Origin: Deltaproteobacteria bacterium | GTDB taxonomy: Bacteria; Desulfobacterota; Dissulfuribacteria; Dissulfuribacterales; QOAL01 | Reading direction: 5' to 3' | DNA: 43,495 nucleotides | Assembly (NCBI GenBank): GCA_026986785.1 | Contig: JALSNW010000017.1 | Location: 1-43,495 of the forward strand | Notes under the pieces: model-generated | The model's database searches: none | What the model saw: only the letters and a program-made list of their open reading frames with translations | Told to the model about the DNA's origin: nothing | Made by a program: the position numbers and the translations under genes | Shown here: positions 1 through 43,495 of the stretch, piece after piece | Layout of the letters: every line of letters begins with the position of its first letter | Position numbering within the stretch: position 1 is the first letter of the stretch

Positions 1-71
1 ATGTATCTGGCCCCATTGTCTTTTCACCTAAAAAAGATGCAGTCCAATTCGATAAGTCTTCAGGCATTTGA
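1..71 (+). CDS. C-terminal tail of an upstream gene (partial)
   Basis: The third reading frame is open from the window edge to a TGA at 69-71 and encodes about 22 residues ending in FDKSSGI. The composition (GPIVFSPKKDAVQF) looks protein-like, whereas frame 2 stops within the first 40 bases. Frame 1 is also open (to a TGA at 88-90), so the choice of frame is a judgement. Too little is present to name a family. The next gene on this strand begins about 70 bases downstream with its own strong ribosome binding site. Confidence 0.3.
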   Translation, partial: VSGPIVFSPKKDAVQFDKSSGI

Positions 72-143
72 AGCAGCATGAACCGGATTTAATTGTGGGT
101 AATATAAATCAAGATCATGCCCTGAAAAAGGAGGTAGTTTGTC

Positions 144-512
144 ATGAACAGAACAATCTTTGTTATCCTATTGCTCATTGGGCTTTCAATGATGGCTACG
201 CCAGTCTTTGCCAGTACGAAGATCCTCGATGTCCCAGGACTTGGGAAGGTGGAGGCAGATACGGCTGCAAGACAGTTGATATTCACTGCATACCACCCTG
301 GAAGGGTGCCAATGGAATATTCTATATGGACACCTCGCTCATACAGACAGAGTGAAGCTGGAGGATGGGCAAAGCCCGAGTTTAGGCCGGCTGTGAAGAG
401 AGAGAGATTGCCCCATTACGTGACCTTCATCGTTACTATCTCGCGGTATGAGAGGATCGGTTCTGCCATATGTAGGGAAAACGACGGTCATATCGGCTGC
501 AAGAGGTTTTAG
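144..512 (+). CDS. Small secreted protein of unknown function
   Basis: This 122-residue ORF starts with ATG at 144 and has a good Shine-Dalgarno sequence (aaaggaggt, about 126-135). Residues 1-23 form a classic Sec signal peptide: a basic start (MNR), a hydrophobic core and a VFA|ST cleavage site. The mature part of about 99 residues has no motif I recognise. It contains a short aromatic stretch (TAYHPGRVPMEYSIW) and two late cysteines (about residues 109 and 118). The gene ends just before a strong hairpin shared with the convergent membrane-protein operon. A second frame (68-355) is open over the same region, and the mature sequence is basic and unlike a typical folded domain, so a frameshift or decayed gene is possible. 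The signal peptide plus ribosome binding site is the main support. Confidence 0.5.
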   Translation: MNRTIFVILLLIGLSMMATPVFASTKILDVPGLGKVEADTAARQLIFTAYHPGRVPMEYSIWTPRSYRQSEAGGWAKPEFRPAVKRERLPHYVTFIVTISRYERIGSAICRENDGHIGCKRF

Positions 513-522
513 GGGCAACAGT

Positions 523-555
523 GGAAAGGGTTGCCAAAGCGACGCAGCCCTTTCC
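523..555. terminator. Bidirectional hairpin terminator
   Basis: GGAAAGGG (523-530) pairs with CCCTTTCC (548-555), and the stem extends imperfectly through TTGC/GCAG. It lies between the convergent genes ending at 512 (plus) and 570 (minus), as expected for a shared terminator. There is no long T tract on either side. Confidence 0.5.
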
Positions 556-569
556 ATCACCTCTCATGT

Positions 570-1112
570 TTAGGTGGCGCTCTTCTTGTACTTCTCCAAG
601 AGAAAGGCCACCACAAAGATGCAGATCATGGCGATTAGTGTAATCCACACGTATTGCTCCAGATAGCCACCAAAAAGCCCGGCCACAAACATCAAGATCC
701 CTATCAGGGCAAAACTCCAGCTTATCCTGTAGCCGTCGAGAAATGTGGAAAACCCCAAGGTCAATAGGATGACCAGGCCAGTATTTTCATAGTTCAGCCT
801 GCCCATTTTCAAAAGGAGGAATATCCCACCTACCGCCACCAGGGTGGCACTCCAGTGCACCAGTTGAACGATCAACATGTGTTTTACCTGCTCCCCCAAC
901 CTCTTTGACCTGTTCCAGCCAATAACTATACCAGTTACAGCCAGAACAATAGTCATTGCCCCCCAATAACGATAGCTTTCCAGGGGTCTGAAGTTGGTGA
1001 TGCCAATCCCCAGGATAGACAGTATAACCACTATGAATAGGGCTATTTCCTCCATGCCCACGCGAAACTTTCTCAACTGTTTCTGGCCATTTTGCTGATT
1101 CTGGACATCCAT
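570..1112 (-). CDS. HdeD-like multi-pass membrane protein
   Basis: A 180-residue hydrophobic protein with about five or six predicted membrane helices: IALFIVVILSILGIGI near residue 25, YWGAMTIVLAVTGIVIG near 50, LVHWSATLVAVGGIFLLL near 85, then three more to the C terminus. It ends in a charged tail (EKYKKSAT). It starts at an ATG (1112) three bases after the stop of the HdeD-family gene upstream on the same strand, so the two are very probably co-transcribed and co-translated. The similar length and topology suggest a diverged paralogue of HdeD (DUF308 type), but I see no diagnostic motif, so the family call is tentative. HdeD proteins are linked to acid and envelope stress in enterobacteria; that role is not shown here. 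Confidence 0.7.
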   Translation of the reverse strand: MDVQNQQNGQKQLRKFRVGMEEIALFIVVILSILGIGITNFRPLESYRYWGAMTIVLAVTGIVIGWNRSKRLGEQVKHMLIVQLVHWSATLVAVGGIFLLLKMGRLNYENTGLVILLTLGFSTFLDGYRISWSFALIGILMFVAGLFGGYLEQYVWITLIAMICIFVVAFLLEKYKKSAT

Positions 1113-1115
1113 GGG

Positions 1116-1682
1116 CTACTGGCCTCCCTTCTCCAGCTCTTCTTCTGCCTTTTTCAGCTTCAAACCCAACATGAATAGGGAGATACCGTCAAAGAGCAGG
1201 CTTATACTGATGTACAGTCCAAGAAAGACCGGAGATGTACTGGGCCATCCAACCATCAACAGGACTGCGAGGGTGAGAGAAAGGAGCCCGTTCAAGAGGA
1301 ACCATCCCCAGCCAGGAGCAGGATGCCGTAGATAAGAAAGGGCAAATCCGGCATATGCATCCACCAGTAGGTAAAAGGTTACAAGTAGGGTAAAAGCAGC
1401 AATACCTGCCCCAGGTTTCATGAGGAAAAGCACACCAACCATTATCAGGATCACGGGCTTGAGCCAGCCTATGAAAGAACGGGTGTGGTATTGATAGCTA
1501 TAGTATGCAAAGAATACCCCTCCTATGATCATTATCAGGCCGAGAAAGATCTCTATGGTAAAGGAGACAACATGGGGCATGAAAATTCCAATAAAGCCGA
1601 GAAGGGCCAAGACGGTGGCAACTACGAGGATAGACCTCTCAAAGGCCTTGATGAAATCCTGGGGTGTACTCTTTTCAGTCAT
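1116..1682 (-). CDS. HdeD family (DUF308) membrane protein
   Basis: A 188-residue protein with paired hydrophobic helices separated by short loops, which is the repeat layout of HdeD/DUF308. A helix near residues 17-37 is followed by one with GLIMIIGGVFFAYYSYQ, then a second and third pair (PVILIMVGVLFLMKPG; FYLLVDAYAGFALSY), and it closes with a GLYISISLLFDGISLFMLG helix. A charged KLKKAEEELEKGGQ tail follows. It overlaps the upstream coiled-coil gene by 8 bases (1675-1682) and sits 3 bases before the next membrane protein gene, so all three form one operon. HdeD members are inner-membrane proteins associated with acid resistance in E. coli; the function here is unknown. Confidence 0.8.
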   Translation of the reverse strand: MTEKSTPQDFIKAFERSILVVATVLALLGFIGIFMPHVVSFTIEIFLGLIMIIGGVFFAYYSYQYHTRSFIGWLKPVILIMVGVLFLMKPGAGIAAFTLLVTFYLLVDAYAGFALSYLRHPAPGWGWFLLNGLLSLTLAVLLMVGWPSTSPVFLGLYISISLLFDGISLFMLGLKLKKAEEELEKGGQ

Positions 1683-2346
1683 GGGATTGTCCTCCTTTTC
1701 TATTTTCTTCTTCCACTGTGTTCAACCAATGCCTGATCTTTTCATCCTCATGTCTCAGGAGCTTTTCTAATTGTTTTTTGGCCCTTTGCTCAAACTCGGC
1801 CACATATCTTTTGGCCTTTTCCGCCAGTTCTTCCAGGTCCTTGGCCTTTTCTGGGCCGAGTTCCACACTATGTCTTTCTGCAAATTTCCTTACCGCCTCT
1901 TCCAGATTTTTCAACCCCTGTTTACCTGTCTCGGTTATCTCGTAAAATTCATCATAGAGCTTCTTCAACTCCTTTTGCGCCTTTTCTTCCATCTCTGCCA
2001 GGTCTTTTGACTCTTTGGCAAGTTTTTCAGCACCTTTTTTGAGTTCTTCAGCCAGCTTTTCCGCCTCTTCAAGGCTCTTGTCAGAGATCTCTTTTACACT
2101 GTCCACTATGGCCTCGGTAGATCTTTTCAATATGGCCTCAAACCTCTCTTCCTTGGAAGAGGCCCCTGTTATCGTTTCCAGGACCTCATGAATAAAATGG
2201 CCCAGAGAGGAGGTCATCTTTTCAAAGTATTCTGACAAGATACTTTTTAGATCCTCTTTTATAAAGGCAATCAATTCTTCTTCTAATTCTTTCCCCTCTT
2301 GGATTATCTGTCTTATTCTGTCGAGAGCCTCTTTTTTCTCCATCAT
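1675..2346 (-). CDS. Coiled-coil protein, first gene of a membrane-stress-type operon
   Basis: About 223 residues, highly charged and almost entirely helical. Long Glu/Lys heptad-like stretches rich in EELAEKAKR and LEEAEKLAEELKKG patterns run through the whole chain, indicating a long coiled coil. There is no signal peptide or membrane segment. The ORF can be extended to a GTG at 2352, but a perfect AGGAGGT (complement of 2351-2357) sits 5 bases before ATG 2346, so the ATG is preferred; the adjacent ATG at 2343 is also possible. The 3' end overlaps the HdeD-family gene by 8 bases. Co-expression with two small membrane proteins suggests a cytoplasmic partner or scaffold. I do not recognise the family with certainty. 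Confidence 0.75.
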   Translation of the reverse strand: MMEKKEALDRIRQIIQEGKELEEELIAFIKEDLKSILSEYFEKMTSSLGHFIHEVLETITGASSKEERFEAILKRSTEAIVDSVKEISDKSLEEAEKLAEELKKGAEKLAKESKDLAEMEEKAQKELKKLYDEFYEITETGKQGLKNLEEAVRKFAERHSVELGPEKAKDLEELAEKAKRYVAEFEQRAKKQLEKLLRHEDEKIRHWLNTVEEENRKGGQSHD

Positions 2347-2736
2347 AAACACCTCCTGTGCATGTATTTATCCCCCCAAGCAGCTCTTCTGGCATCCCTG
2401 GTACGTTTAGATAAAGACATCTTCACATTGTCTGTGCCATTTCTTTTGCAATAAATAGACGTGGACAAGGGCCTTGGCAGGCTACTTGTCGGGAATTATT
2501 AGTTAAAACTTAGGTAGCAAGGGCAGTTGCCGCAACCCCTGTCCTGGCCAAAGATCCAGTCACACATCTTGGTAGCATGGAAGACATCTTTTGATTCCAT
2601 GAATGATAAATTGATTGCCAGGACAGGGAATGGTATTGTTCATGTTTGATCCATGAATTAGTTTTTTGTGAATCAATGACATATTGTGTTCTTGTGAAAG
2701 GCCATCCATAAAGTAAAGATCGAGGTAAATGAGACA
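2347..2736. other. Intergenic region between divergent operons
   Basis: This 390-base spacer separates the minus-strand coiled-coil/HdeD operon from purQ and should hold promoters for both, but I could not pick a convincing -35/-10 pair. It contains a perfect 12-bp inverted repeat (listed separately) and short repeated words such as gat(t)ccatgaat at about 2592-2604 and 2650-2660. The minus-strand ORF covering 2510-2737 has no plausible protein character. Confidence 0.5.
2537..2628. repeat. 12-bp perfect inverted repeat with 68-base spacer
   Basis: CCCTGTCCTGGC (2537-2548) is the exact reverse complement of GCCAGGACAGGG (2617-2628). The arms could form the base of a long stem-loop or mark the ends of a small insertion or a decayed REP-like element. 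The core (CTGTCC/GGACAG) resembles part of the inverted repeat around the transposase gene at 15255-16483, but the similarity is short and may be chance. Confidence 0.45.
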
Positions 2737-3567
2737 ATGTCAGGTAAGGTAAGGGTAATAGTTACAACAGGTTATGGTACCAACTGCGAGATGGAAATGG
2801 CCCATGCCTGTTCTATGGCAGGGGCGGATCAGGTGGATATCGTTCACCTGAGTGACATACTGGATGGTAGTGTGAGGATAACCGATTACCACTTTCTCAA
2901 TCTGCCTGGTGGATTCCTGGATGGTGACAACATGGGGGCGGCTCAGGCAGGGGCCCACAGGCTCAGGCATGCCCGGATAGAAGGCTCAGGCGAAAGGCTC
3001 ATGGATCAAATTCTTGAGTTCGTGGAAAACGGCGGGTTGATTCTAGGGGTCTGTAATGGTTTTCAGCTAATGGTCAAGACAGGCCTCCTGCCTGCTATGG
3101 AAGGTAACTATGAAGAACGGGTGGTAAGTCTCACCTATAACGACTCAGGAAGATTCGAAGACAGGTGGGTTGTCTGTAGGGCAAACCCGGAATCTCCTTG
3201 CGTCTTCACCAAGGGACTGGACAGAATAGAGCTGCCTGTGCGCCACGGCGAAGGCAAGTTTGTTGGCCTCAACCGGGAAGTGATCAATCGTATCGAGAGC
3301 CAAGATCTCATAGCCTTTCAATATATAGATCCAGAGAGTGGAGAGCCAACTGGAGATTATCCTGCCAATCCCAATGGTTCCATTCTTGCCATTGCTGGGA
3401 TCTGCGATCCCACTGGAAGGCTCATGGGCCTGATGCCTCATCCAGAGGCCTATCATCACTATACCAATCATCCCCAATGGACCAGGCGGAGCTTTGAGAA
3501 AGAAGAAGGTGCAGGGATAGATGTGTTTAGAAATGCAGTCTCATATATTCGGCAAAACATACTCTGA
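2737..3567 (+). CDS. purQ: Phosphoribosylformylglycinamidine synthase, glutaminase subunit PurQ
   Basis: A class I glutamine amidotransferase of 276 residues that supplies ammonia for FGAM synthesis in de novo purine biosynthesis, acting with PurL (not in the window). The nucleophile elbow GVCNGFQ places the catalytic Cys at about residue 106, and the C-terminal MPHPEAY supplies His235 and Glu237. The N terminus (VIVTTGYGTNCEMEMAHAC) and FLNLPGGFLDGD match the PurQ family rather than other amidotransferases. At 276 residues it is longer than the compact (about 225-residue) Gram-positive PurQ and fits the longer form seen in many proteobacterial anaerobes and archaea. The next gene begins 28 bases downstream. 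Confidence 0.93.
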   Translation: MSGKVRVIVTTGYGTNCEMEMAHACSMAGADQVDIVHLSDILDGSVRITDYHFLNLPGGFLDGDNMGAAQAGAHRLRHARIEGSGERLMDQILEFVENGGLILGVCNGFQLMVKTGLLPAMEGNYEERVVSLTYNDSGRFEDRWVVCRANPESPCVFTKGLDRIELPVRHGEGKFVGLNREVINRIESQDLIAFQYIDPESGEPTGDYPANPNGSILAIAGICDPTGRLMGLMPHPEAYHHYTNHPQWTRRSFEKEEGAGIDVFRNAVSYIRQNIL

Positions 3568-3595
3568 TTCCAGTGCCTGATCTTTTATGTGATCC

Positions 3596-4348
3596 ATGGG
3601 CTCCATGAATCTTGAACATTCGATAGGCGGTCAGGATCTGCCTCGAGACGATGATTATCCAGCACGGAAACTCATACTTTTCCTGATACGGTTCAGGAAG
3701 TTCGTCCTCGAGCTGGTTGTAGCCTTTTTCGTCCTTACCTTCGTTTTCTATTGGTATGCCCCGGATATCCTTCTCTTCCTCCAGGTGGATCTGGACCAGA
3801 AACTTGCATTTTTCGGGGTCATGGAGCCAGTGCTTGCCCTTATCAAGATTGCAAGTGTGCTTGCAATACTTGTTCTCACCCCTTGGATATTGTGGAGGAT
3901 AGCCCAGGTATTGGTGTCTGGATTTGGGCTGACAAAGAGGTTTGCGGCAATGTTTATCATCTCTGCCCTGGTGCTATTTTATGCGGGCGCCTCCTTTTGT
4001 TTTTTTGTGACATTGCCCTTTGGAATCAATTTTTTGCTGGGTTATCAATCAGAGGTGATAAAGCCTGTCATCAGTGTTGGGAAATTTGTGAATTTTACTG
4101 GCTTGTTCCTCTTGGGCTTTGGGCTTATCTTCGAGCTTCCCCTCGTGATGACGATCCTTTGCAGGCTTGGATTATGTCATTATTCCACCTTCAGCCGGGT
4201 CAGGCGCTACGCCATTTTGATAATAGCCATATTGGCGGCGATACTCACCCCTACGCCAGATGTGGTGAACATGGCCCTCATGGGCATCCCGCTATATCTA
4301 CTTTACGAAATAGGCATCCTGATAGCTAAGCTGAACAGCCCGGATTGA
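3596..4348 (+). CDS. tatC: Twin-arginine translocase subunit TatC (divergent)
   Basis: A 250-residue inner-membrane protein with six predicted helices. TatC receives twin-arginine signal peptides and, with TatA/B, exports folded cofactor-containing proteins. The family signature GLIFELPLVMTIL (about residues 176-188), the following cytoplasmic RVRRYAILIIAILAAILTPTPD and the late NMALMGIPLYLLYEIGI helix are typical. The usual N-terminal HLxELRxR motif is not clear: here the corresponding stretch reads LFLIRFRKFVLEL. Overall length matches the family. Two ATGs are possible (3596 and 3605). The formate dehydrogenase and small peptide encoded at 28680-31962 carry Tat signals and are plausible clients. 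Confidence 0.88.
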   Translation: MGSMNLEHSIGGQDLPRDDDYPARKLILFLIRFRKFVLELVVAFFVLTFVFYWYAPDILLFLQVDLDQKLAFFGVMEPVLALIKIASVLAILVLTPWILWRIAQVLVSGFGLTKRFAAMFIISALVLFYAGASFCFFVTLPFGINFLLGYQSEVIKPVISVGKFVNFTGLFLLGFGLIFELPLVMTILCRLGLCHYSTFSRVRRYAILIIAILAAILTPTPDVVNMALMGIPLYLLYEIGILIAKLNSPD

Positions 4349-4371
4349 CAACATCTTGGCCCTAACATTAC

Positions 4372-4399
4372 TTGACAAGGGCGCAGGGCAATTTATATT
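4372..4399 (+). promoter_or_regulatory. Candidate sigma-70 promoter for the yceD-rpmF-plsX-fab operon
   Basis: TTGACA at 4372-4377 is a perfect -35 box and TATATT at 4394-4399 a 5/6 match to the -10 consensus, with a 16-base spacer. It lies in the 239-base gap after tatC, about 190 bases before yceD, leaving a long leader. No obvious riboswitch fold was recognised in that leader. Confidence 0.55.
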
Positions 4400-4587
4400 G
4401 TTTAATTTCGTTTATATTAGGATACTGATTCTTCATATTTGGTAGGGATTAAGATGCCTTCCCTGGTAAGCCTCTGCTGTTGCCAGAAAAATAGGTCAAT
4501 GAATCGCCAGTTAACCTGACAAAGGCAAAGAATATTACAAGAATCATAATCCAGAAAAAGAGAGAGTTCTTTAATAATTTAACAGAG

Positions 4588-5121
4588 ATGTTTGTAGATA
4601 CACATATCAAGGTATCGGATATTCCAGAAGATGGTCTATTCCTGAATTTTGAGGAACTGGCCGGCAGCATGCCAGAAGTGGATGAATATTGTTCCATTGT
4701 TCATGCCTCTGGCAGATTGGAGCTCCATAGGTCTGATAAAGAGATTCGTATATCTGGATGGGTCAGTGGCAACTTGAATCTAACCTGTGACAGGTGCCTT
4801 AAGGTCTTCCCTGCAGACGTCAAGACCTCGTTTTTCTACTTGCTCAAGCCTTCCTCTGAGTTTCACCAAGGCCTGGAACTTGATCATGAGCTGAGTCAGG
4901 ACGAGGTAGAGGTTTATTGGTATGAAAATGGGGAGATAAGGGCTGAGGAGCTTTTCAGGGAGCAGATCCTGCTCCAGATTCCCATGAGGTTGCTTTGTCA
5001 AGAAGGGTGCAAGGGGCTCTGCCCTGGCTGCGGGGCAGATCTCAACCAGGAGGAGTGTCACTGTAAAGATGTCCACGAGCACAGTCCATTTGCGGTCCTG
5101 GCCAGACTCAAGACAGTTTAG
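4588..5121 (+). CDS. yceD: YceD/DUF177 family protein, rpmF-linked
   Basis: A 177-residue protein of the YceD (DUF177) family, almost always encoded just upstream of rpmF. The family is implicated in 23S rRNA/large-subunit biogenesis; the molecular role is not settled. Two cysteine sets are visible: CDRCLKVF near residue 70 and a C-terminal CQEGCKGLCPGCGADLNQEECHC, the expected metal-binding tail of the longer family members. The ATG at 4588 gives the family-like N terminus (FVDTHIKVSDIPEDGL), although the ribosome binding site is weak. Only 38 bases separate it from rpmF, so the two are surely co-transcribed. Confidence 0.88.
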   Translation: MFVDTHIKVSDIPEDGLFLNFEELAGSMPEVDEYCSIVHASGRLELHRSDKEIRISGWVSGNLNLTCDRCLKVFPADVKTSFFYLLKPSSEFHQGLELDHELSQDEVEVYWYENGEIRAEELFREQILLQIPMRLLCQEGCKGLCPGCGADLNQEECHCKDVHEHSPFAVLARLKTV

Positions 5122-5159
5122 ACAACAGAACCAGTTTTAATATTGGAGGATTTAACATT

Positions 5160-5342
5160 ATGGCTGTACCAAAGCGAAAAGTATCCAGGTCGAGGCGGGG
5201 GAACAGGCGTTCCCACGATGCCCTCAAGAAAATAGCAGTTTCTACCTGTCCTCAATGTGCAGAACCAAAGGCCCCTCATAGGATTTGTCCCCATTGTAGG
5301 ACATACAAGGGGAGGGATTTCCTTGGGGAAGATGAAGAATAA
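5160..5342 (+). CDS. rpmF: Ribosomal protein bL32
   Basis: A 60-residue basic protein beginning MAVPKRKVSRSRRGNRRSHD, the characteristic L32 start. It is a structural component of the 50S subunit. Four cysteines (C30, C33, C43, C46) in two CxxC pairs form the zinc-binding version of L32, which the zinc-independent paralogues lack. A ribosome binding site (ggagg, about 5143-5147) precedes the ATG. Its position between yceD and plsX is the widely conserved order that ties ribosome production to lipid initiation. Confidence 0.96.
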   Translation: MAVPKRKVSRSRRGNRRSHDALKKIAVSTCPQCAEPKAPHRICPHCRTYKGRDFLGEDEE

Positions 5343-5357
5343 CAGGAAGAGCATTTG

Positions 5358-6365
5358 ATGGCTATTGCTCTTGACGCCATGGGCGGAGATCATGGCGCCT
5401 CCATTCTCGTGGAAGGCGCGGTCGCTGCTGCCAGGGACTTGGGGACAGAGATCATTCTCGTGGGGCGGTCAGGGCTCCTGGCCAATGAACTGAGGAGTGC
5501 TGATGGCACCGACCTCCCCATCACTATCCAGGATGCATCCCAAGTGGTGAGCATGGAGGAGGCCCCATCCGAGGCCTTGAGAAAGAAGAAGGATTCATCC
5601 ATAAGAGTTGCCTTTGATCTCGTCAAGAAAGGCAGGGCAGATGCTGTGGTGAGTGCTGGAAATTCTGGTGCCACTCTGGCTACCGCCATGTTCATCCTGG
5701 GCAGGATAAAAGGTGTCAGGCCAGCTATTGCTACGTTGGTTCCTACGCTCAAAGGGCCTTCTCTCATCATCGACGTTGGTGCAAACGTAGATTGCAAACC
5801 CCATCATCTCTTACAGTTTGGCATCATGGGCTCTTTGTTCGTCAAGGAGGTCAACAAAAAGGACTCTCCTTCGGTTGGTCTTCTCAGCATTGGTGAGGAG
5901 GGTTCCAAGGGCAATCAACAGGTCAAGAAGGCCTTTGATCTTCTTGCTGGCAGTGATCTCAATTTCGTGGGAAATGTAGAGGGAAGGGATATCTTCAGGG
6001 GTGAGGTGGATGTGGTTGTCTGTGACGGTTTCGTGGGGAATATCTGCCTAAAGCTCAGTGAAGGGTTGGCAGAGGCAATACTCACTATGTTGAAGACCGA
6101 GTTGGAGAGCAGTGTCCTGGCTTCCATGGGCTATGGCCTGGCAAGAAAGGCATTCCGGAGATTCAGGAAGAGAGTGGACTACTCTGAGATAGGTGGGGCC
6201 CCTCTGCTTGGGATCAAGGGTGTAGCTATCATATGCCATGGCAGTTCAACTCCAAAGGCTGTGAGAAACGCCATTGCAGTTGCCCATAACTTGGCTGATC
6301 TTGACCTGGCAGGCAAGCTTGAGAGATCTATCAACAGCCGCCGTGACTTCCTGAGGATAGTCTGA
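5358..6365 (+). CDS. plsX: Phosphate acyltransferase PlsX
   Basis: A 335-residue enzyme that converts acyl-ACP and phosphate to acyl-phosphate, the acyl donor for PlsY in phospholipid synthesis; it is a peripheral membrane protein. The N-terminal IALDAMGGDHGASILVEGA, the central VSAGNSGATLA and the C-terminal GAPLLGIKGVAIICHGSS blocks are family hallmarks. The ORF could begin at TTG 5355, but ATG 5358 directly follows and has aggaaga (5344-5350) at proper spacing, so it is preferred. It sits 15 bases after rpmF and 17 before fabH. PlsX supplies conventional ester-lipid precursors, so the isoprenoid-type lipid genes farther along would act beside, not instead of, a bacterial pathway. Confidence 0.95.
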   Translation: MAIALDAMGGDHGASILVEGAVAAARDLGTEIILVGRSGLLANELRSADGTDLPITIQDASQVVSMEEAPSEALRKKKDSSIRVAFDLVKKGRADAVVSAGNSGATLATAMFILGRIKGVRPAIATLVPTLKGPSLIIDVGANVDCKPHHLLQFGIMGSLFVKEVNKKDSPSVGLLSIGEEGSKGNQQVKKAFDLLAGSDLNFVGNVEGRDIFRGEVDVVVCDGFVGNICLKLSEGLAEAILTMLKTELESSVLASMGYGLARKAFRRFRKRVDYSEIGGAPLLGIKGVAIICHGSSTPKAVRNAIAVAHNLADLDLAGKLERSINSRRDFLRIV

Positions 6366-6382
6366 TAATCCAAAAGAAATAT

Positions 6383-7366
6383 ATGACAACAAGGTCAAAA
6401 ATTGTAGGTACGGGCTCTTTCGTGCCTGAACAGGTGCTTACCAACAGGGACTTGGAGTCCATGATAGACACGTCAGACGAGTGGATAACCACCAGGACGG
6501 GAATAAAGCAACGTCACATAGCCAGGCCTGGAGAGAACAACTCCGACCTCGCGGTAGAGGCATCCCGAGCAGCCCTGTCCATGGCTGGTATAGAGCCGGC
6601 AGAGTTGGATCTCATCATCGTAGGTACCCTTACCGGTGATATGCCCATGCCATCAGTGGCCTGTCTTGTGCAAGATCGGCTGGGGGCAGGACATGCTGGG
6701 GCCTTTGATGTTTCAGCCACCTGTTCTGGTTTTTTGTATAGCCTTTCCATTGCTGACAAGTTCATCAAGGACAATCCCAGCATGAAGATACTGGCTATTG
6801 GCAGCGAGGTCTTGTCCAGACGCACGAATTGGAATGACCGCACCACCTGTGTGATATTTGCTGATGGTGCTGGTGCAGCAGTTGTCACGGGTTCAGACGA
6901 TGAGGGAGGCATCCTTTCGACCTGCCTTCATGCCGATGGCTCTGTATGGGAGCTTCTGACCATAAGGGGGCTTGGTACTGCCCATCCCATCGACCAGGAT
7001 ATCATCTCAAAGGGCTGGCATTATATAGAGATGAAAGGCAGGGATGTATTCAAGCATGCTGTAAAGGCCCTGGAGTCTGTGGCTCACGAGGCAATGGAAA
7101 GGGCCGGATGGACGAATGAGGATCTGGATCTGCTCATTGCCCATCAGGCCAATATCAGGATCTTGGATTTTTTGAGAGAAAGGTTGCATCTTCCCAAGGA
7201 GAAGGTCTTTATCAATATTGATAAGTATGGTAATACCTCTGCGGCAAGCATTCCTATTGCGCTTGACGAGGCCAACCGTTCAGGCAGGCTTAAAAAAGGA
7301 GATAATATCCTGATGATATCCTTTGGAGGAGGTTTTACCTGGGCAGGAGTTACAATGCGCTGGTAA
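6383..7366 (+). CDS. fabH: 3-oxoacyl-ACP synthase III (FabH)
   Basis: A 327-residue thiolase-fold enzyme that starts type II fatty-acid synthesis by condensing an acyl-CoA starter with malonyl-ACP. The Cys-His-Asn triad is intact: C114 in SATCSGF, H254 in LIAHQANIRI and N284 in KYGNTSAAS. The N-terminal SKIVGTGSFVPEQVLTN and the C-terminal GGGFTWAGVTMRW also match. It follows plsX by 17 bases. The adjacent acyl-CoA dehydrogenase/Etf genes raise the possibility that the starter is a CoA thioester made or interconverted by that module, which is an inference from position only. Confidence 0.95.
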   Translation: MTTRSKIVGTGSFVPEQVLTNRDLESMIDTSDEWITTRTGIKQRHIARPGENNSDLAVEASRAALSMAGIEPAELDLIIVGTLTGDMPMPSVACLVQDRLGAGHAGAFDVSATCSGFLYSLSIADKFIKDNPSMKILAIGSEVLSRRTNWNDRTTCVIFADGAGAAVVTGSDDEGGILSTCLHADGSVWELLTIRGLGTAHPIDQDIISKGWHYIEMKGRDVFKHAVKALESVAHEAMERAGWTNEDLDLLIAHQANIRILDFLRERLHLPKEKVFINIDKYGNTSAASIPIALDEANRSGRLKKGDNILMISFGGGFTWAGVTMRW

Positions 7367-7417
7367 TAGAGATTTTGATGCTTTTCGTTATAGAGGGCAG
7401 AAGAAGGGACTCGTTTA

Positions 7418-8587
7418 ATGAGTGAAGTCAATTATTTTCTCACTGAAGAACAGCAGATGATCGTGGATTTGGCCCGTCAGATTACCCGGGAAAAGATTAT
7501 TCCGGTCAGGGCCAAGCTTGATGAGACAGAGGAATTCCCCTGGGATATCATGAAGGATCTCGCCCAGGCAGATCTTTTTGGCCTTTATATCCCGGAGGAA
7601 TATGGTGGCCTGGGGGGCGGCTGTTTTGAAAACTGTCTTGCTGTGGAACAGATGGCCTATGGTTGCATAGCCATTACCACCACGTTTGCCGCCAGTGCCC
7701 TTGGTGGTTATCCAATATACCTCTATGGAACCGAAGACCAGAAAACAAAGTACCTGCCAGACATAGCATCTGGGAAAAGGTTGGTGGCCTTTGGCCTGAC
7801 AGAGGCTGGTGCTGGAAGCGATGCTGCTGCAATAAAGACCACTGCCGTGGAAGAGGGAGATCATTGGGTCCTAAATGGTACCAAGCAGTGGATCACTAGC
7901 GGAGGAGAGGCTGAAATCTACACGATCATCGCCATGACAGACAAAGAAAAAGGGGCCAGGGGGGCCTCGGCCTTCATAGTGGAAAAGGGTGATGAGGGCT
8001 TCAGCTTTGGTAAGAAGGAAAAGAAGATGGGGCTCAGGGCCTCTTCTACAAGGGAACTGGTGTTCAACAACTGCCGTATCCCAAAGGATAGGCTCCTCGG
8101 CAAGAGGGGGCAGGGTTTTATCATTGCCATGAGGACCCTTGACCTTGCCCGTCCAGGCATCGGGGCCATCGCAGTTGGTCTTTCTCAGGCAGCCTTAGAT
8201 GAATCGGTCATCTATGCACGTCAAAGGGTTCAGTTCGGCCAACCAATCATCTCTTTCCAGGCCATACAACATATGTTGGCAGACATGGCAACCCATATCG
8301 AGGCATCGAGGGCCCTTGTATATGCCATTGCCAGGACCATTGATGCTGGGGCAAAGAGTTTCTCAAAGCTTTCTGCCATGGCAAAGCTCTTTCCCACCGA
8401 CGTAGCAATGAAGGTTACCACTGATGCCGTTCAGATCCTTGGTGGCTATGGATACATGAAGGATTATCCTGTGGAGAAGATGATGAGAGATGCCAAGATC
8501 CTCCAGATCTACGAAGGTACCAATCAGATCCAGAGAAATGTGATAGGCCAGGCCCTGAACAAGGAGTATGCCAGAAGAGAACCATGA
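7418..8587 (+). CDS. Acyl-CoA dehydrogenase, Etf-linked
   Basis: A 389-residue flavoprotein of the short/medium-chain acyl-CoA dehydrogenase family (butyryl-CoA dehydrogenase-like). It interconverts acyl-CoA and trans-2-enoyl-CoA with FAD and exchanges electrons with Etf. N-, middle and C-terminal family blocks are present: FGLTEAGAGSDAAAIKT, NGTKQWITSGG, QILGGYGYMKDYPVEKMMRDAKI and IYEGTNQIQR. The Glu of YEGT (about residue 366) is the expected catalytic base. The start at ATG 7418 follows a purine-rich gaaggga. It overlaps etfB by an ATGA (8584-8587), implying translational coupling. Lying inside a fatty-acid synthesis operon that lacks fabI/fabZ in this window, it may serve enoyl reduction or starter supply rather than beta-oxidation; direction and substrate are not visible. 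Confidence 0.92.
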   Translation: MSEVNYFLTEEQQMIVDLARQITREKIIPVRAKLDETEEFPWDIMKDLAQADLFGLYIPEEYGGLGGGCFENCLAVEQMAYGCIAITTTFAASALGGYPIYLYGTEDQKTKYLPDIASGKRLVAFGLTEAGAGSDAAAIKTTAVEEGDHWVLNGTKQWITSGGEAEIYTIIAMTDKEKGARGASAFIVEKGDEGFSFGKKEKKMGLRASSTRELVFNNCRIPKDRLLGKRGQGFIIAMRTLDLARPGIGAIAVGLSQAALDESVIYARQRVQFGQPIISFQAIQHMLADMATHIEASRALVYAIARTIDAGAKSFSKLSAMAKLFPTDVAMKVTTDAVQILGGYGYMKDYPVEKMMRDAKILQIYEGTNQIQRNVIGQALNKEYARREP

Positions 8588-9372
8588 ATATTGTAGTATG
8601 CATAAAACAGGTCCCAGATGCCGCCAGTGTCAAGTGGGATCATGAAAAGGGCACTCTAATCAGGGATGGAGTGCAAAGTGTAATAAACCCTTTCGATTAC
8701 AATGCAATAGAGGCCGCCCTGTCTCTCAAGGACCAACTCGGTGGGAAGGTAACTGCAGTGACCATGGGCCCTCCTCAGGCACAGGATGCAATAAGGGAGG
8801 CCATGTCAATGGGGGTGGATGCAGGAGTGGTAGTATCGGACCGTGCCTTTGCCGGTGCTGATACCCTGGCTACTACATATACCCTTTCCATGGCCATAAA
8901 AAAACTAGGGACAGTGGATGCGGTCCTTTGTGGTAAACAGGCCATAGACGGGGACACTGCCCAGGTAGGTCCAGGTCTGGCAGTCCGGCTGGATATTCCC
9001 TGTGTCACCTGTATTGGGGAAATGGAGGTAATTGGTGGAGGCAAGGCCCTCAGGGTCAAGAGAATGTGCGAGCAGGGCTATGACATTATTGAGGTTGCCT
9101 TTCCTGTGCTGTTGACGGTTTTGGCCTCTCTCAATACCCCCAGGGTACCGTCTCTCAAGGGAAAAATGAGGGCGAGAAAGGCAGATATCCCGCTTTGGAG
9201 CGCTGACGATATCGGTGCTGACAAACAAAAAATAGGCCTGGTCGGTTCTCCTACCAAGGTCTTTTCCACCCATATCCCCAAGTTCGAGGCACGTAGGGAG
9301 ATGCTTCAGGGTAGTGTCGAAGAGCAGGTGGAGGCCTTGATAGAAAAGTTCAAGGAAGCAGGAATCATCTAA
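8584..9372 (+). CDS. etfB: Electron transfer flavoprotein beta subunit
   Basis: A 262-residue EtfB that forms, with EtfA, the soluble flavoprotein carrying electrons to or from the dehydrogenase just upstream. The N-terminal MNIVVCIKQVPDA, the central GKQAIDGDTAQVGPGLAVRLDIP and the C-terminal region with RVPSLKGKMRARKADI are typical. It overlaps the dehydrogenase gene by 4 bases and etfA by 1 base (TAATG), so all three are translated as a unit. Confidence 0.94.
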   Translation: MNIVVCIKQVPDAASVKWDHEKGTLIRDGVQSVINPFDYNAIEAALSLKDQLGGKVTAVTMGPPQAQDAIREAMSMGVDAGVVVSDRAFAGADTLATTYTLSMAIKKLGTVDAVLCGKQAIDGDTAQVGPGLAVRLDIPCVTCIGEMEVIGGGKALRVKRMCEQGYDIIEVAFPVLLTVLASLNTPRVPSLKGKMRARKADIPLWSADDIGADKQKIGLVGSPTKVFSTHIPKFEARREMLQGSVEEQVEALIEKFKEAGII

Positions 9373-10583
9373 TGGTTACTGTAGACATAGAAAAATGTGT
9401 TGGCTGTGGTGAGTGCGAGGATGTTTGTACCTTTGGTGCAATCTCGATCGTTGACGAGAAGGCCGTGGTGGACCAGGATGTTTGTACCCGTTGTGGTGCC
9501 TGTGCAGAGGCATGCCCAGAAGGTGCAATCGAGGTAAAGGGCGAGGCAGGCCTTTCTGGGCAAGATCGTGTCCTTGAGGATTGGAAGGGAGTGTGGGTGG
9601 TTGCAGAGACAAGACATGGGAATTTTGCCCCTGTAACCTTTGAACTCCTCGGCAAGGGAAGAGAATTGGCCAAAGACCTGTCCACGGAGCTTACTGCTGT
9701 ACTCATGGGTAAAGACATAAAGGCACAGGCTGAGACCCTCATCGTCCGAGGGGCAGACAGGGTGTTGGTGGTAGACAATCCAGCCTTGGAGAATCTGGTT
9801 GACGATGTCTTTGCCAGGATTTTGGCAAGGCTTGCCAGGGATGAGAAGCCAGAGATCATCTTGGCAGGGGCTACTGCAATGGGTCGCTCTTTCATTCCCC
9901 AGGTTGCAACATTACTGGAAACTGGCCTTACTGCTGATTGTACTGGTCTTGAGATAAGTCCGGACAGTAGAAATCTTCTTCAGACTCGGCCTGCCTTTGG
10001 TGGTAATCTCATGGCCACCATAGTTTGTGACACGACGAGGCCCCAGATGGCGACAGTGAGGCCTCACGTGCTAAAGGCCCTTGATCCAGATCCTTCGAGA
10101 AAGGGGCGGGTAGTAGATGTGGAACTTGAAAAGGACCTATTCAATAGTCGTATAAAGGTACTGGAATCGGTTGTCGAAGAGGTTGAAGGACCTGGGCTGA
10201 CAGATGCTGAGATAGTGATTACAGCCGGTAGGGGTGTTGAAAATCAGAAGTACATAGCCCTTCTCGAGGGCCTGGCCCATTGTATGGAGGCTGGTATAGG
10301 GGCTACAAGGGCAGTGACAGATGCGGGGTGGCTGCCAGGCAGGGCCCAGATAGGCCAGACAGGGGTTACCGTGTCGCCAAAGCTCTATATGGGCTTTGGA
10401 GTGAGTGGGGCAATTCAGCACCTGGTAGGTATGCAAGGGGCAGATATCATCGTTGCCGTCAATAAAGATCCGGATGCACCCATATTCGATATCGCCACCT
10501 ACGGCATAGTAGGTGATGTAAAAGAGGTCTTGCCCCTGCTTTATCAGAGAATATGTCAGGAACGGGGGATAGAGGATGCCTGA
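9372..10583 (+). CDS. etfA: Electron transfer flavoprotein alpha subunit with N-terminal ferredoxin domain
   Basis: 403 residues, longer than a standard EtfA (about 310-320) because of an N-terminal two-cluster ferredoxin domain: [17 protein letters not shown] and [17 protein letters not shown] in residues 8-54. The remainder is EtfA, ending with the FAD-binding block GRGVENQKY ... [35 protein letters not shown] ... [21 protein letters not shown]. Ferredoxin-fused EtfA is common in strict anaerobes and suggests that ferredoxin-level electrons can enter or leave the complex. Whether this pair bifurcates cannot be judged by eye. It overlaps fabG by 8 bases. Confidence 0.93.
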
Positions 10584-11331
10584 TAGAGAGCTTGAAGGTA
10601 AAAACGCACTGGTAACTGGAGGCTCCCGAGGTATAGGAAAGGCCATCTGCTTAGAGCTTGCCAGTATGGGGGCAAGGGTCTTCATAAATTTTACAAGCAA
10701 TGAAGATGCTGCAAAGGCAGTACGAAGTGAAATCGAGTCGGTAGGGGGCAAGGCTTATCTTTGTCCCTTTGACGTATCGGACAGGAAGGCTGTCAAGGAT
10801 GCGGTTTCTGCTATTATAAAGGAATATGGACCTATCCAGGTATTGATCAATAATGCTGGCATTACAAGGGATGCCCTATTGCCTCGGATGAAGGAGCAAG
10901 ACTGGGATCATGTGATAAATGTGAATCTCAAAGGGGCCTTTAACTGTATCCAGGCCTGTGCAATGGCAATGATGAAGAGTCGATGGGGCCGTATCGTAAA
11001 CATTGGTTCTGTAGTTGGCACCATTGGTAATGTAGGCCAGGCCAATTACAGCGCTGCCAAGGCAGGTCTTCAGGGACTTACCAGAACAGTTGCCAGGGAG
11101 ATGGCCACCAGGGGTATTACAGTCAACCTTGTTGCTCCAGGCTTTATTGAGACAGACATGACGTCAGGATTACCAGAAAAGATAAAGGCAGGCCTTTTGG
11201 GCCAGATTCCCCTTGGCAGGATGGGTAGTCCAGAGGAGATTGCTGGTCCTGTTGCATTTCTCTGTTCGGATGCAGCATCATATATTACAGGACAGAGCTT
11301 ACATGTAAATGGCGGCCTTGTCTGCCAGTAG
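10576..11331 (+). CDS. fabG: 3-oxoacyl-ACP reductase FabG
   Basis: A 251-residue short-chain dehydrogenase that reduces 3-oxoacyl-ACP with NADPH in type II fatty-acid synthesis. The nucleotide-binding TGGSRGIG (residues 14-21), the NNAG motif at 92-95 and the catalytic Ser145, Tyr158 and Lys162 (YSAAK) are present, as are the C-terminal PGFIETDMT and [12 protein letters not shown]. It overlaps etfA by 8 bases and is followed after about 25 bases by acpP. The local order fabG-acpP-fabF is the usual one and supports FabG over other SDRs. Confidence 0.93.
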
Positions 11332-11356
11332 CGATATTTTCAGGAGGAAAAAGAGA

Positions 11357-11590
11357 ATGGATATCCAGGAAAAGATAACAGAGATAATTTCTAGCCAATT
11401 GAGTGTTCCAAAGGAAAAGGTGGTTCCCCAGGCCTCTTTCACAGACGATCTGGGTGCAGACTCCTTGGATCTGGTCGAGCTTGTGATGGCTATGGAAGAA
11501 GAGTTCGGGATGGAGATTGCCGACGAGGATGCAGAGAAACTCCAGACCGTGAAAGACACTATTGATTACGTAAAACAGCACATGGGATAG
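11357..11590 (+). CDS. acpP: Acyl carrier protein
   Basis: A 77-residue acidic protein that carries growing acyl chains on a 4'-phosphopantetheine arm. The attachment site is Ser36 in [12 protein letters not shown]. The frame is open back to 11309, overlapping fabG, but a good ribosome binding site (aggagg, 11342-11347) precedes ATG 11357, and the product from that ATG has the standard ACP length and N terminus ([15 protein letters not shown]). It lies between fabG and fabF. Confidence 0.96.
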
Positions 11591-11613
11591 AGCCCTTGGG
11601 GGAAAGTTTTTTC

Positions 11614-12867
11614 ATGGGTAAAGATGCATGCGATGGCAGGGTAGTGGTTACCGGTCTCGGTCTGGTTACCCCTGTTGGAATAGGAGTAGAGGAGAGTTGG
11701 GCAAATATCATTGCTGGCAGATCTGGTGTAGGACCGGTGACCAAGTTCCGTGCAGATGGCTATGCATGCCGTATTGCAGCTGAGCTCAAGGGTTTTGAGC
11801 CAGGACAGTTCATGCCAATGAAATTGATAAAGCGTCTGGACCCCTTTGTCCAGTATGCTTTGGCTACGGCCCACATGGCATGGAAAGACTCTGGCCTGGA
11901 CATGGACAGGGAGGACCCGAACAGGGTAGGTGTGATCACGGGTTGTGGTTTAGGGGGGCTTGGTAGTATAGAATTCTTCAGGGATGTCCTTGTCAGGAAA
12001 GGTCCAAGGCGAGTAAGTCCATTTTTCATCCCCATGGCCATTCCCAATATGGCCTCTGGTCAGATCTCTATACTCTTCAATGCCAAGGGGCCTAATACCG
12101 TGGTGTGTACCGCCTGTGCTGCAGGTACCCATGCCATTGGCCAGGCCTTCAAGGAGATACAACGTGGTGCTGCTGACGTGATGTTCTGTGGGGGGGCAGA
12201 GGCTGTGATAACAGAGTTGGCCCTTGCTGGTTTTTCCTCACTAAAGGCCTTGTCCACGAGAAACGATGATCCAGAGCACGCTTCCCGTCCATTCGATCGG
12301 GACAGGGACGGTTTTATCATAGGGGAAGGTGCAGGGATGCTCATCCTGGAAAGCCTAGAACATGCGCAGAAGAGAGGGGCCAATATTCGGGCCGAGGTGT
12401 GTGGCTTTGGCGTAACCGCAGATGCCTATCACATGACTGCCCCTCCAGCAGATGGAGAAGGCGGAGCAAGATGTATGAAAGAGGCCCTCAAGGATGCAGG
12501 CATGCGTCCTGAGGATATAGACTATATCAATGCCCATGGTACCAGTACGCCGCTCAACGACAGTTGTGAGACCCAGGCCATAAAGAATGTATTTGGGGAT
12601 CATGCCTATAAGATCCCAGTCAGTTCAACAAAGTCCATGACTGGTCATCTGTTGGGTGGTGCAGGTGGAATAGAGGCGGTTTTTTGTGTAAAGGCACTTG
12701 AAGACGGGACAATACCCCCTACGATAAACTATGAAACCCCCGATCCTGAATGTGATCTGGATTATGTGCCAAATGAGGCAAGATCCATGGAAATGGATAG
12801 CATAATGAGCAATTCCTTCGGTTTTGGGGGTACGAACGGCGTGCTGATATTCAAAAGATTTAGATAG
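11614..12867 (+). CDS. fabF: 3-oxoacyl-ACP synthase II (FabF)
   Basis: A 417-residue elongating condensing enzyme. Catalytic Cys168 lies in [14 protein letters not shown], and the two histidines lie in [10 protein letters not shown] and [15 protein letters not shown]; the C-terminal [14 protein letters not shown] is also typical. The frame is open from TTG 11596, but ATG 11614 with ggggga upstream (11598-11603) gives the normal N terminus before [14 protein letters not shown]. It is 23 bases after acpP and 25 before rpiB. Confidence 0.95.
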
Positions 12868-12892
12868 CCTCCCCATAAGAAAGGATTATCCT

Positions 12893-13330
12893 ATGAAGAT
12901 TGCAATAGGGTCAGATCACGGGGGCTTTGCCCTGAAGGAATATCTCAAGCCTTTGATATTCGAACTCGGCCATGAGCTTGCGGACGTAGGTTGTTTTTCT
13001 GAGGAATCGGTGGATTATCCAGAACAGGCCAGGGCTGTCACTGGCCTTGTGAAAAAAGGAGAGGCAGACAGGGGAATACTCATCTGCGGCACGGGTATAG
13101 GTATGTCCTTGGCGGCAAATCGAGTGCCTGGGATACGGGCTGCCCTTTGTCACGAGCTGTTTACAGCCGAGATGAGTAGGCGTCACAATGATGCAAATGT
13201 TCTGTGTATGGGGGGCAGAGTGATAGGTCCGGGTCTGGCATGGGAAATGGTGAAAATCTGGTTGACCACTCCTTTCGAAGGAGGGCGCCACGAAAGAAGG
13301 TTGAACTTGATAGATCCAAATAGCTATTGA
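12893..13330 (+). CDS. rpiB: Ribose-5-phosphate isomerase B
   Basis: A 145-residue RpiB/LacAB-fold isomerase interconverting ribulose-5-P and ribose-5-P. The start [18 protein letters not shown], the active-site Cys65 in [11 protein letters not shown], and the [14 protein letters not shown] block are diagnostic. It follows fabF closely. The rpiB-glyA-dCMP deaminase series that follows feeds pentose, one-carbon and pyrimidine nucleotide metabolism and is a common neighbourhood downstream of fabF in this bacterial group. Confidence 0.94.
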
Positions 13331-13431
13331 CATAGCCCATGTTTTAGATTTTAGGGCTGATTAGTCGAATTTTTTAAATCCAGGAAGTGCAGCTTGTCAA
13401 ATCGGCTGCATATATTTTTTGGGGGCATGAA

Positions 13432-14709
13432 GTGAAAGAGCTATGCAGTACTGATCCACAGATTTTTAAGGCCATGTGGTCTGAGATACAGCGGCAGACC
13501 AGTCAGCTTGAGATGATAGCCTCTGAAAACTTTGTCAGTGAAGCAGTCATGCAGGCTGAAGGCAGCGTATTCATAAACAAATACGCTGAGGGTTATCCGG
13601 GTCGGCGTTATTACGGTGGTTGTGAAAATATGGACACTGTAGAGCAGTTGGCCATAAATCGACTCAATATGCTTTTCGGCTCTGAATACGCCAATGTTCA
13701 GCCACATTCAGGTAGCCAGGCAAATATGGCCGTCTACTTTGCTGCCCTCAGTCCTGGAGATACCATCCTGTCAATGGATCTTGCCCACGGGGGGCATCTG
13801 TCACATGGTTCACCTGTGAGCTTTTCTGGTAGGCTCTTCAACGTGGTCCACTATGGTGTGAACCCGGATACCGAGACCATAGACATGGATCAGGTAGCAG
13901 AACAGGCCAGGAGACATCTGCCAAAGATGATAGTGGCTGGGGCCAGTGCCTATCCAAGGACCATTGATTTTGCCCATTTTCAGATGATCGCCCAAGAAGT
14001 GGGTGCCTATTTCATGGTAGATATGGCTCACATAGCTGGGCTCATTGCAGCGGGGATCCATCCTTCCCCTGTGCCTTTTGCAGATTTTATAACCTCTACC
14101 ACCCACAAGACCCTCAGGGGGCCCAGGGGGGGGATCATACTGGCAAAAGACAAGTTTTCCAGATTACTAAACAGTCAGATCTTTCCAGGCATTCAGGGAG
14201 GCCCTTTGATGCATGTGATCGCAGCCAAGGCTGTGGCCTTTCAGGAGGCCCTTGGAGACGAGTTCAAATTCTATTGCCAGCAGATAGTGGCCAATGCATC
14301 AAGGCTTGCAGATGTACTTACAGCCAGGGGTTTTCGTCTTGTATCTGGAGGTACAGACAACCACCTGATCTTGGTTGACCTGTCTGACAAGGGCCTTACT
14401 GGTGCTGAGGCTGAACATATATTGGAGAGTGCTGGCATTACCGTCAATAAGAACGCCATCCCCTTTGATCCCAAGCCCCCCAGGATAACCAGTGGTATCA
14501 GGATAGGTACACCTGCCGTGACCACCAGGGGGCTCAAGGAGGCAGAGATGGAAAAAGTAGGAGAGTTTATCGCAGATCTACTATTGCATCCTGGAGACGC
14601 TCAAACCGTGGTGAAGATCAGGAAGGAGATAGAGAAGATATGTAAGGCCTTTCCTCTCTATGAGCATCGGCTCAACCGTTACAAATCTACCATGGAGGAG
14701 TGTGAATGA
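13432..14709 (+). CDS. glyA: Serine hydroxymethyltransferase
   Basis: A PLP enzyme converting serine and tetrahydrofolate to glycine and 5,10-methylene-THF, the main one-carbon source. Family blocks: [20 protein letters not shown] near the N terminus, [42 protein letters not shown], and the PLP-lysine segment [13 protein letters not shown]. The frame is open from 13387, but GTG 13432 (preceded by gggggc) gives a 425-residue protein close to the family length and a normal start ([21 protein letters not shown]). The extra 15 residues upstream look non-homologous. The 3' end overlaps the deaminase frame. Confidence 0.92.
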
Positions 14710-15238
14710 GCCTGGAAAAGTGAAAAGCCCTACAGAGCAATATCGTGCTCCTGAATCTCAAGGAAGGCCATCCTGGGATCAGTATTTCATGTCTATTACA
14801 AGGCTCGTAGCCCAGAGATCGACCTGTCTCAGGCGCAAGGTTGGGGCAATATTGGTAAAGGACAAAAGGATACTCTGTACCGGGTACAATGGGGCTCCTG
14901 CCGGGCTCAAACATTGTCTGGAAATTGGCTGTCTCAGGGAGAGGCTCGGTGTGAAAAGTGGTCAGAGACATGAGTTGTGCCGAGCCCTTCACGCAGAACA
15001 AAACGTCCTGATCCAGGCCGCCTATCACGGTATTGCTGTACAGGGGGCAGTGCTCTACTGTACCAATCTGCCCTGCTCCATATGCACCAAGATGCTCATA
15101 AACGCTGGGATCAAAAAGATCTATTATCAAGACGGTTATCCAGATGATCTCTCGAGGCAGATGCTGAAAGAGGCCAGTATCGAGCTTGTAAAACTCGATG
15201 AAAATGGCTCAGCAACCGCCTACCACATTAGCATTTAA
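14702..15238 (+). CDS. dCMP deaminase (ComEB-like cytidine deaminase family)
   Basis: A zinc-dependent deaminase of about 178 residues converting dCMP to dUMP for dTTP synthesis, which fits its position after glyA (methylene-THF supply for thymidylate). The zinc site is ALHAEQNV and LPCSICTKM; upstream are [33 protein letters not shown] and TGYNGAPAG, typical of the family, plus an extra HCLEIGC metal-ligand motif. The start is uncertain: the frame is open from 14660 inside glyA, with GTG candidates at 14702 (8-base overlap with glyA) and 14720. I chose 14702 only because of the overlap and the ggaggag nearby, though its spacing is short. Confidence 0.88.
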
Positions 15239-15254
15239 CCCTATCCTATCTATA

Positions 15255-16483
15255 AATTAGGGACAGGCAAATAATTCAAGTCCATTCCCCTATTCATCCG
15301 ATTATATATATTGGAGATAGACACGTAATTAAGGATAACAAAGCCATGCCGCGCATTCCAAGGATGCTCATTACAGGGGAGCCAACCGCATATCACGTGA
15401 TGTCAAAAACTGCCCTGGATGGATATGTTCTGGGGGATGTAGAAAAGGAATACCTCCTGGCACTTATGAAGCATATTAGCAGGGTCTATTTTGTAAATGT
15501 CCTTGGGTTTTGCATCATGGGTAACCATTTCCACCTGCTTGCCCGTATGCTTCCAGGGGATATGATCGACGATAGCGAGGTCTTAAGGCGTTATCAGATT
15601 TACTATGGACCTGATGTACAGGTAAAACTCACAAAAGAAAAGATAGGATTTTTTAGGGACAAATGGTCCAGTCTTTCTGAATATGTTAGGGAGATTAAGC
15701 AAAGGTTTTCCAGATTTTACAATAAAAGACATGGTAGAAAGGGCTTTTTCTGGGGGGAAAGATTCAAGAGTGTGATAGTGGAAGATGGACATACCCTTAT
15801 CAATTGCCTTGCTTATATAGACCTGAATCCAGTACGTGCTGGATTGTGCAAAAGGCCTGAGGACTACAGGTGGAATTCTATTGGCTATCACATGCAATCC
15901 AACAATAAAGGCGATTTTCTTTCACTGGATTTTGGTCTTCTTGACCAAGAGGGTCTGGATCAAGATGGCCGTTTAGCCAGATACATAAATTATGTATATG
16001 AAAAGGCAGGGCTGGCCTGTTCTAAAGAGACTTCTAATAAAGGGCTTGGTATCTCTAATCGTCTTCTTTGTCGAACCAGGTACTTTACAGATAGTGCAGT
16101 CATAGGCACCAAGGACTTTGTATCTACCTGTTATCAACGTTTCAGGGATTATTTTACCTGCCGCAGAGAAAAAAGACCCGTGCCCATTTCTGGCCTTTCC
16201 GGGATTTATTCTCTTAAGCGGTTGACAGAATAGTTGACATACTCAGCAAAGAGAACTGTCATATCCTGTCGTAATCACGCGATATCAGACATAAACATTC
16301 TTCTTGTCATAATGTCTAAAAATTTAGCTCTACACTTATAGATTTCTACCCCTTTTGGCGTTTGACTGGTGTCATGCCACCATAGAGTAGACCGTTTAGA
16401 GATTTCAAATATGGATATTCGGGTATTATTGCGAAGATGGCCGAATAATTTGTCTGAATTACATAATTTGCCTGTCCCCAATT
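15255..16483. mobile_element. RAYT/IS200-like element bounded by an 18-bp inverted repeat
   Basis: AATTAGGGACAGGCAAAT (15255-15272) and ATTTGCCTGTCCCCAATT (16466-16483) are reverse complements at 17 of 18 positions and bracket a single Y1-family transposase gene. Both copies are also accompanied by a nearby aattca/gaatta word. Such GGGACAGGC-type palindromic arms occur beside REP-associated tyrosine transposases. The unit lies where nucleotide-metabolism genes would often follow the dCMP deaminase, suggesting an insertion. Exact boundaries are inferred from the repeats; no target duplication is expected for this enzyme class. Confidence 0.6.
15346..16233 (+). CDS. REP-associated (IS200-like, Y1/HUH) tyrosine transposase
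   Basis: A 295-residue member of the Y1 transposase superfamily, longer than IS200/IS605 TnpA (about 140) and of the RAYT-like single-copy kind. The N terminus MPRIPRMLITGEPTAYHVMSKT, the metal-binding HUH in IMGNHFHLLARM (about residues 58-68), the catalytic-tyrosine helix VREIKQRFSRFYNKRHGRKGFFWGERFKS and AYIDLNPVRAGL are characteristic. These enzymes nick single-stranded hairpin DNA. The gene seems intact and sits within an inverted repeat. The C-terminal about 90 residues are the extension seen in this subgroup. Confidence 0.88.
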   Translation: MPRIPRMLITGEPTAYHVMSKTALDGYVLGDVEKEYLLALMKHISRVYFVNVLGFCIMGNHFHLLARMLPGDMIDDSEVLRRYQIYYGPDVQVKLTKEKIGFFRDKWSSLSEYVREIKQRFSRFYNKRHGRKGFFWGERFKSVIVEDGHTLINCLAYIDLNPVRAGLCKRPEDYRWNSIGYHMQSNNKGDFLSLDFGLLDQEGLDQDGRLARYINYVYEKAGLACSKETSNKGLGISNRLLCRTRYFTDSAVIGTKDFVSTCYQRFRDYFTCRREKRPVPISGLSGIYSLKRLTE

Positions 16484-16791
16484 CTGCTCCCAATTCTGCT
16501 ACTGTTAACAGATAAAATTGGATGTTTGATAAAAAGGGAACTTATGGGTATTATCTCATATGTATAAGATTTCAGACATAATGGTTTGGGGCATTTTAAT
16601 GTCAGCCCATCTGCTTTTGGGTACTTAATACTTGTTTTAGGTTTTAGAAAACCCCCGCCTGGCAAGAGGTGATTTTTTCAAACCCGTAGTAACAATTGAA
16701 TAGGGCAATTTTGTCTTTTTGTATCATAGTGTCGAAATTCCAGAAAATGATATCCCCATGAAGACCAGGAAGTTGTCTGGAGAGGATGTTA
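16234..16791. other. Non-coding stretch between the transposase and the lipid operon
   Basis: 558 bases with no credible ORF. It holds the right arm of the transposase inverted repeat (16466-16483), a 12-bp tandem duplication (16477-16500), and a small inverted repeat ATTCGG/CCGAAT around 16417-16446. The second half (16500-16790) should include the promoter of the following operon, but no convincing -35/-10 pair stood out. Confidence 0.5.
16477..16500. repeat. Tandem duplication of a 12-mer
   Basis: CCCAATTCTGCT occurs twice in direct succession (16477-16488 and 16489-16500). The first copy overlaps the end of the right inverted-repeat arm of the transposase element, so the duplication lies exactly at the presumed element edge. 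Confidence 0.7.
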
Positions 16792-19497
16792 ATGTCTGAA
16801 AAAAGGCTTTTCCATAAACAGAGGCGACCAAGTGTGTCGTTTATGTTAGATAGTGAGATATTTACTGGATCTATCCTCGCCTTCTGGGACAATGGGCTTG
16901 AGATCCAGCTAGATTCTTCCGTCCATGCAGAGGTTGGTATGGTGGTCTGCAATCTGACTCTGGGGGATCAGGATGGGTGTCCTGTCGTAAGTCGCTTGTG
17001 GATAGAGACTCTATGTCAAAAGGATGCAGCCTCCATAATCCAGGTGCAATGCCGAAATAGTCAAGAAAGGGCCGATCTTGCCCAGGCCTTGGAGTTTCTG
17101 CTGTCGCCCTCACAGCCAGCCAATGGGAAGGTTGACCAGAGCAGGATACCGAGGTTTTCAAAAAAGGGGCACTATACTCAAAAGGCGGTGCAAAAGAGGC
17201 TCGATTGGGCAAGAGTAGTATCGGGTTCGCGCCTTGAGTACATCGATATGTCCATTTTGCGGCCTGAATCCCTGGCCGGAAACATCGAAAATTATATAGG
17301 GGCCGTCCAGATCCCTATAGGGCTGGCAGGGCCTTTGTTGGTCAAAGGTACCTATATAGATGGCTATGTGCCTCTGCCCATAGCAACCACTGAAGGTGCA
17401 CTCGTCAGTTCTATAAGCAGGGGGGCAAAGGCCTGTAGCCTTGCAGGTGGTATACATGTCCATGTATCAAGGCAGCATATGGTGAGGGCCCCTGTCTTTT
17501 TCTGCCAAGACCTGGAGGGGGCTGTAAATCTGGAAAGATGGATTCTTGGACACCTGGAAGAGATCAGGGAAAAGGCCGAGAGTGTCTCTTCTGTTGCCAG
17601 GCTCGAACGGATTTTGCCAGTGATCCTTGGGAATGCCCTCCACTTGAGATTCTACTTCAGTACAGGGGATGCAGCTGGACAGAATATGACCTCTGCTTGT
17701 ACCTGGGTTGCCTGTGAATGGATAGCAGACAGTATAAGAGACGATCCTTTTATCGGCTATCAGTGGCACAACATAGAGGCCAATATGTCCGGGGACAAAA
17801 AGGCCAACTTCCAGAATTTTATAGAAGGTCGAGGGCTGGCAGTGGTTGCTGGCTGTTTTGTGCCAGGTAAGGTGCTCAGAAGGATCCTGCGGGTTAGCCC
17901 AGAGCAGTTTGTGAGGGTCTGGTCAGAGGCAGAATTCAGCGCCCACTACACGGGCATGATGGGATCAAACATAAATTTCGCAAACGTGATTGCAGGTATC
18001 TTTACTGCCACGGGTCAGGATATAGCCTGTGTCCACGAGTCTTCCAGTGGCATTTTCAAGGCGAGAAAAAGGGATGACGGGCTCATGTTCTCGGCAATAC
18101 TGCCTTCCATCGTGGCAGGGACAGTGGGGGGAGGGACAAAACTGCCGGTCCAGAGGGAGTGCCTGGAGCTCATGGGATGCTACGGACAAGGTAGGCTTTT
18201 CAGGTTTGCAGAGATCGTGGGTGCAGCATGTCTTGCCCTCGATATCTCCACAGGTGCAGCAATAGTGACGAACGATTTTGTCAGTGCCCATGAACGCCTG
18301 GGCAGAAATAGGCCGACAAACAGGATTTCTTGGTCTGAGATCAATGAAAAATTCTTTTCAGACCTGTTCCAACAGCCAAAAGTAGTTGTCAAGCGAGTTA
18401 AAAGGATGCCGCGGAAGAGCTGTTCTGGAATAATTTCCACTATTACCAGTAGGTCATCGGGTGTGCATGGCCTACACCGCTTTTTGGTGACCGGACAGAC
18501 ATCGGATGGAGAAAGGCGGATACCGGTATTCCTGAAGCTCAAGGCATCCAGCAGAGAGCTTGCTGAGATAGGTCTCAAGGTTGCAAAGCTCACAGGAGAA
18601 GACCGGCTGCCAGGGCTGTATGAATCCCAGTCCCACATCTTCTGCTTGGATGACAGCCACATCAGGGAGTTGAAGATATATCAAGATATCGATCCCCGCG
18701 TGCTTGCATATTGTCCCAAGATCTACGGTACAATGGCCAATCCCAGGCGGGAGATCTATGCAGTCTTGATGGAAGACCTTACAGGCAGCCGCTACTATGA
18801 CTCTATTCACCGCGGGGGAAACTGGAACAGGGAAAGTATAAAAACTGTTCTTTCAGACATGGCGGCCCTCCATGCTGTCTATTTTGACAGGTACCAGGGC
18901 CTGAAGGAGATGAATATATACAGGCTGGGCAAGGATTTTGTCTGTAGCGCATCAGAGCTTTTGAAAGAGCTTACTCAATTTAATGCCATGCGCTATCCCG
19001 AGCTTATCTCCCCTCGCATAAAAGAGATATATCAAGCCTTTCTATATGATCTTGAGGAAAATATCGATAGGATGCTCTCTTTCCCCCAGACCCTGACACA
19101 CAATGATTTCAATCCGAGAAACCTATGTCTCAGAAAGGGCAACAGGCAGCCATCCACGGTGCTGTACGACTGGGAACTTGCCTTTTTTCAAAACCCCCAA
19201 CATGATCTCCTGGAATTTCTCATCTTTGTGCTCAAAGAAGGTAGCCCCAGGGAGGAATATCTGAACTATGCAGACTTTTATTTGGGACGTCTGCAGGGCA
19301 TCCTGGGAAAGGAATTCTCCAGGAGGCATTTTTTAGATGTCCTGGATCTAAATGCAGTGTTTTTTGCCCTGGTCAGGATGAACCTCTATCTCTTGGGCCA
19401 TAACATATTGAAACTCGGATTCTTGGAGCGGGTCTACAAAAATCTTACAGCCTTCATAGAAAACAGTCGGCATGGTTCCAAACCAAAGGCTGGATGA
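16792..19497 (+). CDS. PilZ-like / HMG-CoA reductase / APH-kinase fusion protein
   Basis: 901 residues from ATG 16792 (ggagagg at 16779-16785; ATG 16786 is too close to it). Residues about 10-105 look PilZ-like (RRPSVSFMLDSEIFTGSI ... DNGLEI). Residues about 130-535 are an HMG-CoA reductase with all catalytic positions: Glu201 (TTEGALVSS), Lys336 (MSGDKKANFQNFIEGRG), Asp410 (TATGQD) and His500 (SAHERLGRNRP), plus a nucleotide-binding STGDAAGQNMTS. It resembles the class I (archaeal/eukaryotic) type, which makes mevalonate with NADPH. Residues about 560-880 are an aminoglycoside/choline-kinase-like domain with LTHNDFNPRNLCL (catalytic Asp772) and LYDWELAF (metal-binding Asp793). No signal peptide or membrane helix is seen. 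It opens a six-gene lipid operon. The kinase substrate is unknown; mevalonate, a prenyl alcohol or a small head-group alcohol are possibilities. Confidence 0.88.
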   Translation: MSEKRLFHKQRRPSVSFMLDSEIFTGSILAFWDNGLEIQLDSSVHAEVGMVVCNLTLGDQDGCPVVSRLWIETLCQKDAASIIQVQCRNSQERADLAQALEFLLSPSQPANGKVDQSRIPRFSKKGHYTQKAVQKRLDWARVVSGSRLEYIDMSILRPESLAGNIENYIGAVQIPIGLAGPLLVKGTYIDGYVPLPIATTEGALVSSISRGAKACSLAGGIHVHVSRQHMVRAPVFFCQDLEGAVNLERWILGHLEEIREKAESVSSVARLERILPVILGNALHLRFYFSTGDAAGQNMTSACTWVACEWIADSIRDDPFIGYQWHNIEANMSGDKKANFQNFIEGRGLAVVAGCFVPGKVLRRILRVSPEQFVRVWSEAEFSAHYTGMMGSNINFANVIAGIFTATGQDIACVHESSSGIFKARKRDDGLMFSAILPSIVAGTVGGGTKLPVQRECLELMGCYGQGRLFRFAEIVGAACLALDISTGAAIVTNDFVSAHERLGRNRPTNRISWSEINEKFFSDLFQQPKVVVKRVKRMPRKSCSGIISTITSRSSGVHGLHRFLVTGQTSDGERRIPVFLKLKASSRELAEIGLKVAKLTGEDRLPGLYESQSHIFCLDDSHIRELKIYQDIDPRVLAYCPKIYGTMANPRREIYAVLMEDLTGSRYYDSIHRGGNWNRESIKTVLSDMAALHAVYFDRYQGLKEMNIYRLGKDFVCSASELLKELTQFNAMRYPELISPRIKEIYQAFLYDLEENIDRMLSFPQTLTHNDFNPRNLCLRKGNRQPSTVLYDWELAFFQNPQHDLLEFLIFVLKEGSPREEYLNYADFYLGRLQGILGKEFSRRHFLDVLDLNAVFFALVRMNLYLLGHNILKLGFLERVYKNLTAFIENSRHGSKPKAG

Positions 19498-22047
19498 GTG
19501 ATAGTTGTGACTTCATCTATACCTGCCATAGTAGCACTTTCATCGTCAATGAGCTTGCCACTTGAGCAGGTTGGGGCCAAGGCCTCAAGGCTTGCCGAGA
19601 TGATGAACATGGGATTTCCCGTACCTGATGGTTGGGTAGTGACTGAAAAGGCCTTCAGGGATTTTTGCATCCACAACCATATATCGTGGGAGGATGTGCA
19701 TCTTCTACCGGAGACCATTATGGAGGGTTCGTTTCCTGCCGGCCTTGAAAAGGAGATCCGGCAGCGGCTGAGAGGTCCAGACAGGAGAAGAGGGCTCTTT
19801 GCTGTCAGGTCGTCTTCTTGTGCAGAAGATGGGCTTGATTTCTCTATGGCAGGCCAGTTTGAGACAATTCTGGATGTGACAGTACAGGGTATAAGCCATG
19901 CGGTCAAGAGGTGCTGGGCCAGCAGGTATGGTCAGGCTGTGAGCGCCTATATGAAGAAGAGGATGTCCAGGCAGGTCCCTTCCATGGGGGTGATCATACA
20001 GGAACAGATAAATCCTGTCTTTTCTGGTGTACTCTTCACAATGAATCCCCTCAACAGGTCTACGGACCAACTCGTTGTGGAGTGGGTTGAGGGCTTAGGA
20101 GAGAAGTTGGTATCAGGTCAGGTGGTCCCTGGGCGCATCTATCTGGATCGAGGTTCTGGTATCACTGGCCAGAGTGTGCCCCAAGGGCTTAAGGGCCATC
20201 TGATCTTACTCAGGCGTTTTGCCTTGGAGGCAGAGAGGATCTTTTCTCAGCCTGTGGACATGGAATGGTGTTGTGATGAGAAGAGACTCTATGTTCTTCA
20301 GGCAAGGCCCATTACAGGCATATCCAACCCGGACATGGTTGCATGGACCAATGCCAACATGGCTGAGAACTTCCCCATGGTCCTTGCTCCTCTGGCCTGG
20401 TCGGCAGTGGACTATTTTTATACCTGTTACATGGAGTGTGCGCTGAAGTTTTTTGGCTGGGCAGACAGGCTTTCTGATATCCAGGACATCCTCACCAGCC
20501 TCAACGGTGTCCACTGTGGAAGGATATATTACAATTTGAATAGTTGGTACCAAGTCATGTACCTGTTTCCCATGGGGAAGTGGCTGGCAAGATTTCTGGA
20601 TACCTATATCGGCCAGAAGACAACCATATCGATTAGCCCTGCCAAAGAGGCCACGAAGAGGGCCAGTCCCTTGGCAAGGGGCATGGACATGCTTCTTTTC
20701 TGGCCTCGTCTCATCTTGGCCATCTCCATGGCAGGACGGTATATGGATGTCTTGGAAGATCATTTTCATGACAAGAGGGCAGGATGGAGGTCAAGGGATG
20801 GAGACAGGTCAGGGCTGCCAGCGGCCCTGGAGATCATGGAGGATTTGTTTGCTATAGTGAAAGAGGCATGGCAAGGGCCATTTTGTGCTGATCTAAAGGT
20901 CATGGTTATGACCGGGCTCTTGGAAGTGCTCATTGGACACTGGATCAACCAGGATACGGTGCCTGTAATGGCGAGGCTTATGCAAGGCATCGAGGTGAAA
21001 AGTACAGAGCCTACCCGCCTTATATGGCAAATGGCCAAACTCATCGAACAGGATGAAGGTCTTTTGGGCTTACTCGAGGCAAGGGACTATAATGGGCTCG
21101 AAAAGGCCCTAAACAGGCAACAGCAAGTCTTGCTTCATTCCTTCATGAAGGATTTTGGCGCCCGCTGCTACCATGATTGCATGCTCGTTCATCCCACCTT
21201 TGAGGAACGCCACGATCTGTACTGGGATCTTGTCAGGAGATATGTGGGGGCCAAGGGAGCGTCTGGCAACTGGGACAGGGACAAACGAGAAAGCTGGCGC
21301 ATATCTTTTGAAGAACACACCAAGGCCCTGCCTTGGTGGAAGAGCTTGGTGTTCAGAAAGGTCCTTTATTTAGCCAGAGATGCAACGGTGCTCAGGGAGA
21401 GGGGGAGGCTGTTTCAGAGCCTTCTTTTCGGTGAGATGAGGCGCATCAGTTTACTTCTTGGCCGGCATTTGGCGGAAAAAGGTCATCTGAGACAGGAGGA
21501 AGATGTCTTCTTTCTCCAGCTTTCGGAGATCAGAGACATGGTGGAGGGCAAATTTCAATTCCCGGAAACTGTCCCCAGGCTTGTGGACATACGAAAAGAG
21601 GCCCTGAGCCGGAATGAGGAATTGGAGCCACCGGAATTTTTTCTCACACCAAAAGGTGAGTATTATATGGCAGATGGCTATGCCCAAGATGGCAGGCCCA
21701 CAATGGGCTTGACAGGCATGGGGGTGTCAGGGGGTAAGAGGATAGGTCGGGTGAGGATAGTCCTCGATCCATCTTCTGGTCATGGGCTCAAGGATGGCGA
21801 TATCCTTGTCACCCGTACTACCGATCCTGGTTGGACACCTCTGTTTTTTATTGCAGGCGGTCTCGTGTTGGAGAAGGGAGGCATGCTCTCCCACGGGGCC
21901 ATCGTTGCCCGAGAGTTTGGCATACCAGCCATTGTGGACATGAAAGGTGCCACCCGCATCTTGAAGGATGGACAATTGGTGGAGGTGGATGGAAATGCTG
22001 GCACGGTAAAGGTGCTTGAAGGGGAACAGGCAGGCCCTCAGAAATGA
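19498..22047 (+). CDS. PEP-synthase/rifampicin-phosphotransferase-like dikinase
   Basis: 849 residues. The N-terminal ATP-binding domain (to about residue 280) has GAKASRLAEMMNMGFPVPDGW, LFAVRSSSCAEDG, SMAGQFETILDV and YVLQARPITG. The C terminus is the swivelling phosphohistidine domain, with His799 in KGGMLSHGAIVAREFGIPAIV. Between them lie about 430 residues without a family I recognise. The pyruvate/PEP barrel that follows the His domain in PpsA is absent; the order ATP-grasp, insert, His domain is that of rifampicin phosphotransferase-like enzymes, which use ATP to phosphorylate a non-pyruvate acceptor, releasing AMP and phosphate. GTG 19498 abuts the upstream stop; ATG 19549 is an alternative start. 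It overlaps the UbiA gene by ATGA. The context suggests a lipid or isoprenoid acceptor. Confidence 0.82.
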   Translation: MIVVTSSIPAIVALSSSMSLPLEQVGAKASRLAEMMNMGFPVPDGWVVTEKAFRDFCIHNHISWEDVHLLPETIMEGSFPAGLEKEIRQRLRGPDRRRGLFAVRSSSCAEDGLDFSMAGQFETILDVTVQGISHAVKRCWASRYGQAVSAYMKKRMSRQVPSMGVIIQEQINPVFSGVLFTMNPLNRSTDQLVVEWVEGLGEKLVSGQVVPGRIYLDRGSGITGQSVPQGLKGHLILLRRFALEAERIFSQPVDMEWCCDEKRLYVLQARPITGISNPDMVAWTNANMAENFPMVLAPLAWSAVDYFYTCYMECALKFFGWADRLSDIQDILTSLNGVHCGRIYYNLNSWYQVMYLFPMGKWLARFLDTYIGQKTTISISPAKEATKRASPLARGMDMLLFWPRLILAISMAGRYMDVLEDHFHDKRAGWRSRDGDRSGLPAALEIMEDLFAIVKEAWQGPFCADLKVMVMTGLLEVLIGHWINQDTVPVMARLMQGIEVKSTEPTRLIWQMAKLIEQDEGLLGLLEARDYNGLEKALNRQQQVLLHSFMKDFGARCYHDCMLVHPTFEERHDLYWDLVRRYVGAKGASGNWDRDKRESWRISFEEHTKALPWWKSLVFRKVLYLARDATVLRERGRLFQSLLFGEMRRISLLLGRHLAEKGHLRQEEDVFFLQLSEIRDMVEGKFQFPETVPRLVDIRKEALSRNEELEPPEFFLTPKGEYYMADGYAQDGRPTMGLTGMGVSGGKRIGRVRIVLDPSSGHGLKDGDILVTRTTDPGWTPLFFIAGGLVLEKGGMLSHGAIVAREFGIPAIVDMKGATRILKDGQLVEVDGNAGTVKVLEGEQAGPQK

Positions 22048-22901
22048 TGCATGCCCTTAAGTCCTTTATAGAAGACAGATTTCCCCTCAAGGTCACGCTA
22101 CCTCTGTCCTTCGTACTTTTTGGTGCCCCTGCAAGCCTTTCGATGCCCAATCTCTTTTCGGCTGTCTGTGGATTTACCACCATTTTTTTGGCCCTGCTCG
22201 TACTTCGAATATGGGATGACATATCGGATCTGGAGATAGATGCAATAAAGAGCCCAGGAAGGGGCCTTGTCTCTGGAAGGATAGACGGAGAGAGGTTGGT
22301 ATGGGCATCTGGTTTTTTCTTGTTGATAGTCCTTTGCCTGAACAGCCTGGAGCCAGCCTTTCCTCTTGTGTGCCTTGTGATGGCCTATTATCTTATCTTC
22401 TTCCGCCATCTCAAAAAAAAGGTGCCTTTTGTCCTTCAACCCCTTTTGCTCAATGTGATCTTTTTTGTGATACCCCTTTATGCTGGTCTTCTTGGGGGGC
22501 ACCTGGATGGGAAGTTTTGGGCCCTCTCCCTATTCGTCTGGATAGGTGTGGTGGCCCACGACTATGCCCACAGTGTCCATGGCCCAGAGGAGGGGATGGA
22601 GGGTGTGCCGAGTTTCTCAGGTAGCATAGGTGCCAGGGGATCGGCCATTCTTGCAGGCACTTTTTTTCTATTATCGGCCTGTTTTGGCCTTGTTGTATGG
22701 ATGCTGGGAACAGGGGATGGGCTTTTTGTCACGGCCCTTTCATGTATGTCCCTTTTGATCTTGTACAGGTGCGGTCGGCTTCTTTTGCATCCCAGTTCGA
22801 GAGAGGCGAGGCCCTTTTATGTATCTGGTTTCTTGTTTTTCCTCATCCCCCTTATCGCCCTTGGGGCAGAGCGCCTTCTTTGTATGGTAGGAGTATGGTA
22901 A
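22044..22901 (+). CDS. UbiA-superfamily membrane prenyltransferase
   Basis: A 285-residue integral membrane protein with about eight or nine helices. The first Asp-rich motif is LRIWDDISDLEIDAIKSPGRGLVSGRI (Asp58, 59, 62, 66), which matches the UbiA pattern of Mg-diphosphate binding followed by P-x-R and SG-x-I. The second motif is modified (VVAHDYAHSVHGPEE). UbiA enzymes transfer a prenyl chain from its diphosphate to an acceptor: quinone head groups, haem, chlorophyll, or, in archaea, geranylgeranylglyceryl phosphate (DGGGP synthase). Overlap with both neighbours (ATGA upstream, TAATG downstream), and a PssA-type enzyme, a decarboxylase and a CarS homologue just downstream, make the glycerolipid role the most attractive inference. 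Sequence alone cannot exclude a quinone or other acceptor. Confidence 0.82.
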   Translation: MMHALKSFIEDRFPLKVTLPLSFVLFGAPASLSMPNLFSAVCGFTTIFLALLVLRIWDDISDLEIDAIKSPGRGLVSGRIDGERLVWASGFFLLIVLCLNSLEPAFPLVCLVMAYYLIFFRHLKKKVPFVLQPLLLNVIFFVIPLYAGLLGGHLDGKFWALSLFVWIGVVAHDYAHSVHGPEEGMEGVPSFSGSIGARGSAILAGTFFLLSACFGLVVWMLGTGDGLFVTALSCMSLLILYRCGRLLLHPSSREARPFYVSGFLFFLIPLIALGAERLLCMVGVW

Positions 22902-23536
22902 TGGGAATAAGACAGCATTTTATAGGCATATATAACCCGCCTTTTTTCGTTACCCTGTGTGGCCTGATGAGCGGCCTCTGGGCCTGTATATTCTCCTATG
23001 CCAGCCTTGTAGAGCTTGCGATCGTCTGTTTCATCATGGCAGGATTGTGCGACCTTTTTGACGGCGTAGTGGCGAGAAGGCTCAAGAGGACGAAGGATGA
23101 AAAGCTCTTTGGCCTTCACCTCGATTCAGTCGTGGATGCCATCAGTTTTGGTCTTGTGCCCGTGATACTTCTCCTCCATACTGGTTTTACATCCATCGTG
23201 GACTATTTCCTGTTTTCCATTTATTGTTTCAGCGCCACAACCCGTTTGGCATATTTCAATCTCCTTCAAGCCAGGTCCAAGGCCATGCCAGGTTATTATA
23301 CAGGACTTCCTGTCACCTACTCTGCCCTTGTGCTTCCACTGGCCTTTACTGTCGGGGTTTTTCTAAGCGATGAAATGGCAGGCCTGCTTATAAGGGCCAG
23401 TCTGTTTCTCCTCGCCTTTTTCTACGTGCTTGATGTCAAGGTGAAAAAACCAGGAGGGATCTTTTATGTGATCTTTCCGGTCATAGGGGCATCTTTGATC
23501 CTTTTCTGGCTCATAAGGTGGTCTTTCAGGACATGA
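22901..23536 (+). CDS. CDP-alcohol phosphatidyltransferase, phosphatidyl/archaetidylserine synthase type
   Basis: A 211-residue membrane enzyme that would exchange CMP on a CDP-activated lipid for an alcohol such as serine. The CDP-alcohol motif is complete: Asp51, Asp54, Gly55, Ala58, Arg59, then Gly71, Asp75 and Asp79 (DLFDGVVARR ... FGLHLDSVVDAISFG). The spacing between AR and G is 11 rather than the classic 8, as I recall from one PssA-like subfamily. The SFGLVPV sequence after the last Asp points to a serine-transferring PssA. The frame is open from 22697 inside the UbiA gene, but taggag (22888-22893) and ATG 22901, overlapping the UbiA stop by one base, fix the start. A decarboxylase gene follows after 15 bases. 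Confidence 0.88.
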   Translation: MGIRQHFIGIYNPPFFVTLCGLMSGLWACIFSYASLVELAIVCFIMAGLCDLFDGVVARRLKRTKDEKLFGLHLDSVVDAISFGLVPVILLLHTGFTSIVDYFLFSIYCFSATTRLAYFNLLQARSKAMPGYYTGLPVTYSALVLPLAFTVGVFLSDEMAGLLIRASLFLLAFFYVLDVKVKKPGGIFYVIFPVIGASLILFWLIRWSFRT

Positions 23537-23551
23537 GTAGGGGCTGATTGT

Positions 23552-24454
23552 ATGGGGGCACGCAACAGGGTTTTTCTATACAACAGGGAAACAGGCCTTA
23601 TAGAACAGGAACAGATCTATGAGAAGTGGTTCATGGACTGGTTCTATGGTACAGGGCCTGGGCGTTTGATCACCAGGTTTTTGCTGAGCAAAAAGGGTTT
23701 TTCAAGAGGTTATGCCTGGTTCAAGAAAAGACCTGGGAGCAAGGGCCAAATCATCCCTTTTGTAGAAAAATACAATATAGATATCAGTGAATTGGAAGAG
23801 CCTCTCGAACGATTCAGAGACTTCAATCACTTCTTCACGCGAAGATTGAAGCCAGGGGCAAGGCCCATAGAAATGTCCCATGACATTTTGATATCACCAG
23901 CAGATGGGAGGATGATGACGTTGTATATCGATACAGAGCTCATCGTGCCCATCAAGGGTTTGAGTTTTACCCTGGGTGATCTCCTTGGTGGCGTTCACAA
24001 AGTGGATGAATGGATGGGTGGGACATGTGTCAAGGTACGTCTTGCCCCATTTGACTATCACAGGTTTTGTTATATCGACAATGGTTATCACGGTCCAGTA
24101 GTGCATGTAGATGGGCATCTTCACTCGATCAGTCCCCTTGCTTTACAGCACAGGCTGAAGATCCTGCATGGCAACCTCAGGGACATTGTTGTACTTGAGA
24201 CAGAGAATTTTGGCAAGGTTGCCCATATTGACATAGGGGCTATTACAGTTGGCAGGATTCATCAGCACTATTGTCAGGGGACCAATTTCCGAAAGGGGCA
24301 GGAAAAGGGCTATTTTGAATTCGGTGGATCTACCATCGTCCTTCTCTTTGGCCCTGGCAGAATCAGGATAGATGAAGACATCCTCCATTATTCGAGAAAA
24401 GGGATAGAGAGCTTGGTGCGTTATGGTGGGCCTGTGGGCAGGAGGATCAAGTAG
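23552..24454 (+). CDS. psd: Phosphatidylserine (or archaetidylserine) decarboxylase
   Basis: A 300-residue pyruvoyl-dependent decarboxylase converting the serine head group to ethanolamine. Visible features are FNHFFTRRLKPGARPI, SPADGR (the Asp of the triad), VRLAPFDYHRFCYIDNG (His) and, near the C terminus, the self-cleavage motif GGST with Ser260 in FEFGGSTIVLLF. Cleavage there would give a short alpha subunit carrying the pyruvoyl group. The first Gly replaces the Leu of the E. coli LGST; GGST forms occur in other PSD groups. There is no N-terminal membrane anchor. Placed after a PssA-like enzyme and two bases before the CarS homologue, it is part of the same head-group pathway. Whether the backbone is diacyl or isoprenoid cannot be told from this protein. 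Confidence 0.9.
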   Translation: MGARNRVFLYNRETGLIEQEQIYEKWFMDWFYGTGPGRLITRFLLSKKGFSRGYAWFKKRPGSKGQIIPFVEKYNIDISELEEPLERFRDFNHFFTRRLKPGARPIEMSHDILISPADGRMMTLYIDTELIVPIKGLSFTLGDLLGGVHKVDEWMGGTCVKVRLAPFDYHRFCYIDNGYHGPVVHVDGHLHSISPLALQHRLKILHGNLRDIVVLETENFGKVAHIDIGAITVGRIHQHYCQGTNFRKGQEKGYFEFGGSTIVLLFGPGRIRIDEDILHYSRKGIESLVRYGGPVGRRIK

Positions 24455-24456
24455 CC

Positions 24457-25044
24457 ATGAGTTATTGGTTCAGGATATGTTATACGCTACTGCCAGTGAT
24501 CCTGGCAGGGGTATGCAACATGATTTTCGTCAAACTCCCTGTGCTCGATTGCCTGAAAAAGCCAATGGACAACGGCATGGTGTACAGGGACGGGAAGAGG
24601 CTCTTTGGCGCAAACAAGACATGGAAGGGATTTTTGGGCATGGTCTTTTTCACAGGGTTATGGATGTGGTGTTTGGGGAGCCTTGATGCCCTTTCCCCCT
24701 GGGTACGGGGCCTGTCTCTGATTTGCTACGAGGAGATTCCTCCAGCATGGCAGTGGTTCTATGGTGCTTTGTGGGGCCTTGGTTATGTGGTTTTTGAGCT
24801 GCCAAACAGCTATGTCAAAAGAAGAATCGGCATCCCTCCAGGGCAAAATGTCAAAGGGCTGAAGGGTTACATTTTCATGTTTGTTGACCAGGCGGATTCT
24901 GTCCTTGGCTGCATGGTGTTCATGCTCTTTTTCTACGTGCCTACAGTGTCCGAGGCCTTGGCCATTTTTGTGGCAGGTGTTGTCATACACTATGTGATAA
25001 ACATCATGCTCTTTGTGGTAGGGTTAAAGAAACAGCCTGCTTGA
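24457..25044 (+). CDS. carS: CDP-archaeol synthase homologue (CarS/DUF46)
   Basis: A 195-residue membrane protein with about five helices. CarS condenses CTP with an unsaturated archaetidic acid to give CDP-archaeol, the archaeal counterpart of CdsA. The diagnostic blocks are present in order: PMDNGMVYRDGKRLFGANKTWKGF (residues 36-59), ELPNSYVKRRIGIPPGQ (114-130) and VDQADSVLG (143-151). The NKTWKGF and DQxD forms fit CarS better than CdsA. Length and topology match the archaeal enzyme (about 165-180). It begins two bases after the decarboxylase gene and closes the operon, meeting the convergent fdhD gene after 19 bases. Bacterial homologues annotated as CDP-archaeol synthase exist, and their natural substrate is largely untested. 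Confidence 0.85.
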   Translation: MSYWFRICYTLLPVILAGVCNMIFVKLPVLDCLKKPMDNGMVYRDGKRLFGANKTWKGFLGMVFFTGLWMWCLGSLDALSPWVRGLSLICYEEIPPAWQWFYGALWGLGYVVFELPNSYVKRRIGIPPGQNVKGLKGYIFMFVDQADSVLGCMVFMLFFYVPTVSEALAIFVAGVVIHYVINIMLFVVGLKKQPA

Positions 25045-25063
25045 GCCCCCTGCTTTTTCATTG

Positions 25064-25834
25064 TCAAGGGATTATCCTGTCTGGCCGATTGAAGACGTTT
25101 ATCCTGTCAGGGCGGGCATAGGCGGCAAGACTGACCCCTGCCCTTCTGGCAATGGCAAGGCCAAGGGATGAAGGGGCAGTGCGTGACATGACTATTGGGA
25201 TGCCTATCCTGGCACATTTCAGGACCATGTCCGAGGTGAGCCTTCCCGTGGTATAGATTGCGCCCTTTGGGGAGAATCTCCCAAGGAGGATGGCCCCAAT
25301 GATCTTGTCTACGGCATTGTGTCTGCCAACATCTTCATAAAAGGCAACAAGTCTACCCCCTGACCAGAAGCCGCATCCATGTACGCAGTGGGTCTGCCGT
25401 CCCAGTTCGGACTTTCTGAGGACTTCCAATATGAATGCCCGGATCTCAGGGAATGTTATGGAGGTTTCATGCAGGGGCTTGAAGGCGCCCTCGAGCATCT
25501 CTTTCGAGATCTTGCCTGTCCCTCCACAGCCGGATGTTATTATTACCTCCTTAGGGCCGGACTCCTCTGCAACGTCCGCATACACAGAGATCTTTCCTTC
25601 GGGGCAGACCCATACCTCGATGATTTCATCGGGTGCAGTGATATAGCCCTGGCCGAACAGGAAACCTGGGCCAAATTCCTCGAGCCCGGTTGGCAACACC
25701 ATGGATGCCCCTATCTCGTTGTCGTTCAGCATGACCTTGAAGGGTATCTCTACAGCAAGGAGTTCTTCTTTCTGAACGCTATTGTCAGGCGTAAGTACGA
25801 CGGTTCGAAGGGGAAGTGTTACAGGAATATCCAT
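25064..25834 (-). CDS. fdhD: Formate dehydrogenase sulfurtransferase FdhD
   Basis: FdhD transfers sulfur to the Mo/W-bis-MGD cofactor and is needed for formate dehydrogenase activity. The family block EDVGRHNAVDKIIGAILLG is intact, followed by YTTGRLTSDMVLKCARIGIPIVMSRTAPSSLGLAIAR, and the cysteine-bearing loop IITSGCGGTGKI lies upstream. The HCVHGCGFWSGG segment has extra cysteines. The frame is open to TTG 25879; I prefer ATG 25834, preceded by aaggat, giving about 256 residues. It is convergent with the lipid operon and divergent from the formate dehydrogenase cluster that it serves. Confidence 0.92.
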   Translation of the reverse strand: MDIPVTLPLRTVVLTPDNSVQKEELLAVEIPFKVMLNDNEIGASMVLPTGLEEFGPGFLFGQGYITAPDEIIEVWVCPEGKISVYADVAEESGPKEVIITSGCGGTGKISKEMLEGAFKPLHETSITFPEIRAFILEVLRKSELGRQTHCVHGCGFWSGGRLVAFYEDVGRHNAVDKIIGAILLGRFSPKGAIYTTGRLTSDMVLKCARIGIPIVMSRTAPSSLGLAIARRAGVSLAAYARPDRINVFNRPDRIIP

Positions 25835-26009
25835 TTCAGGTGAAATCCTTATGCGTTTGAAGCTGCAAGGGGCTTGCAACTTACCGAATCTGTTTGGTCG
25901 TCAGGCACCTGAAGGATCCCAGTACGTTCGAGTGCCCTGCTCCATAGCCTGGACAATACGAGCTGTGTAATATGGGATCAATGTATCAAAGGCCCTGGAC
26001 AATAAAAAC

Positions 26010-26037
26010 TTGTCTTGAAAGATCAAGGTACTATAAA
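26010..26037 (+). promoter_or_regulatory. Weak candidate promoter for the formate dehydrogenase cluster
   Basis: TTGTCT (26010-26015) and TATAAA (26032-26037) are separated by 16 bases, matching sigma-70 boxes at 4/6 and 5/6. They lie in the divergent gap between fdhD and the Fe-S protein gene, about 85 bases before its ATG. This is a visual call only; sigma-54 or FNR-type sites were not evident. Confidence 0.3.
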
Positions 26038-26122
26038 TGTGGAATGCCTCAAGATTCAAGTATCAGCTTTGTGGAAGGTAATATACTGTCATGCAACCCG
26101 AGAATGGCAATAGGGGAAAAAC

Positions 26123-27988
26123 ATGAAAAGTTTTGATTTGTACGTACTACGGCGCAAAGCCCCAGGGGGATTTGCGCTGGAAAAGATGGCAGTCAAGCTA
26201 TACCCTGGTCTGGTCGAGCTGCCCGAGATCCCAGGAGTTCGATCGATGAGTGGCTTTAAATGCCTCATGGACGATGTGGATGTCCATGTCTGCCCTGCCC
26301 TTCAGTTGAATGGAGACCTTGCCCGGTTCTGCCATGAAGACCTTCTGTCGATAGCCAAGGCCGAGCTCTATTGGAAGGATCACGTGGTCTATAGGACCCT
26401 TTTGATGGAACCGGATCCAAGGTTGATCGTCCTTTCGGGCAGTGTAGATGCGCTGTCTGAGTTTGTGGATATATGGGGAGGGTTGTTGGAGATCACCCCT
26501 ATTCTGACCAAGGGGTATCATCCCGATTTCATCACTGCCACAAAGTTCGAGATCCAAGAAAACAGCCAAGGCCTTACCCTCTTATGCTCTGTCAAAAGTC
26601 CTTTCGACATAGACAAGTGTAGCTATTGTGCACTTTGTGGGCCTGTTTGTCCAGAGGACTGCCTGAGAGAAAACCTGTTCCTGGATTTTGACGAATGCAC
26701 CTCTTGTGGGGCCTGTGTCTCTGTATGTCCCAATGATGCCATTGATCTTTACACAGTGGAAATCCAGGAGTTTAATACCCCGGCCCTGCTTATCCTCGAG
26801 GATGCAGGTGTTGATCTCTCTGGGGACCTGCCCCATGTCTATAGCCAGGGCTGCTTCCATGACCTGGTATCAACTATGTGTGCACGTCAGGTAGAAGAGG
26901 TGGTCTCCCTAGACCAGTCCTTATGTCAGTTCAGTCCCCGCCGTGGGGTAGGATGTTCCAGGTGCCTGGATGTCTGTCCTGTATCAGCGGTATTTGTTGG
27001 TGAGATCGGGCTGGAGATCGACCAGCTACGATGCCTGGAATGCGGGGCCTGTGTAAGCATCTGCCCAACAGGGGCAATTCAGTACGAGAGGTTCAATGAC
27101 AATGCCTTTTCTGCCTATTTGGCCCAATTGGAGATTATCAAGGGCTCAACCATTGTCGTGGGTAGTGAAGATGCCCTTCATGCCTTTTGGTGGAGGAATC
27201 GTTCAAGATACTTTGAGAACAGCTTTTTCATGGAATATCCAGAGATAGGGGCCCTTTGTGCGTGGCACCTGTTGTTGTTCATGGCAAGGGGGGCATGCCA
27301 GGTGTTGTTATTGAGGGGCCAGGGACAAAAGGTGCCTGATGTCCTTGATGCCCAGGTCTCCTTTGTCAACACTGTCATGGAGCTCCTTTTCGATGTGAAG
27401 GAGCCAGTAAGGCTTGCCCACGTCAATGATGCGGTGGGAATCATGGAAAGCAGGAAAGAGGCATTGGATCTCCAGTTACCATCCAAGACCTTTCATGGCA
27501 GGAGGAGGGATCTTTCGCGGATACTTTTATTCCTCGTGGAACATGGGGCTGGCAGGGGTGTCATCGGGCCACCACTTTCTGACTCCTTTGGCGATCTCGT
27601 ATGCGATACCAGCCTTTGCACCGAGTGTCTCGCGTGCCTGAACGAATGCAAGCAAGAGGCCCTGAGGGCAGAGGAGGCCTCTTTCGTCTTGAGCTTTGAG
27701 CCCTCTCTATGTGTCCAGTGCGGGCTCTGTGCAAGTGTCTGTCCTGAAGGGGCATTGAGGCTCAATCCAGGGCTTGTGCTGGAAAGAAGATTTTTTGAAA
27801 GAAGGGTCTTGGCTGAGGCAGAGCCTGCAAGATGTAGGGATTGTGGCAAGATTTTTGGCACCAGAAAGAGCCTCGAGAAGGTAAAGGCCATCCTTTCGGG
27901 CCGTGAGGACCTGGATATCGAACTCTTTGAATACTGTGAAGACTGTCGGGTGAGACGTTTTTTCGAACAGGAGGGGGATGGGAAATGA
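26123..27988 (+). CDS. Large polyferredoxin-like accessory protein of the formate dehydrogenase cluster
   Basis: 621 residues. Cysteine motifs suggest six [4Fe-4S] clusters in three pairs: C166-C176 with C192-C202, C268/C278-C285 with C304-C314, and C499-C509 with C530-C540. A final CxxC pair (C571/C574 and C605/C608) looks like a zinc ribbon. The N-terminal 150 residues have no motif I know. Residues about 330-480 are cluster-free, with a possible hydrophobic core (GALCAWHLLLFMARGACQVLLL) resembling the MvhD/HdrA-like delta fold, but that is weak. There is no signal peptide, so it should be cytoplasmic. It overlaps torD by ATGA. Similar Fe-S proteins accompany torD and the Tat peptide near periplasmic formate dehydrogenases in other anaerobes; their exact job, maturation or electron transfer, is unclear to me. 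Confidence 0.8.
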   Translation: MKSFDLYVLRRKAPGGFALEKMAVKLYPGLVELPEIPGVRSMSGFKCLMDDVDVHVCPALQLNGDLARFCHEDLLSIAKAELYWKDHVVYRTLLMEPDPRLIVLSGSVDALSEFVDIWGGLLEITPILTKGYHPDFITATKFEIQENSQGLTLLCSVKSPFDIDKCSYCALCGPVCPEDCLRENLFLDFDECTSCGACVSVCPNDAIDLYTVEIQEFNTPALLILEDAGVDLSGDLPHVYSQGCFHDLVSTMCARQVEEVVSLDQSLCQFSPRRGVGCSRCLDVCPVSAVFVGEIGLEIDQLRCLECGACVSICPTGAIQYERFNDNAFSAYLAQLEIIKGSTIVVGSEDALHAFWWRNRSRYFENSFFMEYPEIGALCAWHLLLFMARGACQVLLLRGQGQKVPDVLDAQVSFVNTVMELLFDVKEPVRLAHVNDAVGIMESRKEALDLQLPSKTFHGRRRDLSRILLFLVEHGAGRGVIGPPLSDSFGDLVCDTSLCTECLACLNECKQEALRAEEASFVLSFEPSLCVQCGLCASVCPEGALRLNPGLVLERRFFERRVLAEAEPARCRDCGKIFGTRKSLEKVKAILSGREDLDIELFEYCEDCRVRRFFEQEGDGK

Positions 27989-28629
27989 CAGAAAGTGCTG
28001 ATTATCAATTGATAAAGATTCGTATCGCCCTTTTGGACTTGATAAAGTCTTTTTTTCATAAGGAGCCTGATGCAAACAGGTTGAGTCTTTGGCGAGGTGT
28101 GGTCTATTCCCTGTCTAAAGAAACCATATCCATTGAGATGGATCAGGCCATCCGTGAATTGTCTAACAGACTCCAGGAAGCTGGTCTTGAACAACTTCAA
28201 GACGAATATTACGAGCTTTTTGTCAACCCCTTCAGTAAACACAAATTGAACCTGAATGCATCTTTTTACAGGGATGGTCACAATTTCGGCAATACCTTGG
28301 TGGCCTGCAGGGATTTCTTGAAAAAGGCAGGTATAGAGAAGAGGGGTGGAGTGGCAGACCCCGAGGACTCACTTGTGATAATGCTCGACATATATCAGGA
28401 GCTCATTCTTATGGAGAAAAAAGACAGGCACAGGGCAGCAGAACTCGAGGCAGAATTCCTGAACGGCTTTCTCTTCCCTCTGGCCGAGGCAGTGGAGAAG
28501 AATCTCTACAGAAACGATTATGCTTCGTTTTACAAGGCATGTAGTCGTTTTCTCAGTGCATATCTTGCCATGGAAAGATCATTGACTTTTGGGCCTTCAC
28601 GGCTACAATCAGTTGTATTAACGAAATAA
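27985..28629 (+). CDS. TorD-family chaperone for the formate dehydrogenase
   Basis: A 214-residue all-helical protein of the TorD/DmsD family. These cytoplasmic chaperones bind the Tat signal and apo form of a molybdo/tungsto-enzyme until the cofactor is inserted. The family segments are visible: EYYELFVNPFSKHKLNLNASFYRDGH (about residues 72-97), EDSLVIMLDIYQELI, and the later AEFLNGFLFPLAEAVEKNLYRNDYASFYKACSRFLSAYLAME. It is translationally coupled to the polyferredoxin gene upstream (ATGA at 27985-27988) and lies just before the Tat peptide and fdhA, its likely client. Overall length is normal. Confidence 0.87.
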   Translation: MTESADYQLIKIRIALLDLIKSFFHKEPDANRLSLWRGVVYSLSKETISIEMDQAIRELSNRLQEAGLEQLQDEYYELFVNPFSKHKLNLNASFYRDGHNFGNTLVACRDFLKKAGIEKRGGVADPEDSLVIMLDIYQELILMEKKDRHRAAELEAEFLNGFLFPLAEAVEKNLYRNDYASFYKACSRFLSAYLAMERSLTFGPSRLQSVVLTK

Positions 28630-28679
28630 AATTGGGTAGTTGTTCTTCAAGTCACTCGGAATTGAAAGGAGGACCCGAA

Positions 28680-28877
28680 ATGCAATCCGGGAATATCGGC
28701 AAGGTACGCCGATCCTTTATCAAGAAGATGGCAATCGGTTCTGCAGTGTTGGCTGGTTTTTTTTCCACCAGCCAAAAGGTCCAGGCAGATGGAGACAGCC
28801 AGCAATCAGGTGCTGGCGAGGTCTTGTATAGGGAGACGGAGGATTTCAAGAGATATTACGAGACACTTCGTTCTTGA
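28680..28877 (+). CDS. Small twin-arginine peptide of the formate dehydrogenase region
   Basis: A 65-residue protein with a clear Tat signal (KVRRSFIKKMAIGSAVLAGFF) and a short mature tail ending GEVLYRETEDFKRYYETLRS. This matches the small formate-dehydrogenase-region Tat target found between torD and fdhA in several proteobacteria; its role is not established and may be in assembly or membrane docking of the enzyme. ATG 28680 has an excellent ribosome binding site (aaaggagga, 28665-28673). An upstream in-frame ATG at 28632 would destroy the signal-peptide layout. About 295 bases separate it from fdhA. Confidence 0.85.
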   Translation: MQSGNIGKVRRSFIKKMAIGSAVLAGFFSTSQKVQADGDSQQSGAGEVLYRETEDFKRYYETLRS

Positions 28878-29172
28878 ACAGGTTATGATCCTGAATTATG
28901 CAGCTCACAAGCTTGCCGAAGATGAGAGGCGAAGGGCACACAGATGTGTTTTGGTACTTCAACTGCCCGACAAAAGCAGATTCTGTAGGCTTGTCAGCCC
29001 CCTTGCGGATTCAAATGTCTGAGGATTTGTCTCTAATTGGGCTTCTTTTTTGGGTGAGGACACAATGGGATCAGATGGATGTTAACCACCCAACAATTCA
29101 AAGAAGTGGTTTCCCTCAGGCGTTCGAAGTGCATAATTTGGGATGATACATTGACAAGGGGGGTAAACAGAG
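28878..29172. other. Gap between the Tat peptide and fdhA
   Basis: A 295-base stretch with only short, unconvincing ORFs (for example 28898-29146, with neither a ribosome binding site nor protein-like composition). It could contain an internal promoter or a translational leader for fdhA; a TTGACA occurs close to the fdhA start (29151-29156), which is too near to act for it. Confidence 0.4.
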
Positions 29173-31962
29173 ATGGCCCAAAAAAAGATTATCAAGAATG
29201 GCAAGGCCGGTAAGAGGTCACGCCGGATAACCCTCAATCCAAAGTTGGCTAGGCGTTCTTTCCTGAAATTGTCAGTAGCCGCGGCAGCCGTGACAGGGGC
29301 TGCCCTTGCCCCAAGGCTTACCAAGACAGTCGCTGCAGAGGCGGCCAAGAAGGAGCCATATCCTGGCTCGAAGAAGATCAAGACCATATGCACTTATTGC
29401 TCGGTTGGCTGCGGTATAATTGCAGAGGTACAAAATGGCGTATGGGTACGTCAGGAAATTGCCACAGACCATCCTGTCTCCAGGGGGGGGCACTGTTGTA
29501 AAGGGGCTGGGGCCATTGAAATGGTTACCAGCGAAAAGAGACTCAAGACCCCCATGAAGAGAGTGGGGGGCAAGTGGCAGAAGATATCCTGGGATCAGGC
29601 CATGGATGAGATAAGCGCCAAGCTGTTGGACATAAGGAAAAAAGATGGGCCGGACGCCCTCCATTTCAACGGTAGTGCCAAGGTCTCCAATGAGATGGCC
29701 TATCTACAGAGGAAGTTTGCAGCCTTTTGGGGGTCCAACAACATAGACCACCAGGCCCGAATATGACACTCCACCACGGTGGCAGGTGTCGCCAATACAT
29801 GGGGTTATGGTGCAATGACAAACAGCCTGAACGATATCAGGCACTCGAGGCTCGTTTTCATGATAGGCTCAAACGCAGCCGAGGCCCATCCTGTGGCCAT
29901 GCAGCACGTCCTCTATGCAAAAGAGGTCAACAATGCCCCAATAATCGTGGTTGACCCACGATTCACAAGGCTTGCTGCCAAGGCTACCGACTATGTGCGC
30001 ATACGCCCTGGGACAGATACTGCCTTTGTCATGGGGCTGATCAATCAGATAGTCTCACGTGACTGGTACGACAAAGAATTTGTAAGGACCAGGGTGGCAG
30101 GGTTCCCAGAGATGTGCAAGGTTGCGAGCCACTACACGCCAGAGGTTGTGGAGGACATAACAGGGGTGCCTGCCTCGGAAGTGGTGCGGATTGCAAAGCT
30201 CATGGCCACTCACAGGCCAGGAACCGTGGTCTGGTGTATGGGTGGGACTCAGCATTCCATCGGTAGCAGCAATACCAGGGCCTTTTGTATCCTGCAACTC
30301 GTGCTCGGGAACATGGGTAAGGCAGGTGGTGGCACAAATATATTCAGGGGGCACGACAATGTACAAGGTGCCACGGATATGTGCGTATTGTCCCACTCTC
30401 TGCCGGGTTATTACGGGATAAAGGACGGATCCTGGAAACACTGGTGCCAGGTATGGGATGTGGATTACGAATGGATAAAATCCCGCTTTCACAGCAAGGA
30501 GTACATGAATAAAAAGGGTTTTACCCTGGCCCGCTGGTATGAAGGTGTGAATCAAGACGACAAGATCAATCAGTATACCCCTATAAAGGCACTCATTCAG
30601 TGGGGTTGTGCAGGGAATTCCAACTCTCAGATGTTCAAAGCTGCAAAGGCCATGAACAAGCTGGAGCTCGTGGTCATAGTGGATCCCTTTGCCCCGGCCA
30701 TGTGCGAATGGGGAGACAAGGACAACATCTATCTGCTTCCCTGTTCCAGCCAGTATGAGACCTCTGGCAGCCTCACTTCCACATCGCGCCAGTTCCAGTG
30801 GCGTTTCAAGGTGGTGGATCCTGTCTATGAGAGCAAGGACGATTATGAGATAATGGCAGAGCTGGTGAAACGACTTGGCTTTGCCGACAAATTCTACAAA
30901 AATATCAAGAAGATACCAGAGGATATCACAAGGGAGATATGCAAGGGTACTCTTACCATCGGTTATAATGGTGCCCTTCCAGAGAGGATCAAGAAGCATA
31001 CCCTCAACTGGCATACCTTTGACATAGATACGCTCCAGGCAAAGGGGGGACCTTGTGATGGAGAATATTATGGCCTGCCCTGGCCATGCTGGACAGAAAC
31101 CCATCCCGGGACCCCGATCCTTTATGACATCTCCAAGCCTGTTGCAAAGGGCGGGTTGCCCTTCAGGGCCAGATTTGGTACCAAGATCACATATTATGAC
31201 GGCAGGACAGAAAATCTCTTGGCCGCAGAAGGGGTTGCCAATCCTGGCAGCCAAGTGAAGGGTGGCTATCCGGAATTCAAAGACATAGTGCCTGGCACGA
31301 ACTGGAAGACAGACCTGTCCCAGAAAACCATAAAGGAGGCCATCAAGCGAGGTATGGCCCCGTTTGGAAATGCCCGGGCCAGATGTGTCGTATGGACCTT
31401 CCCGGATCAGGTCCCTGTCCACCGGGAACCTGTGCACTCCCCAAGACCAGATCTTATTGCCAAGTACCCAACCTATGAAGACAAGCCCGACCAGTATAGG
31501 GTCTATACCAGGTTCAAGAGCGAGCAAGATCCGGAGCTGGTAAAGAAATTTCCCTTTGTCATAATCACCGGGCGCATGGTCGAACACATGGGCGGCGGCG
31601 CTGAAACCAGGAGCAACAAGTACCTGTCTGAGCTTCAGCCCAAGGTGTATGCAGAGATCAATGAACGTACTGCTAACAACCTTGGCATAAGAAATGGCCA
31701 GATGGTCTGGATAGAATCCCCGGAAGGGGGCAGGATAAAGGTCATGGCCAAGGTGACTGATAGGGTTGACGAGCACACCATCTTTCTCCCCTATCACTTT
31801 GCAGGTCAGTTCGAGGGGAAATCCATGGTCGACAAGTATCCTGAAGGCCTGGCCCCTTACGCAGTTGGAGAACCGGCAAATATAGTTACCAATTACGGTT
31901 ATGACATCATCACGCAGATCCAGGCCACAAAAGATGGCCTGTGTAATGTGAAGCCGGCTTAG
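29173..31962 (+). CDS. fdhA: Formate dehydrogenase catalytic subunit, selenocysteine-containing, Tat-exported
   Basis: Reading through an in-frame TGA at 29764-29766 gives 929 residues with selenocysteine at position 198, in the motif [19 protein letters not shown], exactly where formate dehydrogenases carry Sec or Cys. The N terminus has a Tat signal ([21 protein letters not shown]), so the active site faces the periplasm. A [4Fe-4S] site follows ([10 protein letters not shown] ... GGHCCKGAG). Downstream are bis-MGD-binding segments, including [27 protein letters not shown] and, near the C terminus, [24 protein letters not shown]. It oxidises formate to CO2 (or the reverse), passing electrons to FdhB and FdhC. 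Tungstate/molybdate genes downstream supply the metal; either metal is possible. An alternative reading as two split genes is unlikely because homology continues across the TGA. Confidence 0.95.
29765..29790 (+). promoter_or_regulatory. Candidate bacterial SECIS hairpin
   Basis: Immediately at and after the UGA, GACAC (29765-29769) can pair with GTGTC (29786-29790), and CCAC (29771-29774) with GTGG (29779-29782). This leaves a 4-base loop and a small asymmetric internal loop. Bacterial SECIS elements sit just 3' of the UGA within the coding sequence, as here. The loop sequence was not matched to a SelB consensus. Confidence 0.5.
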
Positions 31963-31981
31963 GTGAGGGGAGGTAGATGAA

Positions 31982-32569
31982 ATGGCAAGAATGAAATTCC
32001 TGTGTGACGTGGAGCGGTGTATAAACTGCAATGGTTGTGTCATAGCCTGCAAACAGGGCAACAATATCCCGGTTGGCATAAATAGGCGTAGAGTGGTTGC
32101 CATCAACGAGGGGCGTCCAGGCGAAAGGTCTGTGTCTATATCGTGTATGCACTGTTCCGATGCACCTTGTATTGCTGTCTGCCCGGTAAAGGCCATATAC
32201 CAGAGAGAAGATGGTATCGTGTTGGTCAATAAGGATATCTGTATAGGTTGTGGCTATTGCTTCATGGCATGTCCCTTTGGGGCGCCTCAGTTCCCATCTG
32301 GACAAGTATTTGGGGCAAGGGGGGCAATGGACAAGTGTACCTTCTGTGCTGGTGGTCCTGTTGAGACATTTAGTGAGAAGGAAAGAAAACTCTATGGACA
32401 GAATCGTATTGCCGAAGGAAAGCCCCCGTTATGTGCTGCCATGTGTTCCACAAAGGCACTACTTGCAGGTGATGCAGACGTGATCTCGGATATCTACAGA
32501 AAACGGGCCTTTCAGCGGGGTGGTGGAGCAGGCGCTTGGGGCTGGGACAAGGCCTACAAGGGACGATAG
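31982..32569 (+). CDS. fdhB: Formate dehydrogenase iron-sulfur (beta) subunit
   Basis: A 195-residue ferredoxin-like subunit with four [4Fe-4S] clusters, relaying electrons from FdhA to the membrane subunit. Cysteine motifs: RCINCNGCVIACKQG (about 12-24), CMHCSDAPCIAVCPVKAI (about 55-72), ICIGCGYCFMACPFGAP (about 85-100), and a split CTFCAGG ... PPLCAAMCSTKAL (about 120-160). It lacks the C-terminal membrane helix of E. coli FdnH, as in other short FdhB proteins. It has no Tat signal, so it would travel with FdhA. The start ATG 31982 is 20 bases after fdhA, with ggggagg as ribosome binding site. Confidence 0.94.
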   Translation: MARMKFLCDVERCINCNGCVIACKQGNNIPVGINRRRVVAINEGRPGERSVSISCMHCSDAPCIAVCPVKAIYQREDGIVLVNKDICIGCGYCFMACPFGAPQFPSGQVFGARGAMDKCTFCAGGPVETFSEKERKLYGQNRIAEGKPPLCAAMCSTKALLAGDADVISDIYRKRAFQRGGGAGAWGWDKAYKGR

Positions 32570-32664
32570 ACCCTATTGGGTAAAGGAGTTGTGGGGGATG
32601 AGGCCGGGGGGCATCTTCTTTCCCCGGACCCTGCTGAGTATTACTTGAACATGAGGACAGGGGC

Positions 32665-33546
32665 ATGAACAGATCATCTCTGGTTTTATATGTGTTTTTT
32701 CTGTTACTGTGCTCGATTGCTGCGGCAGCGGGTATGGCACTGTGCCAGAATCAGTTTCTATTCAGTCCAGGCCATGAATCCATTACTGCGGCCTTTTCTC
32801 AGTTCAAAGGCACCATAGTTGGTGATTGGAACCATTATGGTCGTCTTTTCATAGAGTGGCAGCCCGCTCTTTTCAGGGCTATCTTTTTCTGGACCATTAT
32901 AGGCCTGCCTTTGGTGTTTCTCATTCATTTCATAGCAATAGGCCCCAAGGATTTTTCCCACGAAAGAGGTGAGGTATTCTATTTCAGCTCTTTTACCCGG
33001 CTTGTTCACTGGGTGGCAGCCATATTCTTTAGCCTTCTCGTATTGACCGGGCTTGCAGTGGTATTTGGCAAGACGTTTGGAGGCGGGTCTCTAATCAGGT
33101 CCCTGAGATATGTCCATGTTGTGTCTGCACTTGTCTTCACTGTCGACGCTGCGGTACTGTTTCTCATCTGGGTCAGGGATATGTTTCCTGCACCCTATGA
33201 CGTAAAATGGCTCTTGATCCTCGGTGGCTATCTCAGCAAGGCCAAGAGACCAGTGCCAGCAGGTAGATTCAATGCAGGTCAGAAGGCGTGGTTTTGGCTT
33301 TCTACCATAGGTGGAGGCTTCATGGCCTGGACAGGATACCAGATGTTTTCTTTTGGGGTGGAGGCAGAGGCATTGAGGTTGGCAGCCATTATACACAATT
33401 TTTTGGGAGCAGCCCTGGTAGGATTTTTTATAATACATCTTTACATGTCCCTGTTCGCCATCAAGGGTTCTCTCAGAAGTATGATTACCGGCTTCAAACC
33501 TAGGGAAGAAGTGGAGATAATGCATAGCAGGTACAAGATTCATTGA
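32665..33546 (+). CDS. fdhC: Formate dehydrogenase cytochrome b (gamma) subunit
   Basis: A 293-residue membrane cytochrome b of the FdnI/FdoI type, with five hydrophobic segments. The first (MNRSSLVLYVFFLLLCSIAAAAG) is an extra N-terminal helix or signal absent from E. coli FdnI, followed by a long periplasmic segment. Candidate haem-ligand histidines are in FTRLVHWVAAI, LRYVHVVSAL and AAIIHNFLGAALVGFFIIHLYMSLF. The subunit passes electrons from formate to the quinone pool or another membrane acceptor. It ends about 45 bases before a strong terminator, so the fdhABC transcription unit closes here. Confidence 0.9.
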   Translation: MNRSSLVLYVFFLLLCSIAAAAGMALCQNQFLFSPGHESITAAFSQFKGTIVGDWNHYGRLFIEWQPALFRAIFFWTIIGLPLVFLIHFIAIGPKDFSHERGEVFYFSSFTRLVHWVAAIFFSLLVLTGLAVVFGKTFGGGSLIRSLRYVHVVSALVFTVDAAVLFLIWVRDMFPAPYDVKWLLILGGYLSKAKRPVPAGRFNAGQKAWFWLSTIGGGFMAWTGYQMFSFGVEAEALRLAAIIHNFLGAALVGFFIIHLYMSLFAIKGSLRSMITGFKPREEVEIMHSRYKIH

Positions 33547-33591
33547 TGGAGACGGGTTTTTTCATACTCCCTTGAACGACATTTATTACTG

Positions 33592-33618
33592 GACGGCCAA
33601 AATAGGCCGTCTTTTTTT
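33592..33618 (+). terminator. Rho-independent terminator after fdhABC
   Basis: A perfect 7-bp stem GACGGCC (33592-33598) / GGCCGTC (33605-33611) with an AAAATA loop is followed directly by seven T residues (33612-33618). This is a textbook intrinsic terminator separating the formate dehydrogenase genes from mobB-wtpABC, although partial read-through to mobB, only 15 bases on, remains possible. Confidence 0.9.
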
Positions 33619-33633
33619 GGCAGGAGGACAGCT

Positions 33634-34311
33634 ATGCCCCCAGTGGTTACATTCATAGGTTGGCATGATTCTGGTAAGACCACCGTTTTGTGCAAGGTGA
33701 TAGAGGCATTAAAGGACAAGGGCTATAGGATTGGAGTGATAAAATCGAGCAAACATACTGGAGTGGAATTTGATTCTCCCCACTCTGATACGGATAGGTT
33801 GGCAAAAGCAGGGGCTGACATGGTGGCCTTCGTCTCTCCAGACCAGATGGTGGTCATGGGGAAGAACAGGGGGTTGGCCTTGCTCACCATGGCCCATCGT
33901 TTTTTTCCAGACGTAGACCTTGTCATAGGAGAGGGATTTAAGAATGCGGAAGACGTGGACAAGATAGTGGTGGAAGGAGGAAAGAGCAGCCAGGACTTGA
34001 CGGATCTCGTCTCAGGGGTGATAGCCGTGGTTACGAACAAACCAGTGGCGGGTTTTCATCTTTTCAGACCTGAAGAGATCCGTGAGATCTCAGAGTTTTT
34101 GGAGGAACGATATATCCTCAAGGCCAGGCAAATGGCTTCGGCCTCTCTTGTAGTGAATGGGAGAAAGATCCCACTTAAAGGGTTTGTTCAGGACTGTCTG
34201 GCTGGGACCGTTTCAGGTTTTATCAGCTCCTTGAAGCATACCGAAGGGGCAAGAGAGATAGAGATAAGTATCAAGATCCCTTCTCATGCCCACGAGGAAG
34301 ATATGTCATGA
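33634..34311 (+). CDS. mobB: Molybdopterin-guanine dinucleotide biosynthesis adaptor MobB
   Basis: A 225-residue P-loop GTPase that assists MobA in forming the MGD cofactor needed by FdhA. The Walker A motif is IGWHDSGKTT (residues 8-17); VIKSSKHTG, the PHSDTDRLAKAGAD metal/nucleotide segment and DLVIGEGFKN are family markers. Residues beyond about 165 form a C-terminal extension (ASLVVNGRKIPLKGFVQDCLAGTVSGFISSLK) not in E. coli MobB (about 170-175 residues) but seen in related anaerobes. aggagg precedes ATG 33634. It overlaps wtpA by ATGA, tying cofactor synthesis to metal uptake. Confidence 0.9.
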   Translation: MPPVVTFIGWHDSGKTTVLCKVIEALKDKGYRIGVIKSSKHTGVEFDSPHSDTDRLAKAGADMVAFVSPDQMVVMGKNRGLALLTMAHRFFPDVDLVIGEGFKNAEDVDKIVVEGGKSSQDLTDLVSGVIAVVTNKPVAGFHLFRPEEIREISEFLEERYILKARQMASASLVVNGRKIPLKGFVQDCLAGTVSGFISSLKHTEGAREIEISIKIPSHAHEEDMS

Positions 34312-35297
34312 AGGGATTGTCCATCGTATTGTCTGTGGTCTTGGGCTTTATGATATTGTTTTCTGGTACTGCTCCATGTGCCCAGAGGCTCATCATATTC
34401 CATGCAGGAAGCCTAAGTGTTCCCTTTTCCAGGATCGCAAAGGCCTTTGAAAGGGAAAATCCAGGTGTGAAGGTGGAGCAAGAGCCAGCAGGTAGTAGGA
34501 CGTGTGCAAGGAAGATAAGTGATCTGAAAAGGCCTTGCGATGTCATGGCCTCTGCAGATTACACAGTGATCAATCAGCTCCTGATCCCTAAGTATGCACC
34601 CTGGAACATTCGTTTTGCCAGCAATGAGATGGTAATAGCATTCGGGCCAAGGTCCAGGTATTCAGAAAAGATGACAAGGAGCAACTGGTATGAGATCATG
34701 CAGCGGCACGATGTGGCCATTGGCAGATCCGATCCCAACACTGATCCATGTGGATACCGTACAGTCATGACATGCCGTCTGGCTGAGCTCTACTACAAGA
34801 GGCCAGGGCTTGCATCCAGGCTTCTTAGTAAAGATATCGATAACCTCAGGCCAAAGGAGACAGATCTTCTGGCACTCCTGGAAATGGGGCAGATAGATTA
34901 TCTTTTCATATACCGTTCAGTTGCAAAGCAGCACGGGCTTGGGTTCATTGTCCTGCCAGATGAGATAAATCTCAAGAATCCCAGGTTTTCTTCCCTTTAT
35001 TCAAGGGTGAGCGTAAGAATAACAGGTAAGAGACCTGGTACATGGATAGTAAAAAAAGGTGCCCCTATGGTCTATGGCATTACTATCCCGAGGAATGCAC
35101 CAGAGCCAGTGCTTGCCATGAGATTTGTATCATTCCTTTTGGAACCGGGAAAGGGCATGAAGATAATGGAGGAATGCGGTCAGCCTTCGGTGGTGCCATC
35201 TGTCTCCCTGACCTATGAACACATTCCATATCCATTAAAGAGATATGCCAAGCCCCCAGCCGACATCGAACGCCGAGACAACAAACCCCGTCCCTGA
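34308..35297 (+). CDS. wtpA: Tungstate/molybdate ABC transporter substrate-binding protein
   Basis: A 329-residue periplasmic binding protein. A signal peptide (residues 1-25, ending near APCA|QRL) precedes LIIFHAGSLSVPFSRIAKAFERENPGVKVEQEPAGSRTCARKISDL, the WtpA/ModA oxyanion-binding start. DVMASADYTVINQLLIPKYAPWNIRFASNEMVIAFGPRS is especially like the archaeal-type WtpA, which binds tungstate tightly. It overlaps mobB by 4 bases. Selectivity between tungstate and molybdate cannot be set from sequence by eye. Confidence 0.9.
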   Translation: MKGLSIVLSVVLGFMILFSGTAPCAQRLIIFHAGSLSVPFSRIAKAFERENPGVKVEQEPAGSRTCARKISDLKRPCDVMASADYTVINQLLIPKYAPWNIRFASNEMVIAFGPRSRYSEKMTRSNWYEIMQRHDVAIGRSDPNTDPCGYRTVMTCRLAELYYKRPGLASRLLSKDIDNLRPKETDLLALLEMGQIDYLFIYRSVAKQHGLGFIVLPDEINLKNPRFSSLYSRVSVRITGKRPGTWIVKKGAPMVYGITIPRNAPEPVLAMRFVSFLLEPGKGMKIMEECGQPSVVPSVSLTYEHIPYPLKRYAKPPADIERRDNKPRP

Positions 35298-35341
35298 CCT
35301 ATGATGGCCGCCAGACATCAGTCTTGTTCATTTGTATAGTC

Positions 35342-36118
35342 ATGAGACGTCCTGATATCCTGACCTTGATCTTCGTGTTTCTCGGCGGCCTGGCCCTTCT
35401 CTTCCTCATTGCACCCCTGGGGGGGCTGATTCTCCAGTCCTCGGCTCTGGAGCTCATGGAAACCATTCAAGATCCAGAGGTCCAGGGCTCTATCTGGTTA
35501 TCCTTGTGGACGGCAATGGGAGCAACCCTGGCCTTTGGTGTATGTGCCGTGCCCCTTGCCTGGCTCCTTGCAAGAAAGGACTTTCCAGGGAAAAAGATCA
35601 TCACTGCAATAATAGATCTGCCCCTCATGATCCCCCATTCGGCAGCAGGTATTGCACTTCTTACCATATTGTCCAGGCACACAGTGCTTGGCAAGGCAGC
35701 AGAAAAGGCAGGTATAAGCCTGGTTGGAGGGCCTGCTGGTATCGTGGCTGCAATGGCCTTTGTGAGCTTGCCCTTTTTGATAAATTCCGCAAGGACTGGG
35801 TTTGAGGCAGTGGACGTGCGTCTGGAGAAGACTGCTATGAACCTTGGTGCCTCGTCTTTGAGGACATTTTTCACCATTACCCTGCCTTTTGCATGGAGGG
35901 CTGTGATAGCTGGAACAGTGCTCATGTTCGGCAGGGGTATGAGCGAGTTCGGGGCTGTGATTATTGTGGCCTATCATCCTATAACTGCCCCGGTACTCAT
36001 ATACGAGCGTTTTGGTGCCTATGGATTGAGATATGCGAGGCCTGCGGCCATTGTGTTCATAGGGGTCTGTCTTGTGGTTTTTGTGATATTACGTGTAGTG
36101 GCGGAAAAGAGACATTGA
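35342..36118 (+). CDS. wtpB: Tungstate/molybdate ABC transporter permease
   Basis: About 258 residues with six membrane helices (for example DILTLIFVFLGGLALLFLIAPLGGLI at the start). The cytoplasmic EAA-type loop, EKTAMNLGASSLRTFFTITLPFAWRAVIAGTVLMFGRGMSEFGAVIIV, contacts the ATPase and is typical of ModB/WtpB/CysT permeases. The frame is open from TTG 35324, but ATG 35342 gives the usual short MRRPD start; neither has a strong ribosome binding site. It is the only permease gene, so the transporter would use a homodimer. The stop overlaps the ATPase start (TGATG, 36116-36120). Confidence 0.9.
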   Translation: MRRPDILTLIFVFLGGLALLFLIAPLGGLILQSSALELMETIQDPEVQGSIWLSLWTAMGATLAFGVCAVPLAWLLARKDFPGKKIITAIIDLPLMIPHSAAGIALLTILSRHTVLGKAAEKAGISLVGGPAGIVAAMAFVSLPFLINSARTGFEAVDVRLEKTAMNLGASSLRTFFTITLPFAWRAVIAGTVLMFGRGMSEFGAVIIVAYHPITAPVLIYERFGAYGLRYARPAAIVFIGVCLVVFVILRVVAEKRH

Positions 36119-37188
36119 TGCTAAGGGTTGAAGGTCTGAAAAAGGAACTGGGTACTTTCTGCTTGGGTGAGATCAACCTACAGGTGGAACAGGGTGAGTA
36201 TTTCGTGCTCCTTGGCCCTTCAGGAGCTGGTAAGACCCTCTTTCTCGAGGTCCTGGCAGGTTTCCAGCAGGCAGATGCAGGCCGTATCTATCTCAATGGC
36301 AGGAGAATAGATGGACTTTCGATACAAAAGAGGAAGATTGGCTATTTGTGTCAGGGGGATACACTCTTCCCCCATTTGAGGGTCAGGGAAAATATCTCAT
36401 ATGGTCTCAGGATACGGTCGTTAACACCAGAGGTTATAAGGGAAAGGGTAGAGGCCACTGCCAGGGAGACGAGTACAGAGGGGCTTTTGGACAGAGATCC
36501 AGGAGGCCTTTCAGGGGGTGAAAGACAGAGGGTTGCCTTGGCGAGAATGCTCGTCCTCGATCCAGAATGTTTGATCCTCGATGAACCTCTTGCTGGCCTC
36601 GACGAGATATTGAAGCAGGATATCTTGGGGCTGTTGCTGGAACTCCAGGCAAGGGGTAGGACTTTTGTGCATGTAACCCATGATCCTCAGGAGGCAATGG
36701 CTGTGGCTACAAGGGTTGGGGTAATGGAAGGAGGCAAAATAGTACAGGACTCCCCAATCTCTGAATTCAAGACGCGTCCTAAGTGCCAGTTTGCAGCAAG
36801 ATTTGCAGGGATAAGGAATTTTTTTACAGTAGAGGTCCTGTCTTCAGGTGAGAGAGGATCGGCTGACAGGGGGAGAGTGCTGGTCCTACCAGGCAATGCG
36901 TCTGTCCAGGTCACTGCGCCAACCCATCTACTGGTAGATTCCCCAAGATTCATGGTCATAGACGAGAGTAAGATCAGCCTGTATGAAAAAGGCAGGCAAT
37001 ACATACCTGCACAAAACAGGTTTGAAGGGGTGGTGAAAGGGATCTATCCTGCTCATAGGGGGGCTGTTCTAATCTACGTAGATATCGGTTTCTTGGTGAC
37101 TGTGCTCGGAAGGGATGGCCTGCTGTTAGGCAAGGATGATAAGGTGGTGGTTTGGTGGCCAGACGAGGCCATGCGATTTTATGGATGA
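36118..37188 (+). CDS. wtpC: Tungstate/molybdate ABC transporter ATP-binding protein
   Basis: A 356-residue ATPase. Walker A is LLGPSGAGKT (about 31-40), the Q loop is YLCQGDTLFPHL, the signature is GLSGGERQRVALARM, Walker B is CLILDEPLAGLD and the switch His is in VTHDPQEAM. A C-terminal TOBE-like region (about 285-350, NRFEGVVKGIYPAHRGAVLIYVDIGFLVTVL) could sense oxyanion, as in ModC/WtpC. ATG 36118 overlaps the permease stop; the same frame is open to 35893 inside wtpB, but that extension is not homologous. It is the last gene of the mobB-wtpABC unit. Confidence 0.92.
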   Translation: MLRVEGLKKELGTFCLGEINLQVEQGEYFVLLGPSGAGKTLFLEVLAGFQQADAGRIYLNGRRIDGLSIQKRKIGYLCQGDTLFPHLRVRENISYGLRIRSLTPEVIRERVEATARETSTEGLLDRDPGGLSGGERQRVALARMLVLDPECLILDEPLAGLDEILKQDILGLLLELQARGRTFVHVTHDPQEAMAVATRVGVMEGGKIVQDSPISEFKTRPKCQFAARFAGIRNFFTVEVLSSGERGSADRGRVLVLPGNASVQVTAPTHLLVDSPRFMVIDESKISLYEKGRQYIPAQNRFEGVVKGIYPAHRGAVLIYVDIGFLVTVLGRDGLLLGKDDKVVVWWPDEAMRFYG

Positions 37189-37219
37189 GGGATATCCCCG
37201 GAAGTAACCGGGATATCCC
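37189..37219. terminator. Hairpin after wtpC, shared with the convergent gene
   Basis: GGGATATCCCCGG (37189-37201) pairs with CCGGGATATCCC (37208-37219) around an AAGTAA loop with one bulged C, making a very stable stem of 12 pairs. It starts at the wtpC stop and lies downstream of the convergent gene ending at 37306. There is no long T run, so it may act bidirectionally or as an RNA-stabilising end. Confidence 0.7.
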
Positions 37220-37305
37220 TATATACAAAACCTGGTTCTATTTTGTTGACATTGGGAACATATCTTGGTTTCGAGCAAGAGGATAGTCCCATCTTTTCGG
37301 GCCTG

Positions 37306-37743
37306 TTAGTTTGGCCTGTTTGGGCCTCCACGCCACAAGGGGACACCTGTATTCGTATCTCTGAGGTCGATTGTCTGACCATCGATGGTGATGCTGGTGG
37401 CAATGATCCTGGTAGTACCATCAGAAAGAGTGACCTCATATCCACTCACCGTTACTTCTTCTCCTACCTCTGGACGTGGAACACCCATGGCATCCCAGTA
37501 TCTCTGGGGGCCGATTCCATATACTGTTGCTATCTCGTTTCCGGTATCTATGGACATACCAGCCCCTGGTATACCAATACTGATTACCATACCGCTGATC
37601 TCAACCGCTGTGCCTGTGGTGATGTTCATCATGGGGCCTGTTCCGTCCATAGCACCGTTACCGTGGCCTGCAAAAGCCATTGGGGAGCCAAGCAGAAAGA
37701 GCATGAGCACCAGATAAAATGTTACAATTGATTTGTTTTTCAT
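37306..37743 (-). CDS. Small exported protein, possible OB-fold
   Basis: 145 residues with a clear signal peptide (MKNKSIVTFYLVLMLFLLGSPMAFA|GHG). The mature part begins with a His/Met/Gly-rich stretch (GHGNGAMDGTGPMMNITTG) and then alternates beta strands: AVEISGMVISIG, MSIDTGNEIATVYGIG, EVTVSGYEVTLSDGTTRIIATSITIDGQTIDLRD. That pattern suggests a small OB-fold beta barrel of the kind found in exported stress or metal-related proteins, but I do not recognise a named family. aggagg (complement of about 37748-37753) precedes the ATG. It is divergent from the giant repeat protein. Confidence 0.75.
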   Translation of the reverse strand: MKNKSIVTFYLVLMLFLLGSPMAFAGHGNGAMDGTGPMMNITTGTAVEISGMVISIGIPGAGMSIDTGNEIATVYGIGPQRYWDAMGVPRPEVGEEVTVSGYEVTLSDGTTRIIATSITIDGQTIDLRDTNTGVPLWRGGPNRPN

Positions 37744-38169
37744 AAAAACCTCCTTGATTTTCCTGTTTTACTCCGGCCGGTTGCCTCTATCTATTCAATG
37801 GTCGTGCCATTGTGGACTTGAACTAAAATGCGATGTGATTACAGCAAATTGTCTGTTGCGTATAGGACCCTTGGCAAAAGACGGGGCGACAATTCATTGT
37901 GTTTTCTCGACAATTGTGTCGAAAGAGGTTTGATAGATCAAAAGCGATTAGAAGTGTATTTATAGATCAGGAGAAGAATGAATTTTTTAGGATATTTATG
38001 CCTTTGGGCCAATTAAAAGGCGATATCCAGTAAGGAAATGTTTCTACTTATTTTTGTTGCTAATTATTGGTAGAATATTGCTTTTTATCCCTTTCTGTTT
38101 TAAAAAAATCCCAAGCAGGACCTTAGGGGCCAAAATCTTTTTTGGGGAGATGGAAAATGGACCTGGACA
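37744..38169. other. Divergent regulatory spacer before the giant repeat protein
   Basis: 426 AT-rich bases without a credible gene. It contains a CGACAATT direct repeat spaced 21 bases (37887-37894 and 37908-37915), the hairpin-forming TCGACA-ATTG-TGTCGA (37907-37922), and a palindromic TTTGAT-AG-ATCAAA (37929-37942). These cluster within 56 bases, about 230-280 bases upstream of the adhesin ATG, and look like protein binding sites. No riboswitch could be matched. Confidence 0.5.
37887..37942. promoter_or_regulatory. Candidate operator cluster
   Basis: Two copies of CGACAATT start 21 bases apart (two helical turns), the second being part of the inverted repeat TCGACA/TGTCGA. Seven bases further on is the palindrome TTTGAT/ATCAAA. 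This arrangement is typical of sites for dimeric regulators. The regulator is unknown. Confidence 0.4.
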
Positions 38170-41100
38170 ATGGAAAGAAGATTTTTTTTGGATCCAAATA
38201 GGACAACTTCGGTTTTTAAAATATTCTTTGTTGTGGTCCCTGCACTATTGTTTTTCGGGGTGGCCATTTCAAAGGCCTGGGCAGCACCTCAACCCCAGGC
38301 CACCATTCAAGTGCCTGACAACATACTAATAGGTGAGAATGCCACAATAGAAATAACCTTTGACAATATAGATGCAAATGATACTGGTTATGGCCCCTTT
38401 GTAGACGTGGTGTTACCTGTAAATGGGGCAGATGGGGCGGCTGGCACTCAAGAACCAGATGGAGTGGATATAGGAGGAGATGCCACATTCTTGGGGATGC
38501 CGGTTACAACAGTGGTGCAGACCTTCCCCGACGATGGTGCAGGTAGTGGCTGTGTGGAACACCCCTTTGCTGTTGACGCCTCTGGTGATCCCATCCAGGT
38601 GTGTGGGACTACAGGGGACAAGCTTGTGAGCGTCCAATTGCCCTTTGGGTCCTTTGTTCCGGACCAGCCTCCTGCAGTCATAGATCTGCCAATAAAGGTG
38701 AGTCCCAAGGCCGATCTCGACACATCCCTGGATGTACGAGCCAGGGCAGGATTTCAGTTTGGGGCAACACCTCAAGACGATCCATCCATTGATCCCCCTA
38801 TCCTGTCCGACAACGATACCTCTTCGGATGCCTGGGCCCAGGCAGCATCTCTCAGCCCTGCCCTTTTGAGGCTTGAAAAGGTATATAGTGGTTCTGAGAC
38901 CGAAACGGCAACCGGCCCGAACTTCCCCAGGCGTTATCGGATAAATGTTAGGATAGCCCCTGGTCAGACCATCTCCAACCTCGATATAATAGACAACCTG
39001 CCCTCGAATATGGCCTTCACGCAGTTGATTGACGTATCTCCTGGTAGCTATAGTGTTGTCTCGTCTCCACCTTCTAATATTGCCTCCAATCCTCCTGACA
39101 ACAGACTGGATGTAAGGATCTCCTCGGTTACTGCCGATGCTGATCCAGATTCTGTGGATGCATATTGCGAGTTCGAATATTTCATCCCTCTGAATGATGC
39201 TGATTCTGCAAGGGTCATAGATCCTGACACAGGAGACGATGTCCTTTCTGAGAACCAGGCCAGCGCCCTGGGTGACTGGACACCCGTGGACAGCCGGGAT
39301 CCTGGTGGCCAGGACAATGCTGTGGCAGATGCGGCAGGGCCGGAGCACATCCTCAATGATCGTTCCATTGCTGTCCAGAAGTCTACCCTCATCTCGACTG
39401 ATACAGGGGCCCAGGGATTTTCACCTGGAGATACAGTAGAATACACCTTGAGTTTTCAGGTGTCCGACTATTTTTCATTTGATGATGTCAGGCTTGCAGA
39501 TGTCATATCGGACGGTCAGGATTTCGATACATCCTTCACCCCAGTTCTTGAAATAAACATGGATGGAAATTCTTCCAGTGCAGAATTCGATACCTCCAAT
39601 TACACCCACGACGTAAACGCAGATGGTACAGAGACACTTTCATTCGATGTGGCTGCAGAACTCAATAGAAGATTTGGAGACTCGAGGCTTACTGGAGGCT
39701 GCATACCCGATTCTGGTACAGGGGCAGGTAACGCCCCTGATTGCAGCTCTTACAACCATGGTCCTACCACGGGCCGCATCATTTTTCGGGCGGTCATCAA
39801 GGAGGAATTCGATCAGGATTTTCCATCTGGAGACCAGTCTGTCGATCAAGGGGACGAACTCAACGACAACGTAACCGTATCAGGGAATGTCTTGTCGGTC
39901 GAGGATAACTCAAGCCCAACAGGTTATGACGAGACAGATACCAGTCACGATAGCTTCAACATAGAAAATGGTAATGTCTCAAAGGCCATCTATGCCATAA
40001 ATGGTAACACCACCCTGCCAGATCCTCTGAAGATCCGTCCAGGAGACACTGTGACGTACAGGCTCGTTTTTTCCATGCCAACCAATGATGTTGAGGATCT
40101 TGTCTTGAAGGACTATCTCCCACTGCCAGTATTTGACGCCACAGAGATCGGCACCTTTGACGATACCGCAAATAACTCCTGCCCGGCAGCAGGACATGCC
40201 AAGTTTGGCCCATCTGATACCTTCCATCAACTCTATGATGATGGTTCAGGCAATGATTTCCCTGCCATAGACACAAGCAGTTCGGAAAACAGTGTGGCCT
40301 TCAACTATGGAAACTTCGACAGCAATGATACAGATCCTACCACCATTGATATCCTTTTCACAGTAACTGTAAAGGATGACCCCTTTGCTGACGGCATGTT
40401 TCTCACGAATATGGTTCGGGCCCACAATGGTTCAACGAATGCGGAGTCGGTCTACAGCGATGGTATAGTCCAGATAGAACTGGCTGAACCCGCGCTCGAG
40501 ATTACCAAGGGGGTCTATGAAAGCGACAATCCAGAGGCCAATGCAACTATAACCCCTTCACCAGGCCAGTTGCCTGTGGATGGTGACATTAGTCAATCTG
40601 ATGGAGGAGATACTATCACCTTCATCATTACGGTTGAGAATAGAGGAGGCGCTCCTGCCTATGACGTGACCATTTCCGATGACACAGACGTGGATATGGA
40701 AGACTGCACCCTTGATACTGTAAAAAATGGAAATGGCGATGATCTTGGATATTCAGGTGACCTCTTTGGTTCTGGCTTGGTATTGGACCATGCACTGGAG
40801 GAGAATGATGGTAGTCTTGGTGCGCCCTATGGGGCAGATACGGCTCTTGTCACGTTTCATTGTAAAGTCAAGGCTGATACCCAGCCTACCGATTCGATAG
40901 ACCGTACTGCCACAACCCAGTGGGCAGCCCAGAGTGGCAGTGAAAAATTTCCAGAGAAAAAGGACGATGCCACTGTCTCGATGGCACTGCCCGATATGAG
41001 CAAGGCGGTATCTTCTGTTAGTCCTGGCCCCATAGCCCCCAACATGACCATTGGGGACATTGTTACTTACAGGATGGATATCACCCTCCCAGAGGGGATT

Positions 41101-43495
41101 TGTCCTGGTGTCTCCTTGGTGGATACCCTTCCTGCTGGACTTCAATATGTTTCAGATAGCCTGGACGTGAACACAGACGATTTTGAAGGTTCCTTTTCCC
41201 AATCTCCAGATGTTACTGTGTCCGGACAGACCATTACCATCGATCTCGGAGACGCCAATGTCACTGCTGATAATGATTCCTCCAACAACAGCCTTTATGT
41301 CACCTTTCAGGCCCAAGTTATGGATGATACTGCCAACAGCGCTACAACCTCCCTCCAGGCCAAGCAAAACAGTGTGGAACTGACCTTTACAGGCTATTCT
41401 GGCACCCCAATAACAGGCACGGCCACCAATTATCTTGGGGAACCATTTCTTGAGGTGACAAAGACCATCACCCCGTCCGAGGCAGATGCGGGGGACCAGA
41501 TCACTATAGATCTGACAGTTCAGAATACAGGTACTTCTCCTGCCTTTGATATAACAGTAACCGATGATCTCGATGGCAATGTATTTGATCTAGGCAATGT
41601 TACTGAAGGGACAACGGATTCAAACTTCACCTTTGATTATTCGAGCCCAACTGTCTCCTACACGTCTCAATCTGGCTTTGGCCTAAGTCCGGGAAATTCG
41701 GCCAGTTTTAGCTTCATCACATTCGTTATAGAGGATATCGTGACTGGTTCTCCTTACTTGAATACGGCCACCACCTCATACAGTTCGGAAAGTGGAAGTG
41801 TCAGTGGAGAACGAGGAGGATCGGCAAATGGCACTGAGACCATCAATATTTCAAAGGTGAGCCTGGGAAAACAGATCTTCGATACGAGTGAATCTGCTAC
41901 CGCCGATTCCCGGGTAGCCATTGGAGAGGTAGTGACCTTTGATATCACATTTACCATGCCGGAAGGTATCACTAAACAGGCCACCTTGGAGGACGTGCTG
42001 CTCAAGGTATCAGGTACGAACTGGGGTGAATATGTAGCAGGTTCTGCCCAGATAATGAAGACGTCGTCTGCGCTTTCCTGTTCAGGTTCTATCTGTACCG
42101 ATGCCCTGAATGGGGCCTCCGAAGGAGATTGGGTGTCAGCCGACAGCTATATAACCATCAATGATGCTGCCAGCAACACTGGTATTCGCCTGGACATTGG
42201 AGATGCCAACAATACGGATACGGACAATAACAGCCTGGAATCTTATGTCTTGAGACTAAAGGTCTTGGTCTTGAACAATGCTGTTACGAATGCTGGCACT
42301 ACTTTACCCGATAGAGGGGCCCTTATCTACGAAGATGCTGCAGGAAACAGGAATGTAGTTATCTCCCGGCCCCAGGATCTCCTTGCAGCCGAACCCATGC
42401 CTCATATACAAAAAGGTGTGTCACCTTCTACTGCAAGCGGAGGAGATACCATCACTTTCAGCCTTGATATATGTAACAATGCCTCAGGGGATTCGGCAGC
42501 GCCTGCCTTTGACTGGGCCTTTTCCGATCCACTGCCAGACAAGTATGAAAACCCCTCCATTCAGGAAATAGATACTGGTTCGACAGGGGCGAATGTCTCT
42601 GCGTCTTTTTCTGGTGGAACCCTAAGTGGCACTATAGACAGGCTGGATCCTGAAGAATGTATAAGCGTCATCTATACCGCCCAGCTGACCACCTCGGTCC
42701 AGTACGGTGAAGAGATAACCAATACCGCCTCCTTCACCACGACGAGCCTTCCGGGAGATCATGGTACAGGCGATGCCACCCCTGGAGATCCAGGGGCTGG
42801 CAATGGGGAAAGAAATGGTTCTGGCAACGTCAATGACCTGGCGGGTTCCAGTAGTGCACAGGTCACTATCTCAGAGCCAAGCCTTTCCAAAAGGATCGTA
42901 GACTATCAGGACTGGTATGCAGTCGGTGAGAAGGTCAACTTTGAGATAACGGCCGGGATGCCTTCTGGTACATCTAACAGCCTTGTCATAACCGATCAGC
43001 TGCCCTCAGGCCTTTCCTTCGTGGCCGGTTCCCTGATAGTGGACATGCCTCAGGATGCTTCAGCAGGGAATAGCCCATTGTCAGAGCAAAATGGCTCTTT
43101 TTTCTCTTACGATTCCAGTACAGGGCTTATAAGGCTGGATTTTGGCAATGTCACCATTCAGGATTCAGGCGATATCATTGTGCGATATCAGGCCGAAATA
43201 GAAAACATAGGCACGAATCAGGATGGGCAAGTATTGGCAAATCAGGCCACTCTCAGTTACGAAGACCCTGACAACCCTGGACAGATGCTTTCGGTAGGCC
43301 CTGTTGTCAGCACGCGACAGGTCCACGTGGGAGAGCCAGATCTGGAAATGGCGAAACAGATAACAGCAGGGGCTACTGGCTCAGACGCAGGTGATACCAT
43401 CTCATATCGGGTATCTATCCAGAACACAGGCCATACCACAGCCTATCAGGTCGCTTGGACAGATGTGCTGCCCAATGGTCTCTATAACATCTCCA
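38170..43495 (+). CDS. Giant secreted repeat protein / adhesin (partial, C terminus beyond window)
   Basis: The frame is open from ATG 38170 to the window end: 1775 residues and no stop. A long signal peptide (MERRFFLDPN ... LLFFGVAISKAWA|APQ) is followed by a unique domain (about 40-230). Then come at least ten beta-sandwich repeats of 136-201 residues. Each opens with a strand ending in a conserved Lys: K237, K404, K605, K780, K945, K1098, K1234, K1415, K1574, K1729 (LEITKG, LEVTKT, LEMAKQ and so on). In all but the first this is followed about 20-40 residues later by a G-D/E-xhxY/F motif such as PGDTVEYTL or GGDTITFII. This matches DUF11-type and fimbrial isopeptide-like repeats of surface proteins. 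It is Asp/Asn/Ser-rich, suggesting calcium binding. The ribosome binding site is weak. A surface adhesin or S-layer-associated role is inferred. Confidence 0.88.
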   Translation, partial: MERRFFLDPNRTTSVFKIFFVVVPALLFFGVAISKAWAAPQPQATIQVPDNILIGENATIEITFDNIDANDTGYGPFVDVVLPVNGADGAAGTQEPDGVDIGGDATFLGMPVTTVVQTFPDDGAGSGCVEHPFAVDASGDPIQVCGTTGDKLVSVQLPFGSFVPDQPPAVIDLPIKVSPKADLDTSLDVRARAGFQFGATPQDDPSIDPPILSDNDTSSDAWAQAASLSPALLRLEKVYSGSETETATGPNFPRRYRINVRIAPGQTISNLDIIDNLPSNMAFTQLIDVSPGSYSVVSSPPSNIASNPPDNRLDVRISSVTADADPDSVDAYCEFEYFIPLNDADSARVIDPDTGDDVLSENQASALGDWTPVDSRDPGGQDNAVADAAGPEHILNDRSIAVQKSTLISTDTGAQGFSPGDTVEYTLSFQVSDYFSFDDVRLADVISDGQDFDTSFTPVLEINMDGNSSSAEFDTSNYTHDVNADGTETLSFDVAAELNRRFGDSRLTGGCIPDSGTGAGNAPDCSSYNHGPTTGRIIFRAVIKEEFDQDFPSGDQSVDQGDELNDNVTVSGNVLSVEDNSSPTGYDETDTSHDSFNIENGNVSKAIYAINGNTTLPDPLKIRPGDTVTYRLVFSMPTNDVEDLVLKDYLPLPVFDATEIGTFDDTANNSCPAAGHAKFGPSDTFHQLYDDGSGNDFPAIDTSSSENSVAFNYGNFDSNDTDPTTIDILFTVTVKDDPFADGMFLTNMVRAHNGSTNAESVYSDGIVQIELAEPALEITKGVYESDNPEANATITPSPGQLPVDGDISQSDGGDTITFIITVENRGGAPAYDVTISDDTDVDMEDCTLDTVKNGNGDDLGYSGDLFGSGLVLDHALEENDGSLGAPYGADTALVTFHCKVKADTQPTDSIDRTATTQWAAQSGSEKFPEKKDDATVSMALPDMSKAVSSVSPGPIAPNMTIGDIVTYRMDITLPEGICPGVSLVDTLPAGLQYVSDSLDVNTDDFEGSFSQSPDVTVSGQTITIDLGDANVTADNDSSNNSLYVTFQAQVMDDTANSATTSLQAKQNSVELTFTGYSGTPITGTATNYLGEPFLEVTKTITPSEADAGDQITIDLTVQNTGTSPAFDITVTDDLDGNVFDLGNVTEGTTDSNFTFDYSSPTVSYTSQSGFGLSPGNSASFSFITFVIEDIVTGSPYLNTATTSYSSESGSVSGERGGSANGTETINISKVSLGKQIFDTSESATADSRVAIGEVVTFDITFTMPEGITKQATLEDVLLKVSGTNWGEYVAGSAQIMKTSSALSCSGSICTDALNGASEGDWVSADSYITINDAASNTGIRLDIGDANNTDTDNNSLESYVLRLKVLVLNNAVTNAGTTLPDRGALIYEDAAGNRNVVISRPQDLLAAEPMPHIQKGVSPSTASGGDTITFSLDICNNASGDSAAPAFDWAFSDPLPDKYENPSIQEIDTGSTGANVSASFSGGTLSGTIDRLDPEECISVIYTAQLTTSVQYGEEITNTASFTTTSLPGDHGTGDATPGDPGAGNGERNGSGNVNDLAGSSSAQVTISEPSLSKRIVDYQDWYAVGEKVNFEITAGMPSGTSNSLVITDQLPSGLSFVAGSLIVDMPQDASAGNSPLSEQNGSFFSYDSSTGLIRLDFGNVTIQDSGDIIVRYQAEIENIGTNQDGQVLANQATLSYEDPDNPGQMLSVGPVVSTRQVHVGEPDLEMAKQITAGATGSDAGDTISYRVSIQNTGHTTAYQVAWTDVLPNGLYNIS

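Follow-up and report, generated by a model that had tools for sequence, protein, structure and literature searches.

Which lipid does a bacterium make with an operon that places an apparent HMG-CoA reductase (HMGR) among phospholipid enzymes of archaeal kind? Six genes, all on the plus strand, occupy positions 16786-25044 of the window (the whole stretch of 43,495 nucleotides analysed). An earlier note had described them as an operon of six stated gene families, which the gene coordinates and family assignments bear out, and had read the product as an isoprenoid lipid fed by HMGR. In our analysis the more probable reading is a second, self-contained pathway whose membrane lipid is made from fatty alcohol, and not from isoprenoids. 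The earlier note gave no name to the fusion partner of the HMGR and assigned no role to the dikinase or the fused kinase. Literature searches for this gene combination returned no description of it.

The first gene (16786..19497, plus strand; alternative ATG at 16792) encodes a three-domain protein of 903 aa, in which an HMGR-like, FcrA-type reductase is flanked by a PilZ-fold domain and an EcKL/APH-type kinase. It is followed on the same strand by a PEP-synthase/rifampin-phosphotransferase-like dikinase of 849 aa (19498..22047), proposed to act in alkyl-chain activation, and, overlapping this by 4 bases, by a DGGGP-synthase-like transferase of the UbiA superfamily (22044..22901), the proposed ether former. 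The last three plus-strand genes encode a PssA-type CDP-alcohol serine phosphotransferase (22895..23536), a phosphatidylserine decarboxylase (Psd) of the PRK00723 type (23552..24454), whose invariant GGST yields the pyruvoyl group, and a CarS-like CTP-dependent cytidylyltransferase (24457..25044), assigned by sequence match to the CDP-archaeol synthase family. Gaps of 15 and 2 bases separate PssA from Psd and Psd from CarS, respectively. For PssA, the start of the longest open reading frame (22697) was set aside; the true start is the ATG at 22895 or 22901. Three further loci (L005, L006 and L007) carry the same six genes in identical order, with 35-69% protein identity and unrelated flanks, indicating that the operon is not a chance assembly; this tight order is shared across separate genera.

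The fusion protein and the dikinase

The reductase domain (residues 134-507; 17185..18306, plus strand; PF00368, E 1.8e-104) was compared residue by residue with FcrA, an HMGR homologue that reduces acyl-CoA of C14 and longer and not HMG-CoA (Grossi et al. 2025, PMC11948995). As in FcrA, the HMGR fold retains the catalytic tetrad (E559, K691, D767 and H866, conserved in 4/4 operon members), S684 is replaced by Glu, the pocket Lys by a small residue (Ala) and L862 by a bulky one (Phe), and the host genome is without a mevalonate pathway. All three substitutions occur in every operon member, and the Asp/Asn of the NADPH site are retained. The pocket Lys, printed as Lys795 in PMC11948995, is column K735 here, placed via Gly411 of N. 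pharaonis, between Lys367 and Asp441. The domain differs from FcrA in having Phe and not Trp at the L862 position, and Asn in place of H752. In a 20-row tree built without a characterised FcrA sequence, the operon domain stood apart from both canonical HMGR, and the joint FcrA clade was not well supported (78/76). Three loci seemingly without a tblastn match (L016-L018) carry a class II HMGR, not FcrA. The FcrA residue signature points to alkyl, rather than isoprenoid, chains.

Pfam gave no match for the N-terminal domain of the fusion protein (residues 1-109; 16786..17112, plus strand), which was assigned by an AlphaFold2 model (mean pLDDT 84) and a fold search. The model resembled the PilZ protein VCA0042 (Foldseek E 1e-4; VIA-align Z 13.2, rmsd 2.1 over 100 residues). 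Since the motifs RxxxR and [DN]xSxxG were not seen in the aligned operon N-termini, binding of c-di-GMP by this domain appears doubtful.

The C-terminal EcKL/APH-like domain (18364..19461, plus strand; PF02958, E 2e-13; PF01636, E 5e-10) is a proposed alcohol kinase. Its catalytic motifs HNDxxxxN and DWE were invariant in alignments of four homologues; the AlphaFold model had a mean pLDDT of 55, and no sequence match was found in the PDB. A second case of FcrA fused to an APH-type kinase occurs in Streptomyces sp. NBC_01435 (L131), at a locus where none of the other five proteins of the operon has a profile match nearby. This recurrence suggests that the fused kinase probably acts on the product of the reductase.

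The dikinase, whose phosphoryl-carrier His lies within GGMLSHGAIVAREFG, had 5hv2 as its best PDB match. It shares ATP-grasp and phospho-His swivelling domains with rifampin phosphotransferase and with PigC and RedH, relatives that are ligases. The substrate domain is different, and the antibiotic and prodigiosin chemistry of these enzymes is unlinked to the operon. Dikinases of this operon and of the second cluster type described below formed a group apart from PigC-type enzymes (100/99, 8 sequences).

Transferase, head-group enzymes and the proposed pathway

The UbiA protein matched PF01040 above cut-off, and DGGGP synthase 6m31 was the only PDB match of its profile; for CarS the only PDB match was CDP-archaeol synthase 5guf. 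Both thus fall not with quinone-type UbiA or CdsA but nearest to archaeal enzymes, as the earlier note had supposed, in terms of best sequence match and not of a resolved phylogeny. In 4/4 members the first Asp-rich motif of UbiA, DDxxDxxxD, is kept while the second is reduced to HDYxHS, which makes the donor unsure. A search of the operon UbiA against plasmids gave no match. The best matches of PssA include archaetidylserine synthase models.

An ordinary CdsA (C40) and a PssA and Psd (C14) are encoded apart from the operon and also occur in operon-free relatives; the operon PssA, Psd and CarS are therefore a dedicated second set. That they might form the only ethanolamine-lipid pathway of the cell is ruled out by the second PssA and Psd and the canonical CdsA. 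The proposal of a dedicated phospholipid pathway with a phosphoethanolamine end and archaeal-type UbiA and CarS, running alongside the ordinary one, has held up.

A second cluster type joins FcrA, UbiA and dikinase to a BtaA-like DUF3419 gene. It was found in a member of another Desulfobacterota family (G316, L121) and on a plasmid of Roseinatronobacter sp. S2. Known BtaA relatives act on diacylglycerol. We take the membrane protein encoded after DUF3419, by eye, to resemble a CTP-dependent phytol/dolichol kinase, which Pfam did not confirm; its profile comparison with CdsA was weak (E 0.006, probability 6%).

We see about an even chance that the operon is a self-contained route to a second ethanolamine phospholipid with fatty-alcohol chains, probably ether-linked to glycerol phosphate. 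The data show the genes and their order, the active-site residues, the lack of the isoprenoid alternatives and a separate, ordinary phosphatidylethanolamine pathway; what each enzyme acts on, what the two kinases do and the ether bond itself are what we infer. The FcrA-type domain would reduce long-chain acyl-CoA to fatty alcohol, which the fused kinase would phosphorylate; the dikinase would add a second phosphate or itself make the activated alkyl donor. UbiA would then transfer the alkyl chain to a hydroxyl group on glycerol phosphate, or on an alkyl- or acyl-glycerol phosphate, yielding an alkyl-ether phosphatidic acid. The CDP-lipid would be made by CarS, whose archaeal counterparts use diether substrates, and from it PssA would form the serine lipid and Psd the ethanolamine lipid. 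The plant phytol pathway (VTE5-VTE6-VTE2) likewise proceeds from an alcohol kinase through a second phosphorylation to a UbiA transferase.

The alkyl-ether reading is favoured by the FcrA substitutions together with the missing mevalonate pathway, by the recurrent FcrA-kinase fusion and by the FcrA-UbiA-dikinase core that recurs with another head-group gene. It is also favoured by the grouping of the dikinases of both cluster types, by the archaeal ether-lipid enzymes that are the only PDB sequence relatives of UbiA and CarS, by the dedicated PssA-Psd-CarS set and by a six-gene order conserved between unrelated flanks. Several observations weigh against it. The usual requirement of UbiA enzymes is for an allylic diphosphate able to form a carbocation; a saturated alkyl diphosphate would call for a displacement mechanism, for which no UbiA precedent is known. 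Moreover, the degenerate second motif leaves the donor unsure, a single UbiA would have to serve possibly two chains, the dikinase could have another substrate, given its ligase relatives, and FcrA sequences did not form one strong group in the small tree. We advance more tentatively, as possible though rather less than probable, a categorically new ether chemistry: kinase and dikinase would together turn a fatty alcohol into its diphosphate, from which a UbiA-superfamily enzyme would form alkyl-glycerol ethers of non-isoprenoid kind. At least two cluster types, found in different phyla and differing in head group (ethanolamine in one, betaine-type homoserine in the other), would use this chemistry.

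Alternative products and the isoprenoid supply

Unlikely, albeit worth serious weight, is a mixed or non-glycerol product: UbiA might add a MEP-derived isoprenoid to the same backbone as an alkyl phosphate, giving an alkyl/prenyl hybrid, or the head group might be attached to an alkyl phosphate or a prenylated phosphate itself, with no alkyl-glycerol ether. Prenyl diphosphates are available because the MEP pathway is present (Dxr and IspE were found), the allylic ones are the usual donors of the UbiA family, and CarS, PssA and Psd require nothing but a lipid phosphate. However, the association of FcrA, UbiA and dikinase with a BtaA-like gene suggests a glycerolipid core, and neither cluster type contains a prenyl diphosphate synthase gene.

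That the fatty alcohol serves wax or another neutral lipid, with an ordinary phosphatidylethanolamine set merely downstream, is very improbable. Wax-ester synthesis was the route by which FcrA was discovered (PMC11948995), but wax synthesis has no use for UbiA, CarS or a dikinase, the genome already holds ordinary PssA, Psd and CdsA, and the six genes keep their tight order in separate genera with unrelated flanks.

We give scarcely any credence to an isoprenoid phospholipid resembling archaeol, with HMG-CoA reductase supplying its chains. No HMG-CoA synthase was found in 11 genomes and no mevalonate kinase in the host genome (99% complete), whose one GHMP kinase, IspE, belongs to the MEP pathway. 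HMGR therefore cannot act as an isoprenoid supplier in this host, and that role was rejected. GGGP synthase (PF01884) was absent from the host genome and had no match above cut-off in 60 genomes, in which positive controls were detected. G1P dehydrogenase was not found either: the host's Fe-ADH_2 matches above cut-off correspond to AroB and to an iron alcohol dehydrogenase of the ordinary kind, and a third match, which scored below cut-off, belongs to a gene with a beginning that we take, by eye, for PurD. The absence of both enzymes, noted before for the window, extends to the whole genome, in which geranylgeranyl reductase was not found either. With reductase pocket residues of FcrA and not HMGR, these gaps leave little of the isoprenoid product proposed earlier. 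In its favour are the nearest relatives of UbiA and CarS, the archaetidylserine synthase models matched by PssA, and a geranylgeranyl-reductase-family gene about 40 kb from the operon, on the same contig, in another carrier (G011).

Least credible is a true HMG-CoA reductase using HMG-CoA from another source (e.g. leucine breakdown) to provide mevalonate as a building block, since despite the retained catalytic residues and NADPH-site Asp/Asn, every operon member has Glu in place of the HMG-binding Ser and Ala in place of the HMG-binding Lys, and HMG-CoA synthase and mevalonate kinase are both missing.

Significance and comparison with known lipid systems

If correct, the alkyl-ether reading would add a so far undescribed bacterial way to ether lipids, and would show that archaeal-type UbiA and CarS act in making alkyl ether lipids and not solely isoprenoid ones. 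This would bear on the lipid divide and on the practice of taking such bacterial genes as signs of archaeol. The operon supplies six candidate genes in one transcription direction that are portable to E. coli. In bacteria without a mevalonate pathway, annotation of an 'HMG-CoA reductase' as isoprenoid synthesis is unwarranted.

Some FcrA have been suggested to supply ether lipids (PMC11948995). Where FcrA carries an N-terminal long-chain alkyl carrier domain, the operon fusion has a PilZ fold, and its C-terminal kinase and phospholipid-operon setting are further differences. Bacterial alkyl-glycerol ether routes, with sulfate reducers among their carriers, are ElbD and Ger/PlsA (PMC11150832, PMC11948995); ElbD combines several domains in one enzyme, Ger acts by reducing an ester that is already in place, and unlike the operon neither involves UbiA, CarS or a dikinase. 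Bacteria of the FCB group (Villanueva et al. 2020, PMC7852524) resemble the operon host in combining a DGGGPS-like UbiA with an ordinary fatty-acid pathway, but they possess GGGPS and lack CarS, whereas the host possesses CarS and lacks GGGPS. With the archaeal phospholipid pathway the operon shares, in sequence, a UbiA of the DGGGPS kind, CarS, PssA and Psd; in place of the missing GGGPS, G1P dehydrogenase, geranylgeranyl reductase and mevalonate pathway, it has a reductase predicted to make fatty alcohol, a kinase and a dikinase.

Composition and distribution of the operon

Six plus-strand genes of the families named in the earlier note were all recovered at 16786-25044. The first encodes a protein of 903 aa with three domains. 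Residues 1-109 adopt a PilZ fold in the AlphaFold model (mean pLDDT 84; VIA-align Z 13.2 against VCA0042), with no match in Pfam and no visible c-di-GMP motifs. Residues 134-507 form the HMGR-like domain (PF00368, 1.8e-104), and residues about 527-892 match the kinase families EcKL (1.3e-12) and APH (2.1e-9). The second product, the dikinase, is a PPDK_N/PEP-utilizer protein that keeps the phosphoryl-carrier His and has rifampin phosphotransferases as top PDB relatives. UbiA, PssA, Psd and CarS follow in this order; PRK00723, the top NCBIfam model for Psd, was matched under its cut-off. Since nearly all NCBIfam matches fell under curated cut-offs, the operon proteins are divergent family members.

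Gene content and order are identical in contigs JALWNK010000019.1 (L005, genome G011), WGDC01000094.1 (L006, genome G009) and JABDIN010000056.1 (L007, Desulfobacteraceae), at 35-69% protein identity; the flanking genes are unrelated. The reductase gene was present in 5 of 19 genomes of the window's family, two of them holding contig-end fragments (G001, G016), and was not found in sister genomes 97-99% complete (e.g. G002, G006, G013, G014). Full-length reductase-kinase fusions occurred in 4 of 395 phylum genomes (the window's own, G000, and G009, G011, G379). The operon is thus an accessory cassette of patchy distribution. An IS200-like (Y1_Tnp) transposase gene (15346-16233) lies directly upstream and may bear on this distribution. 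The G379 fusion (L116 5690-8431) has catalytic Lys691 replaced by Arg, Asp690 lost and His866 replaced by Gln, with kinase motifs kept; at a distance of 6 kb, the opposite strand carries a PssA that belongs to the same subfamily as the operon's.

The isoprenoid reading and the reductase domain

An archaeol-like isoprenoid product fed by HMGR, as first suggested, is not borne out. The absence of GGGP synthase and G1P dehydrogenase, noted for the window, extends to the whole genome: PF01884 was absent there and over cut-off in 0 of 60 genomes (positive controls were detected), and the above-cut-off PF13685 matches in the window's genome were AroB and an iron-containing alcohol dehydrogenase. HMG-CoA synthase (PF01154) was found in none of 11 genomes, three complete operon carriers among them. 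Each genome searched had one GHMP kinase, which in the window's genome is IspE, and no geranylgeranyl reductase was found in this genome. Archaeol therefore cannot be made there by the known route, and an HMGR would have no pathway to feed. A true member of the geranylgeranyl reductase family was seen in G011 only (L086 9691-10845, G011:C19), on a contig that also carries the operon.

Aligned to the HMGRs of Methanothermococcus (6hr7) and Arabidopsis (8ecg), all operon reductases keep E559, R590, D690, K691, K692, N755, D767 and H866 and are changed at four sites, S684 to E, K735 to A, H752 to N and L862 to F (human numbering). In two other loci (L030, L031; genomes G046, G120), proteins of about 930 aa join a class II HMGR domain to a C-terminal part that, judged by eye, resembles squalene-cyclase-type repeats. 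The features given for FcrA, an HMGR homologue reducing fatty acyl-CoA, are all present in the operon reductases, and part of the FcrA proteins were proposed to serve ether-lipid synthesis (Grossi et al. 2025, PMC11948995). Residues and context together make it very likely that the operon's HMGR-like domain is a fatty acyl-CoA reductase.

Additional head-group enzymes beside the canonical ones

The window's genome has a canonical Psd-PssA pair (C14:20778-21829), as do nearly all relatives, and a canonical CdsA on contig C40, where Dxr adjoins CdsA and an undecaprenyl-diphosphate-synthase-like gene. PssA, Psd and CarS of the operon thus form an additional, dedicated set. Of the second phospholipid pathway read from the operon, the ethanolamine phospholipid set beside the canonical enzymes is supported; the isoprenoid chains are not. 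Another CarS-like gene (G000:C13:29897-30289; L038 9892-10398) adjoins an MsbA-like ABC transporter and a PHP-like protein; judging by weak PF01148 matches at apparently equivalent genes, relatives that lack the operon may have it too. This shows that a CarS relative by itself is no sign of archaeal lipids. In two relatives that lack the reductase gene (G004, G008; loci L041, L044), the sole Psd found is of the operon's type.

Related clusters and proposed pathway

In G316, from another Desulfobacterota family (L121 4724-13636), an AMP-ligase is followed by FcrA, UbiA, dikinase (E 9.5e-115 against the operon dikinase profile), a DUF3419 protein and a membrane protein. Roseinatronobacter sp. 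S2 plasmid NZ_CP121116.1 (L130, L135) carries FcrA, spanning the record's origin, then UbiA, dikinase, DUF3419, two unknown genes and AMP-ligase. Given DUF3419 beside FcrA-UbiA-dikinase in these clusters, this core is common to both cluster types and the head-group part differs. In the UbiA proteins of both types, the N-terminal part has an (E/D)RFPL stretch and the second Asp-rich motif is degenerate. DUF3419 is the BtaA family, whose role in betaine lipids is to attach homoserine to diacylglycerol. The predicted product of the DUF3419 and AMP-ligase cluster is an ether-linked betaine or homoserine lipid. The FcrA-kinase fusion is found again in Streptomyces sp. NBC_01435, where no UbiA context was seen; this suggests that the substrate of the fused kinase is the fatty alcohol itself.

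In the proposed pathway, FcrA would reduce acyl-CoA to fatty alcohol, the kinase domain would yield alkyl phosphate, and the dikinase would convert this, or the alcohol, to an activated donor. UbiA would then join donor and glycerol phosphate into an alkyl-glycerol ether, CarS would CDP-activate the ether lipid, and PssA would add serine for decarboxylation by Psd. The UbiA step is the weak point: members of this superfamily normally ionise allylic diphosphates, and to use a saturated alkyl donor would amount to new chemistry. That UbiA instead puts a genuine isoprenoid chain on an alkyl-bearing backbone is a less likely alternative. The operon probably encodes a new route by which bacteria make an alkyl (ether) ethanolamine phospholipid; if so, UbiA and CarS would look archaeal because of ether chemistry, not because of isoprenoid chains.

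No published description of this gene combination was found in the open-access literature. The window's genome lacks what defines the archaeal isoprenoid ether-lipid pathway (GGGPS, G1PDH, mevalonate). From the ElbD and Ger routes the operon differs in every enzyme named for them in the parts of the literature consulted, and in its proposed working it resembles an ether-phospholipid pathway.

Follow-up and report, generated by a model that had tools for sequence, protein, structure and literature searches.

A PilZ-fold/HMG-CoA reductase-like/APH-fold kinase fusion at the head of a six-gene operon of a deltaproteobacterium

The window, a 43,495-nucleotide stretch of contig JALSNW010000017.1 (assembly GCA_026986785.1, Deltaproteobacteria bacterium), contains at positions 16792–19497 of the forward strand a single intact open reading frame that encodes a polypeptide of 901 amino acid residues. 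It starts with an ATG at 16792 and ends with a TGA at 19497, and an alternative in-frame ATG is found at 16786. The polypeptide possesses an N-terminal PilZ-fold domain (residues 1–112; 16792–17127), a class I HMG-CoA reductase (HMGR)-like domain (residues 132–505; 17185–18306) and a C-terminal APH/EcKL-fold kinase domain (residues 506–901; 18307–19494), all on the forward strand. Pfam searches matched HMG-CoA_red (PF00368) to residues 132–505 (E 1.8e-104), EcKL to residues 639–838 (E 1.3e-12) and APH to residues 625–833 (E 2e-9). Together with a structure model for the PilZ fold, these matches bear out the three-domain architecture described in the first-pass annotation. The reductase residues to which that annotation had assigned catalytic roles, Glu201, Lys336, Asp410 and His500, were all found in the protein, as was Asp793 of the kinase. 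Its description of a complete APH-like kinase loop with Asp793 was correct in that the motifs are kept, but the catalytic aspartate is Asp772 of the HND motif, and Asp793 is the metal-site aspartate of the YDWE motif. A literature search for the PilZ/reductase/kinase architecture found no report among open-access papers, which is weak evidence of novelty.

Among 60 related genomes, the full-length fusion was found at about 65% identity in assemblies of two other species, and two further copies were cut by contig ends. In a phylum-wide search, the kinase domain was identified in only 4 of 395 genomes, each time inside a long fusion ORF; one of these four genomes belongs to a distant family, and its fusion was 42% identical overall. 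The named records that bear the fusion are Deltaproteobacteria and Desulfobacteraceae MAGs. Beyond this phylum, where the survey covered a collection of plasmids and a single scan of contigs from genomes, a Streptomyces plasmid was found to encode the reductase-kinase half without the PilZ part (34% identity over 760 residues, E 9e-125). Among the members sampled, the PilZ part was seen only in the proteobacterial ones. The first-pass annotation had allowed for a false join of two ORFs, for domains that occur elsewhere only as separate genes and for a kinase with a broken active site. Given that the fusion recurs in independent relatives and its reductase-kinase half on the Streptomyces plasmid, an assembly artefact was ruled out as the origin of the fusion. 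Fused homologues do exist elsewhere, and the HND and YDWE motifs were conserved in the aligned kinase domains. In a maximum-likelihood tree, the reductase domains of five fusion proteins grouped in one clade with support of 100/99. Thus, a single fusion with later transfer or loss would be the simplest reading of their phylogeny.

Pfam returned no match for the N-terminal 112 residues. Their AlphaFold model (pLDDT 84) displayed a six-stranded barrel with a C-terminal helix, as in PilZ/YcgR domains, and PilZ domains were its top matches (Foldseek against PilZ/YcgR, E 1e-4 and probability 1.0; VIA against VCA0042, Z 13.0 and rmsd 2.8 over 101 residues). Unlike PilZ/YcgR domains, this domain lacks the RxxxR and D/NxSxxG motifs, both of which were absent from all six homologues, where other residues occupied those positions. 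In addition, H8, R11, W32 and G35 were invariant in the six homologues. The model therefore confirms the fold that had been suspected from the sequence; the suggested binding of c-di-GMP fared less well. With both motifs missing, canonical c-di-GMP binding by this domain is unlikely, although it may serve a structural purpose or bind something else, and c-di-GMP regulation via a PilZ motif was ruled out on the motifs of the six homologues.

The fusion gene is the first of six coupled genes on the forward strand. The second gene (19498–22047) starts with a GTG immediately after the TGA of the fusion gene and encodes a dikinase similar to PEP synthase and rifampin phosphotransferase, with PPDK_N and PEP-utilizers domains and a catalytic-type His799. 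It is followed by a gene for a UbiA-superfamily prenyltransferase-like protein (22044–22901), in which the first Asp-rich motif is kept and the second reads HD(Y/F)xHS. The ATG of the fourth gene (22901–23536), encoding a CDP-alcohol phosphatidyltransferase similar to PssA and archaetidylserine synthase, overlaps the stop codon of the UbiA-like gene. The last two genes encode a phosphatidylserine-decarboxylase-like (Psd-like) protein (23552–24454) and a CTP transferase similar to CarS of the CDP-archaeol synthase family (24457–25044). An IS200/Y1-transposase-like gene (15346–16233) lies directly 5' of the operon.

The same six genes in identical order were also found in L018, L015 and L020, the last of which is a contig that starts inside the reductase. 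The identities between the downstream gene products of the window and their counterparts were 42–69% in L018 and L015 and 35–48% in the more distantly related L020. A survey of the phylum for CarS identified three distant homologues, whose neighbourhoods contained no other relatives of the operon genes. The genome of this bacterium also possesses, outside the operon, a canonical CdsA gene adjoining Dxr and, elsewhere, a canonical psd-pssA pair. Given that the operon duplicates genes for phosphoethanolamine head-group synthesis that are found elsewhere in the genome, it probably makes a dedicated lipid separate from normal phosphatidylethanolamine.

The fold and the full catalytic set of the reductase domain are those of class I HMG-CoA reductases such as human HMGCR and the Methanothermococcus enzyme 6hr7, which was the best PDB match. 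E201, K336, D410 and H500 align with E559, K691, D767 and H866 of the human enzyme. The residues that anchor the HMG carboxylate, however, distinguish the window protein from these enzymes. Lys735 forms a salt bridge with the terminal carboxylate of HMG in plant HMG1 and human HMGCR (PMC9500038). Lys735 and Ser684 were both kept in all six mevalonate-pathway reductases compared (human, Arabidopsis, Methanothermococcus and three Streptomyces enzymes encoded within complete mevalonate clusters) and neither was kept in the window protein, which has Glu329 at the position of Ser684 and Ala380 at that of Lys735 (Ser378 by phmmer alignment). Lys735 was also missing from all 24 non-mevalonate relatives in the set of 30 reductases, and position 684 was Asp or Glu in most of these 24. 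The fused members further share changes of His752 to Asn (N395 in the window) and Leu853 to Thr. Moreover, the window protein scored 289.2 bits against NCBIfam TIGR00533, which is below the equivalog cut-off of 441.8. Seven relatives scored 254–370 bits, also all below the cut-off, while the archaeal control 6hr7 scored 634.9.

The mevalonate and non-mevalonate reductases were separated in the maximum-likelihood tree by a branch with 99/99 support. Fisher's test on the Lys735 split treats the relatives as independent, and the mevalonate set is one clade; therefore, the split represents one or few events and may reflect a single ancestral change. The equivalents of R590, D690, K692 and N755, which contact HMG, are still present in the window reductase. 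Their retention keeps an HMG-like substrate among the candidates and counts against the explanation preferred below. From the findings on the reductase as a whole, HMG-CoA is probably not the physiological substrate of any member of the non-mevalonate clade, whether fused or not.

A non-fused relative in L062 has an AMP-ligase gene beside it, along with genes for a dikinase and a UbiA-like protein; this dikinase was 28.6% identical to that of the window, a value that general family homology could also give. AMP-ligases were also found near non-fused relatives in L006 and on an Alteromonas plasmid. On the plasmid of Streptomyces sp. NBC_01435 (L078, 13200–18112), the fusion gene is flanked by a gene for an acid-activating enzyme of the GH3 family and one for a thymidylate-kinase-like protein. 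These three genes are closely spaced or overlapping, and inspection of the sequence showed NRPS-like genes further out. None of the genes adjoining the window fusion encodes an acyl-CoA ligase, which counts against the explanation preferred below. Given the recurrent association of acid activation, an acyl-thioester reductase and phosphotransferases, we infer from context an order that would run from acid to acyl-CoA to alcohol to phosphate.

Other associations were also observed. Non-fused HMGR-like proteins of about 530–570 residues in L060, L061, L064 and L065 adjoin LPG_synthase_C-like genes (recognized by eye except for the LPG_synthase_C of L060), and two of the four have SAM-methyltransferase-like genes, also recognized by eye, beside them. 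The protein of L061 bears Pfam HMG-CoA_red_N, and a PUFA/PKS-like synthase adjoins it. A divergent HMG-CoA reductase homologue, class II-like by eye, was found in L051 (1–2664, reverse strand), L053 (1–2664, reverse strand) and L049 (1366–3077, forward strand), fused to a C-terminal repeat resembling the alpha-alpha barrel of squalene-hopene cyclase and prenyltransferases. This fusion, which is different from that of the window, was seen in one genus of the same phylum.

The kinase domain contained the HxD loop, the DxE metal site and the N-lobe lysine of APH/EcKL-fold kinases, and both Pfam models scored over their cut-offs. HND, YDWE and the N-lobe lysines showed no variation across the aligned kinase domains, those of Streptomyces and L013 among them. 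In its structure model, which is of modest confidence (pLDDT 65, with the catalytic loop poorly modelled) and to that extent counts against the explanation preferred below, the predicted fold is clearly of the APH type. The best Foldseek matches were Rv3168 and 25-hydroxy steroid kinase, which are stand-alone proteins with 11–13% identity to the window kinase; the latter phosphorylates an alcohol on a hydrophobic isoprenoid side chain. The best VIA matches were corramycin phosphotransferase and sugar or choline kinases, with Z of 13–15.

The reading that we favor, with a probability of roughly 0.45, is that the fusion protein is a bifunctional acyl-CoA reductase-kinase that acts on a non-HMG acyl thioester and serves a CDP-dependent lipid pathway. 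It is plausible, as the first-pass annotation had suggested, that one polypeptide both reduces and phosphorylates. Given that the Lys735 that grips HMG-CoA is lost, another activated acid is probably reduced and phosphorylated, outside the mevalonate pathway. The reductase domain would belong to an HMGR-derived bacterial clade with a role outside mevalonate synthesis, and would convert an acyl thioester other than HMG-CoA to a primary alcohol at the expense of two NAD(P)H. The kinase would then phosphorylate this alcohol or another hydroxyl on the same molecule, and the dikinase and the UbiA-like protein would process the phosphorylated product further. The CarS-, PssA- and Psd-like proteins would add a CDP-activated and finally a phosphoethanolamine head group, and the end product would be a lipid distinct from the normal phosphatidylethanolamine of the cell. 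The PilZ-fold domain would be a lineage-specific addition.

The two activities might also act in the reverse order. The kinase would then phosphorylate a hydroxyl of an acyl-CoA as in ACAD10/ACAD11, the reductase would act on the resulting phospho-hydroxyacyl-CoA, and the altered acyl pocket would mirror a different acyl tail. The APH-like kinase domain of ACAD11 is fused to a CoA enzyme and phosphorylates 4-hydroxyacyl-CoA (PMC11342911), and it was the best and only match of note when the kinase profile was searched against PDB sequences. The match was weak (E 0.008), however, and covered only the catalytic loop, the structure searches preferred other APH kinases, and the acidic Glu329 would be unfavorable to a phosphorylated tail, all of which make this order unlikely. 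In ACAD10/ACAD11 and bacterial LvaA, as in the window protein, an APH-fold kinase is linked to a CoA-thioester enzyme or acts together with one, but the partner there is an acyl-CoA dehydrogenase instead of a reductase and the sequence similarity is very weak. ACAD11 is a precedent for the principle by analogy and not evidence of kinship.

The first-pass annotation had suggested that the kinase phosphorylates mevalonate or an isoprenoid alcohol further along the pathway. The reductase would thus make mevalonate from HMG-CoA and the kinase would convert it to phosphomevalonate for isoprenoids, which would suit the four catalytic residues and the HMG contacts that are kept, the presence of a kinase within the same chain and the UbiA-like gene in the operon. 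No mevalonate pathway was detectable in the genome, a 99% complete draft of 52 contigs in which absences were judged by searches with HMM and BLAST. The HMG-CoA synthase model PF08540 had no match; this absence is less firm, as the model also missed the synthases of the M. jannaschii and Sulfolobus control genomes. The genome contains Dxr, IspE, IspG and IspH of the MEP route as well as UppS, and IspE is its only GHMP kinase. The fusion kinase, which is APH/EcKL by Pfam and fold, lacks the GHMP fold and motifs of mevalonate kinase. Together with the replacement of Lys735 and Ser684 and the low TIGR00533 score, these results speak against the suggestion, which we regard as quite unlikely.

The operon was also compared with the archaeal phospholipid pathway, in which DGGGP synthase, CarS, archaetidylserine synthase and its decarboxylase are relatives of four of its products. 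The presence of CarS, the relationship of the UbiA-like protein to DGGGP synthase models and the archaetidylserine-type scores of the PssA- and Psd-like proteins would agree with an archaeal-type ether lipid similar to archaetidylethanolamine, with the reductase feeding the isoprenoid supply. Unlike that pathway, the window operon includes a dikinase and a reductase-kinase, and MEP genes supply the isoprenoids. GGGP synthase (PF01884) had no match in the 99% complete genome, whereas 7 of 14 control genomes were positive. The PF13685 matches over the cut-off were AroB and an iron alcohol dehydrogenase (Fe-ADH), both far under the 413-bit cut-off for G1P dehydrogenase. With no GGGP synthase and no protein at the G1P dehydrogenase cut-off, an archaeal lipid operon was ruled out as a candidate, and production of such an ether lipid is highly doubtful.

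The active-site motifs of both reductase and kinase were intact in the window, L003, L004 and Streptomyces. In the fused homologue of L013 (6690–9431), however, the catalytic Lys and His of the reductase are replaced by Arg and Gln, respectively, while the kinase motifs are intact. Reduction is therefore not needed everywhere, which counts against the reading that we favor, and in L013 the kinase may work alone. That the reductase domain generally serves mainly as a binding scaffold, with the kinase as the working part, is nevertheless very improbable, as the whole catalytic reductase set is kept in the window, L003, L005 and Streptomyces. Beside the L013 fusion, on the opposite strand, lies a gene for an aldehyde ferredoxin oxidoreductase.

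For the wider family, we tentatively propose a class of HMGR-derived enzymes that would convert the thioester of a carboxylic acid to a phosphorylated alcohol within a single polypeptide, in Deltaproteobacteria as part of a dedicated six-gene pathway to a phosphoethanolamine lipid and on the Streptomyces plasmid in a region of non-ribosomal peptide genes. Some of the non-mevalonate relatives are annotated as hydroxymethylglutaryl-CoA reductases in databases, and the clade-wide loss of Lys735 suggests that many bacterial genes so named do something else. Such misnamed reductases would lead to wrong predictions of statin sensitivity and of mevalonate pathways. If the bifunctional reading is true, the reductase-kinase would be a compact route from an acid to an alkyl phosphate and would open the way to an undescribed lipid.
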